This document shows positions 1 through 64,000 of a DNA stretch of 64,000 nucleotides, in pieces. Origin of the DNA: Schwartzia succinivorans DSM 10502. Its GTDB lineage: Bacteria > Bacillota > Negativicutes > Selenomonadales > Selenomonadaceae. The stretch is taken from contig NZ_FQUG01000006.1 in the NCBI RefSeq assembly GCF_900129225.1, forward strand, positions 1-64,000. Direction: 5' to 3'. The notes beneath the pieces are model-generated. The model was not told the origin of the DNA. It saw only the letters and a list, made by a program, of their open reading frames with translations, and searched no databases. How positions within the stretch are numbered: position 1 is the first letter of the stretch; the number at the start of each line of letters is the position of its first letter. Made by a program: the position numbers and the translations under genes.

Positions 1-169
1 ATTCTGCCTCAATAATTTTAACCTTTTTGCGTTCACACAAATCTCTCAAGATTTTTCCTACATCTTGTTTTAACTGGCGATAAATTGCCTGTCTACGATA
101 CTTTGGTGCAAAAACAATATGATATTTGCAACGCCATTTGCTATGTGATAAACTTTTCACGTCGTTCAT
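1..169 (-). CDS. tnpA: IS200/IS605 family transposase TnpA, N-terminal part (runs off the window)
   Basis: The reverse strand from the ATG at 169 encodes 56 residues up to the window edge, including CKYHIVFAPKYRRQAIY, the N-terminal beta strand typical of single-strand DNA Y1/HUH transposases of the IS200/IS605 family. A strong AGGAGG ribosome site lies just upstream (178-183). The catalytic HUH motif and tyrosine would lie outside the window, so activity cannot be judged. The element may also mobilise the short palindromic elements found elsewhere in this window, which is inference. Confidence 0.85.
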   Translation of the reverse strand, partial: MNDVKSLSHSKWRCKYHIVFAPKYRRQAIYRQLKQDVGKILRDLCERKKVKIIEAE

Positions 170-173
170 CGAC

Positions 174-236
174 AAAACCTCCTATACTTTTTCTCCGCGG
201 TTGCCAGACCACGCAGATTGTAGCATAGGAGGTTTT
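174..236 (-). promoter_or_regulatory. tnpA leader inverted repeat that can hide the ribosome site
   Basis: AAAACCTCCTAT (174-185) and ATAGGAGGTTTT (225-236) are a perfect 12-bp inverted repeat. In the tnpA transcript the arm next to the start codon contains the AGGAGG ribosome site and the distal arm an anti-Shine-Dalgarno, so folding would block translation. IS200 is known to use such a leader hairpin to keep transposase levels low. Confidence 0.7.
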
Positions 237-258
237 TTACTAAAAGAAATTTTTACTT

Positions 259-279
259 ACCACCAGCATAGCTGGTGGT
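259..279 (-). repeat. IS200/IS605 left-end hairpin
   Basis: ACCACCAGC-ATA-GCTGGTGGT is a perfect 9-bp stem with a 3-nt loop, about 90 bp upstream of tnpA. Subterminal hairpins are the substrates recognised by TnpA in this family. The exact element end is not resolved. Confidence 0.6.
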
Positions 280-303
280 TTAATATCGCCTATTCGGCTA
301 CCA

Positions 304-338
304 ATAAAAAAATCGGGCAGGATTTCTCCTGTCCGATT
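304..338 (-). terminator. Terminator after the bactofilin gene
   Basis: On the minus strand an 11-bp stem with one G-T pair (ATCGGACAGGA / TCCTGCCCGAT) is followed by a run of T. It ends the M23 peptidase-bactofilin operon. Confidence 0.8.
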
Positions 339-396
339 TCGTTTTTACGCCTTTATCCGATATCAGGCACCTGTAAAGCCCTGAATAAGCTTCAAT

Positions 397-786
397 TTAT
401 CCGATCGGGTCCGGTTCGTATGAACCGCTGCGCACTGCCATTTCGCTGCGGCCCTTGAAGATACCGCCGTCGGAAATGTTCAGGCTTCTGACCTTTACAT
501 CGCCTATAAGCTGGCCCGTCTCCTGGATGCTGAGGTTGCCGTCAACATCCGCATTGCCGGTGACACTTCCTGCTACCATGAGACTGGCTGCCTTAATATC
601 TCCATTCACAATGCCGGACTCGCCGATAACAGCATCGCCCTCAACAGCGATTCCGCCGTCCACACGACCGTCAACACGTATGTTTCCGCTGCCGGAAATC
701 TGTCCGTTGATTGCGGTATTTCTTCCGATTATCGTTTCGATGTCATCTCTAGGATTGTCCACGCGTCTTTTCATGCTCTCAAACAT
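397..786 (-). CDS. Bactofilin family cytoskeletal protein
   Basis: A 129-residue protein made mainly of short beta-helix turns (ISGSGNIRVDGRVDGGI, then VNGDIKAASLMVAGSVTGN), the signature of the bactofilin polymerisation domain. Bactofilins form nucleotide-independent filaments and often scaffold cell-wall enzymes. The gene follows an M23 peptidase by 17 bp on the same strand, so the two are almost certainly co-transcribed, and a terminator follows. The N-terminal residues before the core (about 1-20) are short and polar, possibly a membrane or partner contact. Length is normal for the family. Confidence 0.93.
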   Translation of the reverse strand: MFESMKRRVDNPRDDIETIIGRNTAINGQISGSGNIRVDGRVDGGIAVEGDAVIGESGIVNGDIKAASLMVAGSVTGNADVDGNLSIQETGQLIGDVKVRSLNISDGGIFKGRSEMAVRSGSYEPDPIG

Positions 787-803
787 GGTTTATAACCTCT
801 TTC

Positions 804-1721
804 TTAGAACAAATAGTTCGCAGGATTCACAATCTCGCCGTTAACATGGACCTCATAATGAACATGCGGGCCTGTGCTGAAGCCTGTGCTTCCCATATAG
901 GCTATGACCTGGCCTTTTTTAACAGTCTGGCCTGCCGACACAACGACCTCCTGGGCGTGACCGTAGCGTGTCCAGATGCCGTTGCCGTGGTCAATATCGA
1001 CCATGTTGCCGTAGCCGCCGGAGTTCCAGCCTGCTTCAGTAACGACACCGTCTGCCGCCGCATAAATCGGCGTGCCGTAGTCGTTGGCAATATCAATGCC
1101 TGGGTGGAAATCACTGCCGCCCCAGCGCATACCGAATGGTGAGCTTACATCTCCGGACGACGGCCAGATTGTAGGCGTCGACGCGTTCAGGCGTTCATGG
1201 AGCGCCGCAATCTGCTGCTGCTCTGCCAGCGCGGAACGGATAGCCTCGAGATTCGCACGGCTCTTTTCCAGACGCTGCTCAATATTATCCAGTGCCATAC
1301 GCACATTTTTTACATCAGGCTTTACCCACGGGCCGCCCTGACCGTCATGAGCCGGTTCTGCCGCCTCGACATCAGGAATGGCTCCCGAAATCTGCTGAAG
1401 CTCTTTTTCAATCTGATGAATCTGGTCCATCTGGTCCTGAAGGGTATTTGCTTTTTTCGAAAGCTGCGAAAGCTGCTCCTGCTGCATAGTATTTACCTGC
1501 TGGAGCTCACTGATTTCACTCTTGTCACTTGCCTTGGAAAAAGCACTGTAGGTAGCGAAGCTTGCAGCACCTACGAAAAGCAGCGCACCTGCTGCCAGAG
1601 ATGCAAGTCCGTATTTAAACAGACGGCGCGGTACTCTTATACTGTGTACCGTTTCCCCCTGATGGGGAATAATCTTGATCGTATATTCCCGGCGATCCTC
1701 CGGTTCAATCTGCCTTGCCAA
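804..1721 (-). CDS. M23 family metallopeptidase, membrane-anchored, coiled coil
   Basis: A 305-residue protein with one N-terminal membrane segment (about 36-60), a long coiled coil rich in Q, E, K and L (about 65-175, in two stretches) and a C-terminal LytM/M23 domain. Zinc ligands are visible in HPGIDIA (about 205) and in HVHYEVH near the end (about 286-292). The family cleaves peptidoglycan cross-bridges, here on the outer face of the cytoplasmic membrane. It is the first gene of a two-gene operon with a bactofilin, a pairing known in several bacteria where the filament localises the hydrolase. All catalytic residues appear present. Confidence 0.94.
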   Translation of the reverse strand: MARQIEPEDRREYTIKIIPHQGETVHSIRVPRRLFKYGLASLAAGALLFVGAASFATYSAFSKASDKSEISELQQVNTMQQEQLSQLSKKANTLQDQMDQIHQIEKELQQISGAIPDVEAAEPAHDGQGGPWVKPDVKNVRMALDNIEQRLEKSRANLEAIRSALAEQQQIAALHERLNASTPTIWPSSGDVSSPFGMRWGGSDFHPGIDIANDYGTPIYAAADGVVTEAGWNSGGYGNMVDIDHGNGIWTRYGHAQEVVVSAGQTVKKGQVIAYMGSTGFSTGPHVHYEVHVNGEIVNPANYLF

Positions 1722-1911
1722 GAAAAATCCTCCAAACTTACACTAACAACGGGAAATACTCACGGCATTTCCTCTATATTATACTCAAAAGCACACAGCG
1801 GTGCAGAATTAATTATATCATATTGCATGCTTCTCGTCACGCTTCTTTATTCCCGTATTCTCCACCCTAAAGTCCTATATTTCCGTTTTATAGGTTAATT
1901 TTTCCTAAGTC

Positions 1912-2586
1912 TCAAATATTCGGGAGCTGCCAGTCAATAGGTGTCTGCCCCGTCCGCTTCAGAAAATCATTCACCTGTGAAAAAGGTCTGCTTCCGAAAA
2001 AGCCTGCATAAGCGGACAGCGGACTTGGGTGCGGCGACTCAACAACAAAATGGTTCGGATTTGTTATCATCGCCTTCTTCATGCGGGCAGGACGTCCCCA
2101 AAGTATGAACGCCATGGGCTTTTCACGTTCGTTCAGAATGGAAATGATTCTGTCGGTGAATATCTCCCAGCCTTTTCCCTTGTGCGAGTTTGCCTGATGA
2201 GCCCGCACTGTCAGCACCGTGTTCAAAAGAAGAACTCCCTGGTCAGCCCACGGCTTCAGGCATCCGTTGTTGGGGATGGTGCAGCCAAGGTCAGTGGAAA
2301 GCTCCTTGAAAATATTTATAAGGGACGGCGGAGGCTGTACCCCCGGCTTCACCGAAAAGCTCAGACCGTGTGCCTGCCCCGGCTCGTGGTACGGGTCCTG
2401 CCCCAGAATAACCACCTTGGTATCCGCAAGACTCGTGTAGTGAAGCGCGTTGAAAATATCATACATATCAGGGAAAATCTGCCGCGTGCGGTACTCAGTT
2501 ATCAAAAATTTCCTGAGCTCCCGGTAGTACTGCTGCTCAAGCTCAGGTGCCAGCGGTGTTTTCCAGTCGTTATGAAAAATTTCCAT
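1912..2586 (-). CDS. ung: Uracil-DNA glycosylase, family 1
   Basis: A 224-residue protein with the family-1 UDG signatures: the water-activating loop GQDPYH at about 62-67 and the DNA-intercalating loop HPSPLS near 185. It removes uracil from DNA, starting base-excision repair. Length matches the family (220-230). It stands alone on the minus strand, with about 190 bp before the next gene upstream in the window. Confidence 0.97.
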
Positions 2587-2645
2587 TTTTCCATCTCCCG
2601 CATAGAGTTTACCTATATGATACCACCTTCAATCAATATTTGTGC

Positions 2646-2681
2646 AAAAAACATCCGTACCACTCGGGCACGGATGTTTTT
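2646..2681 (-). terminator. Terminator after the chemoreceptor gene
   Basis: AAAACATCCGT and ACGGATGTTTT form an 11-bp stem around a GC-rich loop, with a T run on the minus-strand 3' side. Confidence 0.8.
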
Positions 2682-2693
2682 GAGTTATCTGTA

Positions 2694-4700
2694 TTAAACT
2701 TTGAACTTATCAACAGCTGATTTAAGCTCGTCAGCCAGCGATGCAAGGCTGCGGCTTGCGGAAGCAACCTCCTGCATGGAAGCGGACTGCTCCTCTGTCG
2801 CAGCGGAAACCGTCTGCGCTTCGTCAGAGTTCTTCGTGCTGATATCCTTGATGGAAATCATGGATTTACGCATATCCTCAGTCTGTCCTGCCATTTCACG
2901 GACGCTTGTGGATACTTCACTTACGCCGTCTGCAAGAGTCGTGATGGCTCCGCTGATGTTAGCGAATACCTCATCTGCGGACGCAACTGCCTCACGGCCG
3001 TTCTTAACGCTGTCTGTACCTGCTTTGCCGGCCTCGACAGCCTTCTGCATATCAATATTATTCTGGGCAACGAGGTCCGCAATCTGTTTGGAGGATTTAC
3101 CGGATTCCTCAGCCAGCTTTCTGACTTCGTCAGCAACAACCGCAAAGCCGCGGCCATGCTCACCTGCGCGGGCAGCCTCGATGGCAGCGTTGAGCGCAAG
3201 AAGATTCGTCTGCTCTGCAATGCTTGTGATGAGCTCGACGATGGAACGGATTTCCTCAGAGCCCTTTGCCAGCTCCTCGATGGATTTCTGAACCGTAGCG
3301 GTTGCTTCATTAATAGTATCCATATGCTGGACAACCTGCTGGATAGAAGCACGTCCGCCTGCAACCTGCTCAACAGCAGAATGCGTGTCACGCGCAAGGG
3401 AATCCGTGCGGTCTGCAATACCCTCTGCAGCCTCAGCCATGGAAGCTGATACCTTGTTGGCATTCTCCGCATCATGGGACTGCTCAGTAACACCTGCAGC
3501 AATCTCCGTAATGGAGCCTGCAACCTGGTTAGCCGCCTCAGCGGACTGATGAGCCGCTGCTGTCAGCTCCTCACTGGAGGAAGCAACGCTCTCGGATTTC
3601 TCGTGAATGCCCTTCAAAAGCTTGCGCATTGTACGGCGCATTTCGTTGAAGCCTTCTGCGAGAGCACCGATTTCATCATTGGAGTCAACAACAACACGGT
3701 CCTGACGCAGGTCTCCGCCATTGATGATACGACATTCCTCAAGGAGTGCCTTGATCGGGTCGGAGACTCTCTTCGCGAACATGAAGATAACTCCTACAGC
3801 GATAAGAATCGTAATAATTGAAATACCCAGCATAGCCTTCAGAAGCATGGTGGATGCCGCCTCAACCTCGCTTACCGGTGCGCATGCGATAGCCACCCAT
3901 CTGCGGCCTGCATGATGCACAGGTGTCAAAACTGCTTTGTTATGCACGCCCTTGCGTGTCGTATAATAAGTGGAAACAACCTTATCAGTCTCCAGTACCT
4001 CCTTGAATCCATCAACAAGACGCTGATCAAGAGGCTGCTCCTTATCAGACTTGGTGAGATCCAGTTTTCCTACGGCCTCAGGAAGCTGCTTATATCCGAT
4101 GCAGATACCGCTTTCATCTATCACGTAGACATAGCCTGTGTCCATGAACTTGAACTCTCCGACTATATCCGAAAGAGCCTCAAGCTCAATGGTGCCGTAA
4201 ACAATTCCCGTTGTACGGCCGTTTTCAAGAATCGGATACGAGATAACAGATATGAGTTTTCCAGTCGAACGTGAAACACTGGGGCCTCCCATAACAGGCT
4301 TGCCGGTTGACATTACTTTCTGGAAGGATTTACTTGAGGAACGATCTATCTCAAGATTCTTATCGGTGATGGCAGGCCCGGTTGCCGGCTGATACCCGAC
4401 GAGAGCCAGTCCCTTCTCGTGCTCCCGGGTTTCGGCAAGCGTTGCCACACGCTGTTCCCGTGTACCGTTACGGATTACAGGATGATAGGAAAGATCATTC
4501 AGGCGTATTTCCTTTTCCTGAACGATTTTTTCAAGCTCCTTTGCTGCCTGACCGGCAACCGCACGCGCATACTCGTCAGCATTGCTCACGAGAGCGTTGT
4601 TTGATACGTAGTAGCTAATACCCGATAAAGCAATAAAGCATATCAAAAACAACGGAAGAAGCACTACCAAAAATTTTGTCCTTATTGATGAAAACATCAT
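2694..4700 (-). CDS. Methyl-accepting chemotaxis protein with extracellular dCACHE-type sensor
   Basis: A 668-residue receptor: membrane segment 1 at about 10-30, an outer sensor domain of about 255 residues (YVYVIDESG resembles dCACHE domains), membrane segment 2 at about 288-308, then a HAMP linker and a long coiled-coil signalling domain. The highly conserved hairpin tip reads [20 protein letters not shown], followed by [19 protein letters not shown], which contacts CheA/CheW. The ligand is unknown; many dCACHE domains bind amino acids or amines. It is monocistronic, with a terminator directly downstream. No other chemotaxis gene is in the window. Confidence 0.96.
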
Positions 4701-4926
4701 ATTCCCCTCCTGACAACAACAAGATTTCCATAACTAAATTCTATAATATATCGTTATACCATTCAATATTCGTATCTTATTGTTAATTGTAATTTAAATT
4801 GCCTGACATTGAATTAAGCCATATCCAATCTTCATATAATCAAGGCAGCGTTTTTTTAATTCGTAGAAATATGCTTAATATTTCATCGAATAAGGTGCTG
4901 GTCCGTCAGTGAAAATACCTCCGCGG

Positions 4927-4967
4927 AAACTTTGCCTATGGCAAACTTCAATTGAAGGCATTATAAT
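4927..4967 (+). promoter_or_regulatory. Palindromic promoter element (copy A) of the hotdog operon
   Basis: A hairpin centred on TTTGCC-TAT-GGCAAA is followed after about 12 nt by GGCATTATAAT, which contains a perfect TATAAT -10 box at 4962-4967. ATGGCA inside the palindrome sits 18 bp upstream as a weak -35 (4/6 match). The first downstream gene starts at 5004. The same hairpin plus GGCATTATAA unit recurs near 23.2 kb and 62.4-62.7 kb. The stretch 4701-4926 shows no gene. Confidence 0.6.
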
Positions 4968-5003
4968 TATTCTGACAATTACTTTCGGAAAGGACTGAAC
5001 TCC

Positions 5004-5459
5004 TTGGAAAAGGAAACCATCATCGAAAACCTCCGTGCCCTTTATCACACGAATCCCTTCGTGAGACTGCTGGATATCTTTATTGACGATGCGGGCCCCG
5101 GCATAGCAAAGAGCCACATGGTCGTCCGCCCTGAGCTTGTGAACATGGCAGGCTATCTCCACGGAGGCGCTCTCGAAACCCTGGTGGACAATCTCTGCGG
5201 AGTCGCGGGACGCACCCTGGGGAAGGATGTAGTCACGCAGAATATCTCCCTCAGCTACATAAAAAATATAAAGGAAGGCGATACCGCTCACGCGGAGGTG
5301 CATGTGCTCCACAGCGGAAGCCACACACTGGTGATGAAATTTGATGCCGTCTCCGACAGCGGCGCGCTCCTCTGCGAAGGAACTGCCACAATGTTTGTCA
5401 TGCGCACGGACGAGAATTTCACCAACATCTGGGATGAAGGGAGCAGCAGCATTGGATAA
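5004..5459 (+). CDS. PaaI-type hotdog thioesterase, first of a tandem pair
   Basis: A 151-residue single-domain hotdog protein. LVNMAGYLHGGALETLVDN (about 45-65) is the conserved HGG loop of 4HBT/PaaI thioesterases, which hydrolyse acyl-CoA thioesters. The start is TTG at 5004, preceded by GGAAAGGA about 10 nt upstream; no better start exists. The gene lies directly behind palindromic promoter copy A and its end overlaps the next gene by 8 bp. Its substrate is not evident. The closest relative in view is its neighbour, suggesting tandem duplication. Confidence 0.87.
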   Translation: MEKETIIENLRALYHTNPFVRLLDIFIDDAGPGIAKSHMVVRPELVNMAGYLHGGALETLVDNLCGVAGRTLGKDVVTQNISLSYIKNIKEGDTAHAEVHVLHSGSHTLVMKFDAVSDSGALLCEGTATMFVMRTDENFTNIWDEGSSSIG

Positions 5460-5898
5460 AGAAACCTGCCTCAGCATAATACAGGACATTTTCAGCACGA
5501 ACGAATTCGTGAAGCACTGCGGCATCATAATCGATGATGTGGAATGCGGCGTTTCGCATCTGCACATGGATATAAAAAGCGACATCCATACGAATCTCAC
5601 AGGCTATGTTCACGGCGGCGCCCTGAACACCCTGGCGAACACCGCCGTGGGAGTCGCCTGCTGCACAGTAGGCGCGCGGACAGTCACCCTGAACATCACA
5701 ACGGATTTCATATCCAACCTTCAGGCGGGACATACCGCATGGGCTGAATCCCGGGTGAAGCACCGGGGCCACTCCACTATAGTGCTCACCTGCGACATAT
5801 TCGAAAAAATGCCCGACGGCACAAAGCGTCCCCTGACACACTCCATCGCGTCAATGTACGTCAAAGCCGACGACGACCGCGTACCGAAAAAATGGTAA
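5452..5898 (+). CDS. PaaI-type hotdog thioesterase, second of a tandem pair
   Basis: A 148-residue paralogue of the preceding gene: TNLTGYVHGGALNTLANT carries the same HGG loop, and both begin with the pattern KETxxxxIQ/ENL. The TTG start at 5452 lies inside the upstream stop region (ATTGGATAA) with AAGGGAG 8 nt before it, so translation is coupled. An intrinsic terminator follows. The two proteins may form homodimers or a heteromer; the pair probably acts on different acyl-CoA substrates, which is inference. Confidence 0.85.
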   Translation: MDKETCLSIIQDIFSTNEFVKHCGIIIDDVECGVSHLHMDIKSDIHTNLTGYVHGGALNTLANTAVGVACCTVGARTVTLNITTDFISNLQAGHTAWAESRVKHRGHSTIVLTCDIFEKMPDGTKRPLTHSIASMYVKADDDRVPKKW

Positions 5899-5901
5899 TC
5901 A

Positions 5902-5943
5902 AAAAGCTCTGCTCCCATAATATCCGGGCACAGAGCTTTTATT
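5902..5943 (+). terminator. Terminator after the hotdog operon
   Basis: AAAAGCTCTG and CAGAGCTTTT form a 10-bp stem, followed by T-rich sequence. Confidence 0.8.
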
Positions 5944-6010
5944 TATTTGATTATTCGTTACATCTGCGTTACAATTTACATACATAATAGTCGTGAAAGG
6001 ATGTACCATC

Positions 6011-6322
6011 ATGGAAAAGACCGCAACACTAAATCTTCGACTTAATAGTGATGTCAAAAGAAACGCAGAGGCCGTCCTGTCCTCTCTTGGACTCTCCATG
6101 TCCGCTGCAATTACAATTTATTTGAAACAAATAGCGTTGCATGGAGGAATTCCTTTTGACCTGAAGCTTCCAAAAGGACCAAATTCACTCAATACTGACC
6201 TCATGTCCGCAGAAGAAATCCGCTCCTTCATTGACAAGGGATTAGATGATATCGACAAAGGCAAGGTTGTTAAAGCAAAAAAATTCTTCGCAGATTTCAG
6301 GAGCACACACGCAAATGACTGA
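6011..6322 (+). CDS. RelB/DinJ family antitoxin
   Basis: A 103-residue protein. The N-terminus TATLNLRLNSDVKRNAEAVL and the following LGLSMSAAITIYLKQIA are typical of the ribbon-helix-helix DNA-binding domain of RelB/DinJ antitoxins, followed by a charged toxin-binding tail. The ATG at 6011 was chosen because AAAGGA lies 11 nt upstream; a GTG at 6000 would give no good ribosome site. Its end overlaps the toxin gene by 8 bp, the usual arrangement. Such antitoxins repress their own promoter. Confidence 0.9.
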   Translation: MEKTATLNLRLNSDVKRNAEAVLSSLGLSMSAAITIYLKQIALHGGIPFDLKLPKGPNSLNTDLMSAEEIRSFIDKGLDDIDKGKVVKAKKFFADFRSTHAND

Positions 6323-6632
6323 ATATGAGGTAAACTTATCCGAACAAGCCGCAAAAGACATGTCCGATATATACGATTACATAGCAACGTCCATAGGCAT
6401 GCCGCAAACCGCAATGGAACAGTTCAATCGTATTGCCGATGCCATCGAAACCCTTTCGCAGTTTCCTGAAAGAATTAAGGTAATGCATGATCCGAAGCGT
6501 CCGACCATACAATTTCGACAGTTGTTTGTAGACAATTTTTCAATAATATTCGTCATCAGTGACAAGACTGTGAATGTTCTCCGAGTTGCATATTCTCCAT
6601 CTAACATTGCAGCGAAACTCGAAAACATCTGA
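6315..6632 (+). CDS. RelE/ParE superfamily toxin
   Basis: A 105-residue protein read from ATG 6315, which overlaps the antitoxin stop. The fold pattern (helix QAAKDMSDIYDYIA, then RIADAIETLSQFPERIKVM and strands ending in VLRVAYSPSN) fits the ParE/RelE toxin family, which attack gyrase or cut mRNA on the ribosome. Sequence alone does not decide between the two activities. It is translationally coupled to the antitoxin. Confidence 0.88.
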   Translation: MTEYEVNLSEQAAKDMSDIYDYIATSIGMPQTAMEQFNRIADAIETLSQFPERIKVMHDPKRPTIQFRQLFVDNFSIIFVISDKTVNVLRVAYSPSNIAAKLENI

Positions 6633-6664
6633 AGCAAATTCAAAAGGCATAAAAGGGTTGTGAA

Positions 6665-6855
6665 AAAATGCAAAAAAGCCTTCTCCTTTAGGAGAAGGTG
6701 GCTGCGAAGCAGTCGGATGAGGTGCTCCCCAAAGTGCCCACTATGTTGATAGTGGCAAGCCTTTGTGTACCTCCTCCACCGCTGACGCGGTCCCAGCCAA
6801 TATGCCACAGGCATATTGACACCCCTAAAGGGGAAGGCCAAGAAAGAGCATTTTT
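6665..6855. repeat. Mosaic intergenic repeat, copy 1
   Basis: A non-coding stretch starting with CCTTCTCCTTTAGGAGAAGG (a 9-bp inverted repeat) and containing CCAATATGCCACAGGCATATTG followed by ACACCCCTAAAGGGG. The same order of blocks, with related sequences, recurs at 46110-46240 (finding below). No coding potential is convincing. Confidence 0.6.
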
Positions 6856-6864
6856 CACAGCCCT

Positions 6865-8361
6865 TTATTTCAATTTAGATATATCCAATCCTTCGAGTCC
6901 GTCCAGCAGCTCGGCCATCTTTTTTATGATTTCCGCAACGCTTCCCTTTTCACGGCCTTCCACGTTCATCGGCATAAGGGGATCGTGGAGCGACATACGG
7001 AGAAGTGCCCAGCCCTGTGGGAATATCAGGCGTACACCCTCATAGGACGGTGATGCGATGCCGATTCCTGCGGCCTTTGCGCGCTTTTCAAGCTCCACAA
7101 GAACCACGTCTCCTGCCGCGTGTGCGTCCTCTGCCGTGACAGGCAGGCGGATTTCCTTGCTCTCGGCAGGCTCCCTGAGTGTCGCAACAAGAGAGCCCAA
7201 ATCCTTTCCTTCATTATGAAGCTTTGCAGCCGCAATCAGAAGTTTAACAGCCAGGAACGCCCCGTCATCGAGATAATAGTTTTCGCTCAGGGCCCCGTGT
7301 CCCGAGGTCTCGATAGCGAGAGGAGAAACAACCCCTTCCTTATCAAGACGGATGCTCTCGTTGATTACATTCTTATATCCGCGCTGGAAGCGGTGATGCT
7401 TAAGACCCAGCTCCTTTTCCAGGAACACCGTAAGCTCGTCGGAAGTCACGGAGTCGGTGACAATAGTGCTGCCCGGATAATCCGGCGCAAGGATTGCCGC
7501 CATCATGGCGATAAGAGCGTTACGGCAGATTTCCCGTCCGTCGGAAAGCACCGCGCTCATGCGGTCAACGTCAGTATCAAAGATAAGTCCCAAGTCAGCC
7601 CTGTTTTTGCGAACCGCAGACTGTATAGCCTCCATAGCCTCTTTGTTCTCAGGATTCGGGATGTGGTTCGGGAAATGTCCGTCCGGCTCAAGGAACTGGC
7701 TGCCCGAAATATCCGCTCCCAGAGGCTCAAGCACCTCTGTAGCGAAAAATCCGCCTGCGCCGTTTCCGGCATCCACAATAATATGCATACCCTTGAGGGG
7801 CTGGGAATCTTCACCTATGCCGTCGCGGATTTTATCCCTGAGGAATCTTGCGTAGCGTGTAATAAGCGCGCAGGGATGCGCTCCACGGTCAGTAGACTGG
7901 GGAAGAATAGTTACCGCACTCGTCAAAAGCTCCTTGATGTCCGCCTTCTCAAGACCGCCATCCTTCGTGAAAAACTTCATTCCGTTGCGGTTAAAGGGAA
8001 GATGGCTTGCCGTCAGCATGATGGAGCCGTCAGCCTGCGTTTCCTCGAATATTATGGACATGAACATGGCAGGCGTGGACGCAAGACCGCAGTCAAGAGC
8101 GCGTGCCCCTGTGGCAGCGATTGCCTGCAGCGCCTCATAACGGAGAGAATCAGCCGTAATGCGGGAATCATTTCCAACAGCAACAGTAAGCTCACGGGCA
8201 GGCTTTCCCGTGCGTTTCTCAAGCCACTGCACAAAAGAACCTGCAATGCGGTTTACCACATCAGGCGTAAGATTTACATTTTCTCCCTCTACACCCTCCA
8301 TGGCCACGCCACGGACATCGCTTCCGTTTTGAAGCTTTAACAACATTTTTTCATCAACCAT
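6865..8361 (-). CDS. Phosphomannomutase/phosphoglucomutase family enzyme
   Basis: A 498-residue alpha-D-phosphohexomutase. Visible motifs: the phosphoserine loop TASHLP (about 117-122), the magnesium loop DTDVDRM (about 260-266) and the sugar-binding loop ETSGHGA (about 348-354). These enzymes interconvert hexose 1- and 6-phosphates (mannose or glucose) for surface polysaccharide synthesis. Most relatives have TASHNP; here the Asn is Leu, a variation seen in some PMM/PGM branches. AAGGAG lies 8 nt before the ATG. The aldolase gene ends 34 bp upstream, so the two may be co-transcribed. Confidence 0.92.
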   Translation of the reverse strand: MVDEKMLLKLQNGSDVRGVAMEGVEGENVNLTPDVVNRIAGSFVQWLEKRTGKPARELTVAVGNDSRITADSLRYEALQAIAATGARALDCGLASTPAMFMSIIFEETQADGSIMLTASHLPFNRNGMKFFTKDGGLEKADIKELLTSAVTILPQSTDRGAHPCALITRYARFLRDKIRDGIGEDSQPLKGMHIIVDAGNGAGGFFATEVLEPLGADISGSQFLEPDGHFPNHIPNPENKEAMEAIQSAVRKNRADLGLIFDTDVDRMSAVLSDGREICRNALIAMMAAILAPDYPGSTIVTDSVTSDELTVFLEKELGLKHHRFQRGYKNVINESIRLDKEGVVSPLAIETSGHGALSENYYLDDGAFLAVKLLIAAAKLHNEGKDLGSLVATLREPAESKEIRLPVTAEDAHAAGDVVLVELEKRAKAAGIGIASPSYEGVRLIFPQGWALLRMSLHDPLMPMNVEGREKGSVAEIIKKMAELLDGLEGLDISKLK

Positions 8362-8395
8362 TCAATTCTCTCCTTATTCAAACTATCTGAGAAAA

Positions 8396-9052
8396 TTATC
8401 CCTTAACCTGCTTCGGATACTGCAGATCAAGATCCGATACAGGAATACACAGCGGCTCCTTGCCTCCGTTCAAAAGCTTCGCATTGAGATAAACCTCCGC
8501 TGCTTCCTCCACGTACGCGGCCTTCAAAAGTGCCTCGTCAAGAGACTCCCTGTCCACCGTCAGGACCCCGTGTGCCGCCATCAAAAGCGCATCCGCACGG
8601 CGAAGCGGCGCCCGCACTGCCTCAGCCAGTGCCTCAGAACCCTGCCGTCCGTACTCAGCGACGGGAATCACCCCGTCAGTAAGGCCGAGATGCCCCATCT
8701 CCGCCATTATGCAGGGGATAGGCTGGCGAAGCACCGCAAAAACCAGCGCAAATTTGGAATGAGTATGCACGATGGCCGTGATATCAGGTCTCTCATCATA
8801 CGCCGCGATGTGCATGAGCGCCTCACTGGTTGGCTTCAGCCCTGAAAGAGACTCCACAACCCGGGCATCCATATCCATGACCACCACATCATCAGGGCGC
8901 ATAGTCTGCCTGTCCACCCCTGTAGGAGTCATGCAGATAAGACCTGTCTCCTTGTCCCTCATGCTGAAATTTCCCGAACGATGCCGGCAAAGCCCCATAT
9001 TCTCGGCCGCCCTTGCCGTGCACACGACTTCCTTTTTCAATCCTTCAAGCAA
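8396..9052 (-). CDS. Class II aldolase/adducin family protein (fuculose-phosphate aldolase-like)
   Basis: A 218-residue protein with the class II aldolase fold. The zinc ligands are recognisable in HTHSKFA (about 96) and in AAHGVLTVDR (about 160), and SGNFSMRD is the substrate loop. The family includes L-fuculose-1-phosphate aldolase and ribulose-phosphate epimerase; the exact substrate cannot be told. I chose the TTG at 9052: GGAAG sits 8 nt before it, and an ATG at 9088 would lie upstream of the likely transcription start of the promoter at 9076-9105. Confidence 0.82.
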   Translation of the reverse strand: MLEGLKKEVVCTARAAENMGLCRHRSGNFSMRDKETGLICMTPTGVDRQTMRPDDVVVMDMDARVVESLSGLKPTSEALMHIAAYDERPDITAIVHTHSKFALVFAVLRQPIPCIMAEMGHLGLTDGVIPVAEYGRQGSEALAEAVRAPLRRADALLMAAHGVLTVDRESLDEALLKAAYVEEAAEVYLNAKLLNGGKEPLCIPVSDLDLQYPKQVKG

Positions 9053-9075
9053 TGCGGAACACTTCCTTTCATATA

Positions 9076-9105
9076 AATATAATATCACACCTGTGCGATA
9101 GACAA
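9076..9105 (-). promoter_or_regulatory. Promoter with inverted-repeat operator upstream of the aldolase gene
   Basis: On the minus strand TTGTCT (-35, 9100-9105) and TATATT (-10, 9076-9081) are 18 bp apart. The spacer is an inverted repeat, TATCGCAC-AG-GTGTGATA (plus-strand 9083-9100, one mismatch), and a second GTGTGATAT half-site lies 46 bp upstream (9128-9136). This suggests a repressor-controlled sugar gene. Confidence 0.6.
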
Positions 9106-9151
9106 AAGAAAAGAATATGTGTGGTGGATATCACACGAACCCCACAGAACC

Positions 9152-9183
9152 AAAAACACCCCGCAAATTGAGCGGGGTGCTTT
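9152..9183 (-). terminator. Terminator after the gmhA-like gene
   Basis: CACCCCGC and GCGGGGTG form an 8-bp stem around CAAATTGA-type loop sequence, with a T run on the minus-strand side. Confidence 0.75.
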
Positions 9184-9204
9184 GTGTGTTTCATGCCTTG
9201 TATG

Positions 9205-9849
9205 TTATTTCTCGAAGAATTCTTCCTCTGCGGCGATGCAGAGCATGTGGTATACAGGCAGATGATATTCCTGTATTTTATAGGTTTCATTTGAGGGAAC
9301 GCGGATGCAGATATCTGCGAAATCCTTCAGCTTTCCGCCGGATTCTCCCGTCAGCGCGATGGTTTTCATGCCCTTCGCCCTGGCCATCTCGCAGGCATAG
9401 ACAACATTTTTCGAGTTGCCTGAGGTGGAGATTGCTATGAGCACATCACCTTTTTTCCCGAGGCCCAGCACCTGCTGTGCCATGCAGAGGTCAGGGGCCT
9501 GGTCGTTTGCGAAGGCGGTATTGATTGCCACCTGGTCTACCAGTGAAATCGCGGAAAGCGTACCCTGCAGGTTCTTTATGAGGTATTCCGCGTCAGGACA
9601 GTCTTCACGGAGCGCCTTCTGCATTTCTTCATCCAGTGGACGTTTTTTTAGGAAGCCCTTCATGAGCTCTCCGACGATATGCTCGGCATCCGCCGCGCTG
9701 CCGCCGTTGCCGCAGGTCAGTATTTTCCCGTCTGCCCTGTAGCATTCCACGATTGCCGCAACTGCCGCATCCATATCTGCCCTGCAGCTTTCGAGAGCAG
9801 GATACCTCTCTATAAGCTCTCCGACTGTGTTCCTGGTTGTTTCCTTCAT
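9205..9849 (-). CDS. gmhA: SIS-domain phosphosugar isomerase, GmhA (phosphoheptose isomerase)-like
   Basis: A 214-residue SIS-fold protein. CGNGGSAADAEHIVGEL (about 46-62) and ISTSGNSKNV (about 138) are the phosphosugar-binding signatures of D-sedoheptulose-7-phosphate isomerase. GmhA makes the heptose precursor of LPS inner core in diderm bacteria, fitting an outer-membrane organism. It is slightly longer than E. coli GmhA (192). DnaA-initiator-associating DiaA is a close relative in the fold, so function is not certain. It lies 20 bp after a membrane-protein gene and is followed by a terminator. Confidence 0.87.
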   Translation of the reverse strand: MKETTRNTVGELIERYPALESCRADMDAAVAAIVECYRADGKILTCGNGGSAADAEHIVGELMKGFLKKRPLDEEMQKALREDCPDAEYLIKNLQGTLSAISLVDQVAINTAFANDQAPDLCMAQQVLGLGKKGDVLIAISTSGNSKNVVYACEMARAKGMKTIALTGESGGKLKDFADICIRVPSNETYKIQEYHLPVYHMLCIAAEEEFFEK

Positions 9850-9869
9850 ATCTCTGCTCCCCTTATCTA

Positions 9870-10523
9870 TCAGTGACGGCGATACCAGTCCGCGGTACGC
9901 TTCGGGTCATAGTCGGCTCCGCCTGCGTCACGCTTCGGCGGACGGATGTCGGGGATTTCGTCGTCTCCCCAGTCCGTGCCGGAACTGTAGGACCTGTCAT
10001 AGTTATTGGAGAAATCCGCCCTGTTTGCATGGTACGGATCACTTGTCTCGCTTGCTCCGCGTCTCCCGAAAAGACGGCGGAACGCCCATATCGCAACGCT
10101 GATAATGGCGCCGTAGAGAAGGATGTTAAAGAGGATTCCGAGAATAGTGGAAAAGCCTCCCATTGTTCCGAAGCCCAGCAGATTGCTGAGAAGGCTTCCA
10201 AGCATCATGCCGCCTGCAAAAATTCCTATGCCACGGAGTATTCCGCCGAAACCGCCTGAAGTATTTCTGTTCGTAGAGGTCTGGGGTTTTGCCGGTGACT
10301 GTGCCGGCTTCGTTGTTGAATTCTTCTGCGTTGAATTTTTCGGCGCAGATGGTTTAGGCGACGACGGTCTCGAGGTCGACGGACGGGACGGCGACGAACG
10401 GAAGGAGCCGCCCTTTGCCGCGTACGCAACGGATGGATTTACCGCTGCGGTTTCAACAGTTCCAATCAATACGAATGCGGTAAATACCGCACACAAAAAA
10501 GCACTAAATTTTTTCAAGGTCAT
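9870..10523 (-). CDS. Exported low-complexity membrane protein
   Basis: A 217-residue protein with a signal peptide ending near AYAA (about 32-35), a Ser/Pro/Lys/Thr-rich linker (about 38-90), two hydrophobic glycine-rich segments (about 93-115 and 120-145) and a charged cytoplasmic-type tail (WAFRRLFGRRG onward). The layout resembles the N-terminal part of exported Tim44-like proteins, but the Tim44 domain itself is missing. No function is proposed. It is 6 bp downstream of a small gene and 20 bp upstream of the gmhA-like gene, so the three probably form one transcript. Confidence 0.75.
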   Translation of the reverse strand: MTLKKFSAFLCAVFTAFVLIGTVETAAVNPSVAYAAKGGSFRSSPSRPSTSRPSSPKPSAPKNSTQKNSTTKPAQSPAKPQTSTNRNTSGGFGGILRGIGIFAGGMMLGSLLSNLLGFGTMGGFSTILGILFNILLYGAIISVAIWAFRRLFGRRGASETSDPYHANRADFSNNYDRSYSSGTDWGDDEIPDIRPPKRDAGGADYDPKRTADWYRRH

Positions 10524-10529
10524 TAAAGG

Positions 10530-10796
10530 TCATTCCTCCGAGTCTGTCTTGATATCCTCAGGGAAAGCATAAATTTCGCTGAGTGTGTCCAGCTCTCCCG
10601 TGAGATAGCGATCGATGTCCTCTACATCTATCGTAAAATTGCAGGAAACATCGAGATATCTTTCTCCGTTTCCCGAAGCCTCCCGCAGCTTGCGTCTCAG
10701 CGCCTCACATTCCGTGCGGGTGGCATGAATGTCCAGTTTTATTACAGGAACGCCGTATTCCTTCAGCACTTCCTGCATTGTCATACGCTCTGACAT
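10530..10796 (-). CDS. Hypothetical 88-residue protein
   Basis: Not recognised. It is an acidic, soluble alpha/beta protein without cysteines clusters or signal peptide (MTMQEVLKEYGVPVIKLD at the start, TGELDTLSEIYAFPEDI near the end). GGAGG precedes the ATG. It is the first gene of a probable three-gene transcript with the membrane protein and the gmhA-like gene. Confidence 0.72.
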   Translation of the reverse strand: MSERMTMQEVLKEYGVPVIKLDIHATRTECEALRRKLREASGNGERYLDVSCNFTIDVEDIDRYLTGELDTLSEIYAFPEDIKTDSEE

Positions 10797-10920
10797 TTGT
10801 CTGCCTCCAAAACTTTTATTTTTCCTATTTTCGTACAGTAATCTGAAAAAATACAGAAAAAAAACTATTTTTTTCCTTTTGGATTAGGCAGCTGACACAG
10901 CATGACGGAAAAAGCCCCGG

Positions 10921-11085
10921 CTATTCATCAGCGCGTTGTATTTCTTTGTCTAAAATCCGCTGCAAAGTACGGATAGTATGCAGATGTGTCTCGTAATCCA
11001 AATCGTTTGAGTCTATTTCAAGTCTTTTTTTCAGCGCGTCCACCTGCGCCTGCAGACGCGCGCGCTGTTCGGCGGTCATTGCCAT
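10921..11085 (-). CDS. Small 54-residue hypothetical protein
   Basis: A short open frame from ATG 11085 to TAG 10921, preceded by GGGGTG 9 nt upstream. The product (MAMTAEQRARLQAQVDALKK at the start) is a highly charged, probably all-helical or coiled-coil peptide. GC-rich codons match the surrounding core genes, which supports coding. No family recognised. It lies alone between the 88-residue gene and a divergent membrane-protein gene. Confidence 0.6.
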   Translation of the reverse strand: MAMTAEQRARLQAQVDALKKRLEIDSNDLDYETHLHTIRTLQRILDKEIQRADE

Positions 11086-11225
11086 ATATTTTCACCCCGC
11101 ATATATTTTACAATATTTCCCGAACTTTCCAACCCTGTATACCGCAAAACCTTTTGCGCGGTTGAAAAAAACCTTCAATTATGGTTTACTTAGTAATGTA
11201 GCATTTTTACAGGAGTGTGTTTTTC

Positions 11226-11615
11226 ATGGAATATATTTTACTCGTCGTTCTTCTTGGTCTTTTGGGACTTTTCCTCAGCGAGATGTACCGCCAGGTCACG
11301 AAGCTCAACACTGTGCGCCGTCTCATTGATACCTACGAGCATGACACGGAAAACCCGAAGGTCATCGACGAAATGTATGCCTTCTGCCTGAAGGACAGAA
11401 AGCTCAAGAAGGTCATGGCAAAGTACAATCCGACGAAAAAGGATTTCGATATGATATATCATAAGCTTTTGATGTACGGAAATTTCCGCAAAATCAACCG
11501 CTTCGTGCCGATTTCATCCTTCTTCGCGGTATATACGCTGGATTATCTGCTGAAAAACAAGGATTTGGACGCATACACACTGACAAAGCGTACAATGAAC
11601 TTCTTTAATATCTGA
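11226..11615 (+). CDS. Hypothetical protein with one N-terminal membrane segment
   Basis: A 129-residue protein with a hydrophobic N-terminal helix (MEYILLVVLLGLLGLFL) followed by a basic helical domain (TKLNTVRRLIDTYEHDTEN, then RKLKKVMAKYNPTKKDFD). The ATG at 11226 has AGGAG 9 nt upstream, better than a GTG three codons earlier. It has its own transcript and a shared terminator. Family not recognised; the layout suggests a bitopic inner-membrane protein facing the cytoplasm. Confidence 0.78.
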   Translation: MEYILLVVLLGLLGLFLSEMYRQVTKLNTVRRLIDTYEHDTENPKVIDEMYAFCLKDRKLKKVMAKYNPTKKDFDMIYHKLLMYGNFRKINRFVPISSFFAVYTLDYLLKNKDLDAYTLTKRTMNFFNI

Positions 11616-11623
11616 AAAGGCGT

Positions 11624-11663
11624 AAAAAAAGCGCGGTGCCCCTCAGAGCATCGCGCTTTTTTC
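11624..11663. terminator. Bidirectional terminator between convergent genes
   Basis: AAAAAAAGCGCGGTGC and GCATCGCGCTTTTTT form a GC-rich stem with A/T runs on both sides, between the plus-strand hypothetical gene and the minus-strand methyltransferase. Confidence 0.85.
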
Positions 11664-12408
11664 ATTTGTCGCCGAACACCCCGAACAGGGGTGTTTCTCC
11701 GTACAGCAGCTTTTCTTTTTCGTCCCACAGTGTCGCGGTGAGGTCCTTCACCGCGTGGGCGTTTCTAAAGCCTGTCATACGCAGAGCTTCCACGTCCCAA
11801 TAGGGGCGCTTGACTCCGCTCAGGGGAAGCTCCCGCGCATCAAAGGGCTCGCTTATCGGTGTATCACTTTCGAAATCTGCTCCGTAAATACGTATGCATT
11901 CCTTGTGACGGCGGTTGTTTTCCCGGTCAAGCGCTTCATCATAAAGACACAGCTGCCAGTTGGCATCAAAAAGCAGCACACGCCCCAGCGGACGAAGCAC
12001 ACGGTACACATCAGCGTACACCTTCCGCGGGTCTGAAAGCGTCCATGTGACATTCCGACTGAGCACGGCATCAAAGGAGTCGTCAGAAAAATCCATGTCC
12101 GATACGTCCATCACCTTAAATGTGATTTTGTCCGACAGTCCCGCGCTTTCCGCGTTTTTGCGCGCACGGGAAAGCATTCCCTCTGAGCAGTCAATGGCCG
12201 TGACCTTATAGCCCATATCAGCCAGAATGATGCTGAAAAATCCCGGGCCGCAGCCGAAATCAAGCACCTCACAGGCGTTTTTCGGCATCTGCTTTTTCAA
12301 AAGCTCCTGCCACGCGCTCACGCGAAAGCTCGAAAGCTCGTCCTCGATGATTTTTCCATAGTTGTCCGCGTCCTCTGACCAGTAACGCGCCATTTTTTCA
12401 ATATCCAT
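11662..12408 (-). CDS. Class I SAM-dependent methyltransferase at the end of the ABC transporter operon
   Basis: A 248-residue Rossmann-fold methyltransferase. Motif I is VLDFGCGPGFFSI (about 45-57), followed by the acidic loop TAIDCSEGML and the post-II motif SRNVTWTLSD (about 125). The ATG at 12408 has GGGAG 8 nt upstream; an in-frame start 33 bp earlier lacks this. It follows the last ABC ATPase gene by 29 bp and belongs to its operon. A related methyltransferase sits divergently at the other end of the operon (17489-18244); both share the SRNxTWTL motif and an RPxWDVE/IEVL motif. The substrate is unknown; metal-ligand or metallophore modification is one guess. Confidence 0.87.
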   Translation of the reverse strand: MDIEKMARYWSEDADNYGKIIEDELSSFRVSAWQELLKKQMPKNACEVLDFGCGPGFFSIILADMGYKVTAIDCSEGMLSRARKNAESAGLSDKITFKVMDVSDMDFSDDSFDAVLSRNVTWTLSDPRKVYADVYRVLRPLGRVLLFDANWQLCLYDEALDRENNRRHKECIRIYGADFESDTPISEPFDARELPLSGVKRPYWDVEALRMTGFRNAHAVKDLTATLWDEKEKLLYGETPLFGVFGDK

Positions 12409-12437
12409 TAACCGCTCTCCCTTTATGTCTTTCAACC

Positions 12438-13208
12438 TCACCCCTCAAAGCCTTCTTCAAAAAGGGCTGCCTCCAGAAGCTCCCGTGCCGCCGAGGACTT
12501 AGGATGTGAGGTTATATCCACTGTACTTCCTGCTTCCACGATTTTTCCTTTTTCCATGACAGCGACAGAGTCTGCCACGTCGTTAAGAAGTGCCAGGTCA
12601 TGGGTGATGAAGATGCAGGTCATGCCTTTTTCTATTAGGCTTCTTATCAGCGCCGTGATTTCACGCTGTATGGTGACGTCCAGTGCGCTGGTGATTTCAT
12701 CGCATATCAGCAGCTTCGGATTGAGGGCAAGCGCTCTTGCGATTGCGGCTCTTTGACATTCGCCGCCGCTGACCTCATGGGGATAGCGCTCCGCGTAGTC
12801 AGTGTCAAGCCCTACCTCTCTCAAAAGCTGTGCCGTGCGCTCGCGGCAGTCACCTTCAGAAACGCCATGCCTTCTCAACGGCTCGGATATGCTCCAGCCC
12901 AGAAGCCGCCGCGGATTAAAGGAGCTTTCGGGCTGCTGGAAAATCATCTGCAGTCCGTCGTAGACATGCCGCAGTCCGTTTCCCTTAAGCTCTGTGATAT
13001 CACTGCCGTCAAAAAGGATTTTTCCACCGTCAGCTTCCGTGAGCCGCGAGGCAATCCTTGCAAGGGTGCTCTTTCCGCAGCCGCTCTGTCCTACGAGGCC
13101 CAGGCATTTTCCTTCCTCTACTGAAACCGTCACATTATCAAGGACGCGCACAGGCTTTCCGTCCTTTTGAAAGCTCTTTACTATATCATGAAGCTCCAAA
13201 AGTGCCAT
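12438..13208 (-). CDS. Nickel/oligopeptide-type ABC transporter ATPase 2 (NikE/DppF/OppF-like)
   Basis: A 256-residue ABC ATPase: Walker A GQSGCGKST (about 37-45), a Q-loop at FQQPESSFNPRR typical of the OppF/DppF branch, the ABC signature VSGGECQRAAIARAL (about 145) and Walker B LLICDEITSALD. It would couple ATP hydrolysis to substrate import with the partner ATPase encoded directly upstream (stop and start overlap at 13208). The Q-loop with NPRR supports assignment to the second ATPase of PepT-type importers. Confidence 0.93.
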   Translation of the reverse strand: MALLELHDIVKSFQKDGKPVRVLDNVTVSVEEGKCLGLVGQSGCGKSTLARIASRLTEADGGKILFDGSDITELKGNGLRHVYDGLQMIFQQPESSFNPRRLLGWSISEPLRRHGVSEGDCRERTAQLLREVGLDTDYAERYPHEVSGGECQRAAIARALALNPKLLICDEITSALDVTIQREITALIRSLIEKGMTCIFITHDLALLNDVADSVAVMEKGKIVEAGSTVDITSHPKSSAARELLEAALFEEGFEG

Positions 13209-14005
13209 CAGCCCACCGCCTTTCCTCTAGGGACACAGGGTACCGCGTCAATAAGGCATCTGGTGTAGGCTTCCTGCGGATTAAGGAAAATCTGCTCCGC
13301 TGTGCCGTACTCCACGGCATGTCCCTTTTTCATCACCAGCACCTTGTCCGCCATGGCCCGCGCCACTCCCATGTGATGGGTGACGAGAAGAATCGCCGAG
13401 CGCTCTTTTTTCCTGATTTTCAAAAGCTCCCGTACCACCTTCATCTGGGTAACGGTATCAAGCGCAGAGGTTGGCTCATCGGCAAGGAGAAGCTCAGGAG
13501 AAAGCATCATGGCAGAGAGGATTCCCGCACGCTGTCCCATGCCTCCCGAAAGAGAAAATGGATAGGCATCCCATACCGAATGCTCAAGCCCTATTGCGTC
13601 CATAAGCTCCTCGGCACGGGCGCGTATCTGCTCCCTGCTCCAGTCCTCATGGGCACGGATGCTCTCCGTAATCTGCGTTCCGATACGGCGTATCGGGCAG
13701 AAGGACGCCCCGGCATTCTGGAATATCATAGCCATGCCGCGTCCGTTAAGCCCGCGCCTCTCCCTGTCCGAAAGAGACAAAAGCTCCCTTCCGCGGAGGC
13801 GTATGCTTCCATATACTTCGGCTTCCTTTCCCAAAAGTCCGATAACTGCCTTCAGGACAGTGCTCTTGCCGCTGCCGGATTCACCGACAATGGCAAGCAC
13901 CTCAGAGGGCTTCATGGAAAAGGAAATCCCATCCACAGCCATCTTATTTCTATAGGAAACTTTTAAATTTTCAACCTCAAGAAGATTTCCTTCTGCTTCT
14001 GTCAT
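13208..14005 (-). CDS. Nickel/oligopeptide-type ABC transporter ATPase 1 (NikD/DppD/OppD-like)
   Basis: A 265-residue ABC ATPase with Walker A GESGSGKST (about 38), Q-loop MIFQNAGASFCPIRRIGTQ, ABC signature SLSGGMGQRAGILSAMM and Walker B LLLADEPTSALD. The FCPIRRIG stretch is the D-subunit type Q-loop region. The C-terminus is short compared with OppD (about 330), which fits the NikD/CntD branch. It overlaps both neighbours by a few bases, showing translational coupling within the operon. Confidence 0.93.
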   Translation of the reverse strand: MTEAEGNLLEVENLKVSYRNKMAVDGISFSMKPSEVLAIVGESGSGKSTVLKAVIGLLGKEAEVYGSIRLRGRELLSLSDRERRGLNGRGMAMIFQNAGASFCPIRRIGTQITESIRAHEDWSREQIRARAEELMDAIGLEHSVWDAYPFSLSGGMGQRAGILSAMMLSPELLLADEPTSALDTVTQMKVVRELLKIRKKERSAILLVTHHMGVARAMADKVLVMKKGHAVEYGTAEQIFLNPQEAYTRCLIDAVPCVPRGKAVG

Positions 14006-15555
14006 TCCTTATCAAGCTCCGATGTGATTTCGTAATAGTCCGAAGGATGTGCCGTGAGGCCCTTTATTCCCTTTTTCATTATGAGACTCATGCGAAGATG
14101 GGAGGCGTAGATGTACGCGCAGTCGTCGAGGGCCAGCTGCTCCATGCGGATAGCCAGCTTCGCTCTTGCCTCGGCACCGAAGGCGTTGTGCAGCTCACGT
14201 CCGAGAGCGTCCATGGTGGGGTTGCTGTAGAAGCCGTAGTTATAGGACGCGCCCGTAAGGTAATGAGTAGAGAGATAATATTCAGGGTCTCCTGTAGGCG
14301 CGGTTACGAAGGCGTTTGCAAACATGTCGTACTCACCGTTTTTGCGGAAGCTCTTGTAGTTATCCGTTACGTTGACATTTAGCTTTACGCCGATTTTCTT
14401 CAGGCTTGCCTGTGCTGACTCCGCGAGAAGCGGCAGCTCCTGACGGGACGGATAGGAAAGGTAGCGCAGCTCAAGGTTTTTGCCATTCTTGTCCACGTAA
14501 CCGTCACCGTCCGTATCCTGATAGCCTGCTTCCTTCAGGAGTGCCTTTGCCCCCTCCAGGTCATAGGCAGATGCCGTGACAGCCTTTCCGCCGAAGGTCA
14601 TGCTGTCTGGATACGGACCAACTGCAGGAGCGCCGTTGCCCTTCAGCAGCACCTTCGTAAAGCCTTCCTTGTCGATTGCCATGGAGATTGCCTTGCGGAC
14701 CTTGACATCCTGCAGCTCAGGAGTCTTGAAATTGAAGTCGATTTCAAAGACACGGGAGGTGTTCGCCTGACTCTTTGTGAATTTCGCCGTGTCGTTGAAA
14801 AGCTCATGACTTGCATAGGGAAGTCCCTGTGCCGCGTCAATTTCGCCGTTCTGCAGCGCCATGGTAAGCGTGTCACCGTCCAGGATTCCCTTGACAACGA
14901 TTTTATCCAGCTTCGGTTTTACCGCGCCCCAGTATTTGTCATTTTTCTTCAGCACGATTTCGTTATCCGTAACGGAGACAGCCACATACGGGCCTGTACC
15001 CACAACGATACGGTCCTTTTCACCGGCCTCCACGTCGATGATGCAGCCGTACGGGTCAGAAAGGTAATTCAAAAGCGCGGGAGTCTTTTCCTTGCTCTTT
15101 ATAGTTACCGACTGTCCCTCTGCGGTGATGGATTCGATTTTCAGGTCTCCCGGCGCACGGTCATGATTTTTTATAAGAGCCTCAAGGCATGCCTTGACAG
15201 CCTCGCCTGTGACCTTCTTACCGTTGGAGAATGTGATATTGTCCTTCAGATTGATTTTCACAGTGTTGTCGTCAATCTGCTGATAATCCTTTGCCAGCCA
15301 CGGCTCAAGCTCCAGGTTATCCTTGAAGCGGAACAGCGTCTCACCGATACCGTAGCGTATGGTCGTCCAGCCCACATAGGAATTATGCGGATTTGTTCCC
15401 GCGTTTTCGTTGGACGCGCTGTACGCTGTCGTGCCGTAGGTGAATACCTTTTCCTTGGACGCCTGCTGCTTCTCTCCGCCGCCGCAGCCTGCCAGGAGAA
15501 CAGCTCCACCCAGTGCCAGCGCTGCAAGGACTGCAGCCTTCTTCGAATTCATCAT
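14002..15555 (-). CDS. ABC transporter substrate-binding lipoprotein (NikA/CntA/OppA family, SBP family 5)
   Basis: A 517-residue solute-binding protein with a lipoprotein signal (VLLAGC, Cys at about 24) and the family-5 fold: IGETLFRFKDNLELEPWLA near residue 70, RKAISMAIDKEGF at about 290 and the C-terminal YNYGFYSNPTMD. It would capture the substrate outside the membrane and deliver it to the two permeases upstream in the operon. Family 5 binds peptides, nickel, or metal-metallophore complexes; the short ATPases and linked methyltransferases favour a nickel or metallophore role, which is inference. Confidence 0.92.
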   Translation of the reverse strand: MMNSKKAAVLAALALGGAVLLAGCGGGEKQQASKEKVFTYGTTAYSASNENAGTNPHNSYVGWTTIRYGIGETLFRFKDNLELEPWLAKDYQQIDDNTVKINLKDNITFSNGKKVTGEAVKACLEALIKNHDRAPGDLKIESITAEGQSVTIKSKEKTPALLNYLSDPYGCIIDVEAGEKDRIVVGTGPYVAVSVTDNEIVLKKNDKYWGAVKPKLDKIVVKGILDGDTLTMALQNGEIDAAQGLPYASHELFNDTAKFTKSQANTSRVFEIDFNFKTPELQDVKVRKAISMAIDKEGFTKVLLKGNGAPAVGPYPDSMTFGGKAVTASAYDLEGAKALLKEAGYQDTDGDGYVDKNGKNLELRYLSYPSRQELPLLAESAQASLKKIGVKLNVNVTDNYKSFRKNGEYDMFANAFVTAPTGDPEYYLSTHYLTGASYNYGFYSNPTMDALGRELHNAFGAEARAKLAIRMEQLALDDCAYIYASHLRMSLIMKKGIKGLTAHPSDYYEITSELDKE

Positions 15556-15573
15556 AATCTTCTCTCCTTTATG

Positions 15574-16374
15574 TTATTTTGGATCAAACACATCACGAAG
15601 CTTGTCGCCAAGCATATTGAAAACCGCCACGGACACGAAAATAGCCATGCCCGGAGCAAGGATAACCCACGGAGCCGTCTGAATCATGCTCCTGCCGTTC
15701 GACATCATGGCGCCCCACTCTGCCGCAGGAGGCATTGCGCCAAGGCCCAGGAAGGAAAGCCCTGCCAGCTCCATGATGATAGTACCGAGATTAAGCGCCG
15801 CCGTCACGAGTATGGGCCCTGCGATATTCCCCAGTACATGGTCGAAAAGAATCTCCCTGTCGCTGCTGCCGCTCATCCGCGCCGCCTCAAGATAAGGCAT
15901 GGAGCGAATGGTAAGCACGAGCCCTCTTGCAAGACGCGCGTATTTCGGCCAGCTTATGAGAATCAGCGCCATTGCAGCGCCTGCGATGCCTCCGCCTATG
16001 ACACTTGCCGCCGCAATGGCAAAAACCATTTCAGGAAAAGCAAGAAACACATCGGAAAGGCGCATGACGATAGTATCAAGCCGTCCTCCGCGAAGACCGC
16101 AGAGAGCACCAACAACGCTGCCGAAAACCGTCGTCGCGACAAGAAGCAGCAGCGAGGAGCATATAGTAATCTGCGAGCCTACAATGACACGGGACAGCAC
16201 ATCGCGTCCGTACCGGTCCGTGCCCAAAAGATTCACGCTGTCAGGCGGACGAAGAGCCAGGGATAAATCCTGCGCATAGGGATCCATGGGTGCCAGATAC
16301 GGCGCAAAGACCGCCAGCAAAATTATGAGTCCTGCCGCCAAAGCGTAAGGGAAAAGCCCACGATATCTTCCCAT
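15574..16374 (-). CDS. ABC transporter permease (NikC/DppC-like)
   Basis: A 266-residue inner-membrane permease. It opens with one hydrophobic segment (PYALAAGLIILLAVFAPYLAP), then the periplasmic DPYAQDLSLALRPPDSVNLLGTD-type stretch (split here) that marks DppC/OppC/NikC proteins, and ends with the EAA loop AGPILVTAALNLGTIIMELA and GLSFLGLGAMPPAAEWG, a hallmark of this subfamily. It pairs with the adjacent permease, whose stop overlaps its start at 16374. Confidence 0.93.
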   Translation of the reverse strand: MGRYRGLFPYALAAGLIILLAVFAPYLAPMDPYAQDLSLALRPPDSVNLLGTDRYGRDVLSRVIVGSQITICSSLLLLVATTVFGSVVGALCGLRGGRLDTIVMRLSDVFLAFPEMVFAIAAASVIGGGIAGAAMALILISWPKYARLARGLVLTIRSMPYLEAARMSGSSDREILFDHVLGNIAGPILVTAALNLGTIIMELAGLSFLGLGAMPPAAEWGAMMSNGRSMIQTAPWVILAPGMAIFVSVAVFNMLGDKLRDVFDPK

Positions 16375-17315
16375 TACCCATCCCCCCTTCCGAGCCGCAC
16401 CCGCGGGTCAAGGAAATGGTAGAGGATATCCGCCAAAAGATTTACCATGACAAAAATAAACGCCATCCACACCACATAGGTCTGTATCAGAGGATAATCA
16501 CGCGACAGAATCGCTTCCACCGCAAGCTTTCCAACGCCGTCCCACATGAAAATTGTTTCAACTATGGCTGCACCGCCAAGGAGCGAGCCGACGGAAAGGG
16601 CAAGAAGCGTTACAAGCGTTACCAGGGAAGATTTCAGTACACTCTTTACAAGAATCACGGCCTCGGATACGCCGCGGGACCGCGCCCCGGCAACATAATC
16701 CTTCCCCAGCTCCTCAAGAACAACCGCGCGAATCTGACGCGTATACTTCGCTCCCATGGAAACGGCGAGAGTCATCGCAGGCATGAGAACACTCCTCCAG
16801 TCGGCGGAGCTTCCCATAACAGGAAGAAGATGCAGCTTCACCGCAAGAAAATAAATCAAAAGCAGCGCCACGAAAAAATTCGGCATGGAGTTTCCCACGA
16901 AGCTCAAAAAACGGATAACCCTGTCAACAGCGCTTCCCTTCATCACCGCCGAGATAATGCCGAGAGGCAGAGCAAAAACAAGTGTCATAAGAATAGATAC
17001 CAGCATCAGCTCCACAGTGGCAGGCAGCTTCGTCATAATACTTTCCAAGACAGGCCTTCCAGAGATATATGATTTCCCCATATCCCCTGTCACGATACCG
17101 CCAAGCCAGCTTCCATACTGAACAAGGAACGGCTTATCAAGTCCCAGTTCCGCGCGCCTTGCCGCCTTGACCTCCTCGGATACGGCGCCGTTTTTATCAT
17201 AAAACACATCCACCGCGTCATCATTCGTCAGGCGCATAAGCCCGAAGCTCAGGAGCGTGATACCCAGAAGAATCGGAATCAGGTGCAGCAGCCGCTTCAC
17301 TATATATTTTTTCAC
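16374..17315 (-). CDS. ABC transporter permease (NikB/DppB-like), first gene of the operon
   Basis: A 313-residue permease with about six membrane segments. It starts with KRLLHLIPILLGITLLSFG, the first segment typical of DppB/NikB, and contains KYTRQIRAVVLEELGKDYV, the EAA coupling loop that contacts the ATPases. It is the promoter-proximal gene of permease-permease-binding protein-ATPase-ATPase-methyltransferase, all within a few bases of one another. The region upstream holds a long inverted repeat shared with a divergent methyltransferase gene. Confidence 0.93.
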   Translation of the reverse strand: MKKYIVKRLLHLIPILLGITLLSFGLMRLTNDDAVDVFYDKNGAVSEEVKAARRAELGLDKPFLVQYGSWLGGIVTGDMGKSYISGRPVLESIMTKLPATVELMLVSILMTLVFALPLGIISAVMKGSAVDRVIRFLSFVGNSMPNFFVALLLIYFLAVKLHLLPVMGSSADWRSVLMPAMTLAVSMGAKYTRQIRAVVLEELGKDYVAGARSRGVSEAVILVKSVLKSSLVTLVTLLALSVGSLLGGAAIVETIFMWDGVGKLAVEAILSRDYPLIQTYVVWMAFIFVMVNLLADILYHFLDPRVRLGRGDG

Positions 17316-17384
17316 ACTATACCCCCCTAGGTATATTGAAGTTGTTATATTTATAGCACAAATTCATTATAAAATCCAATAAAA

Positions 17385-17437
17385 AAATTTTAAGCCCCCT
17401 ATGCGGATAGTAAATCCCTATGGGGGGCTTAAAAATT
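17385..17437. promoter_or_regulatory. Long imperfect inverted repeat between divergent transporter and methyltransferase genes
   Basis: AAAATTTTAAGCCCCCTAT pairs with CTATGGGGGGCTTAAAAATTTT and continues inward (GCGGAT with ATCCC) for about 25 bp with few mismatches. It lies upstream of both divergent genes, where a terminator would be out of place, so a shared operator is likely. Confidence 0.55.
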
Positions 17438-17457
17438 TTACTGAACTTCTCTACAAT
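17429..17457 (+). promoter_or_regulatory. Likely promoter of the divergent methyltransferase gene
   Basis: TTAAAA (-35, 17429-17434) and TACAAT (-10, 17452-17457) are exactly 17 bp apart; the -35 lies in the right arm of the inverted repeat. Confidence 0.55.
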
Positions 17458-17488
17458 ATTAATTAATAAAATGAAATGAGGCTTTCTT

Positions 17489-18244
17489 ATGAATAAAAAT
17501 AATTTATCAAAAGTGCAGCAGGAAACCTTTGACCCTGCCATACTGAACGACATTGAAGGCTACTGGAACGAACGCAGCAAGACCTTCAGCGAAACACGTA
17601 AAAAGGAAATGTCAGGTCCCGGCGGCGCCGCATGGCTGAAGCTTTTGTCGGAACATCTGCCGACGGGCAGAACCCTCAAGGTACTGGATATCGGCACAGG
17701 CGCGGGCTTCTTCGCGATTCTTCTCGCAAAGCTGGGCCATGACGTGACAGGTATCGACATGTCCGCAGACATGCTTCATCAGGCAAAGCTCAACACAGTT
17801 GCTCTCGGCGTCCGCGCGAAATTCCAAAAGATGAACGCCCAGGAAACGGACTTTGACGACAACACCTTTGATGCCATCATCAGCCGCAACCTCACGTGGA
17901 CTCTCCCCGATGCAATGGAAGCCTACCACGAGTGGCACAGAATCCTGAAGCCCGGCGGACTTCTCATGAACTTCGACGGTGACTACGGCAAGGCTGACTT
18001 CACGCGCCACGACGATAAGGAAAACGTCCACGCCAATATCCGTCAGGAGCTTGTAGACACCTGCAACCGCATCAAAAACTCCCTGCGCATCAGCACCCAC
18101 CGCCGCCCCGCGTGGGATATCGAGGTGCTGAAAAATCTCGGCATGCAGGTGGAATATGAAGAAGATATATCCCCCATTGTCTATAACGACCCTGAAATGC
18201 ACTACGACGGCATACCCCTCTTTGCCATCTACGCAGTAAAATAA
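17489..18244 (+). CDS. Class I SAM-dependent methyltransferase divergent from the ABC transporter operon
   Basis: A 251-residue methyltransferase: motif I VLDIGTGAGFFAILL (about 54-68), acidic loop TGIDMSADML, and the motif SRNLTWTLPDAME (about 134). Its C-terminus RPAWDIEVLKNLGM resembles the methyltransferase at the far end of the transporter operon. Stem and divergent promoter upstream suggest co-regulation with transport. The last 52 bp of the gene are repeated at 21228-21279, next to a terminator, showing that a 3-kb segment was inserted exactly at its stop codon. Confidence 0.88.
   Translation: MNKNNLSKVQQETFDPAILNDIEGYWNERSKTFSETRKKEMSGPGGAAWLKLLSEHLPTGRTLKVLDIGTGAGFFAILLAKLGHDVTGIDMSADMLHQAKLNTVALGVRAKFQKMNAQETDFDDNTFDAIISRNLTWTLPDAMEAYHEWHRILKPGGLLMNFDGDYGKADFTRHDDKENVHANIRQELVDTCNRIKNSLRISTHRRPAWDIEVLKNLGMQVEYEEDISPIVYNDPEMHYDGIPLFAIYAVK
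18193..18244 (+). repeat. 52-bp direct repeat, left copy (3' end of the methyltransferase gene)
   Basis: From TGAAATGCACTACGACGG to GCAGTAAAATAA this stretch matches 21228-21279 with a single C/T difference over 52 bp; similarity stops right after the stop codon. It looks like an attachment site (attL) of an integrated element. Confidence 0.85.
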
Positions 18245-18344
18245 GCTGTTATTGGTACTTTCGCAATTAAAAAACTCTCGCAACTTGCAAAAGATTTCTT
18301 TTTAACTGCCATTGACTACAGTCATCAAAAAATTTATACTTTAA

Positions 18345-18414
18345 GTGCTTGTTTGAAGGATATTCGTATCCTTAAATTTAATCCCCCTGCGTGTTGGTAG
18401 CACCAGGGGGATTT
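18345..18414. repeat. Two-hairpin motif, copy 1
   Basis: AAGGATA-TTCG-TATCCTT (18356-18373) is a perfect hairpin with a TTCG loop. It is followed by AATCCCCCTG...CAGGGGGATT (18380-18413), with an inner GTG/CAC pair and loop TTGGTAG (18394-18400). The flank GCTTGTTTGAAG and both hairpins recur at 19775-19845 with compensating changes. On the minus strand the second hairpin could also end the 18416-19729 operon. Confidence 0.65.
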
Positions 18415-18415
18415 C

Positions 18416-18715
18416 TTATTCCTCGAAGAGAAATTCACGGATTAATGCACGAAAGGACTTCCCATTTAGAAACGGCATTTCAAGTAAGTCCTTAAAATTT
18501 TCATTTGAAATAACTTCCTTGAAAGCCGGTTGTGTGACAATAGCGTACCTATGTCCAATACGGGTTACCATATACTCCTGCCCGTCATACCAAAATAATG
18601 TTTCAACTGTCAGCGGTGGATTATCCTCCCGTTCTGGCCATTCGTCCCAGCTTTGCCATTTTATATATTCATCCATTGTTATTCGAATTACGTGCTTTCC
18701 ATTGGGCCCACGCAT
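18416..18715 (-). CDS. Hypothetical protein, last gene of the island operon
   Basis: A 99-residue protein not recognised by family. It is acidic and aromatic-rich (MDEYIKWQSWDEWPERED, then LFWYDGQEYMVTRIG), with a C-terminal helix RALIREFLFEE. The ATG at 18715 has GGAGAG 6 nt upstream. It overlaps the preceding gene by 47 bp. Small overlapping partner genes of this kind are often immunity proteins or antitoxins, but nothing in the sequence proves it. Confidence 0.65.
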   Translation of the reverse strand: MRGPNGKHVIRITMDEYIKWQSWDEWPEREDNPPLTVETLFWYDGQEYMVTRIGHRYAIVTQPAFKEVISNENFKDLLEMPFLNGKSFRALIREFLFEE

Positions 18716-19106
18716 AATCTCTCCTCTCCCTCCACACATCACTGATAAGACTTGCAAGCTTCTTTTCCTTAACCGTCAGTTTTGATGCACCTTTTGGGGA
18801 ATCGTTTTCGTTGTGCTCATATCCGTGATGAATATGCGGCATCATTCCCGCATGTCCATGCTGAAGGTCAATCTGCTTTTCCTTCTTATTTGACTTGTCG
18901 TAATATGAAATATACTTCGGCTCCCCCGTAACTCTATCAAGCGTCACGTACACTCTGTTATTTGTCATGGTTTCTTTGGGAGCTTTCGTATTCCCGTTAT
19001 TAACAACCACAAATTTTATGTTTCCATATGTAAGCAGCGATGAATACTCTGACCCATATCTTTTTCCCTGTACACTCACACCGGAGCTGCTTCCTCTTCC
19101 ACCCAT
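18669..19106 (-). CDS. Phage-associated small protein with N-terminal GGRGSSSG motif and His-rich core
   Basis: A 145-residue protein starting MGGRGSSSGVS, an N-terminus common in small phage and mobile-element proteins. A His-rich segment, LQHGHAGMMPHIHHGYEH (about 81-98), resembles metal or catalytic motifs of some polymorphic-toxin domains; I cannot assign a family with certainty. It is translationally coupled to the upstream DUF4417 gene (TAATG overlap) and overlaps the downstream gene, so the three form one operon inside the repeat-bounded island. Confidence 0.65.
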   Translation of the reverse strand: MGGRGSSSGVSVQGKRYGSEYSSLLTYGNIKFVVVNNGNTKAPKETMTNNRVYVTLDRVTGEPKYISYYDKSNKKEKQIDLQHGHAGMMPHIHHGYEHNENDSPKGASKLTVKEKKLASLISDVWRERRDYAWAQWKARNSNNNG

Positions 19107-19729
19107 TACCTACCCACCTTTCCGAAGGCAGGATAATCTACGGCGATTATATTCCCTTCCATTTCCTCAAATGGTCTGCCAACGCAAAGAATCGCTTCTG
19201 GCTCAATTCTTCGAAGCATTTCTCTATATCCGGCCAAAAATTCCTCCTTTGCGTGCTTACATCCTATCATTCCTATTGCAACGGTTGACCCCTTTTCTAC
19301 TGCATCAAAGCAAAAATCATAAGACGCCTTCGTGCTCCAGCCAATTGTCGGAATAACTTTAACTCCCTGACTTTGCCAAAACGCACCGCACCATCTGCTG
19401 TGACCAACACTCTCTATCTGACGCCAATAATTCATGTCTGCGTAAGCAGAGAAATCCGGAGTGCACGCAAACATGTATTGTGAAACCTTTTCCAAAAATT
19501 TCTCCGGATTATTATAGGCTGCTAAAAATTTATAGTCATCTACAAAAAAATGCAGTCCCTTTTTCCTGTTTTCCTCGCTATCATTATATTTTGCGTCAGT
19601 TGCGGAAATGAGCCTAATTTTGAACAAATCAACGTCCTGTTTCCTTATACGCGGAAATTGGAATTTCCCCTCTGTTTCAAATTCATTTCGAAGGAACAGA
19701 GGATTACTACGGTAATCTTTTGATTTCAT
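19106..19729 (-). CDS. DUF4417 family protein
   Basis: A 207-residue protein that fits DUF4417, a family frequent in phages and mobile elements with unknown activity: RNEFETEGKFQFPRIR at the start, HFFVDDYKFLAAYNNPEKF in the middle and IGMIGCKHAKEEFLAGY later. ATG 19729 was chosen because GTGAGG lies 9 nt upstream. The leader can form competing hairpins over this ribosome site (19739-19800). First gene of the island operon. Confidence 0.8.
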   Translation of the reverse strand: MKSKDYRSNPLFLRNEFETEGKFQFPRIRKQDVDLFKIRLISATDAKYNDSEENRKKGLHFFVDDYKFLAAYNNPEKFLEKVSQYMFACTPDFSAYADMNYWRQIESVGHSRWCGAFWQSQGVKVIPTIGWSTKASYDFCFDAVEKGSTVAIGMIGCKHAKEEFLAGYREMLRRIEPEAILCVGRPFEEMEGNIIAVDYPAFGKVGR

Positions 19730-19738
19730 ATTTATTTT

Positions 19739-19800
19739 CCTCACTTTCTTACGTGAGGATACGAAACTCAACTGCTTGTTTGAAGAATATCCGTATCCTC
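19739..19800 (-). promoter_or_regulatory. DUF4417 leader with mutually exclusive pairings over the ribosome site
   Basis: Reading the minus strand: segment B (GAGGATACG, 19792-19800) can pair with A (TATTCT, 19784-19789) or, perfectly over 9 bp, with C (CGTATCCTC, 19755-19763). C also contains CCTCAC, which pairs perfectly with the ribosome site GTGAGG (19739-19744). A-B pairing would free C to hide the ribosome site; B-C pairing would expose it. Confidence 0.55.
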
Positions 19801-19845
19801 AAATTTGTTGAATAAACCCTGCTATTGGTAGTAGCGAAGTTTATC
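19775..19845. repeat. Two-hairpin motif, copy 2
   Basis: Shares the GCTTGTTTGAAG flank and the arrangement of copy 1. First hairpin: AGAATA/TATCCT around TCCG. Second: ATAAAC...GTTTAT outer stem (19812-19844), inner stem GCTA/TAGC and the identical loop TTGGTAG (19825-19831). Both stems differ in sequence from copy 1 but remain paired. Confidence 0.65.
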
Positions 19846-19932
19846 TATGCCCAGGTATTGCCGTATTTCAACCCCCTTTCTCCGTAGCTTTACACACCAA
19901 ACAAATAAATCACATAGCCGCTCACCTCCTAA

Positions 19933-21027
19933 TCAATTTCTTATTATTCCCAACAAATCATAGTAGTAAAATGTCCTGTTTCTCTGTTTGCCATTTGTAT
20001 ATAAGATTTTGTTCTCCAGAAGGATATTTAGGAATCTGTTCAATGTAGCCGTTGGCATCTTCAGCATATTGGAAAGCTGTTTCACAGTCGTAACGGGGCA
20101 TTTGTAAAGTGAGGTTATCACTTGAACAATATTAGGAGAATTAGATTTTTCCATCGCTAAGCTCAAGTGCTTTTCATACAGATTATTTATTTCTGAAATA
20201 ATCATTATGTACTTGTCGCACTGCTTGGCTACCGTCTCTAGGAAAAACTTAATCCACTCGTTCCAATCATTATTTGTTCTTATATTCGTGAGCAATGTAT
20301 AGTATTTGTGTTTGTCGTGTTCCAATGCCTCACTGATAAAAAAGCACGGCAAATCTATCTGCTTCTTATAGAACAAATACATCGGAATAAGCATTCTGCC
20401 TACACGCCCGTTACCGTCCATGAAAGGATGTATCGTTTCAAACTGCGCGTGTATAATCGCAGTACGTACTAACGGTCTGTACGAATCATTAGGGTTATTC
20501 ATATATTCAATTAAATTCGCCATCAGCTCATGAACTTCTTCCGCAGCCGGCGGAATAAACGTAATTGTATGCACGGGATCATTTTTCCCTATATAATTTT
20601 GCTTCACTCTATACTTTCCAATAAGCTCTGGTTTTCTTACATTTCCACGCATCAATGCTATATGCATCTCATAGAAAAAATCGTCAGTGAATTTTTCTCT
20701 CGCAAGTATCCTATACCCCAATGTCGTTGCATAATGATAATTCAACACTTCATTCAGATTTTGATCATTTGTTTTTTCTTCCGTCTGATATGTGAGCACA
20801 CCGTCCAAAGTTGCCTGAGTTCCTTCAATTGCAGAGGATGCTAATGCCTCCTTCTGCTGCAGCGTTGGCATAAACCACTCACTACCAAGTTTGCTGTCAT
20901 GAATTTTTTCCTTATATACTTCCAGTTTAGCTGTAGCATCAATTAATTCTTCCACAAAATACGAATAATCTATTACTCCGCTAGGCAAAGGCAATTTACT
21001 TGCTTTGTAAGACTCATTCATCAGCAT
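19933..21027 (-). CDS. Fic family protein (AMPylase-type) with class II inhibitory motif
   Basis: A 364-residue Fic protein. The catalytic motif HPFMDGNGRVGR (about 188-199) is complete, with the His and the phosphate-binding NGR. SSAIEGTQ near residue 55 matches the S/T-xxx-E-G/N inhibitory helix of class II Fic proteins, so the enzyme is probably self-inhibited. The C-terminus (VKQLSNMLKMPTATLNRFL) looks like a winged-helix domain, typical of stand-alone Fic proteins. ATG 21027 has AAAGGAGG just upstream. It lies alone inside the repeat-bounded island. Confidence 0.93.
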   Translation of the reverse strand: MLMNESYKASKLPLPSGVIDYSYFVEELIDATAKLEVYKEKIHDSKLGSEWFMPTLQQKEALASSAIEGTQATLDGVLTYQTEEKTNDQNLNEVLNYHYATTLGYRILAREKFTDDFFYEMHIALMRGNVRKPELIGKYRVKQNYIGKNDPVHTITFIPPAAEEVHELMANLIEYMNNPNDSYRPLVRTAIIHAQFETIHPFMDGNGRVGRMLIPMYLFYKKQIDLPCFFISEALEHDKHKYYTLLTNIRTNNDWNEWIKFFLETVAKQCDKYIMIISEINNLYEKHLSLAMEKSNSPNIVQVITSLYKCPVTTVKQLSNMLKMPTATLNRFLNILLENKILYTNGKQRNRTFYYYDLLGIIRN

Positions 21028-21227
21028 TAACCCTCCTTTCAACTCGATTATACCAGAATAAGAATCATTTTTCAAGATTTTTGATTCTTATTTTCTTATA
21101 GCTATCTTTTTTATTCATTTTTCCTTTTATCGTTATCATGTAAAATCATACTAATTTGCAAAACTCGCTAAAATTCAAGCAAACAGAAACATTAGAATGA
21201 TTCTTGCTCTCGTAAATGAGTCTAACT

Positions 21228-21279
21228 TGAAATGCACTACGACGGCATACCCCTCTTTGCCATCTATGCAGTAAAATAA
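21228..21279 (+). repeat. 52-bp direct repeat, right copy
   Basis: Repeats the last 52 bp of the methyltransferase gene (18193-18244) with one mismatch, but without the rest of the gene. It is followed by the terminator that would have served that gene. Likely attR of the 3-kb island. The remainder of 21076-21428 shows no gene. Confidence 0.85.
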
Positions 21280-21293
21280 ACTCTTATCCCTTC

Positions 21294-21332
21294 CCCCGGC
21301 AGACTAAAACTCGTCCTGTCGGGGACTTTTTT
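21294..21332 (+). terminator. Original terminator of the methyltransferase gene
   Basis: CCCCGGCAG and CTGTCGGGG pair (one G-T) and are followed by ACTTTTTT. It lies 15 bp after the right 52-bp repeat and no longer has a plus-strand gene directly before it. Confidence 0.8.
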
Positions 21333-21428
21333 ACCTTTTATTTATTTTTCACTTATCGTACAATAAAAAAAACGATACATGTGTATAAGGAACTATTTAT
21401 TTATTATTTTTTCAGGGAGGGAAAAATA

Positions 21429-22814
21429 ATGATGATCGAAAAGGATTCCGCAGGTTCCATGAGTTCCATGCTGTCAGCAGGCTACAACATAGGAAAATAC
21501 ACGGGGACACTGGCAGAAAAGCTTCAGAAGGCGCGCGTGGATGAGCGTCAGGAGATGGAGCGGGCAGTCCACAACATCCAAAATCCTGCGGGGCAGGGAA
21601 ACAAGCTTGAGCACCCTGTGGGCATTGGAGGAAAGCTGGAAAATATTTCCCCTTCGATGACAGGAAAGCTTGATACCGAGCACACATGGGACAAGCAGCC
21701 CTATGCCGTAGAAATCAGCGTTCAGGGACGTGAAATGCAAAAGCAGTCAAACCCTGATATCAGCAAAGAGGGCCTGGAAATACTGAAGAGAGTAAACCCC
21801 AATATCAGCGAGGACGCGATTAAGAATCCTGCCGGGCTGCCTGATATAACATCGGTTGACTCTGCCCACTACCGCTGGACCAAGGAAGACGGTATCGTTG
21901 AAAAAATGACCGTGGAGGAAGAAATCGAAATGAGAAAGGCGACTGCCGCCACCGCCATTCATAACAACCTCAGCGGACACATAAGCGACATCATAGGGCA
22001 AATCCTGAAACCCTACGATACATACGAGGAAGCGGCATACGAGCTTTACATTAAGGGGCAGGATAATACATGGCTAGGCACGGATGATGAGCTTCGCGTC
22101 ACATGGTATCTCAGGAACAGCGAAGGCAATCTCCCCGGACGTTTCGGTCAGTTCGCAAACGCTCTTAACAACTACCTTGATGTCTTTGGAAAGGATGCCG
22201 AGTATTTCACCAAGCTCGACGAAGCGCTGAGCAAGCTGGAGGACGGCGACAACGCTCTTGTTGCTGAAATGCGCAAGATGATTGCCCAGGTGCAGAGCGG
22301 AAACAGAATAAACACCAACAGCGAAGAGTTTAACGAAGATGTCAAAACAGCCGTAGCCAAGGTCTACAGGCAGGACGAAGAAGAAATGGACGCCAAGCCC
22401 AACAAGAAAAAGGACGCGGTGCAGGCGCAGGGAAAAAACGGACTTTCCTTTGACGAACTGAGAATGATGTCCTTGGAAGAGGACAAGGAAACCCTTGATA
22501 AAATGATGGGCAGGGATAGCGAAGATTCCTCCAAAAAAGACCTCAGCTCCCTTCTCGACAAAAACAAAAAGACAGATGAAACTGACGGTACAAAGGAACG
22601 CATCCGCCAGCTGAACAAGGATTTGCTGAAGGACGCAGAAAAAGAAGGCTCGGACCCCCTCATACCGACAGGAAAGGATGCTGAGGAAAAAGAAAAACAC
22701 CCTATCGACCCTGCCGAACAGAAAAAGCAGGAATCAATAGCTGCTTCATGGAAAAAAATCCGAGATGAATACGGCTGGGGCCCGAAGCCCGGTACGCTGT
22801 CTATGGATGAATGA
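21429..22814 (+). CDS. Large acidic hypothetical protein
   Basis: A 461-residue protein without recognised domains. No signal peptide or membrane segment. The N-terminus is Ser/Gly/Met-rich, the middle (about 175-300) is a helical domain (YEEAAYELYIKGQDNTWLG, NALNNYLDVFGKDAEYF), and the C-terminal third is extremely charged (runs of D, E and K), probably disordered. GGAGGG precedes ATG 21429. GC-rich codons resemble core genes. It is followed directly by a terminator. Scaffold-like or adhesion-accessory roles are possible, but nothing shows it. Confidence 0.75.
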   Translation: MMIEKDSAGSMSSMLSAGYNIGKYTGTLAEKLQKARVDERQEMERAVHNIQNPAGQGNKLEHPVGIGGKLENISPSMTGKLDTEHTWDKQPYAVEISVQGREMQKQSNPDISKEGLEILKRVNPNISEDAIKNPAGLPDITSVDSAHYRWTKEDGIVEKMTVEEEIEMRKATAATAIHNNLSGHISDIIGQILKPYDTYEEAAYELYIKGQDNTWLGTDDELRVTWYLRNSEGNLPGRFGQFANALNNYLDVFGKDAEYFTKLDEALSKLEDGDNALVAEMRKMIAQVQSGNRINTNSEEFNEDVKTAVAKVYRQDEEEMDAKPNKKKDAVQAQGKNGLSFDELRMMSLEEDKETLDKMMGRDSEDSSKKDLSSLLDKNKKTDETDGTKERIRQLNKDLLKDAEKEGSDPLIPTGKDAEEKEKHPIDPAEQKKQESIAASWKKIRDEYGWGPKPGTLSMDE

Positions 22815-22815
22815 T

Positions 22816-22848
22816 AAAAAAACGCCGACAATCCCGTCGGCGTTTTTT
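22816..22848 (+). terminator. Terminator after the acidic hypothetical gene
   Basis: AAAAACGCCGAC and GTCGGCGTTTTTT pair around AATCCC. The same hairpin recurs at 25661-25693. Confidence 0.85.
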
Positions 22849-22875
22849 GTACCCATTAGCAGATATTTTTTAGCC
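22817..22875. repeat. 59-bp direct repeat, copy 1
   Basis: Spans the terminator plus the end of the HAD gene. It matches 25662-25720 with five differences, all A/G transitions, and brackets a 2.8-kb accessory segment. Confidence 0.75.
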
Positions 22876-23496
22876 AAACCGCTTCAATGTTTCCTTGGCA
22901 GAGATGAACAAAATACCTGTCCCGCCAGCTTTTTCCCACTCCTTGATATTTTTCTCATAATCATCTATCAGAATGCAGTCTCTCCCGGTAACATAATTTT
23001 TCTTTTCTTCCCTGTAAACGATATTGACCTTGATGTGCTCCCCAAGGTTTCTGCGTACCCATTCGATTTTATCATCAGCGGCTGTGTCAATACCCCTTCT
23101 CGGCTTAGGAATACCGCTCAAAATTTCACAGGCACCCGGGTATTTTTTATCAAGCAGCTGAAACATCTCCCTGGCACCATCGCAAAACTCCAGCTTATTA
23201 TAATGCCTTTAATCAAAGTTTGCCATAGGCAAACTTTCCTCTGCGGCATTTCAACGAGGCGGGAGATATGCTCACCGCCTGTTATTTGTCTTAACCCCCA
23301 CTTACAGAAGTGGGGGACATCTTGGGGCCGAGTTATAAAAATGCTCTACCGCCCTAATGGCCCCAAACAAACGGTCATCGTCGCCTTTATTTTTATTACT
23401 CTGATCAACAGGCTCCATTCCGCATAATTCCCTTACACCTCGATCAAAATCTGCCAATACTCCGTCCAAATCAAAATATATCTTTTGTATTTCCAT
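22870..23496 (-). pseudogene. HAD-superfamily 5' nucleotidase-like gene split by a 129-bp element
   Basis: The N-terminal part (from ATG 23496) carries the HAD nucleophile motif YFDLDGVLADFDRG and runs to AVEHFYN. The C-terminal part carries SGIPKPRRGIDTAADDK and DCILIDDYEKNIKEW, the later HAD motifs. Between them lies the 129-bp element 23204-23332 with in-frame stops. Removing the element plus one TTATAA copy gives HFYNKLEFCDGAREMF in frame, so the insertion is the only lesion seen. A start at 23166 could still yield a C-terminal fragment, but it would lack the nucleophile. Confidence 0.88.
23204..23332 (-). mobile_element. Short palindromic insertion element (copy B), non-autonomous, inside the HAD gene
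   Basis: On the minus strand the element starts CTCGGCCCC, has a hairpin CCCCCACTTCTGTAAGTGGG(GG) 16 nt from that end, a middle GGCGG/CCGCC hairpin, and near the other end a perfect 10-bp hairpin AAAGTTTGCC-TAT-GGCAAACTTT followed by GATTAAAGGCA. TTATAA flanks both sides (23198-23203, 23333-23338). It encodes nothing. Hairpins at both ends without terminal inverted repeats fit IS200/IS605-type non-autonomous elements. Confidence 0.75.
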
Positions 23497-23595
23497 ATAT
23501 GTGCCCCCGTATATATTCCATGCAATAATATATCTCTGTTAAGCTAACCCTGCATATATTTCGTGATACCTTGCGGTATTCGCCCGGAATTTGGC

Positions 23596-23754
23596 TTAAT
23601 GAGCCATCAAGCTCTTGATAACCTTTTCCGGCAATTCGGGATATGTCTCTTTGTAGATTGCTCCGACTTCCTCCGGCGTTTTCGCCTTGGAGAGCTTCTT
23701 GTACATCGCGGACAGTTTCTTTTCTATTGAGTAAAACTCTTCTCTCGTTACCAT
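23596..23754 (-). CDS. Small 52-residue hypothetical protein
   Basis: Open frame from ATG 23754 to TAA 23596 with AAGGAGG 8 nt upstream, a very strong ribosome site. The product (MVTREEFYSIEKKLSAMYKK at the start, ELPEKVIKSLMAH at the end) is basic and helical. Not recognised. It lies between the metallopeptidase gene and the split HAD gene on the same strand and probably belongs to their transcript. Confidence 0.65.
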   Translation of the reverse strand: MVTREEFYSIEKKLSAMYKKLSKAKTPEEVGAIYKETYPELPEKVIKSLMAH

Positions 23755-23807
23755 AACAACCGCCTCCTTCGTTATGATTTAACAACAATCTGCTTTCCGT
23801 CTATTGA

Positions 23808-24719
23808 TTAATTAATCTTTTCATTCTCCTTAGGGAACTTTTCGATGACCTTCAACCCTATACGGATATTCCCGTCTTTGTGTATTACATTTTCAATGCA
23901 GCCTGCTGCTTTTAGAATCGTATCAATACTCACCGGCGGAATCTGCCCATGCTCTTCTTTATAGCCTGCTAAATAATCTACAGTACCCGGATTATCTATT
24001 CCCAAGCGGTTACAGCATATCCAGCATGCAGTTTCAGCTTCAAATTCTTCAATTTCCTTGGTCAGGTCATCGCGCACAGGAATGTGCTTCATGCCGAAGG
24101 TACCTAGGTGTCCGCAGAAGAAGTGCCCTAATTCGTGCAAAACAGTTATGAATTTCTCAGTAGGCTTGAGGCTGCTGTTTACGACAATACAGGCATGCTG
24201 CTCAACAAAATGATTCGCTACGCTTGTCGTTTTTACGAGATGTTTTGAATCTATTCTTTCCATCCTTATGATCTGGCCGCCCATTGTCGTTCCATAGGGT
24301 TCTTCACGGTAGCGGATTCCCTCACGGTGAAGCTTTTCGGTGAAATCATACAGAGTTTCCGCATCCACTACCTGCTCGGCACGAAACGGCTCCACGAAAT
24401 GCTTGCGTATCATTTCATCCGTCACTTCACGCCCCTCCGTGTCCCCATATTCATATACAAATGAAATCGGCCCAAATGGACGCATAATGACAAGAGGTCG
24501 GCTTCCTGGTTTAGGATAGCGCCCAAAACGGTCTTTCCACTGACCGGCAGACAAAACCCATCTGCTCCCCGGCTTCTGCATCTGAACCAGCATAGCATTA
24601 AACGGTGCAAGGTTCGGAAGCGGCTTCAAGCTTTTCAACATATCCTGAAATGCGTCGATTTCCCTGTATTCTCTTACTTCATCATATAATATATCAATCT
24701 GCGCCCGTGTATCTTTCAT
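23808..24719 (-). CDS. ImmA/IrrE-like zinc metallopeptidase with ArdC-like N-terminal region
   Basis: A 303-residue protein. The C-terminal half carries the zinc motif HELGHFFCGHLG (about 192) with a downstream EFEAETACWICCNRLGI helix, as in ImmA/IrrE peptidases. The N-terminal half (APFNAMLVQMQKPGSRWVLS, then KPGSRPLVIMRPFGPISFVY) resembles the DNA-binding part of ArdC-type anti-restriction proteins. A longer paralogue lies at 59599-60882. Family members cleave phage/ICE repressors or protect incoming DNA; the target here is unknown. It overlaps the upstream 64-residue gene by 4 bp. Confidence 0.85.
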   Translation of the reverse strand: MKDTRAQIDILYDEVREYREIDAFQDMLKSLKPLPNLAPFNAMLVQMQKPGSRWVLSAGQWKDRFGRYPKPGSRPLVIMRPFGPISFVYEYGDTEGREVTDEMIRKHFVEPFRAEQVVDAETLYDFTEKLHREGIRYREEPYGTTMGGQIIRMERIDSKHLVKTTSVANHFVEQHACIVVNSSLKPTEKFITVLHELGHFFCGHLGTFGMKHIPVRDDLTKEIEEFEAETACWICCNRLGIDNPGTVDYLAGYKEEHGQIPPVSIDTILKAAGCIENVIHKDGNIRIGLKVIEKFPKENEKIN

Positions 24720-24910
24720 TTTTCCACCTCAAAACGCTGTGTACTGCGATTCCGCCCGTCTGCATTTTCACTGCTTTCGTTTTTTCTCATCCATGTCCGC
24801 CAGTTTTCAACCGTCATTCGCCCGGTGCGTATCGGATAGGTGAGATGCTCAAGCTCTGACAAAAGCTTCTGCTCATCCTTTGCCGAAAGCAGCTCCGATT
24901 CTCTGTTCAT
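24716..24910 (-). CDS. Small 64-residue protein coupled to the metallopeptidase
   Basis: A hydrophilic protein (MNRESELLSAKDEQKLLSEL at the start, then LTYPIRTGRMTVENWRTWMR) whose stop overlaps the metallopeptidase start (ATGA). No family recognised. The promoter region upstream contains the palindrome ATCTCAT-A-ATGAGAT (24944-24958), a possible operator for the neighbouring HTH protein. Confidence 0.68.
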   Translation of the reverse strand: MNRESELLSAKDEQKLLSELEHLTYPIRTGRMTVENWRTWMRKNESSENADGRNRSTQRFEVEK

Positions 24911-25033
24911 GCCGATACTTCACCTTATTTCAAAGCAGTGACCATCTCATAATGAGATTTCGGCCTACACTATTTTTCTTACCTTTAGTCTAGCAAAACC
25001 AGATGCCGAACAGGTCGCTTTGATAGAGACATT

Positions 25034-25516
25034 TTATTTTACAAGCAAAGGAAGGCCGTAGTGCGCCAGAAGTTCATTGACGACCATAACGTCATAGATT
25101 TGATTATCAAAGCAGAAACGTATAACAACGTCTTCCTTTTGCATTTTGTTCAACGAATAACCGATGAAGGAAAGAAATTCGTCGGCTTCTTCTCGTGAAA
25201 GATGAAGCGCCAGCGCAATAGCTATCGTCGTATTTTTGCCCGGATGGTATGATTTTTCGTTGCGGATTTTTGAAAACACACGGCGGTCCAGGCCCGCTTC
25301 CTTATATACATCAATATCCTCACGACCTTTTTTAATCAGCCATTCCCTTATATAATCTGCCAGTGACTGCTGTTCTTCCTGAATCGCTTCGTCCAGCTGC
25401 TGATAGCCATCGACGGATATGCTGTAATGAATATTTACCCGTTCATTAACACCTGTAGAGATATAATGTCGTGAAATATACGAATCCAGCGACTTTATTA
25501 ACGATTCATCAAGCAT
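25034..25516 (-). CDS. XRE-like helix-turn-helix protein (paralogue of 58920-59426)
   Basis: A 160-residue protein. The region SLADYIREWLIKKGREDIDV followed by YKEAGLDRRVFSKIRNEKSY and IAIALALHLSREEADEFLSF is a phage-repressor-type five-helix HTH domain, often seen next to Macro or IrrE-like proteins. The N-terminal 60 residues (LDSYISRHYI) are shared with the paralogue. ATG 25516 has GGGAGG 7 nt upstream. With the metallopeptidase downstream it resembles the ImmR/ImmA repressor-protease pairing, though protease-controlled derepression is inference. Confidence 0.82.
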   Translation of the reverse strand: MLDESLIKSLDSYISRHYISTGVNERVNIHYSISVDGYQQLDEAIQEEQQSLADYIREWLIKKGREDIDVYKEAGLDRRVFSKIRNEKSYHPGKNTTIAIALALHLSREEADEFLSFIGYSLNKMQKEDVVIRFCFDNQIYDVMVVNELLAHYGLPLLVK

Positions 25517-25613
25517 AAAGCATCCTCCCATCTGCATGTGCTTCTAATGTATTTATTAGACAATACGCCCTAAAATCCTGCATGTTTCAAAACTGATTTG
25601 TAGAAAAGAACAA

Positions 25614-25654
25614 AGAGAAGCACCTGTTCTCTCCCGTAATTTAAGGCATTATAA
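25614..25654 (+). repeat. Possible degenerate end of the palindromic element family
   Basis: AGAGAA-GCACCTG-TTCTCT hairpin followed by AATTTAAGGCATTATAAC: the same hairpin-spacer-GGCATTATAA order as the other copies, with a different stem sequence. No gene starts shortly downstream. Confidence 0.4.
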
Positions 25655-25660
25655 CACTAA

Positions 25661-25693
25661 TAAAAACGCCGACAATCCCGTCGGCGTTTTTTA
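25661..25693 (+). terminator. Duplicate of the 22816 terminator
   Basis: AAAAACGCCGAC and GTCGGCGTTTTTT pair exactly as at 22816-22848, but no plus-strand gene precedes it. Confidence 0.7.
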
Positions 25694-25720
25694 TGCCCGT
25701 TGGCAAATATTTTTTAGCCA
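25662..25720. repeat. 59-bp direct repeat, copy 2
   Basis: Matches 22817-22875 with five A/G transitions. Similarity ends where the HAD coding sequence would begin. Confidence 0.75.
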
Positions 25721-25727
25721 TTTAGCG

Positions 25728-25798
25728 TATTTTTGACTGGCGAGTTGGCACATTTTTAACTAGCCAGTTGGCACTTTTTTGACTGGCGAGTTGGCAGA
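25728..25798. repeat. Three imperfect direct repeats, IS21-end-like
   Basis: Three units of about 23 bp: TTTTTGACTGGCGAGTTGGC, TTTTTAACTAGCCAGTTGGC and TTTTTTGACTGGCGAGTTGG, each ending in a TTGGCA-type box. Arrays of such boxes occur at the ends of IS21-family elements; no istA/istB gene is present here, so this may be a remnant. Confidence 0.5.
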
Positions 25799-25932
25799 TT
25801 CCGTTTTCAATATAATTAAAACCATCCGTTCAACGGGTGGTTTGCCGTGTTATCCATTCACCTTGATTGAGTATGATACAATATGTATGTATTTGGAGAA
25901 GTTTAGACAATACGTACAGCAAGGAGATATAT

Positions 25933-26643
25933 ATGGCGGATTTACATACGAGAGAATCAGCGTATGCTTCAACCAGACGGCGTAATTTGATGCTGGCAGT
26001 TGGGTTCGGGGCAGTCAGTATAACGCTGTGGCTTTTGTGGGCGAAGGATATCATTTACGGCACGGCATTTGACCATCCCATACAATTAAAATTACTGCAC
26101 TTGGTTGTTTTCGGAGCAACGGGATGGCTGGCTACCCATTTTTGGCAGAACTACAGGAAAACAGCTTCGGGGGATACCGGAGTCGAGCGTTCACTGGATA
26201 TTTTGAGTGAGCTTCCTGACGGATATCACGTATTCAGCAATCTGCACGTCGATGGAGCGTTCGTTGGTACTGTGGTTGTCGGCAGGAATGGTGTTTTTAT
26301 CATCAATACGAAAAATCATAACGGGGAAATTACTCCGTCCGATGACCATGAATGGACGCAGAAAAAGGTTGGGCGTGGAGGAACAGAATATACAGCCACG
26401 CTTCGAAATCCTGTGAAGCAGACAAAAAAGCAAATCTACAGCATGTCGCAGTTCCTGAAAAAGAATAATATCCGCGCGTGGGTAGACGGCATTGTGTATT
26501 TTACGAACCCCGATTTGATTCTTAACGGTACGGGTGACGCGTACACAAACAGAGGGCGCGCGGTTTTGGAGTTTATATTGGATTACCCCGTGCGTACACC
26601 GCTGGATGACAGTACTGTTGACGGGATTGTGAAACTGTTTTAA
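25933..26643 (+). CDS. NERD-domain (nuclease-related) membrane protein
   Basis: A 236-residue protein with two hydrophobic N-terminal segments (about 21-40 and 55-75), then a NERD domain: LPDGYHVFSNLHVDG, then GVFIINTKNHNGEI, where the conserved D/E-x-K type core is replaced by N-T-K, and KQIYSMSQFLKKNNIRAWV. NERD domains belong to the restriction-endonuclease-like fold and often occur in DNA-processing or defence genes. AAGGAG precedes ATG 25933. The apparent change at the acidic catalytic position may make it inactive. Confidence 0.8.
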   Translation: MADLHTRESAYASTRRRNLMLAVGFGAVSITLWLLWAKDIIYGTAFDHPIQLKLLHLVVFGATGWLATHFWQNYRKTASGDTGVERSLDILSELPDGYHVFSNLHVDGAFVGTVVVGRNGVFIINTKNHNGEITPSDDHEWTQKKVGRGGTEYTATLRNPVKQTKKQIYSMSQFLKKNNIRAWVDGIVYFTNPDLILNGTGDAYTNRGRAVLEFILDYPVRTPLDDSTVDGIVKLF

Positions 26644-26721
26644 GGCAGCTCGTGTGCAGAGGTTTGACTGAATCATCTATAGGCAAAACCATTTGCATAC
26701 AACTTTGCGCATGATATATTT

Positions 26722-26751
26722 TCGACAAAATATTTCCCTTGGCGTTATAAT
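26722..26751 (+). promoter_or_regulatory. Promoter of the NhaC-type antiporter gene
   Basis: TCGACA (-35, 5/6 match) and a perfect TATAAT (-10, 26746-26751) are 18 bp apart, 50 bp before the start codon. Confidence 0.7.
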
Positions 26752-26801
26752 ATTCTAAACGTATTTCATGCACGGACATTTCACAGTAAAGGACGAATCG
26801 A

Positions 26802-28118
26802 ATGGACTCAAAAAATATCAAGCCGGGCGCTAACGCTTCGGCGCTGCTGCCAATACTAATATTTCTCGTTTTCTATCTGGGCGCGGGTATATGGTATGAA
26901 TATATCTCCCCGGTGGAAGGACGGATGGGCTTTTATGTGATGTCGGTAGTTGTCGCCTTCGGGCTGGCGCTTATAGTGGCGTTCATGCAGAACAGCAACC
27001 GGACGTTCCTGGAAAATATTCACCTCTGCTCCCAAAGCATAGGCAACGACAACATCACCATCATGCTCTTTATTTTCCTTATGGCAGGAGCCTTCGGCGG
27101 TATCGCAAAGGCCGCGGGAGGCGTGCAGAGCACGGCGCACCTTCTTTTGAACTTTGTTCCCGGCACGTTTGCAATACCGGGGCTTTTCGTCATCGCGTGT
27201 CTTATATCAATGTCCATGGGCACAAGCTGCGGCACTATCACGGTGCTTGTTCCCATAGCCGCTTCCGTGGCGCAGGACGCTGGGCTGAGCCTGCCCTTTG
27301 CGGTTGGTTCCGTAGTGGGCGGTGCCATGTTCGGAGACAATCTTTCCTTTATATCCGATACCACGATAGCCGCCACCCGTACACAGGGTACTCAGATGAA
27401 GGATAAATTTTATGCGAATCTCAAGGTCGCTGTTCCTGCGGCCGTCCTTACTCTTATTTTGCTTTTGGGGCTTTCCATGAGCGGAAGCCATGTAGACCTT
27501 GGAACCTTTGATTACTCCCTGCTTCTGGCGCTGCCGTATTTCATAGTTCTTATTATGGCGCTCAGGGGAATGAATGTGTTTTTCGTTCTCGGCACGGGAA
27601 TACTTCTTTTCTTTGTTCTCGGAATTGCCGCAGGGCCTATGACAATCCCTGACGCGTTTTCGGCTATGGGCGCGGGTACAAGCGGTATGTTTGAGACAAT
27701 GATAGTCACCATCCTGGCCGCTTCCATAAGTGCCATCATGCGCGACGGCGGCGGATTTGAGGCAATTCTTACCTTTATCCGCACATATTTCAAGGGACAG
27801 CGCGGAGGAAGCTTCGGCATCGGGCTTCTGACGATACTGATGGATATCGCCACAGCCAACAATACCGTAGCGATTGTGGTGGCAGGGCCGATAGCAAAGA
27901 CCATAAGCGAGGAATACGGCATCGAGCCCAGGGAGAGCGCGTCCCTTCTCGATACCTGCTCCTGCATCGCCCAGGGCATAATCCCCTACGGCGCGCAGCT
28001 TCTCATAGCTTCCGCCCTCGCAGGCATCGCAAGCCTCGCTATCATCCCGTATCTTTTCTACCCGTTCTTCCTCGCGGCATGCGTAATAGTATCTATTATG
28101 CTGAGCGCAAAAAAGTAA
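26802..28118 (+). CDS. Na+/H+ antiporter, NhaC family
   Basis: A 438-residue polytopic membrane protein with about 11-12 hydrophobic segments. SMGTSCGTITVLVPIAASVA and GGAMFGDNLSFISDTTIAATR (about 170-190) are the conserved core of NhaC-type transporters, the latter with the Asp residues of the ion path; the C-terminal SLLDTCSCIAQGIIPYGAQ also fits. It exchanges sodium, or an organic pair such as malate/lactate, for protons. It has its own promoter and a bidirectional terminator. Substrate specificity within NhaC-like proteins cannot be read. Confidence 0.92.
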   Translation: MDSKNIKPGANASALLPILIFLVFYLGAGIWYEYISPVEGRMGFYVMSVVVAFGLALIVAFMQNSNRTFLENIHLCSQSIGNDNITIMLFIFLMAGAFGGIAKAAGGVQSTAHLLLNFVPGTFAIPGLFVIACLISMSMGTSCGTITVLVPIAASVAQDAGLSLPFAVGSVVGGAMFGDNLSFISDTTIAATRTQGTQMKDKFYANLKVAVPAAVLTLILLLGLSMSGSHVDLGTFDYSLLLALPYFIVLIMALRGMNVFFVLGTGILLFFVLGIAAGPMTIPDAFSAMGAGTSGMFETMIVTILAASISAIMRDGGGFEAILTFIRTYFKGQRGGSFGIGLLTILMDIATANNTVAIVVAGPIAKTISEEYGIEPRESASLLDTCSCIAQGIIPYGAQLLIASALAGIASLAIIPYLFYPFFLAACVIVSIMLSAKK

Positions 28119-28129
28119 TCATAACTACA

Positions 28130-28168
28130 GAAAACCCACGGCAGAGAATCTCTTTACCGTGGGTTTTA
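28130..28168. terminator. Bidirectional terminator between NhaC and the YafQ-type toxin
   Basis: AAAACCCACGG and CCGTGGGTTTT form an 11-bp stem with T/A runs on both sides. Confidence 0.85.
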
Positions 28169-28192
28169 TTTTGTTTAAACAACTCGTATGTA

Positions 28193-28468
28193 TTAAAACA
28201 AGTCACTGTGAGTTCCCGTGCGTGCTAAAAGCAACGTGAGCTTATCTTCATAAATCCTATATACCAGAATCCAATCCGGCTGAATATGACATTCTCTATA
28301 ACCGGCATAATTACCCGTAAGCGGATGGTCCTTGTATCTGCCGTCCAGCTTCTGCCCGGTTCTTAAAAGCTCAATAACATCTTTAAGCAGATTAGTATTC
28401 AGATTCCGTTTCTTCGCAAGCTTTATGTCTTTTTGAAATTTGTTTGTAAATTGAACTTTTAGAATCAT
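28193..28468 (-). CDS. YafQ family toxin (mRNA interferase)
   Basis: A 91-residue RelE-superfamily toxin of the YafQ type. TNKFQKDIKLAKKRNLNTNL, GRYKDHPLTGNYAGYRECHI and the terminal LLLARTGTHSDLF are the standard YafQ blocks; the His residues near 50, 63 and 87 correspond to the catalytic set. It cuts mRNA on the ribosome. Start overlaps the antitoxin stop by 4 bp. Confidence 0.94.
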   Translation of the reverse strand: MILKVQFTNKFQKDIKLAKKRNLNTNLLKDVIELLRTGQKLDGRYKDHPLTGNYAGYRECHIQPDWILVYRIYEDKLTLLLARTGTHSDLF

Positions 28469-28725
28469 ATCCCCAAATCCTTATAAAGCTCCTCCGTGTC
28501 CGTATAAACCTTGCTGAGACCTTTTCCGGCTTCGATTTCACGTATAGTTTTTAATAACTCCGAATCCTTCCCGGCAACAGTAAAAGGAATACGGTTCTGA
28601 TTATCAATTTGGTGAAGCAGCATATTAACTGCAGTACTCATGTTCAATCCCATTGTTTTAAGTTTTTCCTCAACACGCTTCTTTAGTTCGCTCTCAACAC
28701 GAACCTGTACTATAGCAGTCGCCAT
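28465..28725 (-). CDS. RelB/DinJ family antitoxin, partner of YafQ
   Basis: An 86-residue ribbon-helix-helix antitoxin: IVQVRVESELKKRVEEKLKT then LNMSTAVNMLLHQI. ATG 28725 was chosen because GGAGGTG lies 7 nt upstream. The C-terminal half (LSKVYTDTEELYKDLGI) is the toxin-binding tail. Only the fold, not the sequence, resembles the other RelB-type protein at 6011, so the two modules are independent. Confidence 0.93.
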   Translation of the reverse strand: MATAIVQVRVESELKKRVEEKLKTMGLNMSTAVNMLLHQIDNQNRIPFTVAGKDSELLKTIREIEAGKGLSKVYTDTEELYKDLGI

Positions 28726-28805
28726 AATAATCACCTCCGCAGTTCTATTATATAATAATTACAATATATATACAATGTCCTGCTGCTATCCTATTGTGCA
28801 TAACA

Positions 28806-28840
28806 CAAAAACCCGCCGTCCAAAGACAGCGGGTTTTGTT
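28806..28840 (-). terminator. Terminator after mscL
   Basis: AAAACCCGC and GCGGGTTTT pair around a 12-nt loop, with a T run on the minus-strand side. Confidence 0.8.
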
Positions 28841-28855
28841 ATTTTCGTATTTCTG

Positions 28856-29287
28856 TCATTCCGCAGGCAGCTCGCTTGTGCAGTGCGGGCAGCGGGTAGC
28901 ATCATCCGCGATGGTACTCTTGCAGAAGGGGCATGTTCTTGCAGGCTTTTCCTCTTTCTTCGGGAAGAGCTTATTGACCTGCTGAATCATGAGGAACACT
29001 GCGAAGGCGACTATCAGAAAGTCGATAACGCCATTGATGAAATGACCGTAGGCGATAACAGGAAGTCCTGCCTTCTGTGCCTCTGCCAGCGTTGCCGCAG
29101 GTGTGGAGGACAGGTTGATGAACAGGTTGGAAAAATCCACGCGGCCCATCAGCATCCCGAGAGGCCCCATGAGAATATCGCTTACGAATGAGGACGCGAC
29201 CTTACCGAACGCCGCGCCGATGATAACGCCGACAGCCATATCCATGACATTGCCGCGCATGATAAACTTCTTGAACTCTTCAAACAT
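28856..29287 (-). CDS. mscL: Large-conductance mechanosensitive channel
   Basis: A 143-residue channel subunit. [20 protein letters not shown] and [20 protein letters not shown] form the amphipathic N-terminus and first membrane helix, with the second helix at [19 protein letters not shown]. It opens under membrane tension to release solutes during hypo-osmotic shock. The C-terminus carries an extra zinc-ribbon, [19 protein letters not shown], seen in some Firmicute MscL proteins. Monocistronic with its own terminator. Confidence 0.97.
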
Positions 29288-29331
29288 AGAATCGCTCCTT
29301 CGTTTTAGTTATAACTGTGACGAAACGGCCA

Positions 29332-30015
29332 TCATTCATTGCGCTCCGCCGCCTTTTCCAGAATCTTCTTCTGCTCCTTGGATATAGGGAAGATATACGA
29401 GCGGATATCCGCGTCACGGAGTACCTCCTCCAGCGCGTCCATAGTCAGCGCCTGAACATCTATGGAAAGGCTGTATTCGTCCCGCTCCCAGCGGCTCGCG
29501 TGATAATCCTTCACCTTGTCGGATTTCTTGTCATAGACATAGAGAGAAAGCGAGGCAATACTCTCCACCATGAAGCTGCTGTCCCAATTCATCGAAAGGA
29601 ATTCCCGCTGATAATGTGTCTCCACAACGGCACATATAACAAGGTCTGCGGGAACTGTCTCCGAAACGCTGCGAATCGCATCGGCATAGATTGATTTTTT
29701 ACGCCCGCTTTTAAGACCGTCCTTAAAGGCATATTCCACATCAGTATAGGGCAGATGCTCAACCCAGTGCATTGTTTCGTTAAGGGGAACATGAATTTCC
29801 TGCTCCATACGCTCGAGAATCTCATCCATCTCGCCCCTGCTTATCCATCCGCCTGTGCGGTCCACAACAGGAACCAGGGCAATCCTCAGAGGCTTTTCAC
29901 GATTCTCCAGGGGCGCGGGCGCCGGGGCAGCTGTACTCTGCTCCGCCGCTTCGCCAAATGGAATGGAAAGAAGCATTATCCACAAAAAAAGAAACGCTGA
30001 AAAAATCCTTCGCAT
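29332..30015 (-). CDS. Secreted hypothetical protein
   Basis: A 227-residue protein with a cleavable signal peptide (hydrophobic FSAFLFLWIMLLSIPFG, likely cut near GEAAE) and an alpha/beta domain starting PLRIALVPVVDRTGG, which resembles the opening strand of exported proteins of the CsgG/TolB-like fold. No conserved catalytic residues are obvious. GGGGAGG precedes the chosen ATG. It follows the cytidine deaminase gene by about 18 bp on the same strand, so they may be co-transcribed. Confidence 0.78.
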   Translation of the reverse strand: MRRIFSAFLFLWIMLLSIPFGEAAEQSTAAPAPAPLENREKPLRIALVPVVDRTGGWISRGEMDEILERMEQEIHVPLNETMHWVEHLPYTDVEYAFKDGLKSGRKKSIYADAIRSVSETVPADLVICAVVETHYQREFLSMNWDSSFMVESIASLSLYVYDKKSDKVKDYHASRWERDEYSLSIDVQALTMDALEEVLRDADIRSYIFPISKEQKKILEKAAERNE

Positions 30016-30033
30016 GTCCATTCCTCCCCGGAA

Positions 30034-30444
30034 TCATCCCTCTTTGAAGTTGCGAACCTTTCCTGTAGCACACGGCGCGAGATCCATCAGGTCCGCCAGC
30101 TCAATGTCACCCTTGAGGTTAGCCATGATGATGTCGCGAATCTTGAACTCTGCCATGACCTGGCAGCAGGCTCCGCAGGGAACACACGGCTCGTCCGTGT
30201 CTGCAACCACCGCGATGGCATCAAACTCACGCTTGCTGTCGGCAACCGCCTTGAAAATGGCGACACGCTCCGCGCAGCAGGAGCTTCCGTATGCTGCGTT
30301 CTCGATGCTGCAGCCTCCGTAAAGCGTACCGTCGCTGGCGAGTACACAGGCGCCTACCGGACGTCCCGAGTATGGGCTGTGCGCTTTTGCCATTGCGTCC
30401 TTTGCCATACGTATCATCGTATCAATAATTTCTTCATTGATCAT
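30034..30444 (-). CDS. cdd: Cytidine deaminase
   Basis: A 136-residue protein of the homotetrameric type. The zinc and catalytic motifs are complete: Cys-Ala-Glu in CCAERVAIFKAV (about 54-65) and PCGACCQVMAEF (about 87-98). SPYSGRPVGACVL is the substrate loop. It converts cytidine and deoxycytidine to uridine forms in pyrimidine salvage. Length matches B. subtilis Cdd. Confidence 0.97.
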   Translation of the reverse strand: MINEEIIDTMIRMAKDAMAKAHSPYSGRPVGACVLASDGTLYGGCSIENAAYGSSCCAERVAIFKAVADSKREFDAIAVVADTDEPCVPCGACCQVMAEFKIRDIIMANLKGDIELADLMDLAPCATGKVRNFKEG

Positions 30445-30547
30445 TATTTTTCGCCCCCCTCTCTGCCCTTACCTATAATTTAATTTCTGTTTTCATCATA
30501 CGGTTTTTGTGCCTAAAAATCAAGGATATCAAGCATATATATACACA

Positions 30548-30592
30548 TTATCCACAAAATAGTGGATAATTTACCCCCATGCCTGTGGATAA
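30548..30592. promoter_or_regulatory. Cluster of DnaA-box sequences
   Basis: TTATCCACA (30548-30556) and its reverse complement TGTGGATAA (30584-30592) are perfect DnaA boxes; AGTGGATAA (30561-30569) has one mismatch. A further perfect box lies at 29976-29984. The surrounding 250 bp are AT-rich and gene-free. Confidence 0.55.
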
Positions 30593-30703
30593 TGTTAATA
30601 ACTTGGTGCATAACTCAATATATCGGAGTAAAAATTTGTCAACCGCAAGATTTAGTTCAGATTATTTTCAGCTTTCCACAGTTTTTTGGGGAAAGCTTTT
30701 TTC

Positions 30704-31183
30704 TCAGATTTCATCCTTCCATTCACTGAAGGGATGCTCCGCGAGATTTGAGTTGTAATAGTGAGGATCTCCCGATACCTCACGCCCCAGCCATTCGGGA
30801 CGGCTGAAAGCCTCGTCCTCGGATTTAAGCTCCACCTCGGCAATCATAAGCCCTTCATTCTCCCCGAAGAACTTATCCACCTCCCAGGTGTGCACACCGT
30901 CCTCCGCGGGAATGAGATAACGTGTCTTATCTATAAGAGGCCGCCTGCAGAACTCAAACAGCTTTTCCGCGTCATCCACAGGAATAGGATATTCAAACTC
31001 CGCCCGTGTGATGCCTGTAGTCTTTCCCTTCAACGTCAGAAACGCCTTGTCATCCTGCCTGCGGACGCGCACCAGCATAGTACCGTCTCCCTGAAGATAG
31101 CCCTGCTTTACGCGGATGCCCTTCTCAGGCTGCCGGAACAGCTTTTCATCCACAAGAAACTTCCGCTCAATCTCTAGTGCCAT
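30704..31183 (-). CDS. CYTH domain phosphatase/cyclase-like protein
   Basis: A 159-residue triphosphate tunnel metalloenzyme. The N-terminal EIERKF is the ExExK signature; MLVRVRRQDDKAFLTLKGK, ITRAEFEYPIP and AEVELKSEDEAF supply the alternating acidic and basic residues lining the tunnel. Bacterial members of this length usually hydrolyse tripolyphosphate or nucleoside triphosphates; the substrate here is not known. AGGAGG precedes ATG 31183. Divergent from the LCP gene. Confidence 0.92.
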   Translation of the reverse strand: MALEIERKFLVDEKLFRQPEKGIRVKQGYLQGDGTMLVRVRRQDDKAFLTLKGKTTGITRAEFEYPIPVDDAEKLFEFCRRPLIDKTRYLIPAEDGVHTWEVDKFFGENEGLMIAEVELKSEDEAFSRPEWLGREVSGDPHYYNSNLAEHPFSEWKDEI

Positions 31184-31250
31184 ATCTTTTCCTCCTGTAC
31201 CTTCCTTTTTCTTTTCATTCATATTATATATCATAATTTTGCTGTGAAAA

Positions 31251-31289
31251 GTTTGTCGCAGACAAACTCTAAACAAACATGCTATAATA
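31251..31289 (+). promoter_or_regulatory. Palindromic promoter element (copy C) of the LCP gene
   Basis: AGTTTGTC-GCA-GACAAACT hairpin (31251-31269), then 14 nt and a perfect TATAAT (31284-31289). This resembles copies A, B and D, with CATGC in place of GGCAT. Confidence 0.5.
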
Positions 31290-31352
31290 GCAACAATGAT
31301 GATAACAGATTTCTATTGAAATTATTAAATTGAAAAGAAAGAAGTCGTTTTT

Positions 31353-32693
31353 TTGGGCAAGAAGAAAAACTACAAACCGGCACATGCGAAAAAGAAAAGC
31401 CACATATGGATGTGGGTTCTGATGGTTGTCGTGTTCCTCGTCGCAGCAGCGGCAGGAGCGCTTTTTGCTTCCTCCAGTCTTTTTGATACGGAGAAGCTTG
31501 ACCGCAAGGAGAAAAAGGAATTTACCATGCTGGTGGCAAAGGACAAGGCCACAGTCATGATTATGGGTGTCGATGAGCGTGCCGATGACGCGGGGCGTTC
31601 GGATACGCTGATGTTTGCATCCATCGACCCGAAGAAAAGACAGGCATCGCTTCTCTCCATTCCCCGTGATACCCGAGTAAAAATCAAGGGCTACGGCTGG
31701 GACAAAATCAACGCTGCCTACGCTTACGGCGGACGGCGGCTCACCCAGTCAACGGTGGAGGATTTCCTCGATACCCCCGTTGACCACTACATATCCATCA
31801 ACACCCGCGCCTTCCCGCGCATCATTGACGCCATCGGCGGCATTGATATAAACGTAGAAAAGCGCATGTACTACATTGATGAATGGGATGACGCAGTACC
31901 GGGCGGCCTCGTCATCGACCTGTACCCCGGCATGCAGCACATGGACGGCGTCACCGCCATGAGCTATGTCCGCTACCGTGACGAAGAGGGCGATATCGGA
32001 CGAATCGCGCGGCAGCAGAAATTCATGCGCGCCGTCATGGACAAGGTCACATCTCCATCCATCATCATGAAGCTCCCCTCCGCTGTCAGCGAGGTAATAA
32101 GCTCCGTTGATACAGACCTCTCGGTAAGACAGCTTCTTGAATTCGCGGGCGCGCTGAAGGAAGCACAGGTCAACGGACTTCATACGGAAATGGTGGAAGG
32201 ACGTCCTCTGTATATCGACGGAATCAGCTACTGGATTCCTGACATCACAAAGACAAGACGCCAGCTGGCATCAATGCTGGGCATAACAATGAGTCAGCGC
32301 GCGCTGGCTGAAATGGAACGCGAGGATGCGGAGTACGAAAGCTCCATTCCTGACGGAGCCTCCGAGGTTCCCGAGGACGACAAGAGCATCGGACGCATAC
32401 TTAATCCCCGCAGGGATTCAAGGGACGCAAAAAATTCTAAGGACATAAGGGACAGCAGAGACCTAAGAGATCCAAGCGGAAGACCGCTTCCGTCACTGCC
32501 GGCAGGCCCGCAGTCCAAGCTTCCTCCGTCGGCAGCTTCTTCCGAGGATGCAGACGAGGAAGAAACGGAAAGCCGCACGGAAAACAGCCGCACAACGGCA
32601 CCTACGGCTCCAACAGCACCATCCGCTCCATCAGCTCCCGTCGCACCTTCCACAAACGTGCCCAGCATGGGTTCAAGCGGAAAAAGCAGATAA
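31353..32693 (+). CDS. LytR-CpsA-Psr (LCP) family protein
   Basis: A 446-residue protein: basic N-terminus, one membrane segment (about 15-38), then the LCP domain (MIMGVDERADDAGRSDTLMF, ASLLSIPRDTRVKIKGYGWD, INAAYAYGG) with the conserved Arg/Asp residues that bind polyprenyl-linked glycopolymers. LCP proteins attach secondary polymers to peptidoglycan. The tail (about 320-446) is low-complexity, rich in S, P, A, T and D. The TTG start at 31353 is the only one giving the full membrane anchor; its ribosome site is weak. Terminator follows. Confidence 0.93.
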   Translation: MGKKKNYKPAHAKKKSHIWMWVLMVVVFLVAAAAGALFASSSLFDTEKLDRKEKKEFTMLVAKDKATVMIMGVDERADDAGRSDTLMFASIDPKKRQASLLSIPRDTRVKIKGYGWDKINAAYAYGGRRLTQSTVEDFLDTPVDHYISINTRAFPRIIDAIGGIDINVEKRMYYIDEWDDAVPGGLVIDLYPGMQHMDGVTAMSYVRYRDEEGDIGRIARQQKFMRAVMDKVTSPSIIMKLPSAVSEVISSVDTDLSVRQLLEFAGALKEAQVNGLHTEMVEGRPLYIDGISYWIPDITKTRRQLASMLGITMSQRALAEMEREDAEYESSIPDGASEVPEDDKSIGRILNPRRDSRDAKNSKDIRDSRDLRDPSGRPLPSLPAGPQSKLPPSAASSEDADEEETESRTENSRTTAPTAPTAPSAPSAPVAPSTNVPSMGSSGKSR

Positions 32694-32700
32694 AAACCAA

Positions 32701-32738
32701 AAGACCGTCGCACGAAAATGTGCGGCGGTCTTTTTTAC
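32701..32738. terminator. Terminator between the LCP gene and pgaD
   Basis: AAGACCGTCGCAC and GTGCGGCGGTCTT pair (one G-T) and are followed by TTTTTT; A/T runs on the other side suggest bidirectional use. Confidence 0.85.
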
Positions 32739-32797
32739 TTGCGCATGTAAAAATAGTGTAATTTTAGTGTAAAAAATGCTGCTTTTTCTTTTATTCT

Positions 32798-33271
32798 TTA
32801 CTCTTTGCCCAGCATTCCGATTTCTATCGGAGCCTCGCCCTTTATGCAGTAATAATATTTTCCGTCCCTGAACACAACTGCCGCGGATTCCTTCGCAGCC
32901 TGCAGCCGCGTCATATTTTCTTCGGAAATTCCGTAGATGCGCGCCACCTCCGCAGGTGACTGCGGGGGAAATTCCTTTCTTCTCTGCTTTTTATGAAAGC
33001 GCAGCCAGTTGTAGAACTGCCAGCCTCCCAGCACCACAGCGGCGCCGATGGAGGACACGAAAAGTATGAAGAAAATCTGCTCAAGGCTGTCATTTGCTTC
33101 AACGTAAAGCTTGATGTAAAGCGTATGTATCAGAAATATCCACATCGCCGCAGTGAGGATAAAGGCTGTAAGGGATTCCAGCGCCCTTACCAGGATACTC
33201 CTTCTGTCCTTTGCGTCGTATACCAGCTTCGCAAGCCCATGAGCTTTATTTTGATGTATTACATTTTCCAT
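32798..33271 (-). CDS. pgaD: PgaD-like membrane protein of poly-N-acetylglucosamine synthesis
   Basis: A 157-residue protein with two membrane segments (about 32-52 and 66-90) and a cytoplasmic C-terminal tail (YNWLRFHKKQRRKEFP onward). Size, topology and position directly after pgaC (overlap TAATG at 33271) fit PgaD, the accessory subunit that with PgaC forms the c-di-GMP-dependent synthase. PgaD proteins vary greatly in sequence, so the call rests mainly on context. Confidence 0.82.
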   Translation of the reverse strand: MENVIHQNKAHGLAKLVYDAKDRRSILVRALESLTAFILTAAMWIFLIHTLYIKLYVEANDSLEQIFFILFVSSIGAAVVLGGWQFYNWLRFHKKQRRKEFPPQSPAEVARIYGISEENMTRLQAAKESAAVVFRDGKYYYCIKGEAPIEIGMLGKE

Positions 33272-34545
33272 TAAGGCTTAATCCCCCTGTCCGGGCTGGC
33301 CCATACCGCCATGGTGCTCATGTCCCTTCTCAGCCCCGCTGGAGCAGCCGAAACTGCCGCGAGAGCGTTGAAAATCCAGTACACCACAGGATACCAGACA
33401 ACCCAAAAGTAATTTTTCATCAGCGTTCTGTCGTAATGTCCGTCGATAAAGATGCTCACCGCAAACTGTATCAGGCAAACCAGTGATATGACAGAACCCT
33501 TCCAGTTAATCAGGGGATTTCCTATATCGGGAAGATACACGGCATAGTTTACGCCCATGTATTCCATCAAAAGCATAACCGACCAAAGCATCGTGCAGAA
33601 AAGGAAGGAATAGGACCAGAACATCCCGAGAAAATACTCAGCGTACACGGGCCAGATACGGCGCTCCTTCCAGCTGCGCCACACGTCGGCATGGGTGCGC
33701 ATGACCTCTACGCCGCCCTGCGCCCAGCGCTTCCGCTGATTCCATATTCCCGTGAGCGTCTCAGGCACCAGCATCCAGCAGACCATTTTAGGCTCATAGC
33801 GCACATCCCAGAACTTCGTTTCCATCTTCCAGGTCATCTCTATATCGTCGGTGATGGCGTTGTTGCTCCAAAGGCCCGCATTGATTATGGCAGTACGCCG
33901 CCATGCCGCCACGACTCCCGATACCGTCATGACCTTTCCCAGTATCCGCTGGGTACGCTTTATCAACCCGATAACACTGGAATACTCCGCAGTCTGGATT
34001 TTCGCCAGAAGCGATGTGCGGTTCCTGACTCTCGGATTTCCCGTGACCGCGCCCACCCGGGGGAAATTGTTGAAATGCCACACAGCCCACTCGATGGCAT
34101 GCTCGTCCAGCATGGAATCCGCATCCAGTGTCAGTATGATTTCCCCGTGGCTCATGGCAAGAGCGAGATTCAGACCGTTTGCCTTGCCGAGATTCTTCTC
34201 CAGCTTCAGAATCCGAAGCTTCGGATATTCCTCCGTGAGCCCTTCCAGAACCTCCTGTGTGCCGTCGGTGCTGGCATCATTTATTACAATGACCTCCAGC
34301 TGCCTGTACCTGTTGGCAAAAATCGAATGAACCGCGTCGGCTATATCCCGCTCCTCGTTATGCGCCGGGATAAGCACAGACACCAGCGGATATTTATCAA
34401 GCTTCGGCGCTGTCTCCTCTCTTCCCTTTTCCCATCTAAGATAAAAGCATATTCCGCCAATCATCCACAAAATGCTCATAATCAGCGGATAATAAAACAC
34501 AAACTCAGCCAACCATGAAATAAAACTGTATATCAAACCATTCAT
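33271..34545 (-). CDS. pgaC: Poly-beta-1,6-N-acetyl-D-glucosamine synthase (glycosyltransferase family 2)
   Basis: A 424-residue membrane GT2. Two N-terminal membrane segments, then VSVLIPAHNEERDIADAV, VINDASTDGTQEVL, LTLDADSMLDEHAI and QRKRWAQGGVEV, i.e. the D, DxD and Q-x-x-R-W motifs of processive synthases, and C-terminal membrane segments. It polymerises UDP-GlcNAc and pushes the chain across the inner membrane. The exact start is unclear: ATG 34545 is given, with a TTG nine bases later having better ribosome-site spacing. Confidence 0.94.
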   Translation of the reverse strand: MNGLIYSFISWLAEFVFYYPLIMSILWMIGGICFYLRWEKGREETAPKLDKYPLVSVLIPAHNEERDIADAVHSIFANRYRQLEVIVINDASTDGTQEVLEGLTEEYPKLRILKLEKNLGKANGLNLALAMSHGEIILTLDADSMLDEHAIEWAVWHFNNFPRVGAVTGNPRVRNRTSLLAKIQTAEYSSVIGLIKRTQRILGKVMTVSGVVAAWRRTAIINAGLWSNNAITDDIEMTWKMETKFWDVRYEPKMVCWMLVPETLTGIWNQRKRWAQGGVEVMRTHADVWRSWKERRIWPVYAEYFLGMFWSYSFLFCTMLWSVMLLMEYMGVNYAVYLPDIGNPLINWKGSVISLVCLIQFAVSIFIDGHYDRTLMKNYFWVVWYPVVYWIFNALAAVSAAPAGLRRDMSTMAVWASPDRGIKP

Positions 34546-34574
34546 CCTTACAACTCTAAACAAAAAATCAAAAA

Positions 34575-36380
34575 TCAGTTATTCCAGTAAAAATACCCCA
34601 GAGGATAGTACCCCATATTTTTTATGCCTTCCTTTTTAAGAGTACTCATCTGACGCTTCATGACATCATCGGAAAGCCATTCCTTCCCGTGCCAGTCATA
34701 GGCCTGCACCTTTATTATCGTCTTATCTGAACCGCCCTTCGCTTTTACGATATCGGCGATTTTCTTCAGATACTCATAGGGCTTTTCTTCCTTGTCCATG
34801 AAGGGATACGCCATCACAACAGCGTAATCATACCGCTTCAGATAATCCTCATAGCTCTGGCCCAGCCACTCCTCAGCGCCCGGGTAAAGCACAGCTCCCG
34901 CGTAGATGTCCCTCATGATGATGCCAAAAGGACGGACAGACCTGAAGGCATTGACCGCGCCCTCCGCGGCCTCGTCCAGAGCGTTGACCTTCCAGAGTAT
35001 TTTCTCCCCTTTGTCAGCCTCGGAAAGCTCCTTCCCGTACCTCGAGAGGAAATCCTGCCGCGCAGGCTCCGACACATCCTCGTCCTGATTAAGATACAAA
35101 TCATCCTGCAGGAGAATACCCTCCACCTGAGTATTCGCGGCCAAATCATAAAAAAGCCTGTTCACACGGGAGAGAGCCTCACGGTCAAAGGGACTTAATC
35201 GGTTGTACCAGCCCTTTTCCCCTGCCGACTGCACGGCGTTGCTGCCGTCAGCCCTTATAAGACTCTGATAGTTCAGCACAGGAATCCACGCCAGCGTTGT
35301 TATTCCCTGCTGCTGGATACGTGTCACCACATCACTGAATATATCCGCCTCCACAGGAATCACGCTGTTCGCGAAATAAACCCTGTCAACATTCCCGTCC
35401 CCGTCGCCGTCGGCAAATGCCTGCACCGCCGCCACGTTTATATTATTGGAAAGAAGGCTGTCAACAAGACTGCGGACATTGCGCTCGTACTGCGCCGGGT
35501 CCTCATCGTAGATATTGTCCAGATCCACCTGCGCCATGCGGAGATTTTTTGAATTCCACTCATCATGGTCCACGGTAAGAAGCCTTCCAATATCAGAATC
35601 CCTTTCCATGATGATGCGCCGCGCGTAAAGACGTGCATCATCTCCCTGTCCGTTTACCCCTCCATCAAGAAGGAATGTGGCCTCCATGCCCGACTCCACA
35701 GCCAGCATGACGGACTGCTTCGTGTATATGCCGTAGGGCCATACCATTGCCCTCGCCCTGTGACCGAGATTTTCCGTGAAAAGCCTCTGAGCCTCAGCCA
35801 TATCATTTGCGATACGCGACGTATAGGCTTCATCAGTCTCATAGGCATCATTCACATAAAGACGGCTCCCCGCGGCACCGTTTCGGCTGCCCTGAGGATT
35901 CACCGCCTTCTGCTTGTGCAGGGCGTGGCTGTGGGATACCACCGTCACCAGGCCGCTTTGCTCCATCTCCCGAAGCTCCTGCCATGAAGCAACCGCCCCC
36001 ACATCGCTTGGATGCTCCTCGCCGTTGGTCCAGGAGCTGACTATGGCCAGCATCCCCGGCACCCTGTATTTCCGCAGCAGAGGATAAACCTTCGTATAAA
36101 AGGAGCGGTAGCCGTCGTCAAAGGTTATCATGACACTCTTTTCCGGCAGGCTGATTTCCCCTTTTGTATAGGCAATATACTCATCAAGGCTCACAAAGTG
36201 ATACCCGTTATTCTTCATCCACTCAAGCTGCCCTTCAAACCGCGAGGCGGTAACGGAAAAAACATCATTTTCCCTGTCCACCTCGTGATAACAAAGAACA
36301 ACCACCTTCGCCTCCGCCATGCCCAATGGCATAAGGAAGCAGACCAGAAGGCACAGAAGTGCCGCTGTTTTTCTAAGCAT
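34575..36380 (-). CDS. pgaB: PgaB: poly-GlcNAc N-deacetylase with C-terminal glycoside hydrolase domain
   Basis: A 601-residue exported protein. Signal peptide 1-25 ends in MAEAK with no lipobox, unlike the lipoprotein PgaB of E. coli. The NodB deacetylase domain starts VVVLCYHEVDREND, contains MITFDDGYRS (catalytic Asp pair) and SHSHALH (metal His). The C-terminal domain (ITTLAWIPVLNYQ, VEGILLQDDLYLNQ, WKVNALDEAA) matches the PgaB hydrolase domain. It partly de-N-acetylates the polymer in the periplasm so it can be exported by PgaA. Confidence 0.95.
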   Translation of the reverse strand: MLRKTAALLCLLVCFLMPLGMAEAKVVVLCYHEVDRENDVFSVTASRFEGQLEWMKNNGYHFVSLDEYIAYTKGEISLPEKSVMITFDDGYRSFYTKVYPLLRKYRVPGMLAIVSSWTNGEEHPSDVGAVASWQELREMEQSGLVTVVSHSHALHKQKAVNPQGSRNGAAGSRLYVNDAYETDEAYTSRIANDMAEAQRLFTENLGHRARAMVWPYGIYTKQSVMLAVESGMEATFLLDGGVNGQGDDARLYARRIIMERDSDIGRLLTVDHDEWNSKNLRMAQVDLDNIYDEDPAQYERNVRSLVDSLLSNNINVAAVQAFADGDGDGNVDRVYFANSVIPVEADIFSDVVTRIQQQGITTLAWIPVLNYQSLIRADGSNAVQSAGEKGWYNRLSPFDREALSRVNRLFYDLAANTQVEGILLQDDLYLNQDEDVSEPARQDFLSRYGKELSEADKGEKILWKVNALDEAAEGAVNAFRSVRPFGIIMRDIYAGAVLYPGAEEWLGQSYEDYLKRYDYAVVMAYPFMDKEEKPYEYLKKIADIVKAKGGSDKTIIKVQAYDWHGKEWLSDDVMKRQMSTLKKEGIKNMGYYPLGYFYWNN

Positions 36381-36384
36381 ACCG

Positions 36385-38313
36385 TTACCATCCCCAGTTA
36401 TAGCTTATATCCAAAGCATATCCGCTTTTGCGGTGCTTTCTCTCATCATCGGATTCTTCCTTGTTGAAATATCTCACCAATGTCACCCCGACAACAAGAC
36501 TCTGATTATCCGCGAAGCCCTTTGTATACTCCAGCCTCATGCCGGGGGCAAAGCTCGTTTTCTCGTCGTTGTCACGGCTCCAGCCCAAACCAGTCGTCAA
36601 TTCCCATGAGGTCTGTATCTTCGAGAAATCCCACTTACGGGCAAAGCCTACGCTGTAGTCGTCGCGGCGCCACGGAGAATCATAGGCCCTGTCCTCTGCA
36701 TATTTTTCCTTGCTGTATTCGGCCCTCAGCTTATCCCTGAAATTGTGCCTTACCTGAAGAAGATATTCCACATCAGCGCTGTAGGAACGGAACTTGTTAT
36801 CATCCGAAAGCCTTGCCCATTCATAGCTTCCCTCAACAGTGAGCCTCGGGGTAAGTATGTGGCTCAGTCTGACGCTCCTGTAGTTTTCGCTGACACCTTC
36901 CGCTACAGCAGCCGCGTGACGATGCATACGCCGCCCCACCTCAAGACTCAGCTTCGTCAAATCATTGAACTCATATTCAAGCTCTGCCCTGAAACCATAC
37001 TTCTTCCCGGTTCCGCTGTATCTCGTCAGCTCTCCGTAAACGCTTCCCCAGTCAAACTGTCTCCTGAGGCCCGAAGCACTCTGCCAGTACACAGCCTTCG
37101 TCTCGCCGTTTCTCAGCCAGAAACGGCTCACCTCGCGGCTTACATAGAAGTTGTTTCCCCAGTAGCTTTCATAGGCTGCCCCTGCGCTGCGCTCCCTGTT
37201 GTTATCATCATCAAGAGATTCCCTGTAGAACGTCTTCAGCTCATGCTGCGGATTTCTTTCGTATTCGCTCTTTACCGCCAGCGCGGCCGCGTCCCCTGCA
37301 TCAGCCTCCAGCAGCTTCTTAAGCCCCCTGCGGCTGTCGGCAAGAAGCCCCTTATGGAGCCTGTTGGCATACCTTCCCACCTCCGCGTCGTGAGCAATAT
37401 CGGGATTGGAGCTTTTCTCAAGCCTCCTGAGGATTCCCTCCGCCTCATGATAAAAATTCCTGTCCCCCAGAAGCTCATCACGCCTGAAATTCAGAGCATC
37501 ATTATCGTAGTCCTTCCCCACGTTCACCAACGCCAGCGCATAGCGCAGCTGATACTCCTCACGCTCACTCTCCGTCGCGCCCAAAAGCCCGTAGAGCCTC
37601 CGCGCAAAACCGACACGTCCCTCGGAAAGGAACGCGTCTCCGTCCCCTGCGATGACATTGTTCAGCCGCTGACTGACATTCGCCATCTTCCCGTAGGCAG
37701 AAACAGCTTCCTTATAATGGCCGAGCCTCGCCAGCGCATAAGCATAGCCAAGCTGCACAAAGGGAACATCCTCCGCCTTTTCCCGCGTCAGAATATGAAG
37801 ATAAATATCCCTTGCCTTCTCATACCTCTTCTGCCTGAGATAAATATCCCCCGCGTTCTGAAGTCCGTAAACAGGCATGCTGCTCCAGTCCGTGACATAC
37901 CTCTCGAACACCGCCATGGCTTCCTCAGGCTTGTTGTTAAAACGGAGAGCCATGAGATAATCGCTGAGCATGTACATGTCCATGCCCCTCCCCAGATAAG
38001 GCGCGAGAATAATCTCCGCACGGCTCGGCTCATTGCTGTTTATGTACATCGCCGCCCGCCGCGCGTCCATTTCCTTTATAAAATCCCGGCTGCCGTTTCT
38101 CTCCGCTTCCTCACGGGCACGGCGGAAATAATTTTCCGCCTCCGCGTAATCCTGCCTTTTTATAGCCTCCTGCCCCAGCCTGTTCAAAGAATCCATATTC
38201 TGAAACGCTTCGCCGTTTTCATCATTCACAGCAGACGCGTACACAGGCATGCAGATACTCTCCACAAGCATAAGCCCTGCCAGCAAACTGATTTTATTCG
38301 TATAAGAACTCAT
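36385..38313 (-). CDS. pgaA: PgaA-like outer-membrane exporter of poly-GlcNAc
   Basis: A 642-residue protein with a signal peptide (LLAGLMLVESICMPVYASA), an N-terminal half of TPR repeats (EAENYFRRAREEAERNGSRD, ALARLGHYKEAVSAYGKM) and a C-terminal half of alternating amphipathic strands ending in the aromatic ISYNWGW, as expected for an outer-membrane beta barrel. It is somewhat shorter than E. coli PgaA (807). First gene of pgaA-B-C-D; AAGGAAGGA precedes its ATG. Its presence shows the organism has an outer membrane. Confidence 0.92.
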   Translation of the reverse strand: MSSYTNKISLLAGLMLVESICMPVYASAVNDENGEAFQNMDSLNRLGQEAIKRQDYAEAENYFRRAREEAERNGSRDFIKEMDARRAAMYINSNEPSRAEIILAPYLGRGMDMYMLSDYLMALRFNNKPEEAMAVFERYVTDWSSMPVYGLQNAGDIYLRQKRYEKARDIYLHILTREKAEDVPFVQLGYAYALARLGHYKEAVSAYGKMANVSQRLNNVIAGDGDAFLSEGRVGFARRLYGLLGATESEREEYQLRYALALVNVGKDYDNDALNFRRDELLGDRNFYHEAEGILRRLEKSSNPDIAHDAEVGRYANRLHKGLLADSRRGLKKLLEADAGDAAALAVKSEYERNPQHELKTFYRESLDDDNNRERSAGAAYESYWGNNFYVSREVSRFWLRNGETKAVYWQSASGLRRQFDWGSVYGELTRYSGTGKKYGFRAELEYEFNDLTKLSLEVGRRMHRHAAAVAEGVSENYRSVRLSHILTPRLTVEGSYEWARLSDDNKFRSYSADVEYLLQVRHNFRDKLRAEYSKEKYAEDRAYDSPWRRDDYSVGFARKWDFSKIQTSWELTTGLGWSRDNDEKTSFAPGMRLEYTKGFADNQSLVVGVTLVRYFNKEESDDERKHRKSGYALDISYNWGW

Positions 38314-38490
38314 TTCAATCCTTCCTTAATATACATGCATTGATACAAAAAGTAATTATAGCACAATAAACTTTATAATCAAAATCAATGCAATTTCGTA
38401 TGAAATTTCCGAAAATTAAAAAAAGTTTTTTCGCCCCGTTGTTTTTTCCCTCCCTCACGGCATGTATGTGAGTGAAAGGAGGTGATGAAC

Positions 38491-38718
38491 ATGGCAGTTA
38501 AGAAAGAGGCACTTTCCACGAAGCTCATTCTGAAGCTCCAGAAAGGCACCAACGAAAACGGGCAGCCGGTATATGCCCAGCGTTCCATCGGAAACATCAA
38601 CCCGGCAGTCTCTGACGACGACTTCTCCGCCATCGGCGAAGGCATCGGAAGCCTGCAGACACTTCCTGTAGACTCCGTCAACCGTCAGGACCAGGCAGCA
38701 CTCGTTAACGAAGGCTGA
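38491..38718 (+). CDS. DUF1659 family protein
   Basis: A 75-residue protein: ALSTKLILKLQKGTNENGQP, then YAQRSIGNINPAVSDDDFSA, the standard DUF1659 pattern. AAAGGAGG lies 7 nt before ATG 38491. In Firmicutes this family is nearly always followed by DUF2922, as here. Function unknown. First gene of a plus-strand cluster with DUF2922, a one-segment membrane peptide and an amidase. Confidence 0.9.
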   Translation: MAVKKEALSTKLILKLQKGTNENGQPVYAQRSIGNINPAVSDDDFSAIGEGIGSLQTLPVDSVNRQDQAALVNEG

Positions 38719-38754
38719 TGAACGGACCAAAACTAAAGAAAGGAGGAAAAGACC

Positions 38755-38967
38755 ATGACTGACACGCTTAAAATGACCTTCAACCTCGAAGACGGAAAAA
38801 CAACCAGCATCTCGCTGGCATCTCCCAAAGAGAGCATCACCGCGGAGGAAGTAAAGCCTGTGATGGAAAACATCATCACGAAGGAAGCAATCCTTGTCAA
38901 AGGCCAGAAAGCCGTAAGCATCAAGGACGCCGTCGTACGAACAGTCGAAGAGCACAAACTCTTCTAA
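38755..38967 (+). CDS. DUF2922 family protein
   Basis: A 70-residue protein starting TLKMTFNLEDGKTTSISLAS and continuing ITAEEVKPVMENIITKEAI, typical of DUF2922. GGAGG precedes the ATG. A terminator-like hairpin directly follows (38972-39003). Partner of DUF1659; function unknown, although both may adopt small beta-rich folds. Confidence 0.9.
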   Translation: MTDTLKMTFNLEDGKTTSISLASPKESITAEEVKPVMENIITKEAILVKGQKAVSIKDAVVRTVEEHKLF

Positions 38968-38971
38968 CCCC

Positions 38972-39003
38972 AATGCCCGAGGATAAGCCCTCGGGCATTT
39001 TCA
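38972..39003 (+). terminator. Hairpin after the DUF2922 gene
   Basis: AATGCCCGAGG and CCTCGGGCATT pair perfectly over 11 bp, followed by TTTC. It may reduce read-through into the membrane-peptide/amidase pair. Confidence 0.7.
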
Positions 39004-39023
39004 ATTGAAAGGAGAAATCAAAA

Positions 39024-39194
39024 ATGCAGATAGCACGACTTCACATAGTTGACCTCTGTGTCGTACTCACCCTCGGCATATCCCTTTTCGCCTCCATATG
39101 GGTAGAAAACTCAGAGCTCTCAACAAGCATCACCAGCGGCCTTCTGGGCTACCTGGGAGGAGTAAAGCTCGCGGCCCAGCAGGGAATCCGCTAA
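39024..39194 (+). CDS. Small membrane protein (56 residues)
   Basis: Open frame from ATG 39024 to TAA 39192-39194 with AAAGGAG 7 nt upstream. The product has one hydrophobic segment (LHIVDLCVVLTLGISLFASI) followed by a short amphipathic tail. Position in the DUF1659-DUF2922-amidase cluster matches the small YvrJ- or holin-like membrane peptides usually found there. It might help release or anchor the amidase; this is inference. Confidence 0.72.
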   Translation: MQIARLHIVDLCVVLTLGISLFASIWVENSELSTSITSGLLGYLGGVKLAAQQGIR

Positions 39195-39209
39195 GGAAAG
39201 GAGAACAAA

Positions 39210-39704
39210 ATGCGGAAGCTCATGATAAACGAAACCTTCCTCGACACAGAAGCAGACAGCTACATGACGAGAAGAGAAACAAACGCCGTAGTAATCCACC
39301 ACACAGGCACCCTGGAGGATGCCGACGTATCCGCCGATGAAATCGACTGCACCCATAAAGGCCTGGGCTGGACCGGAATCGGCTACCACTACGTAATACG
39401 AAAGGACGGAACAATAGAAAGAGGCCGCCCCCACAGCGCCATAGGAGCCCACGCCTACGGACGGAACTCCGACACCATAGGCATAGCCCTCAGCGGAAAC
39501 TTCGAACTCACCGAGCCCACACCTCAGCAGATCGAAAGCACCGCCCTCCTCACAGCGCACCTCACATACCGCTATGAAATCCCCATAGACGCAACCCACA
39601 TCCTCGGGCACAGGGACATCAACGCCACAGCCTGCCCCGGCAGGAACCTGGGCCGCATGCTGCCAACCATCATAGGAAAAGCAATATGGTATCAGGAGCA
39701 CTAA
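39210..39704 (+). CDS. N-acetylmuramoyl-L-alanine amidase (Amidase_2/PGRP fold)
   Basis: A 164-residue single-domain amidase without signal peptide. Zinc ligands: His in VVIHHTGTLED (about 29-30) and His/Cys in ILGHRDINATACPG (about 133-146); the catalytic Tyr/Thr region is GIGYHYVIRKDGTIERGRP. It cleaves the amide between muramic acid and L-Ala in peptidoglycan. Phage endolysins of this type lack signal peptides and use a holin; the membrane peptide 15 bp upstream could play that part. Confidence 0.93.
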   Translation: MRKLMINETFLDTEADSYMTRRETNAVVIHHTGTLEDADVSADEIDCTHKGLGWTGIGYHYVIRKDGTIERGRPHSAIGAHAYGRNSDTIGIALSGNFELTEPTPQQIESTALLTAHLTYRYEIPIDATHILGHRDINATACPGRNLGRMLPTIIGKAIWYQEH

Positions 39705-39712
39705 CGCACTAA

Positions 39713-39756
39713 AAACCCCCATAGGTCAGAAAACACCCTGGCCTATGGGGGTTAAT
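39713..39756. terminator. Terminator between the amidase and the XRE gene
   Basis: AACCCCCATAGG and CCTATGGGGGTT pair perfectly over 12 bp, with A/T runs on both sides, between convergent genes. Confidence 0.87.
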
Positions 39757-39845
39757 TTTATGCAAACCAACAGTTCTAACGTGCCAAAATTTTATCCATT
39801 TTACAGCATTTTAGCGAGCTTTTGATAATATATTATCCATATATT

Positions 39846-40154
39846 TCAAAACATTATGAACTTCATAGCGGAAAAATCACCTGATGAAAGTATCCCCAAC
39901 AATCTGCACGCAGGGCCTGTAGGATGAGTGGTCCCTCTTTCCCACGCTTCAACGGTTTTACATGAAACTCCCATACAGTCAGCAAATGTTTTTTGAGTCA
40001 TTCCGACCTTTTTCCGAATACCCTTTATTTCATGATTAGACAACCTTTTTACAGGTTCGATTTTATAGGTTGTAACCTTAGCTGAGCCTTTGCCCTTCTC
40101 ATAATCAATGGCTTCCTGAAGTCCTTGGCGCAAATCATCAAATAACGCTCCCAT
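39846..40154 (-). CDS. XRE-family antitoxin-like DNA-binding protein (HigA/MqsA type)
   Basis: A 102-residue protein. The C-terminal half is an HTH_XRE domain: EIKGIRKKVGMTQKTFADCM then GVSCKTVEAWERGTTHPTGP, with SGDFSAMKFI after it, like antitoxins of HigBA/RelE-Xre modules. It starts 2 bp after a 38-residue reading frame resembling the tail of a RelE/HigB toxin, so it seems to be an orphan antitoxin. The promoter upstream contains a palindrome likely bound by this protein. Confidence 0.85.
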   Translation of the reverse strand: MGALFDDLRQGLQEAIDYEKGKGSAKVTTYKIEPVKRLSNHEIKGIRKKVGMTQKTFADCMGVSCKTVEAWERGTTHPTGPACRLLGILSSGDFSAMKFIMF

Positions 40155-40156
40155 AT

Positions 40157-40273
40157 TTATCGCCCCCTGTTTTTCGCAGCTTCCTCTTTAAGCATCTTAA
40201 CAAGCTTTTTAAGAACACTCTTCTCAGCAGCAGATAGATTTTCCTGCTCTTTCTTGGTAAACGCCGTAATCAA
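40157..40273 (-). pseudogene. C-terminal remnant of a RelE/HigB-type toxin gene
   Basis: From TTG 40273 the frame gives 38 residues, ITAFTKKEQENLSAAEKSVL then a Lys-rich helix. Toxins of this kind end in TxFTKKxQKTP-type sequence after about 70 further residues, which are missing here. The frame begins within 6 nt of a strong promoter -10 box, leaving almost no leader. It may be translated leaderlessly or serve only as leader for the antitoxin. Confidence 0.55.
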
Positions 40274-40278
40274 ACTAC

Positions 40279-40307
40279 ATTGTATCCCCTATAAAATAGG
40301 GTGTCAA
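40279..40307 (-). promoter_or_regulatory. Consensus promoter with operator palindrome
   Basis: On the minus strand TTGACA (40302-40307) and TACAAT (40279-40284) are exactly 17 bp apart. The spacer contains CCCTAT-TTT-ATAGGG, a 6-bp palindrome ideally placed for repression by the XRE antitoxin. Confidence 0.8.
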
Positions 40308-40413
40308 TTATCAAACAATTACCTCTTCAAAAGCAAACCCGTGCCGACTCAGCCCCTACTCGTCCTTTGTCCACGGCACCTCCCTCCGCTAAAGTATAAC
40401 CAGCGCGAATACA

Positions 40414-40443
40414 GAGGAACCGGTTCCTCACCACAAGGTGAGG
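40414..40443 (+). promoter_or_regulatory. Competing hairpins over the sigma-factor ribosome site
   Basis: CCTCACC (40426-40432) and GGTGAGG (40437-40443) form a 7-bp hairpin with loop ACAA that covers the only purine-rich ribosome site. The alternative palindrome GAGGAACCGGTTCCTC (40414-40429) uses the same CCTC, so the two folds exclude each other. Confidence 0.45.
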
Positions 40444-41001
40444 AAATTGACAAACGAAGAACAGCTTATAGACCTGGCAAAAAAAGGAGACAAAAACGCC
40501 ATGACAGAACTCTACCTCGGCTACGAAGGACTCATAATAAAGGCCGCGCATCAGACGCACCTTTTCACCATCGAAGAAGAAGCCGTATGCGCCGCGAAGG
40601 AAAGCTTCATAAACGCGGTACTGAACTTTGACAGCACCCTCGGCATACACTTTCCTGCCTACGCAAAAGCAAAAATCTACGGAGACCTGCGGACACTTTT
40701 CAAACAATACCAAAGACAGTGGAACAGAGAAGTATACCCCGCTGAAACGAATGATGAAATATCCTTCTGGGACACGGTCGAGGACACAGGAACAAGACCT
40801 GATAACTTCGCCGACGAAAACACCTTTGAAGAAATAATAAAAGCACTTCCGCCAAGGCAGCAGACACTTCTGAGGCTCATGTACCAAAAAGAATGCACAC
40901 AAAAAAAGGCCGCCGCCCTGATGGGGATAACCCCACAGGCAGCAGCCGCCATAAAAAAACGTGCCATTGCTTCGCTCCGCACGAAACTATTGAGAGGATG
41001 A
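40438..41001 (+). CDS. Small sigma-70 family RNA polymerase sigma factor
   Basis: A 187-residue protein with sigma region 2 (LIDLAKKGDKNAMTELYLGY, INAVLNFDSTLGIHFPAYAK) and region 4 (LPPRQQTLLRLMYQKECTQK, then KAAALMGITPQAAAAIKKRA), an HTH for the -35 box. It lacks region 1 and 3, as in sporulation-related or YvrI/SigO-like factors. The DUF1659-DUF2922-amidase set just upstream often occurs with such sigma genes. Start is uncertain: GTG 40438 or TTG 40447; a hairpin covers the ribosome site. Convergent with 41027-41527. Confidence 0.85.
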   Translation: MRKLTNEEQLIDLAKKGDKNAMTELYLGYEGLIIKAAHQTHLFTIEEEAVCAAKESFINAVLNFDSTLGIHFPAYAKAKIYGDLRTLFKQYQRQWNREVYPAETNDEISFWDTVEDTGTRPDNFADENTFEEIIKALPPRQQTLLRLMYQKECTQKKAAALMGITPQAAAAIKKRAIASLRTKLLRG

Positions 41002-41026
41002 AATGCGCGGAATAATCACATACCCG

Positions 41027-41527
41027 TTACCGAACTGCGCCGACCATTTTCAGACGGCGCAGAATTTTTTCGTCCAAAATTTCCAAAAGCTCCCTGCATA
41101 TACTGAACGCCCTGTCCAGATGCTCCTGCGTAGTCTCAGGCTTCCAGAGAGACCTCAGCTTATGCCCTCCCGCAGTCAGAAGCAGCGTTCCCTCGTCCTC
41201 CTTCAACCTGACACCGGCAGCAGCATTTACACACCCCATGATAGCATCCCCGGCCACCCTCGGATGTCTCGCCCTGTACGGCATCAGCACAAGCTCCTCA
41301 TCCAAAGGCAGAGGATTGTTCAGCCTCTTATGCGTATGCTCCGCAGACCACTCCCTGAGCCGACATATATCCCTGCATGAACGGTACGCAAGAAACTTCA
41401 GCACAGTCTTCAGAGTCACATCAATGACATAGTCGCTCCCATCTCTGAGATACACATGCGTCGCATCACCCTTCTCAGTGTACTCAGGCACTAAAGCATC
41501 AATTTCACGGTTTTTTGGAAAATCCAT
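41027..41527 (-). CDS. Hypothetical protein next to the sigma factor
   Basis: A 166-residue soluble protein, not recognised. It begins with a short acidic segment (HVYLRDGSDYVIDVTLKTVL), has two conserved-looking cysteines in YRSCRDICRLREW, a middle PYRARHPRVAGDAIMGCVN and a C-terminal helix. The layout (small mixed alpha/beta, DNA-compatible basic patch) would fit a regulator, but there is no direct evidence. GC-rich core-like codons. It is the last gene before the AT-rich island. Confidence 0.72.
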   Translation of the reverse strand: MDFPKNREIDALVPEYTEKGDATHVYLRDGSDYVIDVTLKTVLKFLAYRSCRDICRLREWSAEHTHKRLNNPLPLDEELVLMPYRARHPRVAGDAIMGCVNAAAGVRLKEDEGTLLLTAGGHKLRSLWKPETTQEHLDRAFSICRELLEILDEKILRRLKMVGAVR

Positions 41528-41972
41528 TTCCCATCCTCCTGTTTGCAGAACTTCTGTTCCTTTTTAATTTACTTTTATTTTATCACCGTGAAACAAAAAA
41601 TCAATAGATGAATCAATTTATTTAAGGTTCAATTAGACTTTTTTTTCAAACATTAAATTTTCAGTATTAATTTATGCAAATTTTTCTGCATCTAACCCGA
41701 TTTCAAATCTCCTGCTACGCGATATTCCACTCCAGCTTTTCCTGCTCCGTAATATGCCTGTAAAACGCACCACACAATCAAAATTATAACTACCGCATCG
41801 TAACAGGAGCTTACAGAGAAGGCAACGCATTATCTTCCGAGATCAAAAGTTCAACGTATTAACCATAAAAATGTAGAAATTTTGTTAATACCATTGATTT
41901 TAGAATATACGTTTTATATAATAGCATATAAAGAATTAGTGTTCGCTTTGGGGGGTAAAATTTATTACTGCC

Positions 41973-42001
41973 TGGACTTTTATTTTTTTTGATATTATAC
42001 T
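41973..42001 (+). promoter_or_regulatory. Promoter of the cytosine methyltransferase gene
   Basis: TGGACT (-35) and TATACT (-10) are 17 bp apart, 35 bp before the start codon. The remainder of 41528-41972 is AT-rich non-coding sequence, with a short frame on the minus strand near 41715-41775 that is too short to support. Confidence 0.5.
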
Positions 42002-42035
42002 ATAGTTATGAACTGTGGTGAAAGGAGCTAACGTT

Positions 42036-43337
42036 ATGTATTATGCCATAGATTTATTTTGTGGTGCTGGTGGATGTTCTGAAGGATTATTACAGGCTGG
42101 ATTTAATATCTTATTTAGTTCTGATATTAGTCCAATGGTTGAAGAAACATATAAAAACAGACATAAACAGCTTGGCTTAATACAAGGAGAGAATACTTGG
42201 TTCCAACGTGCGGATATAAGAAATCTAACTGGGAAAATCATAAAGAAATATATTTCTTCATTAAAGATAATGAAAGGCAAGGATATTCCAGATATAGATT
42301 TAATTATTGGCGGTCCTAGTTGTCAAGGTTTTTCAAGAGCAGGCCGCCGAGACAAGTCTGATCCCAGAAATTTATTATTTGGCGAATATGTACGTGTAAT
42401 AAGTGAGATAAAACCTAAATATATTGTTTTGGAAAATGTTGAAGGTTTTATGGATATGCAGTTTATTGGATATAAAGGAATTACAGGTATAGAATATCCA
42501 GATGGAACTGTTACTCCAGACATTCTCAGACGTGAACTTAAAGAGATAGGATATAATACCTTAGAACCTAGAATACTAAACGCCGCTGACTATGGTGTTC
42601 CTCAAAGAAGAAATCGGGTAATATTCATAGGCTATAGAAAAGATATGCAAGAACCTGAGTATCCAGAGCCTACAACACCCAATAATCATATATCCTTAAA
42701 ACAAGCTATAGGAGATTTGATTACTAACAGAGCAGATGATGTAACTTTATCACAATATCAAAAAGAAAGCCGTATAGGCCGAACCCCAGCAGTAAATGGG
42801 CAGCCAATTGCAGCTAAAAAAATTGTAAATACTGAGCTATCTAAAATTACTGAAATAGTTGAAGAAAGATTTAGTTTATTTATGCCTGGTGAAACGGGTA
42901 CACTATTAAAAAGACGCGTTTTAGAAAAAGGTATTGATATAAGCCAAAAACCTGCTCTAATTAAGCTATGTTCTGACAAGTTAGGATTAACTACGGATGA
43001 AGTAGTAAAAACCTTTAAAAAAGCAGAAGCTACTCCTGAACAAGTAGAAGTTTTATTAACCAAAAAAAATATTAGACAGCGTTTTAGTGAAGATTTACCA
43101 TCGGCGACAGTAGTAAGTATAGCTGATGATTATATTAGTCCTTGGGAAGATAGAACTTTTAGTGTAAGAGAACTTGCTAGATTACAGTCTTTTGATGATT
43201 CTTTTGTTTTCTGTGGTAAGCGTACAACTGGAGGATTAAAACGACGAGTTGAAGTTCCTCAATTTACACAAGTTGGTAATGCTGTACCACCGTTATTAGC
43301 AAAGGCAGTTGCGGAAAAAATCATAGAAGTATTGTAA
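42036..43337 (+). CDS. DNA (cytosine-5) methyltransferase, type II
   Basis: A 433-residue C5 methyltransferase. Motif I AIDLFCGAGGCSEG (about 3-16), motif IV GGPSCQGFSRAG (about 91-102) with the catalytic Cys, motif VI LENVEG (about 134), motif VIII PQRRNRVIFIG (about 190) and motif X TQVGNAVPPLLA at the C-terminus are all present. GGPSCQ instead of GGPPCQ is uncommon but occurs. ATG 42036 has AAAGGAG 7 nt upstream. AT-rich codons differ from core genes. It modifies the site cut by the convergent MvaI/BcnI-like enzyme. Confidence 0.95.
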   Translation: MYYAIDLFCGAGGCSEGLLQAGFNILFSSDISPMVEETYKNRHKQLGLIQGENTWFQRADIRNLTGKIIKKYISSLKIMKGKDIPDIDLIIGGPSCQGFSRAGRRDKSDPRNLLFGEYVRVISEIKPKYIVLENVEGFMDMQFIGYKGITGIEYPDGTVTPDILRRELKEIGYNTLEPRILNAADYGVPQRRNRVIFIGYRKDMQEPEYPEPTTPNNHISLKQAIGDLITNRADDVTLSQYQKESRIGRTPAVNGQPIAAKKIVNTELSKITEIVEERFSLFMPGETGTLLKRRVLEKGIDISQKPALIKLCSDKLGLTTDEVVKTFKKAEATPEQVEVLLTKKNIRQRFSEDLPSATVVSIADDYISPWEDRTFSVRELARLQSFDDSFVFCGKRTTGGLKRRVEVPQFTQVGNAVPPLLAKAVAEKIIEVL

Positions 43338-43378
43338 TATAAATAGGCTACTTCAAATTGAAGTAGCCTATTTATATT
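43337..43378. terminator. Bidirectional terminator between methyltransferase and endonuclease
   Basis: A nearly perfect 19-bp inverted repeat centred on AGGCTACTTCAA / TTGAAGTAGCCT, with AT-rich outer ends serving both strands. Confidence 0.85.
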
Positions 43379-44627
43379 ACAGAGATAACTCTTCCATACT
43401 ATCAAAAAGCATATTCGTGTAACGCTTATTAATACGCCATGCATTACCATGGTTTTTCCCAGAATATTTTCCTTCCGGAGTAGTATATCCACGCCAATCG
43501 TAACTAATAATTCCTCTCTCAATTAGATTAATAAAAGTTGTAAAGTTAGGAGAACGTGAGAAATAAATTTTATTGTATTTAAAGAGCGCTTTTACTCCTT
43601 CAGCTCCTTCACGTTCTACTACTGAATTAATCCAAAGTGTTGAAGGATGCTTCTTAACCAATTCATCGCGCAAGGAACCGAAATCCCAGAAAGCAGTTAC
43701 CACACTTTCGTTTTCCTCAATATGTATCAGTTCCACACGATGAGTATCATAGTTAACATTAAGATAGAAATTCTGATTATTGCGCGGTGAAGGTTGTGCT
43801 GCAATAGTGATGTATAGAGATTTCATTTCAGGATGTGCATCAGAAAAATAGCCATATTTTCTAGTGAATGCTGATACACGATTTCTATCAATATGCTCTA
43901 TTTCAGCTATAGGCGTACCATCAAAGCAAGGGCGTAATGAAAATAAAGTGTCCAGAGTATTTGATCTCTTCGTTTTAAACTCAATAAGACCTCTATAATC
44001 CGCCCCTGTAAAATTGTTAGTTTGAATTCCAACAAGGAATTCAAATGTATCGCCGACATCTTTATCGGCAATTTTACCTTCTCCTTTGTTATTCTCATAT
44101 GGCCCATTATTAACAATACTACTTAGGATTGGTCGCAATTCATTCAATGCATTTGTTATTTCATCACCACTTAAAATACTTCTCAGAAAATCATCCGATG
44201 GAACATTGTGAGTGGTATTAATCATATAAACATGATTATTATCTTTGTCATCACTAACAATAAAAATATATAGTAAATCATCTATCTCAATTTCGTGGTT
44301 TCTTACTTTTTCAGCTATCTTTTCGATAGAAAAGCGACGATCCCCTCTATTATTGGTTACCCGATACATATTAATAGTAAAGTCCGAAGTTTTGTCAAAC
44401 TGAATAAATGTTGCTTTAATCGAAACCTTATTGACAGCACCATTATTCAAACTGGAATAATCAACAATATTGGCATCTTCAAAAATTCTCCTAAAATTAT
44501 CATTTGCGTCAATATTATTTTTTGCAACCATGGTAGGCGTCACACGAATAATTGTATAGTCAGCATTCGTGAACTGATGAATTCTTGCAATAACGGATGC
44601 CTCTGAAAATGTTGGTGTAAAAATCAT
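43377..44627 (-). CDS. Type II restriction endonuclease, MvaI/BcnI-like
   Basis: A 416-residue protein whose middle region matches the MvaI/BcnI family core: VGDTFEFLVGIQTNNFTGAD then YRGLIEFKTKRSNTLDTLFS (about 210-245), giving the D-x(n)-E-x-K catalytic residues. MvaI and BcnI cut CCWGG and CCSGG as monomers; the site here cannot be read but a related GC-rich pentamer is plausible. It is longer than MvaI (about 250) through an N-terminal region of about 190 residues of unknown role. Convergent with its methyltransferase. Confidence 0.85.
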   Translation of the reverse strand: MIFTPTFSEASVIARIHQFTNADYTIIRVTPTMVAKNNIDANDNFRRIFEDANIVDYSSLNNGAVNKVSIKATFIQFDKTSDFTINMYRVTNNRGDRRFSIEKIAEKVRNHEIEIDDLLYIFIVSDDKDNNHVYMINTTHNVPSDDFLRSILSGDEITNALNELRPILSSIVNNGPYENNKGEGKIADKDVGDTFEFLVGIQTNNFTGADYRGLIEFKTKRSNTLDTLFSLRPCFDGTPIAEIEHIDRNRVSAFTRKYGYFSDAHPEMKSLYITIAAQPSPRNNQNFYLNVNYDTHRVELIHIEENESVVTAFWDFGSLRDELVKKHPSTLWINSVVEREGAEGVKALFKYNKIYFSRSPNFTTFINLIERGIISYDWRGYTTPEGKYSGKNHGNAWRINKRYTNMLFDSMEELSL

Positions 44628-44651
44628 TTTGCCTCCTTGTTTTTAAAAAAA

Positions 44652-45347
44652 TTATTCAGCCGGTTGTAAAAGGTACGTATCTATATACTCATCTTTAACA
44701 ACCATTTTTCCTTCATCATAAGAAAATCTTAAATAATTATTATTGACAAAAAGCATCGCCAAGTCAGACCATGAATAACCACAGCATAAGGCGATACATC
44801 CCAAGGTACTAACATTACAGTCATGGCACAAACCATAACGCAGAATCTTGTTTGTATTACTTCGGCTTATAAAGTCATCGTTTCCAACGTCAGTCCATTC
44901 TTTTGGGAATGCCTTTGGGTTATAAATCTTATTAATTTTAAGGTTCTGTTTCTCAAGAGTTTTGTTGATATTACCAATAAAATTTCTAATAAAAAAATCT
45001 AATCGGAAATCTGCTTTGTAGGAACGCATCTTAAGTTGCCGATTGTAATTTTCATAATCATCTTTTTTGTAATCACTCCCAAAGATGAATGAAAATATTT
45101 CCTCGGCTTCGTTTGAAAATAATACTGGAAAATTAATATTTAACCTTATAGAAAAGTTAAGTACTGTCGAGAGTAGAATATCATTTTTACTTTGCAATTT
45201 AGAATATTTATCTCGAGCATAACCTAGAAAATTTGCCGCCTGAGTATCATTGCATGGTTTAAAAGAATCATAAGAAAAATTTCCGTATTTGTTATCAAAA
45301 AAGCGCCTTAAATTTGTTGAAATAATAGGACTAATTTTTTTTGACAT
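44652..45347 (-). CDS. Hypothetical protein upstream of the restriction enzyme
   Basis: A 231-residue AT-rich-coded protein (NLRRFFDNKYGNFSYDSFKP at the start, NKILRYGLCHDCNVSTLGCI near 185). No family recognised. It ends 24 bp before the endonuclease gene on the same strand and is probably co-transcribed, so a control protein, specificity partner or immunity role for the R-M system is possible. ATG 45347 is preferred because an upstream ATG would lie at the transcription start. Confidence 0.68.
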   Translation of the reverse strand: MSKKISPIISTNLRRFFDNKYGNFSYDSFKPCNDTQAANFLGYARDKYSKLQSKNDILLSTVLNFSIRLNINFPVLFSNEAEEIFSFIFGSDYKKDDYENYNRQLKMRSYKADFRLDFFIRNFIGNINKTLEKQNLKINKIYNPKAFPKEWTDVGNDDFISRSNTNKILRYGLCHDCNVSTLGCIALCCGYSWSDLAMLFVNNNYLRFSYDEGKMVVKDEYIDTYLLQPAE

Positions 45348-45505
45348 ATCTTTAGCACATCCTCGCTTTGGTTCCATATTACTATATAAAATTGTAAAAA
45401 ATGTCTATTTCAAGCTATAAATATTAAGGTTGCCATTATTAAAATACAATTATTTAGATATAAAATATAAATCAATATATACGCTATTATTTGTCTATCA
45501 TAAAA

Positions 45506-45534
45506 AAATACCCGAGGTTTCCCCCGGGTATTTC
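45506..45534. terminator. Terminator-like hairpin
   Basis: AAATACCC and GGGTATTT pair around GAGGTTTCCCCC, flanked by A and T runs. Confidence 0.7.
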
Positions 45535-45601
45535 TCTAGATCAGTATGTCTCCTGCCGCCGTATTAACACTAAACTTTTTCAGCGATTCATCAAAACATT
45601 G

Positions 45602-45868
45602 TCATTCATTCAGTAAAAAATCACGGATATTCATGTGTATTATACCGTCACGGCTCATATCAAATTCGTCCATTGAAAGAACATATTTGGGATAGTTGTC
45701 GCGGATATTTTTATACACACCGAATTCTCTTTCAATCGTTTCAGGTGTGCCAGAAGGTAGCAGACCTGTACGTATATTACATCTGCCCGTCGCTGTGCTA
45801 TGAAGTCAATTCCTTTTTCCTTTATTATAAAATCACCTTTTTGAAAGCTATAACCTATAAAAATATGC
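45602..45868 (-). pseudogene. Remnant of an AAA_14/DUF4143-type ATPase gene (C-terminal end)
   Basis: The minus strand encodes KGIDFIAQRRADVIYVQVCY-LLA and, after a one-base frameshift near 45775, PETIEREFGVYKNIRDNYPK then a stretch ending GIIHMNIRDFLLNE and TGA. This is the conserved C-terminal end of DUF4143-type ATPases. The ATPase part is missing and a stop lies just upstream, so the gene is dead. Confidence 0.8.
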
Positions 45869-45967
45869 TTAATTTAGTTTTTATCAGTTATAACTTATAA
45901 AATCAAATGTACTGCAAAAAATAAGAGGCTGCTTTTTTCACAGCCCCTTCATAATCTCAAAGCATTG

Positions 45968-46105
45968 TCATGTATTTGGAAAATTCTTTAATGCCTTTGA
46001 TACGTCATCTTTCTCTCCTTTGGTGCTCAGGAACATTTTTGTTGTCCCATCGTTAAGTTTAACACCGTTATCCTCTTCACACAAATTTCTAAAAAAGCGC
46101 AGAGT
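45968..46105 (-). pseudogene. Fragment of an Rpn/PD-(D/E)XK transposase-like nuclease gene
   Basis: The frame reads FFRNLCEEDNGVKLNDGTTK then MFLSTKGEKDDVSKALKNFP, a middle block of Rpn-family nucleases, but then joins directly to the very end (compare FPKYMTML of the intact gene at 61374). An internal deletion is likely. The upstream part runs into the mosaic repeat 46110-46240. Confidence 0.6.
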
Positions 46106-46109
46106 ACGC

Positions 46110-46240
46110 ATTCTCCCCCCGTCAGCCTTCGGCTTTAAGCCAACATGCCACCGGCATGTTGACACTACTCCCGGAGGGGGACTTATTAGCCTCCCTCTAA
46201 GAGGGAGGTGGCACGTAGTGCCGGAGGGAGTCTGAGCTTT
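46110..46240. repeat. Mosaic intergenic repeat, copy 2
   Basis: Contains CCAACATGCCACCGGCATGT(TG), then CTCCCGGAGGGGGA and CCTCCCTCTAAGAGGGAGG (8-bp inverted repeat), the same block types as at 6665-6855, in reversed order. Non-coding. Sequence 46241-46500 downstream shows GC-rich small hairpins but no gene. Confidence 0.6.
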
Positions 46241-46384
46241 TCGTTTTCTAGCCGATACAGTTCGACGCGGTCGGATATAATTTGAAATCTGTCTCAGCAT
46301 TTTCCGCGCGGCTGAAAAACAAATAGCCCGCAGGGCGTTGGCAGGGTCAAGGGGCGGCTGCGAGCCCCCGTAGGGAAGTTTGAA

Positions 46385-46397
46385 GGGGCAAAGCCCC
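46385..46397. repeat. GC-rich hairpins (GGGGC-AAA-GCCCC and neighbour)
   Basis: GGGGCAAAGCCCC is a perfect 5-bp hairpin, and GGGGCGGCTGCGAGCCCC (46351-46368) a second one 16 bp upstream. Similar GC-rich stem pairs occur in transfer origins of some Firmicute integrative elements; this is suggestive only. Confidence 0.35.
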
Positions 46398-46500
46398 GTC
46401 AATACTGAATAAATGCTATGAAGATGTTGTGAAATGGTAAACAAAAAACTAGACACGCAGGGGGTAAAAATTGGACAAGGCAAAATACAACGTTGGCTGA

Positions 46501-46526
46501 AAAAACACGGCATTTTCAGCCGTGGT
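46501..46526 (-). terminator. Terminator after the zinc-ribbon protein gene
   Basis: CACGGC and GCCGTG pair around TGAAAAT, followed on the minus strand by TTTTTT. Confidence 0.75.
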
Positions 46527-46540
46527 TTTCGTCATTTTAA

Positions 46541-46741
46541 TTAATCGTAAATTTCACCATCAAATACATAGCCGCATTTACACCTAACAGAAATGTTTTT
46601 GAGGATACCATTGTCGTAAAAAATATCGACCTTTATCTTTTGATGACATTTAGGACACATTGTGGAGACTGTGCCTTTTTCCATTTTCTCCATCTTGGCC
46701 TTTCTTGCTAATTGTTTTGATTCTTCTGTAGGTACTTTCAT
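46541..46741 (-). CDS. Small zinc-ribbon protein
   Basis: A 66-residue protein with two Cys pairs, CPKCHQKIKVDIFYDNG and VRCKCGYVFDG, that form one zinc ribbon. The N-terminal half is Lys/Glu-rich helix. ATG 46741 has AGGTG 7 nt upstream. Such ribbons bind nucleic acid or proteins; no specific role is evident. It follows the 146-residue gene on the same strand. Confidence 0.72.
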   Translation of the reverse strand: MKVPTEESKQLARKAKMEKMEKGTVSTMCPKCHQKIKVDIFYDNGILKNISVRCKCGYVFDGEIYD

Positions 46742-46798
46742 CGCCATCACCTGAACTCTCCTGAAGTAACTTTTCTTAAATCATCATTTTCAAATCCT

Positions 46799-47239
46799 TT
46801 ACAGCAATAATCCCAAAAATATCGGATGGGAAAAGCATATATCGTACCGGTTCAGCATTTCATCAACTGAAATATCCCTGTCCGCATTTCTGTAGAAATC
46901 CCGAACAGCGGATGTATTGCTGCCTTTGAATTTAATCGCTAAAATTCCGTGTTGCTCAAGGAACTGAATGGCCTGCTTCACTGTTTTTTGCGAATAAGCT
47001 CGCAAATCCCTGGATTCGGTAGTTCCTTTTTCTATTACAGTTTGTTTTCCAACCGCATTGAAGCTTCCTGCCAATCTGCAGACATCCATCAGAACAGCAA
47101 CATTATCCTCGATCAGGTACGTTTCGTTCAGGAAGATAATATTTGATGTGTTCTTATTGGAAACGATAGACGATTTCAGGCATTCACCGAGGTATTCCTC
47201 AAGGCTCCCTTCACGTTTAATTCCATGCCAATTATCCAT
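46799..47239 (-). CDS. Hypothetical protein coupled to an AAA ATPase
   Basis: A 146-residue protein, not recognised. The segment SQKTVKQAIQFLEQHGILAI is a likely winged-helix and the flanks are alpha/beta. Its start overlaps the upstream ATPase stop by 8 bp, so it is a translation-coupled partner. It may represent the C-terminal effector domain of the ATPase carried on its own gene. Confidence 0.7.
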   Translation of the reverse strand: MDNWHGIKREGSLEEYLGECLKSSIVSNKNTSNIIFLNETYLIEDNVAVLMDVCRLAGSFNAVGKQTVIEKGTTESRDLRAYSQKTVKQAIQFLEQHGILAIKFKGSNTSAVRDFYRNADRDISVDEMLNRYDICFSHPIFLGLLL

Positions 47240-48332
47240 CCGCGTTCTGCTTGTTTACCTTCATTAGCGATTCTAGATAAAGAATATCGTCCAGCATTTT
47301 CTTTTTACTTTTGTGTTTAAGCTGCTTTTCGACTGCTGCTTTTTCATCATGTGGAATTTCCTTCCACGCTTTTGTTTTGCGCAAGGAATTAAAAATCCAC
47401 TTTAGTTGAGCATATCTCATTCCAGGCTGCAAAAAAATCATTTCACCCTCATCCGCCGCTGGATAAATGACGTCCATCTCAATCAGGAGTTTTTGCAATT
47501 CTTCAGCTATCCTGTCGTTTTTCCTGTTTGACCACATACAATCACTGGCATTAAATACGTCACGGAAGTCAAATTTCCCGTCAATGATTTCTTCAGCAAA
47601 TTTACGGTTGTACGATTCAATGAATTTGTTAACGTATGTTTCCGCCTGATCGTTACACAGCAATTCACCCAGAGCAAATGACAGCTCTCGCTGTTTGTAC
47701 AGCTGCATCAAACCATGCAACATATTATCTGTTATGGCTGCATTGATATATTCAGTACATTTTTCAAAGCTCTCAAAAACTTCTCCGTCTGTTAACGTTC
47801 CTCCGGATTCGATATAATCATCTATCGTTCCATTCAAAATCCGCTGATACTCTCCAAAAGGAATGTATGTTGTGTGAAACAGCTCTATTTTGTCATGCAG
47901 TCCGTGCCCCTGCGCAAGTCTTAATTCCAGCGAATTTGCTCCGGCTATTACTATCTTCTTTCCTTTGTTTGCGTAGACATCCGCAAGAACATTACAGCCT
48001 TCAAAAAAGTCGTCCATTCTCGTGATTTCATCGATATAGAAAAACTTTATACATTTGTTCTTATCCAAAACATCGTATAAGTCATCAATTGAATCCTTTT
48101 TGCTGCACACTATCAACGCAGTATAGTCATAGTCCTGATTGCAGCGAATCAATTGTTCCATCAAAGCAGATTTGCCGGTTCGCCTAAGCCCATATAATGC
48201 GGCGATATGATATGCAGTTTTATCGTGGATGTGTTTATTAATGTCATCATATATGTCTCTTTTTTCGCTGAATTGTTTAGATTTAGAGTCATCCAAATAA
48301 CTTTTTAACTCATGTCCACTAAAAAATATCAT
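47232..48332 (-). CDS. AAA_14-type ATPase
   Basis: A 366-residue P-loop ATPase. Walker A GLRRTGKSALM (about 48-58) and Walker B FFYIDEITRM (about 95-104) fit the DUF4143/AAA_14 group of solitary ATPases; IVIAGANSLELRLAQGHGLH and FHTTYIPFGEY are their conserved sensor region. The usual C-terminal nuclease-like DUF4143 domain is absent, its place taken by other helical sequence. These ATPases often accompany toxins or mobile genes. Preceded on the same strand by a UPF0175-type antitoxin-like gene. Confidence 0.85.
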   Translation of the reverse strand: MIFFSGHELKSYLDDSKSKQFSEKRDIYDDINKHIHDKTAYHIAALYGLRRTGKSALMEQLIRCNQDYDYTALIVCSKKDSIDDLYDVLDKNKCIKFFYIDEITRMDDFFEGCNVLADVYANKGKKIVIAGANSLELRLAQGHGLHDKIELFHTTYIPFGEYQRILNGTIDDYIESGGTLTDGEVFESFEKCTEYINAAITDNMLHGLMQLYKQRELSFALGELLCNDQAETYVNKFIESYNRKFAEEIIDGKFDFRDVFNASDCMWSNRKNDRIAEELQKLLIEMDVIYPAADEGEMIFLQPGMRYAQLKWIFNSLRKTKAWKEIPHDEKAAVEKQLKHKSKKKMLDDILYLESLMKVNKQNADG

Positions 48333-48428
48333 GATATCATCTCGGATCTTTCAAAGAAACTTGATATAACCATAACGTGATTTAAATCAAAAGTTCATGC
48401 GTCTGCAGATAGTTCTTTCTCATTCATA

Positions 48429-48719
48429 TTAAGTTCTACTGCAGGCAGCCAAAAAGTCGGATACTTCGTTTTCAATATCCTTATATTTTTCTACATCTTT
48501 TTTATCAATATATGAAAGACCATATTCTCCATAAAAATCTATGAGATTAAATTTATTAACCCCTAGAAGTTCAGCCGCATAACCATGAGACATTAAACCG
48601 GCATCAATATAGGCATATAAAAGAAATGCTGCACGTTTAAACTCCGTGACATCATCAAGAGATTGTTTTTTTAGATAGTCTGCCATTTTATCCGGTAATT
48701 CTAATACAGCCTTTTTCAT
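48429..48719 (-). CDS. UPF0175-family (antitoxin-like) protein
   Basis: A 96-residue protein: AVLELPDKMADYLKKQ then FKRAAFLLYAYIDAGLMSHG and YAAELLGVNKFNLIDFYGEY, which is the UPF0175 HTH-like pattern found in VapB-type antitoxins. The C-terminal region is longer than usual. No PIN-domain partner follows; the next downstream gene is an AAA_14 ATPase. ATG 48719 has GGTGAG upstream. Confidence 0.78.
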   Translation of the reverse strand: MKKAVLELPDKMADYLKKQSLDDVTEFKRAAFLLYAYIDAGLMSHGYAAELLGVNKFNLIDFYGEYGLSYIDKKDVEKYKDIENEVSDFLAACSRT

Positions 48720-48804
48720 AATGCTCACCATCCTTTTTCAATAACTCTTATTACACAGATTGACAAACAAGCTATCAAAGAAACGACAGCTCATTTATTT
48801 TGAG

Positions 48805-48914
48805 TCGTCCACTAAAGCAGGACCTCTCTTATTCTGAATCGTCCACTAAAGCAGGACCTCTCTTATCATTTGTCGTCCACTGAAGCAGAACCTCTCTTAT
48901 TTTTAGTCATCCTT
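48805..48914. repeat. 34-bp direct repeats, three copies plus a partial
   Basis: TCGTCCACTAAAGCAGGACC TCTCTTAT starts at 48805 and 48839, and a variant (TCGTCCACTGAAGCAGAACC) at 48873; TCATCC begins a fourth at 48907. Each unit holds GTCC...GGAC, a short inverted repeat. Non-coding, just downstream of the ATPase gene 48929-50299. Confidence 0.85.
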
Positions 48915-48928
48915 AGATCATTTTTACC

Positions 48929-50299
48929 TTAAAGTTTCTCAACATAGTTTTCAAAATCCATATCCCAATTATTAGTACAAATAACGGTACAGTCTTTTTG
49001 CTCTATACACTTGTCTTGCCCTTGATAGATGACGTATCTGCCCGCCAATTCTCTGTCACCAAGCAAATTCCGCAAACTGTCTTGCAGGATAAAAGCAGTA
49101 TCTTCCAACTTCATATCGTCATTGTCGTTAATTGTACACTCAAATAGATACGCTTTTCTTTTATCGCACAGTATAAAAACTATTTCATTATCGTTCTTTT
49201 TTGTTTCTGCATAATACATTTTGAGTGGGCTGTTAATGTCATATACATATTGCATGTACTCGTGACAAACAACCGAAGCTTCAAATAAGTTACTAATATA
49301 TGTTTTGGGGATTTCGTCAAGTTCATAAATACACTTAACTAATTGGGCGGATATAGTTTGGTTTGTTATATAAGCTCGTGATTTATTCTTTAATTCAATG
49401 TCGGCAAACATAATGACAACGCCAATCTCTTTAAGCTTATTGCGTATTTCTTTCAATACGTTAGGTTTAATCTCTATATCACTACGAATTCCAAAATTCT
49501 CAAGATAGTCTTCATAAGCTATTCGACTATTTTTCCCATTATTAAAGATAGGAACCGTAGTAGCTTTTTTTGTGTAACTTTTGCAAATACATTCATAAAA
49601 TATTCTATAAACCGCTGCTTCTATCAATTCTTTTCCATATTGAGGATAATAAGCACCAAGATTTTCCACGATAGCTGTTTTGACATAACCTTTCATAGAA
49701 CTGTATGTCTCACATGCATGATTTTCAAAAATTCCTCCACAAGTAAGAAATTCATTCATTGAACGCGCATTACGTTCAAGATCAAATAATCGACAGTATT
49801 CGTTATACGAAAAGTATGTTGTGTTAAGCTGAACAGCTCTATGGATAAAATCCGTATTAAGCAAATCGTGGATTTTCGCACTATCGGTTCCACTAATAAT
49901 TACTTTAACACCTTCTGCTGCTTTCCCGGCAAGATATCGCGCAAGAGATTCGTTCTCTCTATTATCTTCTTTTAACCAACTGTATTCATCTATAAAAATC
50001 AGGTCATACTCTTTTCCTTTTATTCTTTTTAGTACATAATTTTCAGTTAAGCCTTCTTCTCTACTAGTAGGAGATACAAAAAATATTCTGTCCGACGGAA
50101 AATCTGTGACCGCTTGATACACTCCGAATGTTTTTCCTGTGCTTCTCAATCCGACTATCAACATTCCTCGATTCGTATTTTTACGTAAAAGATAATCATT
50201 TTTCAATTTCATTGAAAAATCACGACTATGCTTTATATTACGTTTGTTAATTTCACGTTTCGCAAAAACTTTAAAATCTTGCCCTTCTTTTAAAAGCAT
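48929..50299 (-). CDS. AAA_14-type ATPase with extended C-terminal region
   Basis: A 456-residue P-loop ATPase. Walker A GLRSTGKTFGV (about 50-60), Walker B YDLIFIDEYSWL (about 98-109), sensor KVIISGTDSAKIHDLL. The C-terminal half (from about 310) has IKPNVLKEIRNKLKEIGVVI and a final alpha/beta domain (YAETKKNDNEIVFILCDKRK) similar in layout to DUF4143 nuclease-like domains. Only 1 bp separates it from the upstream 145-residue gene, so they form a unit. Confidence 0.82.
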   Translation of the reverse strand: MLLKEGQDFKVFAKREINKRNIKHSRDFSMKLKNDYLLRKNTNRGMLIVGLRSTGKTFGVYQAVTDFPSDRIFFVSPTSREEGLTENYVLKRIKGKEYDLIFIDEYSWLKEDNRENESLARYLAGKAAEGVKVIISGTDSAKIHDLLNTDFIHRAVQLNTTYFSYNEYCRLFDLERNARSMNEFLTCGGIFENHACETYSSMKGYVKTAIVENLGAYYPQYGKELIEAAVYRIFYECICKSYTKKATTVPIFNNGKNSRIAYEDYLENFGIRSDIEIKPNVLKEIRNKLKEIGVVIMFADIELKNKSRAYITNQTISAQLVKCIYELDEIPKTYISNLFEASVVCHEYMQYVYDINSPLKMYYAETKKNDNEIVFILCDKRKAYLFECTINDNDDMKLEDTAFILQDSLRNLLGDRELAGRYVIYQGQDKCIEQKDCTVICTNNWDMDFENYVEKL

Positions 50300-50300
50300 C

Positions 50301-50738
50301 TCAACGCAACCCTTTCTTTGTACCCAAAAGATTGACTTTTATCCGTTCAATAAGATATTCTTCGTCCTCGGATTCGGCAACTGGAATAAACAGCATAAGC
50401 CTGTTTAAATCAATTCCGGCCAATTGACTGCTTTTTAAATTAAGTTCAAGGACAAGCTGCCGAAGAACATATCCAATCCAATGTGCCGCAAATGGAGGAA
50501 TTTCTACTTCATTTGAGTTTATCCCGAATTTTGGCTTGATTTCTCTTAATAAGTTATCCATACAGTCTTCTGCATCAGCACAATGATAAACCGAATAACC
50601 GGAATCCATTTCTTTATTAGCGAAATGAGAGTTCAGGTATTGTCTAGTAAAGTCATATATGTTATATTTCCGCTTTCCAGCCAGCTCAAACAACTCAGCT
50701 TGAGTATCACAGATTTGCTCTTGTATAAGATTTATAAT
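50301..50738 (-). CDS. Small alpha-helical protein family found with mobile gene cassettes; probable ATT start
   Basis: From 50738 the frame encodes 145 residues: NLIQEQICDTQAELFELAGK then a helical domain containing HWIGYVLRQLVLELNLKSSQ. The N-terminal block recalls a family of small Firmicute proteins coded beside antitoxin-like genes. ATT 50738 follows an in-frame stop directly and has GGAGGGGG 9 nt upstream; the alternative TTG 50693 lacks a ribosome site and would lose conserved-looking residues. Its stop is 1 bp from the AAA_14 gene. Confidence 0.6.
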   Translation of the reverse strand: MINLIQEQICDTQAELFELAGKRKYNIYDFTRQYLNSHFANKEMDSGYSVYHCADAEDCMDNLLREIKPKFGINSNEVEIPPFAAHWIGYVLRQLVLELNLKSSQLAGIDLNRLMLFIPVAESEDEEYLIERIKVNLLGTKKGLR

Positions 50739-50847
50739 TTAAACTTCCCCCTCCAACTTCACTGCTCGCTTCCAAACATTAATACCGCTAAAACTCTCAT
50801 CGATCCGGATAGAATCCATATCTATGAAATAGCGTAATCGCCTCTTA

Positions 50848-51276
50848 TCACATATCCGGAATCCTACGAATACTGTAGCCACGACACTTTTTAGCCTCAC
50901 GCATTTCAGTGAGCTTTCCGAACCACTTTTTTGCTTCCTTTATGTCCTTATCAAACAATCTATTCAAAAGCCCTGTCCCCGTTCCGTACATTTCCTCATA
51001 GATTGGAGTCAGCATATCAAGCATTGTCCGTTTAATTGCAGCTTCATCTTTTCCTTCGTCTTTGAGTTGTAAATAAAGCTCATAAGCATAGTTCTCTCTC
51101 GACCTGACAATAAATCGGCTAAGCGCATCATTTGAAGAATCATTTCCGAACTCCACTTCTTCAAACCGTTTTGCTGTTGTTTTGTTAAGGCATAAAACTA
51201 AGTATTTCACTACCATGTCCTCTGCTGTAGAAAGGAACAGGCAGACCTTTCTGGCTGTTACACCTTCTTTGTACAT
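50848..51276 (-). CDS. Hypothetical protein
   Basis: A 142-residue, helical and charged protein (VKYLVLCLNKTTAKRFEEVE, SRENYAYELYLQLKDEGKDE). Not recognised. Last gene of the long minus-strand run starting with clpP. AAGGTGTG precedes the ATG. The basic C-terminus KKCRGYSIRRIPDM could bind nucleic acid. Confidence 0.65.
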   Translation of the reverse strand: MYKEGVTARKVCLFLSTAEDMVVKYLVLCLNKTTAKRFEEVEFGNDSSNDALSRFIVRSRENYAYELYLQLKDEGKDEAAIKRTMLDMLTPIYEEMYGTGTGLLNRLFDKDIKEAKKWFGKLTEMREAKKCRGYSIRRIPDM

Positions 51277-51308
51277 GGAAAATCACACCTTTCGTTTAAC
51301 ACTTCAAA

Positions 51309-51578
51309 CTAAGATTCAGAATCTTCTCTCGAACACTCCAAAATCATGTCCTGCAATGAGTGCATATGCCCTTCTTGGTTAGCTGCTTCATCAGCGGTAA
51401 AACCTACAATCTTTGTCATTTTGCCGTTTGGCAAAAGACATTCCATACGGTCAAAATCGTTGCGTTCATCATTCCACCGCTTAAATTTGACTAAAACATA
51501 TTCCTTTCCATCTTTCTTTTGAATATCGGAGTATACAACCTTTGTTCCATCAGGAAGCACTAAAAAAGGAAAAAACAT
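51309..51578 (-). CDS. Hypothetical 89-residue protein
   Basis: A small beta-rich protein: MFFPFLVLPDGTKVVYSDIQ, then VLVKFKRWNDERNDFDRMEC and GKMTKIVGFTADEAANQ. Not recognised; similar short frames occur in mobile-element gene runs. ATG 51578 has GAGGAG 8 nt upstream. Part of the RlaP/phosphoesterase run. Confidence 0.65.
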   Translation of the reverse strand: MFFPFLVLPDGTKVVYSDIQKKDGKEYVLVKFKRWNDERNDFDRMECLLPNGKMTKIVGFTADEAANQEGHMHSLQDMILECSREDSES

Positions 51579-51645
51579 TCCATCATCTCCTCTATATATT
51601 TTCAAAATACCATTACAATTACCATATCTTTCGCATCTTTTTCGT

Positions 51646-52629
51646 TTACCATTTCAAATACTTTTTATACATTTCAACCTGAAATGCTTCTATAGCTTTT
51701 GTATCAGGGTATTCAGGAAGCTTTGATGCTTTCAGTGCAGCCTTCATTTCTTCGTCATAATCTTTCTGCATTTTGAAGACTTCGTCCAGGGAAATCTTTC
51801 CTGAGCGTATATCAAGAAGCATATTCTGCTCTTTGCCGCGATATGTATTGATTCCACTGCCACGCAGGATGTCTATTCCCATCAGGTAAAGACGTATAAG
51901 GTGCATAGCATGCTTTCTGAGATGCGCTTCGTCTTTCTTGCTGTTCCTGTGATTAAGCTTGTCGTAGTTCCGCAGCATGCTTGCCATTGCATTGTTGACA
52001 GAGATAAAACGCCGCAGGCTGACATGCCTGATAGCTACATCGGTATAGATATCCTTTTTGCCTTCTTCGCCGTCCACAGAGAATGTGATGCTGCCTTTTT
52101 CCAAATGGTATTGTTCTTCGCAGGAGTGCATCATGGATTCAAGCGACTGACGAATGTGCTCTGCTTTCTCATCTTCCGGGTAGCTGTCATGAGCCAGCGC
52201 GTTTTTGAGACGTCTGAGCTGCGCCGTCGCGTAGCCCGCAAACGTGTAGTACGCCCGTTTTGAGAGAAACAATTCGGCGTGGTTGCGAATACTTTTTCCA
52301 AGCTCATTCTGATATAAAATATGGTCTTCTTTAGTTCCCAGCATTTCGATGACATTGGGGTTGCAGTTTTGACATAGATGAATAAATTTTCTTAACGAGT
52401 ATATGACTGTGTCAGTTTCATTGCTGTCGTACTGCTCATAATCTGTACTGCCAAAGATGTCCGATGGACGTTCAATAAACACGCCACGGATATCTACGTC
52501 TGAGTTTTCGTTATTTGTGCCATAGGCACGTGAGCCGCCAATTGTCAGGTAGCAGATATTCGCTCCAAGATGAGGTTCTGTCCTAAGTACATCATAGGCT
52601 TCGGTTTCCAGTATTTTTTTGTAGTCCAT
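51646..52629 (-). CDS. RlaP-like DNA polymerase beta superfamily nucleotidyltransferase
   Basis: A 327-residue protein whose N-terminal domain has YLTIGGSRAYGTNNENSDVD (about 27-46), the GGSxAxG...SDxD nucleotidyltransferase signature of the RlaP branch, followed by IRGVFIERP and a helical C-terminal domain. RlaP proteins are reported near RNA ligases and phosphatases in RNA-repair systems. No ligase gene is seen here, but three metallophosphoesterase genes directly precede it. Catalytic acidic residues D46 and D48-type positions are intact. Confidence 0.85.
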   Translation of the reverse strand: MDYKKILETEAYDVLRTEPHLGANICYLTIGGSRAYGTNNENSDVDIRGVFIERPSDIFGSTDYEQYDSNETDTVIYSLRKFIHLCQNCNPNVIEMLGTKEDHILYQNELGKSIRNHAELFLSKRAYYTFAGYATAQLRRLKNALAHDSYPEDEKAEHIRQSLESMMHSCEEQYHLEKGSITFSVDGEEGKKDIYTDVAIRHVSLRRFISVNNAMASMLRNYDKLNHRNSKKDEAHLRKHAMHLIRLYLMGIDILRGSGINTYRGKEQNMLLDIRSGKISLDEVFKMQKDYDEEMKAALKASKLPEYPDTKAIEAFQVEMYKKYLKW

Positions 52630-52636
52630 CTGGCTG

Positions 52637-53686
52637 TCAATCCTCCTTTTTGATTTCTCTCAGTAAATCAACCATTTCTTTGTCTTCCTGTTTTGCTGCC
52701 TCGCGGTCAAGAAGAAGCTTATCCCAGCTGAGGTCTATGACATACTGTTTCAGCATATCCTGCTTTGTTTGCTCTGTTATAACGCCTTTGTTTTCGTACT
52801 CGTTCAGGTGCTTCGCAAGAATCGTCTGGTATCTGCGCATTCCCCGGTAACACGAGGCTGACTTAATTTTACGGATAAAGAAGTTCAGCTTTTTCATTTC
52901 CTCTGAGGGCGCGTCATCCGAGCTCTGCCAGTAATCTCCCGTTTTTATATCTACTGCTGATATGTATCCCTTTTCGAGAAATGAGCCTGTATCTACCATC
53001 CATACATCGTTCTCACGGTGTATGGGTTTTCCTGTTGAGTCGGGAAAGTTCTGAACGGGTGTATGTCCTATGGCTACGGTCTGTGTGCCGTTGTAGAATT
53101 TGTAAAATTCGTCGCGTGTCCAGAGCATAGACTCCTGCTGATTTGAGATTGCTGTCTGCGAAAAGCCCGCATGAGTGAGAATATATTTGTCACTTATCAC
53201 GGCAATCCTTTTCAGGTGCAGAATAAAGTGTACCCATTTATAAAAGGCCTTTTTATCCTGACTTTGCAGTTTCGCCAACCCCTCAATGGTCGGTTTTCCT
53301 CCGTTGTCCAGACAATCATAAAATGCTTCTCCGCTATACCCCCACTCATCCTCTTTGAGCAGTTTCCCAAGAACATGTTCATGATTACCCATCAGAGGAA
53401 TGACATGGGGATTTTCCTCTGCCATCTTCTGAACCAGTGAAACGCAGGCAACCCCTTCCTCTCCGCGGTCAATATAATCTCCGAGGAAAACAAGCAAATC
53501 CCGTTGCGGTTCGTAGTCCATACGCTCAAAGAGGGACTCCAGACGGTTCAGGTTGCCGTGGATATCCCCCACCGCAATAATCCTACGAAATTCATTCTCG
53601 TCAGGAAAGAACCATGTATATTTATCGTTTTGAGGGCCTTTGTCACCGTAAAGGTTTTTAAGCCGGTCATATTTTTTCTGCTCCAT
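52637..53686 (-). CDS. Calcineurin-like metallophosphoesterase (PPP-type), 349 residues
   Basis: Metal-binding motifs GDIHGNLNRLESLF (about 37-50), GDYIDRGEEG (about 68) and GNHEHVLGK (about 99) are complete, with the distal ILTHAGFS and AIGHTPVQNFPDS His motifs, so it belongs to the Ser/Thr-phosphatase-like branch (bis-tetraphosphatase/PP1 type). The C-terminus adds about 90 helical residues. 7 bp from the RlaP-like gene. The substrate could be RNA ends, phosphoproteins or dinucleotides. Confidence 0.9.
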   Translation of the reverse strand: MEQKKYDRLKNLYGDKGPQNDKYTWFFPDENEFRRIIAVGDIHGNLNRLESLFERMDYEPQRDLLVFLGDYIDRGEEGVACVSLVQKMAEENPHVIPLMGNHEHVLGKLLKEDEWGYSGEAFYDCLDNGGKPTIEGLAKLQSQDKKAFYKWVHFILHLKRIAVISDKYILTHAGFSQTAISNQQESMLWTRDEFYKFYNGTQTVAIGHTPVQNFPDSTGKPIHRENDVWMVDTGSFLEKGYISAVDIKTGDYWQSSDDAPSEEMKKLNFFIRKIKSASCYRGMRRYQTILAKHLNEYENKGVITEQTKQDMLKQYVIDLSWDKLLLDREAAKQEDKEMVDLLREIKKED

Positions 53687-53739
53687 ATTACTTCCCTCAT
53701 TTTGTTATAAGGTGCTGATCAAAGCTCCAGAAGGTAACC

Positions 53740-54513
53740 TTATTTCAAATTACTAATGGGGCCCTGGTTAATATCAACACAGTCTATACTGTCATATATC
53801 CATCTCGCATTACGCTCTTTATCTGCAAAATTCTCATGAAAATGCCCAAACCACCACATCTGATAGGAAATGCGCTTTTCAATTTCGGTCAGCATTTCCA
53901 TCGTCCTGTCGAAGCTGGTTGTCGGGTTAAAACCAAGCTTTTTCGTGAACGGAACCACAAAGCCCGCGGGAGCCGTATGCGAAAAAACAAAATTCACCTT
54001 GTTGTTGACCTTCTCAAGATTCTTAAGCGCATGCTGAAATTCCTCTTCGCTTGGAATTTCACGCTCCCACCAGCTTTCATCCTTTACGCGATATTCCCTA
54101 TCAACAGACTTTGCTCCGCCAAAGGCAAGAAACCTTACCTTTCCAAAGTTAAAAATCTCTCCACGCATCAGATGAAGCACGTTTGGCTGAAGTCTGTGTA
54201 CCTTTCCGCCATGCCATTCTACAACCGGATAAGCCTCAAGCATATCATATGCCTCGTGATTTCCGTCTATGAAAAGAAACATCGCTCCTAATTTCCTGAG
54301 AATTGAAAGCTGTTTAGCATCTCCACCATGCATCAGGACTCCATTCCAGCGAACGGTCAAATCCCCAATTCCGCAATGCCACGGAATTCCGAAATCACCG
54401 CATATCAGCACCACATCATCTTTGGTAATGGGCGCGTACCCCTTTCTCTCCATGTTATCAGGGAGAAACCGCTCCACATTGCCGTGAATGTCTCCCGTAA
54501 TAAACAAGCGCAT
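53740..54513 (-). CDS. Calcineurin-like metallophosphoesterase, 257 residues
   Basis: Starts directly with the first metal motif, MRLFITGDIHGNVERFLPDN, followed by VVLICGDFGIPW, FLFIDGNHEAYDMLEAYPVV and a C-terminal WWFGHFHENF, giving the full dinuclear site. It resembles the short MPE proteins found in phages and mobile cassettes. Second of three different phosphoesterases in the run, so duplication alone does not explain the set. Confidence 0.9.
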   Translation of the reverse strand: MRLFITGDIHGNVERFLPDNMERKGYAPITKDDVVLICGDFGIPWHCGIGDLTVRWNGVLMHGGDAKQLSILRKLGAMFLFIDGNHEAYDMLEAYPVVEWHGGKVHRLQPNVLHLMRGEIFNFGKVRFLAFGGAKSVDREYRVKDESWWEREIPSEEEFQHALKNLEKVNNKVNFVFSHTAPAGFVVPFTKKLGFNPTTSFDRTMEMLTEIEKRISYQMWWFGHFHENFADKERNARWIYDSIDCVDINQGPISNLK

Positions 54514-54528
54514 GATACAGCCCTCACT

Positions 54529-55413
54529 TCAAAACTCATAAATACTCATCCATGCAAAAATCGTATCAGCGGGAAGAGCGTCATTCTTTTTCTTTTCCTC
54601 TCTTATCCGATATTCACCTATGTAGTATTTGCTGTCACCGACACCTATCCGATAAAGGGCTCTCCCTGATTTCTTTTTGAGATAATCTGACCTCTCGGGT
54701 GTTCTTCTGAAGGAAACTGCCAGGATATTGTCATTGCGGGATATGTCATAGACATCTTCCTCGGGAATCACAATACTGTTTTCATCATCTATCTCAATTT
54801 CCAAAGGAGATAATTCTCTATTTGCCTTCGTGCCGAAATAATCCCTTTCAAGCGGCTCTCCGATTCCATTCTGACAGAACTCAATCACGTCCCATACACT
54901 TGGAACCCAGCCTCTGCTTTTCCACGCGCCTACCCATTTCTTTAGCGTATGCACGAAGTCATAGTCTACTGCGACAGGCTTATAATCCATGTGCTCCAAG
55001 GACATCGGCAGGTACAGCCTCATGCCGTCTTCAAAGTGAAGGTCATGCTGATGGCCATGAATGTTGATGTCCTCTGTGTGACCGAAAATCGGCTTGTGTG
55101 AAAAAAGTACACTCATCCCGTCAATATTCATCGTAATCGACTCTGTCACAAGTTCAAAGCCCTTCTCCATATATCCGAGGCTGCTCTTTGTATCATGGTT
55201 TCCACGCACAAGAATTTTATGTCCCGGCAATCCGGTTAGCCTTTGAAGGTTTTCATCTCCCCACGCGACATCGCCAAGGTGAATTACCGTATCCTCAGGA
55301 GCAACACATTTCTTCCAGTTCCTGCACACAAGACTCCCAAAATTCTCAGGCCTTCCGCAGTATTGGATTATATTTTTATGTCCTATATGTGTGTCTGTAA
55401 TAATCCACAGCAT
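54529..55413 (-). CDS. Calcineurin-like metallophosphoesterase, 294 residues, with extra C-terminal domain
   Basis: The MPE core reads TDTHIGHKNIIQYCGRPEN, VIHLGDVAWGDENL, KILVRGNHDTKSSLGYME and INIHGHQHDLHF (a variant in which the first motif is D-T-H-I-G-H). This is the type found in many phages and prophages. The last 100 residues (from about 195) are a separate domain ending YRIGVGDSKYYIGEYRIREE, of unknown role. 15 bp from both neighbours. Confidence 0.9.
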   Translation of the reverse strand: MLWIITDTHIGHKNIIQYCGRPENFGSLVCRNWKKCVAPEDTVIHLGDVAWGDENLQRLTGLPGHKILVRGNHDTKSSLGYMEKGFELVTESITMNIDGMSVLFSHKPIFGHTEDINIHGHQHDLHFEDGMRLYLPMSLEHMDYKPVAVDYDFVHTLKKWVGAWKSRGWVPSVWDVIEFCQNGIGEPLERDYFGTKANRELSPLEIEIDDENSIVIPEEDVYDISRNDNILAVSFRRTPERSDYLKKKSGRALYRIGVGDSKYYIGEYRIREEKKKNDALPADTIFAWMSIYEF

Positions 55414-55428
55414 TACTACCTCATCCTC

Positions 55429-56550
55429 TCATCTTTCTCTTCCACGTTCTTTTCCTTTCCTGCCATTTTTCTTATTTGCGTTCGGTATATCGAGATCATC
55501 TTCATAAATCATATGTTTATCCTCAAAATAGAATTTAGGTGGATTTTTCATATCTTCTGCAATTATATAATCATGCTCGTACTCCAGGAAAAATCGTTTT
55601 TTTAACGCCATAAACACAGTCTGTGTTTTATCAGCCCTTTCCTTCTTCAGAAGCTCCGTATAATCTTTCCTCAAAAAGGCCGCGGCAGCCTCCTCCACCC
55701 AATCGACACGTTTTTCCTTGGGGCGTTCATATTCCATGTATCTGCTAAAAAATTCTTTTGGAAATTCAGAATAGCTGACTTCTGTATCAATCCCGCGTTC
55801 CTGATAATATTCCGTCAAAGTTTTATCTTTCAAAGCCCTGAAATAATCAGCAACCGCGCTAACCGCGAGGTATTCATCAATTTCATCATTCCATCCAATT
55901 TTTGGCTTCTCCTCATCCTTGCGAATGTAATCACATAAATCCCGTGTTACATCAGCGTAAGGATCAAATCCCGAAAAATATATAAAAAGCAGTAATTCAA
56001 ACGGTGTAGTAACATCTGTATAATGTAATGTTTCATTGCAGTATTTCTCGAAAATATCAAACTGAATACCAATTGCTCCGGCTATTCCCTGCAGCATAGG
56101 CATGTGAAGCTTATGTTCATTTTCAAGGTCAATTTTCCTGCATTTATCTTCCCAGGTCTCTCTTATTCGTCTTCGCAGATATTTATCCCGCAACTCTTCT
56201 GCCTCATCCCAAAGATAATAAAAATCCTCGTATTTAGGAAGCAGCTTATGCTTCGTTACCTCATGCTTATCCTCAAGACTCTCGTGAACCTCATTCACAA
56301 TTCTTTCAATTTTCCTTTCCCTCGAATCGCGTCCGAGAAGCTCATCTGTCGTAACATCGAGTACATCCGCAATTTTTAACAGAATCTCGTAATCAGGTCT
56401 CCTGTACCCGAGTTCGTACATTCTGTACGAACCGACTTCGATGTCTATAGCCTTAGCAAAGGCAGACTGAGTAGCATACTCTTTTTCCCTAAGTTCTCTC
56501 AATCTATTTCCAAGCGCAGCATTAGGAGCCGCTGTTTTATTTTTGCCCAT
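55429..56550 (-). CDS. XRE-family transcriptional regulator with long C-terminal domain
   Basis: A 373-residue protein. The N-terminal HTH (LRELREKEYATQSAFAKAID, GSYRMYELGYRRPDYEILLK, IADVLDVTTDELLG) is a classic phage-repressor fold. The remaining 290 residues are helical and charged, without a recognised domain, ending in a Lys/Arg-rich tail. It lies between the VirD4-like ATPase and the phosphoesterase genes and may control the run through the promoter palindrome at 58699-58716. Confidence 0.82.
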   Translation of the reverse strand: MGKNKTAAPNAALGNRLRELREKEYATQSAFAKAIDIEVGSYRMYELGYRRPDYEILLKIADVLDVTTDELLGRDSRERKIERIVNEVHESLEDKHEVTKHKLLPKYEDFYYLWDEAEELRDKYLRRRIRETWEDKCRKIDLENEHKLHMPMLQGIAGAIGIQFDIFEKYCNETLHYTDVTTPFELLLFIYFSGFDPYADVTRDLCDYIRKDEEKPKIGWNDEIDEYLAVSAVADYFRALKDKTLTEYYQERGIDTEVSYSEFPKEFFSRYMEYERPKEKRVDWVEEAAAAFLRKDYTELLKKERADKTQTVFMALKKRFFLEYEHDYIIAEDMKNPPKFYFEDKHMIYEDDLDIPNANKKNGRKGKERGRER

Positions 56551-56594
56551 GAAAAATCCCCCATTTCCCAGTCTGATTTTACCGACCGTATTCC

Positions 56595-57947
56595 TTATCT
56601 CTTAAGGTTCTTATTTGCAATCTTCCTCAGATATACAGGATCCCTGCCAATATCATAACGCTCTGTCAGGAAAGGCTTCTCTCCCCGTCTGATAAAATAC
56701 TCCGCGCCAACAGGCATATTGCAGACCTCCTCCAAGGGAGCGTTGACCCGCCTTGAAATCTTTTCGCATGTTTTCTCGTCCATGCCGCCAAGATACAGAT
56801 ACGTATCGCAGTTATTTATTATAGTCTGCGCGTCCATCTCTCCATAGATAGAGGCAAGCTGAGTTTCCGACTGAATCAGCATCGTGGCAGCTATCCCCTT
56901 CTCGCGGAAAATCGAAATCATCTCAGGAAAATTCGGAACCTTGCAGCCTGTAGCAAAATCATCGCAAAGGACATGCACAGGATACGGAAGCGCTCCCGTT
57001 TTTTCCTTCTCGCCAAGCTCAAAAAGCTCCTTGAAAAGCTGATGATAAAAGACACCCGCCAAAGCATGGTGAGCCATATTCACAGGCGAAATATAGATGA
57101 AAAGCGCCGTTTTCGGCTTCAAAAGCTCCTTGAAGCTGAATTTCTTATTTTTCCGGAAAAGCTTTTTGATTTCAGGCTGAAATACCCTGTTAAAAGGAGT
57201 CAGCATAGTTTGAACAATGCATGAAGCTGTATTATCTACCAAATGCATAAAATTCTTCCAGAACCCGGCTCCCTCAGGATCAAACTTTTCAATATCCCAC
57301 AGCGTCGCATAAACAGGATACAGTTTCCTCTTTGCCTCCACATCCTTCAGCCTTAATTCTTCGGTAGGGAAAATCTCCGGCTGTGTCATATCTAAGTCAT
57401 TTTCAGGTACCCGATGAAACTTCGATACAAAATCCATAACATCAGCCATACCCGTCCCGTGTCCATGGTAGTGCCCTGTTTTTACAGCATAAAGAAAAAT
57501 ACGCAAAAGCTCTATTGCTGAATTGTCCCAAAAGGGATCTGAGCGAAGAAACAAACTGTTATTTCCAGTTTCAGAAGAAACAACAGCTTGCGCCAGCGCC
57601 TGTAAATCTGCCTTTGTATGGCAGTAGTCCAGCGGGTCATATCCCCATTCGCTCTTTTCAGGACACGTGAAATTTATAACGTGCGTCTTATATCCCTTTT
57701 CCCTCATGACGGACATGATTTCCTCAATCTGTCCCGTCTTCGTAAAAACACCTACAAAATTGCTGTGCTCCGCGTGCAAAAGAATGGGATACAGCACGGA
57801 CCTTGTCTTGCCCGAACCGGTTCCTCCCACAACGTTGATATTGTTATTGCGCTGCGTCTTTACTGAATCCGTATCCAAAATGCAGCGCTTATCCTTTCCG
57901 AGAATAAACTTATCATAGCTCTGAGCTTTCAAAACCCTTCTTCGCAT
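56595..57947 (-). CDS. VirD4/TraG-like coupling ATPase without membrane anchor
   Basis: A 450-residue ATPase of the type IV coupling-protein family. Walker A GGTGSGKTRSV (about 41-51), NFVGVFTKTGQIEEIMSVM (the D-x-K-like region), Walker B VHVLCDDFATGCKVPNFPEM (about 318) and the C-terminal MLIQSETQLASIYGEMDAQT are family hallmarks. T4CPs normally start with two membrane helices; here the protein begins just 40 residues before Walker A, so it should be soluble. It starts 1 bp after the clpP stop. No relaxase or T4SS gene is in view. Confidence 0.88.
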   Translation of the reverse strand: MRRRVLKAQSYDKFILGKDKRCILDTDSVKTQRNNNINVVGGTGSGKTRSVLYPILLHAEHSNFVGVFTKTGQIEEIMSVMREKGYKTHVINFTCPEKSEWGYDPLDYCHTKADLQALAQAVVSSETGNNSLFLRSDPFWDNSAIELLRIFLYAVKTGHYHGHGTGMADVMDFVSKFHRVPENDLDMTQPEIFPTEELRLKDVEAKRKLYPVYATLWDIEKFDPEGAGFWKNFMHLVDNTASCIVQTMLTPFNRVFQPEIKKLFRKNKKFSFKELLKPKTALFIYISPVNMAHHALAGVFYHQLFKELFELGEKEKTGALPYPVHVLCDDFATGCKVPNFPEMISIFREKGIAATMLIQSETQLASIYGEMDAQTIINNCDTYLYLGGMDEKTCEKISRRVNAPLEEVCNMPVGAEYFIRRGEKPFLTERYDIGRDPVYLRKIANKNLKR

Positions 57948-57948
57948 A

Positions 57949-58545
57949 TCACATGCATCCTTTCATCATTTCATCCAGTCCCATGATTCCGTCTGCCAAC
58001 CCAAACTCAATAGCCTCCTCCGCAGAGAAATAATGATCCGTTTTTGTGGCTTCGGCTATTTCGTCAGCGGTTTTGCCTGTGTGCTTTGCCAGAATTTCCT
58101 CCATCGACCGTTTTGCTTTCAGAAGCGATTCAGATATCGTCTGAATAGAGCTTGTCTTTCCTCCGACACCGTAAGGAATCAATGGCTCATGAATCATGAC
58201 CCTGCTATGCGGCAGAAGATATCTTTTTCCCTTCTTTCCGCAGGCCAGAAGCACAGCCCCCATGCTGAACGCCTTACCCACACAGTAAACCTCTACAGGT
58301 ACGGGACTCGACTGTATCGCATCGTAAATAACCATGCCTGAGTTAATCTCGCCGCCATCTGTTGTGATGAAAAGCTTTACCGGCATCTCTGTATTTGACA
58401 TACTGAAAAACATAAGCTGTTTTACCATAGCTTCCGCAGCCTTCTCATTAATCTCTCCGGAGAGAAATATCATCCTCTTCTCTGTGAGAGCAGCATCAAT
58501 CGAAATCTGATTCACGCCTTTCGAATCCCTCATCAACGTATCCAT
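57949..58545 (-). CDS. clpP: ClpP-type serine peptidase, accessory copy
   Basis: A 198-residue ClpP. The triad is complete: Ser94 in GKAFSMGAVLL, His119 in RVMIHEPLIPYG, Asp170 in TKTDHYFSAEEAIEFGLADG. The N-terminus is shorter and lacks the usual hydrophobic axial loop. Divergence from housekeeping ClpP and position next to a VirD4-like ATPase mark it as an accessory, phage- or mobile-type copy. It would form a barrel-shaped protease needing an unfoldase. Confidence 0.93.
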   Translation of the reverse strand: MDTLMRDSKGVNQISIDAALTEKRMIFLSGEINEKAAEAMVKQLMFFSMSNTEMPVKLFITTDGGEINSGMVIYDAIQSSPVPVEVYCVGKAFSMGAVLLACGKKGKRYLLPHSRVMIHEPLIPYGVGGKTSSIQTISESLLKAKRSMEEILAKHTGKTADEIAEATKTDHYFSAEEAIEFGLADGIMGLDEMMKGCM

Positions 58546-58693
58546 AACCTATTTCCTCCTGTGCTTACAACTGATTACTCCGTTAGCGCTCACGGAATAA
58601 TTACATTTTGTTACCATAAACCAAAATCAAATCTGTGCACAGCAAAAGCTTTATAACAGAGTGTACTGCTTAAAGCTTTGAAATTTCACTGTT

Positions 58694-58722
58694 AGTGTAC
58701 ATACTTTCTCGTATGTTTTCAA
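58694..58722 (-). promoter_or_regulatory. Promoter of the clpP run with spacer palindrome
   Basis: TTGAAA (-35, 58717-58722) and TACACT (-10, 58694-58699) on the minus strand are 17 bp apart; the spacer is ACATAC-GAGAAA-GTATGT, a perfect 6-bp inverted repeat suited to a repressor. The leader to clpP is about 150 nt. Confidence 0.6.
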
Positions 58723-58868
58723 GCTTTCTTTTTGTTAGCTTTTGTTACATTTTGTAACGCTTTTATTCATAGCAACAGTCCTTCATCTTCCCGGCCTGAT
58801 ACATAGTATATCCTCCTGTCCGCTCAAAAAGGTCTCTTTGAAAGATACATTTTAAATTCGTCAAAAAA

Positions 58869-58890
58869 GCCCCCACTTGTAAGTGGGGGC
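58869..58890. repeat. Perfect 10-bp hairpin resembling an element-end hairpin
   Basis: GCCCCCACTT-GT-AAGTGGGGGC. The hairpin near one end of the element in the HAD gene (23308-23328) has nearly the same stem (CCCCCACTT/AAGTGGGGG), so this may be an isolated end. The rest of 58546-58868 holds the clpP leader and a GTTACA-TTT-TGTAAC palindrome near 58749-58763. Confidence 0.55.
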
Positions 58891-58901
58891 CGGGGCAAAC
58901 T

Positions 58902-58928
58902 AAAAAAGAGCTGTGTGATTCACAGCTC
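58902..58928 (-). terminator. Terminator overlapping the end of the HTH gene
   Basis: GAGCTGTG and CACAGCTC form a stem whose loop contains the stop codon region, followed by TTTTTT on the minus strand. Confidence 0.85.
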
Positions 58929-59426
58929 CTTTTGATTTAATCCTGATCCAAGTACATTAAAACCATTCCGATTCAACATTTCATTGACGTCCGTAATATC
59001 GTACTTGTTACGCTCAAAGCAAAACCCTACAATTATGTCCTCTTTCAGCATATTACTGAACGTATACCCCATAAATGACATAAACTCCCTGGCTTCATCA
59101 TAGGAAAGGTGCAGTGCAAGGGCAATGGCAAATACTGTCCTTTTTTCAGGATGATATTCTCTGTTGTTACGGATTTTCGAAAAAATATTTCTGCTCAGCA
59201 TTGAACCATTTCGAACATCAGACTCAGACATGCCCTTTTTCTTAATCCATTCCTGTATATACTCCGCCAATGACTGCCTATTTTCGTTTAGTCTTTCCTG
59301 AAGCTCAAGCTGAAGTTTATCAAAATCCACACTTCTGGAAAGCTGCCCTTCGGCCAAAAATTTATCTTCGATATAATGCCGCTTTATATATCTATCAAGT
59401 TCTCTGAGTAATGCTTCATCAACCAT
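58920..59426 (-). CDS. XRE-like helix-turn-helix protein (paralogue of 25034-25516)
   Basis: A 168-residue protein with the same plan as 25034-25516: N-terminal LLRELDRYIKRHYIEDKFL, then SLAEYIQEWIKKKGMSESDV, RNGSMLSRNIFSKIRNNREY and FAIALALHLSYDEAREFMSF. Both N- and C-terminal parts align, so they are true paralogues. It lies downstream of an IrrE-like peptidase gene, again mirroring the other locus, with gene order swapped. Confidence 0.83.
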   Translation of the reverse strand: MVDEALLRELDRYIKRHYIEDKFLAEGQLSRSVDFDKLQLELQERLNENRQSLAEYIQEWIKKKGMSESDVRNGSMLSRNIFSKIRNNREYHPEKRTVFAIALALHLSYDEAREFMSFMGYTFSNMLKEDIIVGFCFERNKYDITDVNEMLNRNGFNVLGSGLNQKEL

Positions 59427-59598
59427 TAATTATCACTCCAGTTCAAAATCCATTCTTCTGATAAATATTTTACAAAACTTCCTAAAATCATGCAAAAAAG
59501 ACGCAACCCAAAGGATTACGTCTTCCGTTCCCGCTCGAGTAGTACACATACGGCAAATTTTTCATTTCACACCCAAAGCCTTACCATATCCACGGTCA

Positions 59599-60882
59599 CT
59601 ACTTCGGGATAATCTCCTTACGTATCGTATAGCCGTTATACAGCATCGACTCAACACGTCCTGCTGCCTTCAAAACCGCATCAAAGCTTATTCCATCCGG
59701 AATCCTTTCATTATGGTCAAGATAACCATTCAGATAATCCTCTGATGGATTCTTGATACCAAGTCTCTTGCAAACCAGCCAGCACACAGCCTCCGCCTCA
59801 AATTCCTTTGCGGCTATGGATAAATTAGAAACACGCCTGGGCAGGTACTTTTCCTCATATTCCCTCAAATGACCGCAAAAAAAGTGCCCCATCTCATGAA
59901 ATATTGTCGCCGCGGTTGATGTGTCACCAAGATTATTATTAATAACCATCTCGTACCTGAGCTCAACCTGGACTGATTTATTTTTGCTCACATGAAGCAT
60001 TGTCTTTTTAGCTTCCGCTGCCTTTTTTATAAAACCTGCAAAAGATGTCCCATAATCCTGATACACAATTCGTATACCTTCCCTTGAGAGGTTTTCTGTC
60101 AAATTTCTCAGCGTCACCCGGCTTACATCACCTTCAGCCCTGAATGGCCTTATATTATCCGGTATGGGGTCACCCTCCGTATCCTCCAGTTCATACACAA
60201 AAGCAACAGGCCCGAAGTTTTTCAGAATAACCAACGGCCTTGCTCCCGGACGAGGTATCCGATTATAATAATCCTTCCATTTTTTAGCCGTTGCAACAAA
60301 TTGACTGCCGGGTTTCTGCATATGAACAAGCATTGCGTTATAAGGAGCAATATCGGGAAATCTGCTGATAAACTCCAGCATATCCTTTGCATGCTTTGAA
60401 GACTTATACTCTTTTACATCTTCATACAGCTGATCAATTTCGGACAACCTATACGGACTGCTTACATCGTCATCTGTAGTAGGCGCCACATATACCCTGA
60501 TCATATTGTACGCAATATCTAAAATATAATCGCAGCCCAAACATTGCGGATGTTCCTTGATATACTTCTCTTCCCATCTTTCATACGAAAAGCTGCTATT
60601 ATATACTTCATGGTAAATCTCATGAAGTATACTTTCCAACACGTTTTCATCCGGGAATTCATTGGCAGGGCATCTGCATAATCCACACCACACAGGATAA
60701 ATAACTCTTTTTATTGATGAAATGTCGTCCGGCGTAAAATTATACAGCGTATTCTCCAAAAACTGCTCTTTTACCGCCTTCTCGTACTCACTGTAGCTAT
60801 CAAGCCCGACATTATTCTTAATAACCAATATGCAATTAAACAGATCCATCATAAAAGCAAAATCCCGGTCCACAACATTCAT
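59599..60882 (-). CDS. ImmA/IrrE-like zinc metallopeptidase, long paralogue
   Basis: A 427-residue protein. C-terminal HEMGHFFCGHLREYEEKYLP and EFEAEAVCWLVCKRLGIKN form the IrrE-type zinc site; the central ArdC-like part reads IAPYNAMLVHMQKPGSQFVA and GARPLVILKNFGPVAFVYEL. An additional N-terminal region of about 150 residues is absent from the paralogue at 23808-24719. ATG 60882 has GAGGTG 8 nt upstream. Probably co-transcribed with the HTH gene downstream (172 bp gap). Confidence 0.85.
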   Translation of the reverse strand: MNVVDRDFAFMMDLFNCILVIKNNVGLDSYSEYEKAVKEQFLENTLYNFTPDDISSIKRVIYPVWCGLCRCPANEFPDENVLESILHEIYHEVYNSSFSYERWEEKYIKEHPQCLGCDYILDIAYNMIRVYVAPTTDDDVSSPYRLSEIDQLYEDVKEYKSSKHAKDMLEFISRFPDIAPYNAMLVHMQKPGSQFVATAKKWKDYYNRIPRPGARPLVILKNFGPVAFVYELEDTEGDPIPDNIRPFRAEGDVSRVTLRNLTENLSREGIRIVYQDYGTSFAGFIKKAAEAKKTMLHVSKNKSVQVELRYEMVINNNLGDTSTAATIFHEMGHFFCGHLREYEEKYLPRRVSNLSIAAKEFEAEAVCWLVCKRLGIKNPSEDYLNGYLDHNERIPDGISFDAVLKAAGRVESMLYNGYTIRKEIIPK

Positions 60883-61002
60883 TTCCTTCACCTCTTATTT
60901 TTAATGCGGCAGTCTTATCCATGTCCAATATACCACATCGGGGCTATTAAAATGTCTCTCTGAAAAATACACCGACAAAAATTCACTTAAAAATTTATAT
61001 AA

Positions 61003-61034
61003 AAAAAGAGGCTGCTTTTTTCAGCCTCTTTTTT
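61003..61034 (-). terminator. Terminator between the Rpn cassette and the peptidase gene
   Basis: AAAAAGAGGCTG and CAGCCTCTTTTT pair perfectly over 12 bp around CTTTTTT. Confidence 0.87.
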
Positions 61035-61070
61035 ATCTTAAAGCGTAGTCATATACTCTCGCCTCAACTA

Positions 61071-61358
61071 TTACAGCAAAGCATTTTTCTTGCCAATCTC
61101 TGTAATCTGTTCGACAGTTAGTTTGGTCACGCGTGAAATCATATCCACTGATAATTTTTCTTTAAGCATATCAATTGCTGCTTCATTAATTACTTCTTCA
61201 CGGCCTTCAGCACGGCCTTCAGCACGGCCTTCAGCACGTCCTTCAGCACGGCCTTCTTCTCTTCCTTTGATTTTTCCTTTTTCTTCCATTTCCATCAATG
61301 TCTGCTCATAGACCATATACAACGCCCTCTTTCCGTCATCGTCACAGAGCAAAGGCAT
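61071..61358 (-). pseudogene. Spare C-terminal cassette of an Rpn-family nuclease
   Basis: A 95-residue frame starting CDDDGKRALYMVYEQTLMEM, nearly identical to a segment of the intact gene upstream (RDDDGKRALYMTYNQTLMEM), then GREEGRAEG repeats and a different tail, IDMLKEKLSVDMISRVTKLT. It lacks the nuclease domain and any ribosome site, so it looks like an alternative 3' end rather than an independent gene. Confidence 0.65.
61197..61262 (-). repeat. Short tandem repeats coding for GRAEG units (cassette copy)
   Basis: Repeats of GGCCTTCAGCAC (12 bp) encode repeated G-R-A-E. This low-complexity stretch, shared with 61494-61572, is a natural site for slippage or recombination. Confidence 0.8.
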
Positions 61359-61373
61359 ATAGACTAAATACTC

Positions 61374-62240
61374 TCAAAGCATAGTCATGTACTTGGGAAA
61401 TTCTTCCTTTGGAATGCCTGCGGCTTCCATTGCTGCCTCAGCGGAAATTTTCATATTCTTCATAATGTTTTTAATCAGTTCAATCTTACCCTCGGCACGT
61501 CCTTCTTCACGGCCTTCTTCACGTCCTTCAGCACGTCCTTCTTCACGTCCTTCAGCACGGCCTTCTTCTCTTCCTTTGATTTTTCCTTTTTCTTCCATTT
61601 CCATCAATGTCTGATTATATGTCATATACAACGCCCTCTTTCCATCATCGTCACGCTGCAATTCTACTTCTTCCTGCAAACTGCGGGTAAAGTCATCATT
61701 TGGTTCATTGTTATTGATGTAATCCATCAAATTTGCCAAGCTCCTGCTTACCTGATGCCTGTCACCCTGGGTATTCAAGAAAATCTTATACACATCATCA
61801 TCCAGTGATAATTCGTAATCCTCATGGCATCGGCTGCTGAAGGTATATCTCGTAAAATTCTTATCAAAAGGATCAAATGTGCATATGAAAATAATATACG
61901 TATTTCTCAGTCTGCTATACAACTCGCCCTTTTTCAAAGCATCATTATCCAGTACAGACTGATAATATCTTGTTCTCTTTCCCAGGGCTTCCTTAAACGA
62001 ATCACTTGCCTGCATCTCAACATCTATGACAGTCCCATCGGCAAGCGTAACATAAATATCCAGCCGTACACCTTTGCTGGTTAACTGCGCCTCAAGGCTT
62101 TTTTCACCTTCAGGATAATTAACCTCGCATATTTTCACATCAAGAACACGTTCCAATAGCTGCCTGCAAAGCTCCGGCTTTTCCATAACCAGCCGAAACA
62201 TGAAATTATTGCTGATCGTCGCATTTCTCAGGTCATCCAC
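61374..62240 (-). CDS. Rpn family recombination-promoting nuclease (PD-(D/E)XK)
   Basis: A 288-residue protein. The start LRNATISNNFMFRLVMEKPE and KGVRLDIYVTLADGTVIDVE-MQ contain the D-x(n)-E-x-Q form of the PD-(D/E)XK site of Rpn/transposase_31 proteins. A GREEG/GRAEG repeat stretch (about 225-252) follows, then the tail KNIMKNMKISAEAAMEAAGI. Rpn proteins are DNA nucleases linked to mobile DNA and defence. The GTG at 62240 has GAGAGG 8 nt upstream. A spare cassette with another tail follows. Confidence 0.87.
   Translation of the reverse strand: MDDLRNATISNNFMFRLVMEKPELCRQLLERVLDVKICEVNYPEGEKSLEAQLTSKGVRLDIYVTLADGTVIDVEMQASDSFKEALGKRTRYYQSVLDNDALKKGELYSRLRNTYIIFICTFDPFDKNFTRYTFSSRCHEDYELSLDDDVYKIFLNTQGDRHQVSRSLANLMDYINNNEPNDDFTRSLQEEVELQRDDDGKRALYMTYNQTLMEMEEKGKIKGREEGRAEGREEGRAEGREEGREEGRAEGKIELIKNIMKNMKISAEAAMEAAGIPKEEFPKYMTML
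61494..61572 (-). repeat. Short tandem repeats coding for GRAEG/GREEG units (intact gene)
   Basis: Alternating CACGTCCTTCTT and CACGGCCTTCAG units, 12 bp each, encode G-R-E/A-E. Copy number would alter the spacer length between nuclease domain and tail. Confidence 0.8.
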
Positions 62241-62410
62241 ACAGTCCACCCTCTCAATTATACCACACTATATATCGTTTTGTATATTTTAGAATATACG
62301 TTCCCTATATTATGCTCTTATTTTTCTGAATAGTCAACTTAATTGATAAAATTTTTACATTTTTCATTAAATGAGAAGGCTATTTTTACATTTTTCCAGA
62401 ACCTATAAAA

Positions 62411-62670
62411 AGCATTATGACTCGGCAAAATTTGAACAATGGCGTTATGGCTCGTTCCTCGCCGAAATGCCGCTAAGGAGAGTTTGCTTGTGGCAAACTC
62501 TGATTAAAGGCATTATGACTCGGCATAAATGCCTCGTCGAAATGCTGACATATGAAGTTTTGCCTTTGGCAAAACCTGAACCAATGCATTATGACTCGGC
62601 ATAAAATGCCTCGCCGAAATGCCGCTACGGAGAGTTTGCTTGTGGCAAACTCTGATTAAAGGCATTATAA
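62411..62670 (+). repeat. Tandem array of the palindromic element family (copies D)
   Basis: Head-to-tail units of about 70-77 bp, each starting CTCGG after TTATGA or TTATGG and ending in a GCAAAC-type hairpin plus GGCATTA. Unit junctions fall near 62415-62421, 62444-62450, 62512-62518 and 62589-62595; the last unit ends in TTATAA (62665-62670). Two full units carry GAGTTTGC-TTGTG-GCAAACTC, one carries GTTTTGCC...GGCAAAAC. The final TATAAT forms a promoter 37 bp before the next gene. Confidence 0.8.
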
Positions 62671-62706
62671 TACATACATGAATTATGTTATGTAAGGAGC
62701 TTTTTG

Positions 62707-63360
62707 ATGTCGGGTACTTTTCGTTATTTGCTGTTTATTTTTGCAGTTATAGTACAGTCTTCGGGTATTCCTCTTGTGGTCAGAAGTCTGCTTGGTATAT
62801 CCCCTACCTCAAGCCTTCCGTATGTTATCAGTGTCGCTTCGAATTTTTCTTTGGGGCAGATGACGTTTGCTTTTAATATGCTGCTGATTTTGGCACAGTT
62901 TATGCTGCTCCGCAGCAAATTTCACAAAATCCAGCTTCTGCAGGTTCCTATGACTATAGTATTTTCATTTTTCATTGACGTGTTCATGGATGTATGGTCA
63001 TGGGTTAATCCCGTGAATTATTTTTTCAAGCTGGCTGCTCTGCTTATAGGTACGGCACTTATTGCCTTCGGTATTGCTGTTCAGGGGATTGCCAATGTTC
63101 TCATGCTTCCGGGCGAGGGACTGGTTTATGCTGTGTCCAGATATTTTCGGATAGATCTGAGCAAGGTAAAGACGGGAAATGATGTGATTCTGGTTGTTTG
63201 TGCCGCTGTTCTTTCTGTCATATATCTTGGCATTATTGACGGCATCCGTGAGGGGACTCTTATTGCCGCGCTGCTTACAGGTGTTTTGGCAAAGTTTTTC
63301 CTGACTCATCTCGGGGCTGTTGATGAACACGGCCGCCTGATTTTCCGTCCTCATTGGTAA
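62707..63360 (+). CDS. YczE/YitT-like membrane protein (DUF6198 type)
   Basis: A 217-residue protein with five to six membrane segments. FRYLLFIFAVIVQSSGIPLV at the start and GIAVQGIANVLMLPGEGLVY near 130 resemble YczE/YyaS-type membrane proteins, whose function is poorly known. ATG 62707 has AAGGAG 8 nt upstream. It is read from the promoter provided by the last palindromic unit and ends at a terminator. Confidence 0.85.
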   Translation: MSGTFRYLLFIFAVIVQSSGIPLVVRSLLGISPTSSLPYVISVASNFSLGQMTFAFNMLLILAQFMLLRSKFHKIQLLQVPMTIVFSFFIDVFMDVWSWVNPVNYFFKLAALLIGTALIAFGIAVQGIANVLMLPGEGLVYAVSRYFRIDLSKVKTGNDVILVVCAAVLSVIYLGIIDGIREGTLIAALLTGVLAKFFLTHLGAVDEHGRLIFRPHW

Positions 63361-63374
63361 AATTTGATAACGCA

Positions 63375-63408
63375 AGAGACTGTGAATTTTTTACGGTCTC
63401 TTTTTTAT
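63375..63408 (+). terminator. Terminator after the YczE-like gene
   Basis: AGAGACTGT and ACGGTCTCT pair (one G-T) and are followed by TTTTTT. Confidence 0.82.
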
Positions 63409-63504
63409 TTTGCTTTTATCGTCAAAGTATGCCGCGCGATGATATTATATTTGTGTAAAAAAATTTGTGTTGCGGATGTTAAGAATCTGAACTGGAGGTT
63501 TTTT

Positions 63505-64000
63505 ATGCGAAACAAAGATAAAAAAGGCTCAGAAATCAGCAGACGTGATTTTCTGAAGCTTGCTGCCCTTGGAACGGCTGCAGGTCTCTCTTCCATGCTT
63601 CCTCACGGCGCTGCTGAGGCTGCTGAGGGAGAGTCCGGCTCTGCCAGTGCTTCTCAGCTGCATGGTCTCGCTGCAGACTCCGTCAGCAATTTAGAGATTC
63701 TGCCGCCGGGGAAAAAAATCCGCTATGATATTATCGACTCTCATCTTCATTATCTGGATTTTCTTGAGAAGACGGACGGTTTTCCTGCTCTCTGCAGGGC
63801 AATGGATTTGTCCGGGGTTTCTAAGTCCGTAATTTTCGGTATGGGTATTGCGAAGCAATGGGACAGCACTATGCCCGAGCCTCCTGCCTATTATCTTTCC
63901 AATGACAGCAGATGCTATTATTATTCGGCGACGGATTATATTCTTGCTGAGGAGCTTTTGGCGCAGCCAAGGGAGATACGGGAGAGGTTTTATCCCTTCT
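63505..64000 (+). CDS. Tat-exported amidohydrolase-family protein, N-terminal part (runs off the window)
   Basis: The open frame from ATG 63505 (GGAGG 7 nt upstream) continues to the window end. The N-terminus ISRRDFLKLAALGTAAGLSS is a twin-arginine signal (SRRDFLK), so the folded, probably metal-loaded protein is exported. After a Ser/Ala-rich linker comes YDIIDSHLHYLDFLEKTDGF; D-S-H-L-H is the first metal motif of amidohydrolase_2 (TIM-barrel) enzymes. The substrate is unknown; family members act as decarboxylases or hydrolases. Confidence 0.85.
   Translation, partial: MRNKDKKGSEISRRDFLKLAALGTAAGLSSMLPHGAAEAAEGESGSASASQLHGLAADSVSNLEILPPGKKIRYDIIDSHLHYLDFLEKTDGFPALCRAMDLSGVSKSVIFGMGIAKQWDSTMPEPPAYYLSNDSRCYYYSATDYILAEELLAQPREIRERFYPF

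Follow-up and report, generated by a model that had tools for sequence, protein, structure and literature searches.

A candidate RNA-switched modular cassette carrying DUF4417 and Fic genes at the 3' end of a methyltransferase gene in Schwartzia succinivorans

The 3' end of a methyltransferase gene in Schwartzia succinivorans DSM 10502 is present twice, about 3 kb apart, and the DNA between the two copies carries genes of quite another kind. What is this island, how might it have arrived, and how might its genes be controlled? The analysis concerns a window of 64,000 nucleotides (contig NZ_FQUG01000006.1, positions 1 to 64,000, forward strand), to which all coordinates refer. A preliminary description of the window had read the segment as the footprint of site-specific integration at a gene 3' end, by an element using an integrase in trans, such as a satellite, or by one that had lost its integrase. 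We propose instead that the island is probably a horizontally acquired, RNA-switched modular cassette of the toxin-antitoxin or abortive-infection kind. The insertion site comprises the following features.

17489 to 18244, plus strand: SAM-dependent methyltransferase gene, its 3' end being the insertion site (Pfam Methyltransf_11, E 5e-24)
18193 to 18252, no strand: direct repeat copy 1, the gene 3' end plus 8 bp past the stop
21228 to 21287, no strand: direct repeat copy 2, 57/60 identical
21294 to 21332, plus strand: likely original methyltransferase terminator (from the sequence; terminator-like site in the site scan)

The 52 bp that end the methyltransferase gene, the stretch named in the preliminary description, do recur 3,035 bp downstream with a single mismatch (51/52), and over 60 bp the copies agree at 57 positions. 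The repeat alignment scores 105, against a maximum of 26 for shuffled sequences, and a 23-bp core (up to 3 mismatches allowed) occurs twice in the window and in none of 100 shuffles. The only coding mismatch between the copies is synonymous (TAC/TAT, Tyr), and the remaining two differences of the 60-bp copies fall after the stop codon. As had also been described, the second copy stands directly before what is likely the gene's original terminator, a CCCCGGCAG...CTGTCGGGG-T6 hairpin at 21294-21332. A methyltransferase ortholog from another genus (locus L003, 65% identity) has a terminator hairpin directly after its stop codon, an arrangement consistent with the state of the methyltransferase end before insertion. 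The GC content of the island is 38.7%, versus 52% and 45% in its flanks. Because of the repeat, the drop in GC content, the displaced terminator and the L003 ortholog, a foreign insertion at the methyltransferase 3' end is well supported, and to this extent the earlier reading of the site stands.

The genes and associated sites found between the repeat copies are listed below.

18275 to 18293, minus strand: hairpin resembling a terminator, on the side of the island where the operon ends (site scan)
18416 to 18715, minus strand: small ORF (orf3), about 99 aa, presumed start, no family match
18669 to 19106, minus strand: MGGRG protein, 145 aa (phage family phrog_9479, E 1e-48)
19106 to 19729, minus strand: DUF4417 protein, 207 aa, ATG start by alignment A1 (PF14386, E 1e-51)
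19933 to 21027, minus strand: class II Fic AMP-transferase, presumed start (Fic, E 9e-18; Fic_N, E 5e-17)
21047 to 21075, minus strand: extended sigma-70-like promoter upstream of Fic, TTGAAA-17-TATAAT, 11/12 (site scan)

Profile searches bear out the inventory given earlier, namely DUF4417, a phage-like protein, an uncharacterised gene and Fic without an integrase, but a structured RNA pair (18343-18417 and 19770-19846) had been overlooked. Neither the ORF list nor the profile searches revealed an integrase or excisionase among the island ORFs, and no replication, packaging-redirection or capsid-size genes were recognised by the latter. The Fic protein is intact, with HPFMDGNGRVGR and an N-terminal inhibitory SSAIEG motif. 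The start of the MGGRG gene overlaps the DUF4417 stop (TAATG), which suggests that MGGRG is translationally coupled to DUF4417, and a single switch could therefore govern the operon. Since there is a strong promoter-like site ahead of Fic, and the site scan found no strong separate promoter before the DUF4417 leader, co-transcription of Fic and the DUF4417 operon from the Fic promoter is also suggested. PADLOC returned no match for DUF4417, MGGRG or orf3. The literature passages on DUF4417 that were consulted give it no function, and comparison of the predicted DUF4417 and MGGRG folds with the PDB yielded no confident relative, the MGGRG model being poor (mean pLDDT 64). A similarity of MGGRG to Ntox24 (E 0.03) was below threshold and was given no weight.

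The cassette recurs in about 20 other Bacillota loci (Lachnospiraceae, Selenomonadaceae and others), at unrelated sites and with the same gene order and spacing, following the plan [Fic, or Xre+ImmA/IrrE, or AbiEi/AbiEii] - DUF4417 - MGGRG (phrog_9479) - small ORF. Searches with DUF4417 turned up nine loci among genome contigs; Selenomonadaceae-like relatives of the window and Lachnospiraceae-type genomes supplied more. All 20 loci compared encode DUF4417, followed in nearly every case by MGGRG and an ORF of about 90-113 aa. The upstream module among them is mostly Xre plus ImmA/IrrE, and is Fic in the window, L030 and L090; a further locus, L127, located through its sRNA, carries an AbiEi/AbiEii module. 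On the DUF4417 tree these three Fic cassettes lie apart, well-supported branches forcing three separate label changes, while their Fic proteins are 61-67% identical to one another; given this scatter, the upstream module has evidently changed hands repeatedly. The carriers are gut and rumen bacteria unrelated to each other, and the neighbours of the cassette differ between loci (at L030 it lies directly after dnaJ), which points to mobility. Conserved as a unit in these computational comparisons, the insert looks like a foreign toxin or defence cassette, unrecognised before, and not a lone integration scar.

Two routes of arrival have to be weighed for the copy in the window. The first is that of a satellite, or a decayed ICE or prophage, whose tyrosine integrase acted in trans or was lost, the 60-bp repeats representing attL and attR. 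The repeat lies at the gene 3' end and re-creates the reading frame, one synonymous change apart, the terminator is displaced and the composition is foreign, all as such an element would leave them; moreover, a second cassette, that of L081, is likewise flanked by a repeat (about 95-119 bp) whose full-length copies occur solely at its two borders. Flanking direct repeats are thus present as in site-specific integrative elements, but the element carries no integrase gene. A whole-island search of its own genome found no further copy of the repeat or island, the exact 32-bp repeat core has no carrier among viral contigs, and a plasmid search with island DNA gave no match. Furthermore, most sibling cassettes occupy unrelated sites and have no flanking repeats, 25 bp of the flanking repeat of L081 recur as a dispersed sequence in its genome, and the repeat flanking the L022 cassette is itself a dispersed genomic repeat. 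We consider this origin unlikely. Since siblings are mostly repeat-less, and neither an integrase nor a shared att site was found, an integrase acting in trans is possible but unproven for the window copy, and the trans-acting part of the earlier reading was not borne out. Nor does a satellite that lost its integrase hold in its simple form, the element being a modular cassette that is widespread and brings an RNA regulator of its own. Short repeats were also seen near the cassettes of L029 and L086.

The second route is homologous or repair-mediated insertion, in which incoming DNA carrying a methyltransferase gene end beside the cassette recombined at this site and left two copies. One synonymous and two post-stop changes are what would be expected of two alleles, and the other cassettes occupy unrelated locations, where repeats are varied, absent or in some cases dispersed in the genome. 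Against this, a donor with the cassette beside this methyltransferase gene was not found, and a 60-bp stretch is little for homologous recombination to act on. This route, too, seems rather doubtful as an account of the repeats.

Whichever way it arrived, the reading of the island as an RNA-switched cassette draws on the RNA pair, of which the components in the window are as follows.

18312 to 18340, plus strand: sigma-70-like sRNA promoter, TTGACT-17-TATACT (equivalent boxes in sibling loci)
18343 to 18417, plus strand: antisense sRNA with hairpin 1 and a terminator hairpin, loop UUGGUAG (CM R1, 76 bits, E 4e-15, the window sequence belonging to the training set)
19730 to 19850, minus strand: DUF4417 mRNA leader (CM R1 match at 19770-19846, 38.5 bits)

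The predicted sRNA is about 74 nt long, with a probable +1 near 18347, and is convergent to the operon at the operon 3' end. Boxes resembling TTGAC(A/T)-17-TATAAT lie directly upstream of the sRNA in 13 aligned loci, and in all of these the RNA forms one hairpin and then an intrinsic terminator whose loop is UUGGUAG (UUGGUCG in two). RNAalifold applied to alignment A2 (13 sequences) gave 25 pairs with 95.7% of cells paired; two-sided changes occur at 10 of these 25 pairs, both helices covary, and the covariation score was matched by none of 500 shuffles and by no slid control. CM R1 matches both sites at all 13 loci, scoring 76-96 bits for the sRNAs, which are its training sequences, and 19-43 bits for the leader copies, which lie outside the training set; in the window's own genome it matches solely the sRNA and leader sites. 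Among 299 Lachnospiraceae-type genomes, three further clear sRNA loci were found, in addition to weaker matches, all three beside orf3 of partly lost cassettes that keep the sRNA and orf3 despite the loss of DUF4417. No R1-type sRNA was found in the sibling cassettes L081-L084, L086, L093 and L094, and the motif is absent from viral contigs. Rfam contained nothing relevant for the island, making this an sRNA family new to that database, with strong covariation and a cognate mRNA target that can be tracked.

The sRNA and the operon lie on opposite strands, and the DUF4417 leader consequently contains the complement of the sRNA: positions 19770-19806 are complementary to sRNA hairpin 1, and a leader hairpin near 19815-19846 presents a loop, CUACCAA, matching the sRNA loop UUGGUAG. 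Cognate sRNA-leader duplexes have a mean predicted energy of -48.1 kcal/mol versus -38.0 kcal/mol when re-paired between loci, and 0 of 20,000 permutations came down to the cognate mean. Differences between sRNA and leader copies include 31 G-U-compatible versus 8 incompatible transitions (T/C 22, C/T 0), although these pairing and substitution counts are drawn from related loci and are not independent events. The same loop change (TTGGTCG) appears in both sRNA and leader at L024 and at L025, the locus of the cultured carrier Butyrivibrio hungatei DSM 14810, and at L029 an unrelated sequence has the same layout with complementary loops (UUGGCG/CGCCAA). On these comparisons sRNA and leader covary as pairs, and their complementarity is evidently maintained in evolution.

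The two same-orientation hairpin motifs enclose DUF4417-MGGRG-orf3 at a spacing of about 1.4-1.46 kb, and could as such be taken to mark the two termini of an IS200/IS605-like single-strand transposon whose transposase is DUF4417. However, the 3' copy has promoter-like boxes and a terminator while the 5' copy is part of an mRNA leader, both have the behaviour of mutually complementary RNAs, with covariation between cognate partners, the module outside them belongs to the cassette, and the genome holds no more than these two copies of the motif. We regard this explanation as highly improbable and have dropped it.

The DUF4417 leader can be divided into three segments, namely the sRNA target, a segment complementary to the target, and the Shine-Dalgarno region. 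When the sRNA site was blocked in silico, predicted accessibility of the Shine-Dalgarno region fell by 0.34-0.60 in 8 of 13 leaders and rose in none, and controls in which other stretches were blocked or the middle segment was shuffled had a mean effect of about 0. The window leader is neutral in this prediction (0.37 to 0.37), as are four others, and repression in the window may therefore rest on duplex formation or mRNA decay. A single mismatch in leader self-pairing was noted at L026.

The DUF4417 and MGGRG genes have phage kin, and this raises the possibility that the cassette is a prophage or satellite remnant whose packaging accessory genes were retained to act as decoys or to interfere with phage packaging. 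Homologs of the pair (DUF4417, phrog_940/phrog_8680, and phrog_9479) are adjacent in Streptococcus phage A25, where A25_22 (DUF4417-sized) and A25_23 (MGGRG) directly precede TerS and TerL; in the IMG/VR locus L141, a cassette adjoins terminase-like and ParB-like ORFs, as judged by reading the ORFs. In contrast to the cassette, the phage copies examined are without orf3, R1-type sRNA or leader motif, and the annotation of A25 shows neither Fic nor Xre-ImmA nor AbiE genes next to the pair. The cassette is, moreover, kept in many chromosomes without other adjoining phage genes. A packaging remnant is an improbable description of it. The best 'phage' match, MT835546 (59% identity), is a fragment of a bacterial chromosome by its gene content and was set aside.

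For the RNA-switched cassette we propose the following working. A convergent sRNA of about 74 nt, transcribed from its own promoter, would pair with the leader of the DUF4417-MGGRG-orf3 mRNA. First contact would be a kissing interaction between the sRNA terminator loop UUGGUAG (YUNR/U-turn type) and the leader loop CUACCAA, from which pairing would spread across some 30 nt of complementarity. In most loci a downstream leader segment would thereby be released to sequester the Shine-Dalgarno region, so that translation of the coupled genes would cease. Should sRNA synthesis end, because a phage takes over, the cell is stressed or the cassette is lost, translation of the operon would follow, with the exchangeable neighbour module (Fic here; Xre+ImmA/IrrE or AbiE elsewhere) as a toxin or sensor partner. 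We infer a toxic or anti-phage role for the operon on three grounds, namely its type I layout, the modules it is partnered with, and the relationship of its genes to those of phages. Taken further, and at slightly less than even confidence, the loci may represent a new family of modular cassettes in which an antisense RNA absent from Rfam represses translation of phage-derived DUF4417-MGGRG-orf3 genes coupled to Fic, Xre-ImmA or AbiE, amounting to RNA-gated abortive infection by effectors the size of proteins. DUF4417, a family with no assigned function, would thereby gain a regulatory context and a testable role, and Fic, Xre-ImmA and AbiE, as abortive-infection or toxin modules, are linked as interchangeable parts of one cassette.

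The closest parallel is the par locus of pAD1 (Fst/RNAII), in which the promoters converge, the sRNA gene lies where the mRNA unit ends at its 3' side, the two RNAs read direct repeats in opposite directions, a U-turn motif makes contact with the terminator loop, and the Shine-Dalgarno sequence is sequestered (PMC7472228). The cassette is alike in promoter and sRNA layout, opposed repeats and predicted loop contact, a likeness of architecture; Shine-Dalgarno sequestration governed by the sRNA is predicted for 8 of 13 leaders, the window leader being neutral. At sequence level its convergent antisense sRNA with predicted promoter and terminator matches the type I arrangement. The operon, however, encodes three proteins of about 99-207 aa (207, 145 and about 99 aa) and not a small hydrophobic peptide toxin, whereas par encodes a 33-aa membrane peptide; the sRNA is about 74 nt long as opposed to about 40; the U-turn-type loop lies in the sRNA and not, as in par, in the mRNA; and there is an extra, exchangeable upstream module. 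If the operon proves toxic or phage-blocking, the cassette would represent antisense control over effectors of protein size, where small peptides are usual. As for the module itself, the island Fic shares canonical Fic and N-terminal inhibitory motifs with SoFic-like class II Fic proteins (PADLOC SoFic profile, E 1e-100), but its score of 148.6 bits falls short of the 550 bits that NCBIfam sets for SoFic and, unlike these proteins, it is one among several exchangeable upstream modules.

The sibling cassette L029 (positions 2499-4310) carries an sRNA and leader arranged on the same plan as in loci with the R1-type antisense sRNA, in unrelated sequence. Its complementary loops are UUGGCG/CGCCAA, and this RNA pair represents a putative second specificity class of sRNA/leader pair. 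In the leaders of two further siblings, L081 and L093, a sense-strand hairpin with the loop UUGGCG lies approximately 200 bases 5' of DUF4417 (ACTG-TTGGCG-CAGT and GCTG-TTGGCG-CAGC, respectively); these two loci may represent a third kind of RNA layout, one that lacks an sRNA of the R1 type.

Three loci (L127, L128, and L129) have lost DUF4417, and L128 and L129 have lost MGGRG as well, while sRNA and orf3 are retained in all three; we interpret these as decaying cassettes. A second, distant DUF4417 gene of the window's own genome (L067; G000:C13:803-1348) is located close to a contig end. The cassette of L094 (MT835546.1, 10237-22857) reads Xre-ImmA-DUF4417-MGGRG-orf3. Although GenBank labels this scaffold 'Bacteriophage sp.', S1-like, PSP1-like, and holB-like ORFs, as we read them, indicate a bacterial chromosome.

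Two small features were recorded in the window:

19910-19930, minus strand: start-stop minimal ORF, AGGAGGTGAGCGGCT-ATG-TGA
22870-23496, minus strand: pair of short ORFs, NT5C match in the downstream piece

The former, with a good Shine-Dalgarno, lies between the Fic stop and the DUF4417 leader; the latter look like fragments of a single broken gene.

Follow-up and report, generated by a model that had tools for sequence, protein, structure and literature searches.

The DUF4417 operon within the 64,000-nt stretch of Schwartzia succinivorans DSM 10502 DNA that we analysed (contig NZ_FQUG01000006.1, positions 1 to 64,000; hereafter the window) is probably controlled by an antisense RNA, working in a manner similar to that of the par_pAD1 Fst/RNA II system yet with three genes, DUF4417, MGGRG and ORF3, as the target. 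Two direct copies of a two-hairpin unit of ∼75 nt are present in the window, at 18343-18413 (copy 1) and 19770-19844 (copy 2), and the order on the minus strand is Fic, copy 2, DUF4417, MGGRG, ORF3, copy 1. At the level of sequence, the reading is carried by the presence of both copies in eight loci, by the covariation of their stems, by an asymmetry in their promoters, and by the preferential pairing of each small RNA with its own partner. The two copies do not appear to be equivalent, in that copy 1 reads as a predicted small RNA of ∼70 nt and copy 2 as an element of the operon leader. What recurs in this phylum thus looks like an undescribed gene module under antisense RNA control.

The first gene of the operon (19106-19729, minus strand, ATG at 19729) encodes a protein of 207 residues containing DUF4417 (Pfam PF14386, E 1.2e-51). 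A profile search with this protein against solved structures returned no match, and the literature passages mentioning the domain, within the library that was searched, assign it no role. The second gene, MGGRG (18669-19106, minus strand), encodes 145 residues beginning MGGRGSSSG and corresponds to phrog_9479, of unknown function; it has homologues in Streptococcus and Dorea phages. The third, ORF3 (18416-18757, minus strand, 113 residues as listed), has homologues and falls into no known family. Just upstream of the leader lies the gene for a Fic protein of the SoFic type (19933-21075, minus strand), which matches the corresponding PADLOC model at 1.3e-100. Matches to the PADLOC defence models are confined to such neighbouring genes (Fic and an M78 protein), with DUF4417, MGGRG and ORF3 unmatched. 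The segment carrying Fic and DUF4417 is inserted at the 3' end of a methyltransferase gene, the last 60 bp of which (18193-18252, plus strand) are repeated at the far side (21228-21287, plus strand, 95% identical). A duplication bounding the segment in this way is as would be seen after site-specific integration; no integrase gene was seen inside the segment. The same genome (G000) has a second, distant DUF4417 gene, on contig C13 at 827-1345 (L057), without the motif.

A preliminary description of this DNA had claimed a duplicated two-hairpin motif, with an invariant TTGGTAG loop and stems that differ but stay paired. The motif is present, at the refined extents given above, and both window copies have the loop and the paired stems as described. 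The Y part of the two copies is 37 nt long and 89% identical. Their X hairpins have in common the loop TTGGTAG (18394-18400 in copy 1 and 19825-19831 in copy 2) and nothing else, the stems being different and still paired. Copy 1 folds much more stably than its dinucleotide shuffles on both strands (z -5.0 and -5.4), and copy 2 does so mainly on the operon (minus) strand (z -3.2, compared with -1.7 on the plus strand). The further claim of covarying stems is upheld on 18 aligned copies, in which 90.5% of cells are paired and both-sided changes occur in 12 of the 13 pairs of hairpin X, the main stem. The covariation score, calculated on an alignment that was fitted to the model and so favours the structure, is 0.699; slid structures score no more than 0.15 and shuffles no more than 0.23, with none of 500 shuffles reaching the observed value. 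The description held that a loop lacking conservation would count against it, and the loop proves to be conserved: on the operon strand it reads CTACCAA in 16 of the 18 copies and CGACCAA in the two from genome G519. This sole variant (TTGGTCG on the opposite strand) is found in both copies of a single locus, the stems of which differ. The hairpin RNA has no match above gathering score among Rfam families. An origin of TTGGTAG in a tRNA D-arm was considered and dropped, no tRNA having been found at the window locus and the hairpin being unlike a tRNA.

Members beyond the window, for which the preliminary description had proposed a model search, were found in several genomes. A covariance model built from the two window copies (R1) matched nothing but those copies in 189 genomes of the window's family. 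Run on 398 genomes of the phylum, it matched G519, which belongs to a different family and carries a homologous DUF4417-MGGRG-ORF3 operon with a copy at each end; a protein search in the family of G519 added one locus in G810 and two in G836, all of them with a pair of copies. The second model (R2), built on ten copies, was run as an unbiased search on 304 genomes, and 17 of its 18 matches lie at DUF4417-MGGRG-ORF3 operons or their remnants. It found both copies in G772, G802 and G812, and a remnant in G841. With these covariance models, the hairpin pair is seen to recur around homologous operons in eight complete loci, and two decayed loci (G831 and G955) have kept the downstream copy alone. 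A match in G957 (L127) is a hairpin without the operon and is probably due to chance, and one in G684 (L096) was judged to be a chance match to an ordinary terminator. We also rejected a CTACCAA site after the G127 operon, once a candidate for a third member, which is unstructured (z 0.76 and -0.10) and is matched by neither model. Exact-pattern searches of viral and genome contigs with the window sequence gave nothing or chance matches.

The motif is not obligatory, since three close operons of the same three-gene type, L054, L055 and L056, all from the family of the window, lack it. Nor is it general among other DUF4417 loci, a point that the preliminary description had suggested checking: it was not found in more distant loci, including those of phages. 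In six of the eight complete loci the operon is preceded by an XRE-type and/or ImmA/IrrE-type gene, and in the window and G772 by a Fic gene, the two Fic proteins being 65% identical. The M78 protein beside the operon matches the capP model of PADLOC (3e-10). On contig C22 of G772 (L099) there is a degenerate MGGRG gene with no intact DUF4417 neighbour, the complete locus of the same genome being on contig C89; from this pair of loci, the module seems to have been gained and lost.

In the window, a predicted sigma-70 promoter directed against the operon (18312-18340, plus strand) consists of TTGACT at 18312, a spacer of 17 nt and TATACT at 18335. Promoters of this kind (TTGACN-17/18-TATAAT type, 10-12 matches of 12) are found at copy 1 in 10 of 10 loci, and end 2-5 nt before the copy in nine of them and 12 nt before it in one. 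By the same scoring, the eight copy-2 sites all have 7 of 12, no better than random stretches, which average 7.5 of 12 and of which 3% reach 10. A T-rich tract follows hairpin X at most copy-1 sites and is weak in the window (TTTCTTATT). Copy 1 thus combines a hairpin X that resembles an intrinsic terminator with a promoter against the operon, and copy 2 has neither. Given this promoter and T-rich tract, copy 1 reads as an RNA of ∼70 nt, predicted in the window to span 18343-18420 on the plus strand (ends approximate), with the Y hairpin at 18356-18373 and the terminator-like X hairpin at 18380-18413. Copy 2, on the minus strand, forms part of the leader of the DUF4417 operon, and has an X2 hairpin with the loop CTACCAA (19825-19831) and a Y2 hairpin (19782-19800). 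Upstream of copy 2, the search for an operon promoter gave no clear candidate.

Since the copies are direct repeats with opposite predicted transcription, the directions being inferred from promoters, the sequence of the small RNA is complementary to that of the operon leader. For the window, the predicted duplex has an energy of about -76 kcal/mol, and loop UUGGUAG can pair with loop CUACCAA at every position. Across the eight loci, the duplex of each small RNA with its own leader averages -65.8 kcal/mol, compared with -55.1 kcal/mol for swapped partners, and the true assignment is the best of all 40,320 permutations; identity of the Y part shows the same own-partner trend, reached by 26 of 40,320. 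This result is a property of the whole eight-locus set, as some single small RNAs (e.g. those of G519, G810, G802 and G812) are predicted to bind at least one foreign leader no less strongly than their own. Despite this prediction for foreign leaders, the loop change in G519 is common to both of its copies. Part of the similarity between own partners could come from a common origin or from gene conversion of the repeats, though the stems are unrelated.

The leaders also contain sequences by which such pairing may be read out. In every one of the eight, an element that we call A lies downstream of Y2 and is complementary to its 5' arm, and there are sequences able to mask the Shine-Dalgarno site. 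Element A of the window (CGTATCCTCA; 19754-19763, minus strand) mimics part of the small RNA, and hairpin Z (19727-19766, minus strand) is predicted to mask the DUF4417 start codon together with the Shine-Dalgarno sequence, GTGAGGA. Pairing of A with Y2 averages -20.4 kcal/mol, against -8.0 kcal/mol with shuffled A, and the advantage of own-partner over swapped Y2:A pairing is modest (430 of 40,320). When Y2 is blocked in silico, pairing of the Shine-Dalgarno site rises in four of the eight leaders (G519, G836a, G772 and G812), from 0.15-0.38 to 0.66-0.83, and falls in none; the remaining leaders are already masked, and in these it is unchanged. The window leader is itself predicted to be closed with or without the small RNA. 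Modelled in this way, the leaders support, without proving, a competition between the small RNA and A for Y2.

A mechanism can be proposed in which copy 1 would be the gene of an antisense RNA of ∼70 nt, whose transcription would start at a dedicated promoter, run against the 3' end of the operon and stop at hairpin X, and copy 2 would be the target of this RNA, a diverged direct repeat in the oppositely transcribed operon leader. The leader loop CUACCAA would kiss the small-RNA loop UUGGUAG, whose sequence conforms to the YUNR motif of U-turns, and from this contact the duplex would extend through Y. In a free leader, Y2 would pair with element A just downstream, leaving the Shine-Dalgarno site open. 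With the small RNA on Y2, A and its neighbours would instead fold over the Shine-Dalgarno site and translation of DUF4417 would stop. Transcription of the small RNA and repression by it are inferred, as are a harmful product and a role in defence, and the operon looks like a potentially harmful effector silenced by an antisense RNA.

Plasmid copy-control antisense RNAs, such as pMV158 RNA II (PMC4485353), are also small structured RNAs with U-turn loops that pair with the leader of a regulated mRNA; ColIb-P9 Inc RNA is another of this kind. They differ from the RNA predicted here, which is chromosomal, is not linked to replication, and is encoded by a downstream duplicate instead of by overlap with its target. 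The closest likeness is to par_pAD1 (PMC7472228), where the RNAs converge, the direct repeats are read in opposite senses, a loop forms a U-turn and the Shine-Dalgarno sequence is hidden. Both systems would employ a convergent antisense RNA that owes its complementarity to oppositely transcribed direct repeats, a YUNR loop in a terminator-type hairpin, and an intramolecular hairpin masking the Shine-Dalgarno site. However, the target of par_pAD1 is a peptide toxin of 33 residues, whereas here the target is a three-gene operon, and in place of an Fst/Ldr toxin peptide its first gene encodes the 207-residue DUF4417 protein. Furthermore, the toxin mRNA and RNA II of par_pAD1 share a bidirectional terminator. 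Here none is shared, the small RNA lying beyond the third gene, ∼1.4 kb from the leader, and the whole two-hairpin unit is duplicated at that distance, at opposite ends of the operon. The locus does have what is expected of an antisense-controlled operon, namely a predicted RNA gene with its own promoter and terminator (the T-tract being weak in the window) and an extended complementarity to the leader that is maintained in evolution. Because the effector differs, no terminator is shared, and the whole unit is duplicated across a three-gene operon, we set the system apart from the Fst family and call it a new variant of antisense-RNA control. The XRE-type gene followed by an M78 peptidase gene before the operon at most loci resembles the CapH/CapP pairs of CBASS and ImmR/ImmA pairs, but no CBASS cyclase or effector was recognised beside the operon, and the window locus has Fic instead.

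Other explanations for the two copies were weighed against antisense control. Both could be cis-acting elements of the mRNA, in its 5' and 3' UTRs, that serve as binding sites for a ligand or a protein, such as an operon product, and so give feedback control with no small RNA. We think this improbable. It is consistent with the maintenance of the operon-strand hairpins of both copies through G-U pairs, and with the position of copy 2 next to a hairpin masking the Shine-Dalgarno site, yet it does not explain why a near-consensus opposing promoter is found at copy 1 in 10 of 10 loci and at copy 2 in none, nor the terminator-like tract after X on the opposing strand, nor the way in which each copy 1 is matched to the copy 2 of its locus. 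The system of AbiF and RCd22 (PMC12373285), in which a non-coding RNA controls a toxic protein of anti-phage type in a Bacillota genome, suggests another possibility, to which we give little credence: that the copy-1 RNA is a type III-like antitoxin, binding the DUF4417, MGGRG or ORF3 protein. The conserved structure of X with its fixed loop would suit a protein ligand, copy 2 could bind the same protein in autoregulation, and in phage relatives of the operon the MGGRG gene is directly followed by a structured RNA of another kind, a tRNA-like cloverleaf. As transcribed, however, the copies are reverse complements, so that a single protein would need to recognise two RNAs that differ; RCd22 binds protein, whereas the extended complementarity and own-partner coupling seen here are better explained by RNA-RNA pairing. 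In family searches, the proteins of the DUF4417 operon have no match to Abi-type families.

The preliminary description had offered a choice between a structured RNA flanking the DUF4417 operon, which stands, and a single-strand DNA recognition structure, which does not fit the asymmetry of the copies: copy 1 shows terminator-like features and a separate promoter directed against the operon, and copy 2 lies in the operon leader together with conserved elements that mask the Shine-Dalgarno site. For the same reason we consider it very unlikely that the copies are recombination or transposition sites functioning as folded single-stranded DNA, in the manner of integron attC or IS200/IS605, with the operon as a mobile cassette. 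Direct repeats on both sides of the operon, a scatter of loci unlike their neighbours, and the 60-bp duplication bounding the window segment all speak for such a cassette. Against it, the module reaches past copy 2, with XRE and/or ImmA, or Fic, preceding the operon in the eight complete loci, and the 60-bp repeats lie outside the copies. An integron attC site was considered since both copies follow a minus-strand gene, but inspection revealed no GTTRRRY/RYYYAAC core, and neither an integrase nor a Y1 transposase was recognised among the genes read at these loci.

The relatives of the operon in Streptococcus and Dorea phages have a DUF4417-MGGRG pair just before the terminase genes, followed by the tRNA-like cloverleaf. 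The cloverleaf is placed at the end of the MGGRG gene (L072 ∼4365-4440, L073 4343-4400 and L063 1917-1985), with similar places in L074, L076, L077, L083, L087 and L102, and in phages this position is between DUF4417-MGGRG and terS. It consists of an acceptor, a D-like arm, an anticodon-like arm with CCTTGATNGAGG and a T-arm with a TTCRANY-type loop; ARAGORN, where run, did not call the cloverleaf at the MGGRG end.

Separately, a pattern search with the Y part picked out four related phage contigs from IMG/VR (L105 10701-10771, L106 1348-1417, L107 693-762 and L108 1459-1528). In each, the stretch lies in the promoter-preceded leader of a DnaD-like replication gene, and ∼27 nt of it match the Y part of the small RNA almost exactly. 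The hairpin that follows has another loop, GTTGCGG, for which the same leader contains an exact complement, CCGCAAC, at a downstream position. In the loci examined, none of the window operon proteins, DUF4417 included, was found beside the stretch. Its predicted pairing with the eight operon leaders is -49 to -59 kcal/mol, a range that stands without a shuffled control, and we regard the stretch as a counterpart of the small RNA by way of a lead only. A tentative reading, which we think rather doubtful, is that in DUF4417-MGGRG-ORF3 we see an anti-phage module that has not been described before and is silenced by antisense RNA, and against which some phages (L105-L108) carry a decoy. If this were true, such an RNA of the phage might bind the leader in the host and hold the operon silent during infection.

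DUF4417 is a widespread domain, and the probable antisense silencing of a conserved operon that encodes it suggests that the product is dangerous if made at the wrong time. Antisense control of this kind would mean that the par_pAD1 style of regulation, familiar from very small peptide toxins, also operates on an operon of several genes beside XRE-ImmA or Fic genes, and the silencing gives a direct handle for testing the role of DUF4417.

Follow-up and report, generated by a model that had tools for sequence, protein, structure and literature searches.

The window, i.e. the complete 64,000-nt stretch of Schwartzia succinivorans DSM 10502 analysed here, contains an island with genes for a Fic protein, DUF4417, MGG and ORF3 (Table 1). 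In agreement with the 3-kb island described in an earlier note on this DNA, the unit is bracketed by direct repeats of 60 nt that are 95% identical and enclose 3035 bp, and its G+C content is 35-44% compared to 53-54% in the adjoining methyltransferase gene. No integrase was found among the island frames examined. Searches of phages and plasmids returned no DNA similarity to the island, the leader of DUF4417 alone matched just four phage records, at chance level, and the exact pattern had no match in viral contigs.

Table 1. Coordinates of the island genes, leader segments and predicted RNA elements in the window.
Feature	Position	Strand	Remarks
Island left boundary repeat	18193-18252	+	3' end of methyltransferase gene
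Predicted antisense RNA promoter	18312-18340	+	TTGACT 18312-18317, 17 nt, TATACT 18335-18340; 10/12 matches
Predicted antisense sRNA, ~75 nt	18346-18420	+	5' part complementary to A; fold z -5.13
Predicted intrinsic terminator hairpin of the sRNA	18380-18413	+	Loop UUGGUAG; U-rich end overlaps ORF3 stop codon
ORF3	18416-18715	-	Cassette gene 3
MGG (MGGRG protein)	18669-19106	-	PHROG 9479; behind DUF4417 in related cassettes
DUF4417 protein (PF14386), 207 aa	19106-19729	-	Operon gene 1; E 1e-51
Segment D	19724-19744	-	Shine-Dalgarno sequence (SD) GTGAGG 19744-19739 and start codon ATG 19729-19727
Segment B, TTTCGTATCCTCAC	19753-19766	-	Contains anti-Shine-Dalgarno; pairs with A or with SD/start codon
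Predicted antisense target segment	19770-19806	-	37-nt repeat, 89% identical to 18343-18379; based on repeat and duplex energy
Segment A (pre-emptor), GAGGATACG(GA) / GAGGATACGGA	19790-19800	-	Pairs with B; under predicted antisense RNA
Hairpin H0	19812-19844	-	7-nt loop CUACCAA (19831-19825); based on folding and covariation; putative kissing site of antisense RNA
Fic protein gene	19933-21024	-	Upstream of leader; relatives have a Fic or ImmA-type peptidase gene here
Island right boundary repeat	21228-21287	+	Copy of same methyltransferase gene end

A genome scan with five DUF4417 proteins confirmed at least 420 relatives among the 591 pattern matches listed. In the best 80 of these loci, which were used for comparison, MGG follows DUF4417 in 79 (all but L110), with ORF3 next in most, and a recognised gene for an ImmA-type peptidase or a Fic protein precedes DUF4417 in 37. 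L109 and the second DUF4417 present at L054 were dropped as partial matches, L083 was excluded from analysis A4, and relatives from viral contigs and mycobacteriophages, L117 apart, entered the protein alignment only. The nearest relative among the matches listed is from Lachnospiraceae (73%), and within 189 genomes of the window's order the leader motif occurs in the window's own genome only, which together suggest that the cassette arrived from elsewhere. Direct repeats surround the cassette at 10 of the 62 related loci with enough flanking sequence, several of them 2.7-3.1 kb apart; comparable flanking repeats (61-424 bp, units of 2.7-3.5 kb) were seen at L037, L051, L080, L085, L092 and L098, and at L018 related repeats of ~60-120 nt (GGGTACGAAGGAGGCC; 110-240 and 2868-2990) lie around the entire XRE-ImmA-DUF4417 cassette. 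We also observed MGG-ORF3 pairs two or three times behind DUF4417 at L064, L071, L111 and L054, resembling toxin/immunity arrays, and a second, distant DUF4417 (36%) with a different leader in the genome of L004 (G000:C13:872-1351).

The leader occupies the space between the Fic and DUF4417 genes and is composed of H0, segment A, a conserved stretch (CAAACAAGC), segment B, the SD and, 9 nt after GTGAGG, the ATG. Segment B has two alternative partners, namely A or the DUF4417 start codon with its ribosome site. The local partner of A is TATTCTTC on the minus strand, and A-B form 9 perfect pairs, or 11 with one G-U included. The B-D pairing comprises CCTCAC/GTGAGG, lengthened by UUUCGUAU/AUAUGAAA across the start codon. 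That four segments can engage in two mutually exclusive pairings, as first noticed from the bare letters, is confirmed on the minus strand, because pieces of the leader fold far better than their shuffles, with z-scores from -4.1 to -5.8 (200 shuffles; -4.15 for a 106-nt piece, -5.82 for the 36-nt SD hairpin and -4.10 for the 61-nt A-B piece) and 0/200 shuffles as stable as any of the three, while the entire 205-nt leader reaches merely -1.65. A score for the A-B-D triple in the window likewise exceeds all 30 shuffles (z 3.4).

The reading of these pairings as a two-state switch holds in that both exist, and has to be corrected as to when each is populated. In the modelled absence of the antisense RNA described below, the probability of A-B in the window is 0.99 if the transcript ends at B and 0.00 for the full-length leader, so that at equilibrium the hidden-SD form is predicted to be preferred even without antisense RNA, and A-B dominates only while the RNA ends at B. 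Across 21 leaders the mean probability of A-B is 0.79 for transcripts ending at B and 0.56 once the ribosome site has been made. Because the full leader already hides the SD at equilibrium, the 'on' state of the window, and of part of the family, must be kinetic or co-transcriptional, and we infer from the folding models that the open state would be held kinetically while ribosomes read the nascent RNA.

Leaders of the relatives fall into two classes. Class I, comprising the window and 21 further loci, shares sequence, i.e. the CUACCAA hairpin, GGGGATACGAATGCCCTCCAAACAAG and the complement of A. Class II leaders are unlike one another in sequence, and many keep the complementarity of A-B versus B-ribosome site. 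In the triple A-B-D test, 29 of 81 leaders beat all 30 shuffles and 43 were matched at most once, compared to 4/58 and 10/58, respectively, for control leaders of other genes at the same loci, where, as in all counts and statistics on relatives given here, the loci are not independent of one another. The remaining 38/81 leaders were unremarkable, some (e.g. L107 and L115) lacking a clear leader. Over 21 class I leaders, the H0 stem has changes on both sides in 5/5 pairs around a conserved loop, and 90.4% of cells are paired in the A-B helix. The covariation score of H0 plus A-B is 0.387 versus a shuffled mean of 0.220, with 0/500 shuffles reaching it and every slid version lower, a count that is tilted in favour of the structure since the structure was taken from the window, and for which class I members had been chosen visually and through a CAAACAAG-like motif in a leader search that was not blind. 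RNAalifold on a MAFFT alignment recovers the A-B helix only. The comparison with homologous leaders proposed at the outset, in which a lack of conserved pairing would have counted against the switch, finds the pairing kept in the triple test, in covariation and in SD opening (see below).

A component that the first description of the leader had missed is a second copy of the motif behind ORF3. A covariance model (R1), built on 21 class I leaders and searched over 82 sources, matches 22 leaders and, in 21 of these 22, a second copy in the same orientation at the ORF3 stop codon (18328-18416 in the window); at the exception, L079, the contig ends before the position of copy 2, with a second copy present on a different contig of that genome. 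Two further matches are weak and on the other strand. In 20 genomes searched whole, two copies are found in each, or four where the genome has two cassettes. On the strand opposite to copy 2, a promoter with 10-12 of 12 consensus matches is present in 21/21 cases (the window and 20 loci), compared to 7-9 matches in the regions of copy 1, and is followed by ~70-90 nt that end in a hairpin, in most cases with a T-run at the stop codon of ORF3. Taken alone, the window promoter is not significant (5 sites found versus 5.2 expected; p 0.06) and the window terminator is not called by a simple terminator scan, and hence the weight of both comes from their place and conservation. Based on these sequence features, the second copy of class I is a predicted antisense RNA gene on the opposite strand. 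Two earlier candidates were dropped upon finding this promoter and terminator. One took the 37-nt repeat for a site of recombination or the end of an element, and the other proposed that H0 and CAAACAAG form an H-type pseudoknot aptamer.

The two copies might instead be the ends of a mobile element, comparable to the hairpins at IS200/IS605 ends, with the ribosome-site pairing incidental. Their direct orientation on either side of the three-gene unit, their number of exactly two per cassette and the presence of repeat-bounded islands fit such an arrangement. However, the island boundary repeats lie outside both copies and beyond Fic, the promoter and terminator are found on copy 2 and not on copy 1, model R1 finds no copy behind ORF3 in class II cassettes, and SD access is predicted to depend on pairing in both classes. 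We consider the element-end explanation most improbable, and favour an antisense RNA gene.

The predicted antisense RNA matches its target closely. In the window, the duplex is calculated at -75.3 kcal/mol, compared to -27.0 +/- 4.1 kcal/mol for 300 shuffled antisense RNAs (best -43.5), and the loops UUGGUAG of the sRNA and CUACCAA of the leader are complementary. Variant leader loops, CUACCGA at L038 and CGACCAA at L040/L041, are mirrored in copy 2 of the same locus; overall the loops of both copies agree in 20/21 cases, the remaining leader loop (L083) being outside the stretch read. Within a locus, 24.1 positions of the 27-nt cores agree between copy 1 and copy 2, compared to 20.8 between loci and 21.0 between copy 1 and copy 1 of other loci, and 0/20000 permutations reach the within-locus agreement. 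Similarly, the mean duplex energy is -65.2 kcal/mol for cognate and -52.7 kcal/mol for non-cognate combinations, with the cognate duplex ranked first in 8 cases and among the best five of 20 in 19/20, in a test run without L083 and without L079, whose contig has no copy 2. The agreement between the copies could stem from gene conversion instead of selection for pairing.

These data bear on the suggestion of the earlier note that the element is a translational riboswitch or an RNA-controlled leader. A translational switch is indeed most likely, in its RNA-controlled form, while the data give no reason to invoke a metabolite riboswitch. In that scheme, an aptamer made of H0 and the CCCUCCAAACAAG stretch would let a ligand select A-B or B-D, which agrees with the strongly conserved, unpaired-looking bases of class I and with the presence of a translational expression platform. 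Yet the bases that are conserved coincide with the complement of the predicted antisense RNA (18.35-18.42 kb, other strand) and vary with it in the same locus, class II keeps the logic with unrelated sequences, and in the 20 fully searched genomes the motif is confined to the surroundings of this cassette. No Rfam 15 family reaches its gathering score in the window, the leader, the copy-2 region or the leaders of 12 related loci, where the sole matches are SRP RNA and tRNA outside the leaders. A ligand is hence not needed to account for the conservation, and we give the metabolite riboswitch hardly any credence.

Occupation of the antisense site is predicted to close the ribosome site. In the window, the cost of opening the SD rises from 4.2 kcal/mol in the free leader to 11.2 kcal/mol with the antisense site masked. 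Masking was applied to 22 class I and 57 class II leaders, those without a usable promoter candidate being excluded, and shifts the cost by a mean of +3.36 kcal/mol in class I (above +1 in 17/22, below -1 in 1/22, L040) and +2.61 kcal/mol in class II (above +1 in 38/57, below -1 in 3/57). The same mask on shuffled leaders averages ~-0.1 (Wilcoxon p 4e-12); in the remaining leaders of both classes, masking changes SD opening little. The antisense RNA could alternatively work chiefly by attenuating transcription or through cleavage by RNase III, with a secondary role for the SD hairpin. The long, near-perfect duplex of the window would suit cleavage, and pT181 and pIP501 employ the same pre-emptor logic for termination (PMC5703833). 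Against this, the B-D hairpin of the window spans the SD and start codon without a U-run behind it, and the A-B-D logic is conserved, making cleavage or attenuation as the principal route unlikely. Cleavage by RNase III may nonetheless add to the effect of the SD hiding that we favour.

In class II, the antisense gene appears to lie inside the leader itself. Opposite-strand promoters with 11 or 12 matches are present in 13/59 class II leaders, compared to 0/59 on the sense strand and 0.5% of shuffles, and terminators in 49/59, compared to 17/59 and 3.4%, respectively. An antisense promoter of at least 10/12 together with a terminator is found in 21/59 class II leaders versus 0/58 control leaders of other genes. 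Where the case is clear, the promoter is placed around B and its -10 box falls between A and B, and the predicted RNA hence covers A and H0 and not B. As a separate observation, class II leaders such as L052 and L018 have a short frame with a strong ribosome site ~170-210 nt before DUF4417, with a recurring ATTGATTGTA-like start directly after the ImmA stop.

Short frames with good ribosome sites are found ahead of the leader, both in the window (GTG at 19925) and at many class II loci, and raise the question of a translation-sensing leader peptide, in which ribosomes on the upstream frame would choose between A-B and B-D. These frames, however, vary in sequence and distance and stop before A, that of the window having 11 codons and ending ~90 nt before A, and control by a leader peptide is thus very improbable.

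Based on the combined evidence from sequence comparison and modelling, we propose, with a probability of roughly 85%, that an antisense RNA acts on the leader and turns DUF4417 translation off by hiding the SD. During transcription of the leader, A would take B, keeping B from the ribosome site, and DUF4417 would be translated. The ~75-nt RNA, starting on the plus strand at ~18346, past the last gene, would make contact with the CUACCAA loop of H0 through its UUGGUAG loop and then pair with segment A and the CAAACAAG stretch. With A occupied, B would be freed to close over the SD and start codon, and the genes beyond DUF4417 would perhaps be switched as well, by coupling.

Antisense RNAs that restrain the translation of mobile-element or damage-induced genes include SymR of SymE/SymR, RNA-OUT of IS10 RNA-IN/RNA-OUT and art200 of IS200, which act by direct SD blocking. 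Those systems concern other genes, and their direct blocking is unlike the induced SD hiding proposed here. A closer parallel is the staphylococcal plasmid pSK41, for which PMC5703833 describes an RNAI of ~80 nt, complementary to the rep leader ~100 nt before the start; upon binding, it is proposed to induce a stem-loop in which the ribosome site is hidden. The DUF4417 system is alike in that a predicted antisense RNA (judged by complementarity, promoter and terminator) can pair with the leader ahead of the ribosome site, and in that an SD-freeing pairing, supported by prediction and covariation, is exclusive with an SD-hiding stem-loop. It differs in its target gene, which is DUF4417 (PF14386 being the sole match) instead of a replication initiator, and, in the window and class I, in the RNA gene, which lies behind ORF3, 1.4 kb away in the window, whereas RNAI is counter-transcribed from the leader; class II, with its RNA gene inside the leader, matches the counter-transcription of pSK41.

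According to PMC5703833, pT181 repC and pIP501 repR share the arrangement of a pre-emptor A-B versus a 3' stem-loop, with the antisense RNA taking the pre-emptor. There, however, the outcome is transcription termination, while here no terminator is present and the stem-loop holds the SD and start codon. With pIP501 repR goes an XRE-type protein (PMC5703833), and one is also found upstream in the relative L018. The par locus of pAD1 (PMC4147584) resembles class I in its direct-repeat arrangement: in the pair RNA I/RNA II, the antisense RNA runs convergently from the unit's 3' end, and direct repeats make it complementary to the toxin mRNA. Its toxin is a small hydrophobic peptide and its transcripts overlap at a shared terminator (PMC4147584), whereas here a 207-aa protein is encoded and two more genes lie between. 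Since the protein under control here belongs neither with the Rep proteins nor with the small toxic peptides, and the RNA gene of class I lies behind the operon, we do not assign the system to the pT181, pSK41 or pAD1 par types.

Nor does it conform to the toxin-antitoxin types I and III. Antisense repression of translation, as type I systems need, is a prediction in the case of DUF4417, and the product is a 207-aa predicted TIM-barrel-like protein, not a small, usually hydrophobic peptide as in par/Fst or hok/sok. With respect to type III (ToxIN), one copy is sense and the other is read antisense, and no ToxN match was found. The structure model of DUF4417 (pLDDT 89.9) is TIM-barrel-like, and its predicted fold resembles TGT/DpdA barrels, with VIA Z 9.1 to DpdA 7ui4 (166 aligned, 3.8 A), Z 8.2-9.0 to tRNA-guanine transglycosylase (TGT) and a phage queuine tRNA-ribosyltransferase in BFVD at E 3.9e-3; in the PDB, the best Foldseek match has E 0.022, with none at 0.001. 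The PHROG label of the family is 'nuclease', whereas the predicted fold is nearest TGT/DpdA. At L018, the XRE and ImmA-type neighbours have weak matches to CapH and CapP, regulators of CBASS operons. DUF4417 of phages is fused to ParB-CTPase folds (PMC12704722), and DpdB, a ParB-type protein, is said to accompany DpdA (PMC6392294), a shared ParB connection that may serve as a lead only. A more speculative, and in our view rather doubtful, extension is that DUF4417-MGG-ORF3 constitutes a novel type of toxin or anti-phage module whose TGT/DpdA-like enzyme would be kept silent by an antisense RNA serving as antitoxin. The neighbouring XRE-ImmA pair, or Fic, would set when transcription outruns the RNA, and the module would travel as 3-kb integrase-free islands. 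The RNA gene would have jumped between cis (class II) and trans (class I), and both copies would from then on have had to co-evolve.

In conclusion, the locus is best read as a new pair of RNAs that would work by a known mechanism in a new context. Our literature search returned nothing joining antisense RNA with PF14386, nor XRE/ImmA with antisense, and the novelty rests on this search. An anonymous leader thereby becomes a testable two-RNA switch, and DUF4417, a widespread family with at least 420 confirmed relatives among the 591 matches listed, gains a regulatory logic that is normally reserved for dangerous or dosage-critical genes, i.e. plasmid replication starters, transposases and toxins. 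With cis and trans forms side by side, the family also offers a view of an antisense RNA becoming trans-encoded.
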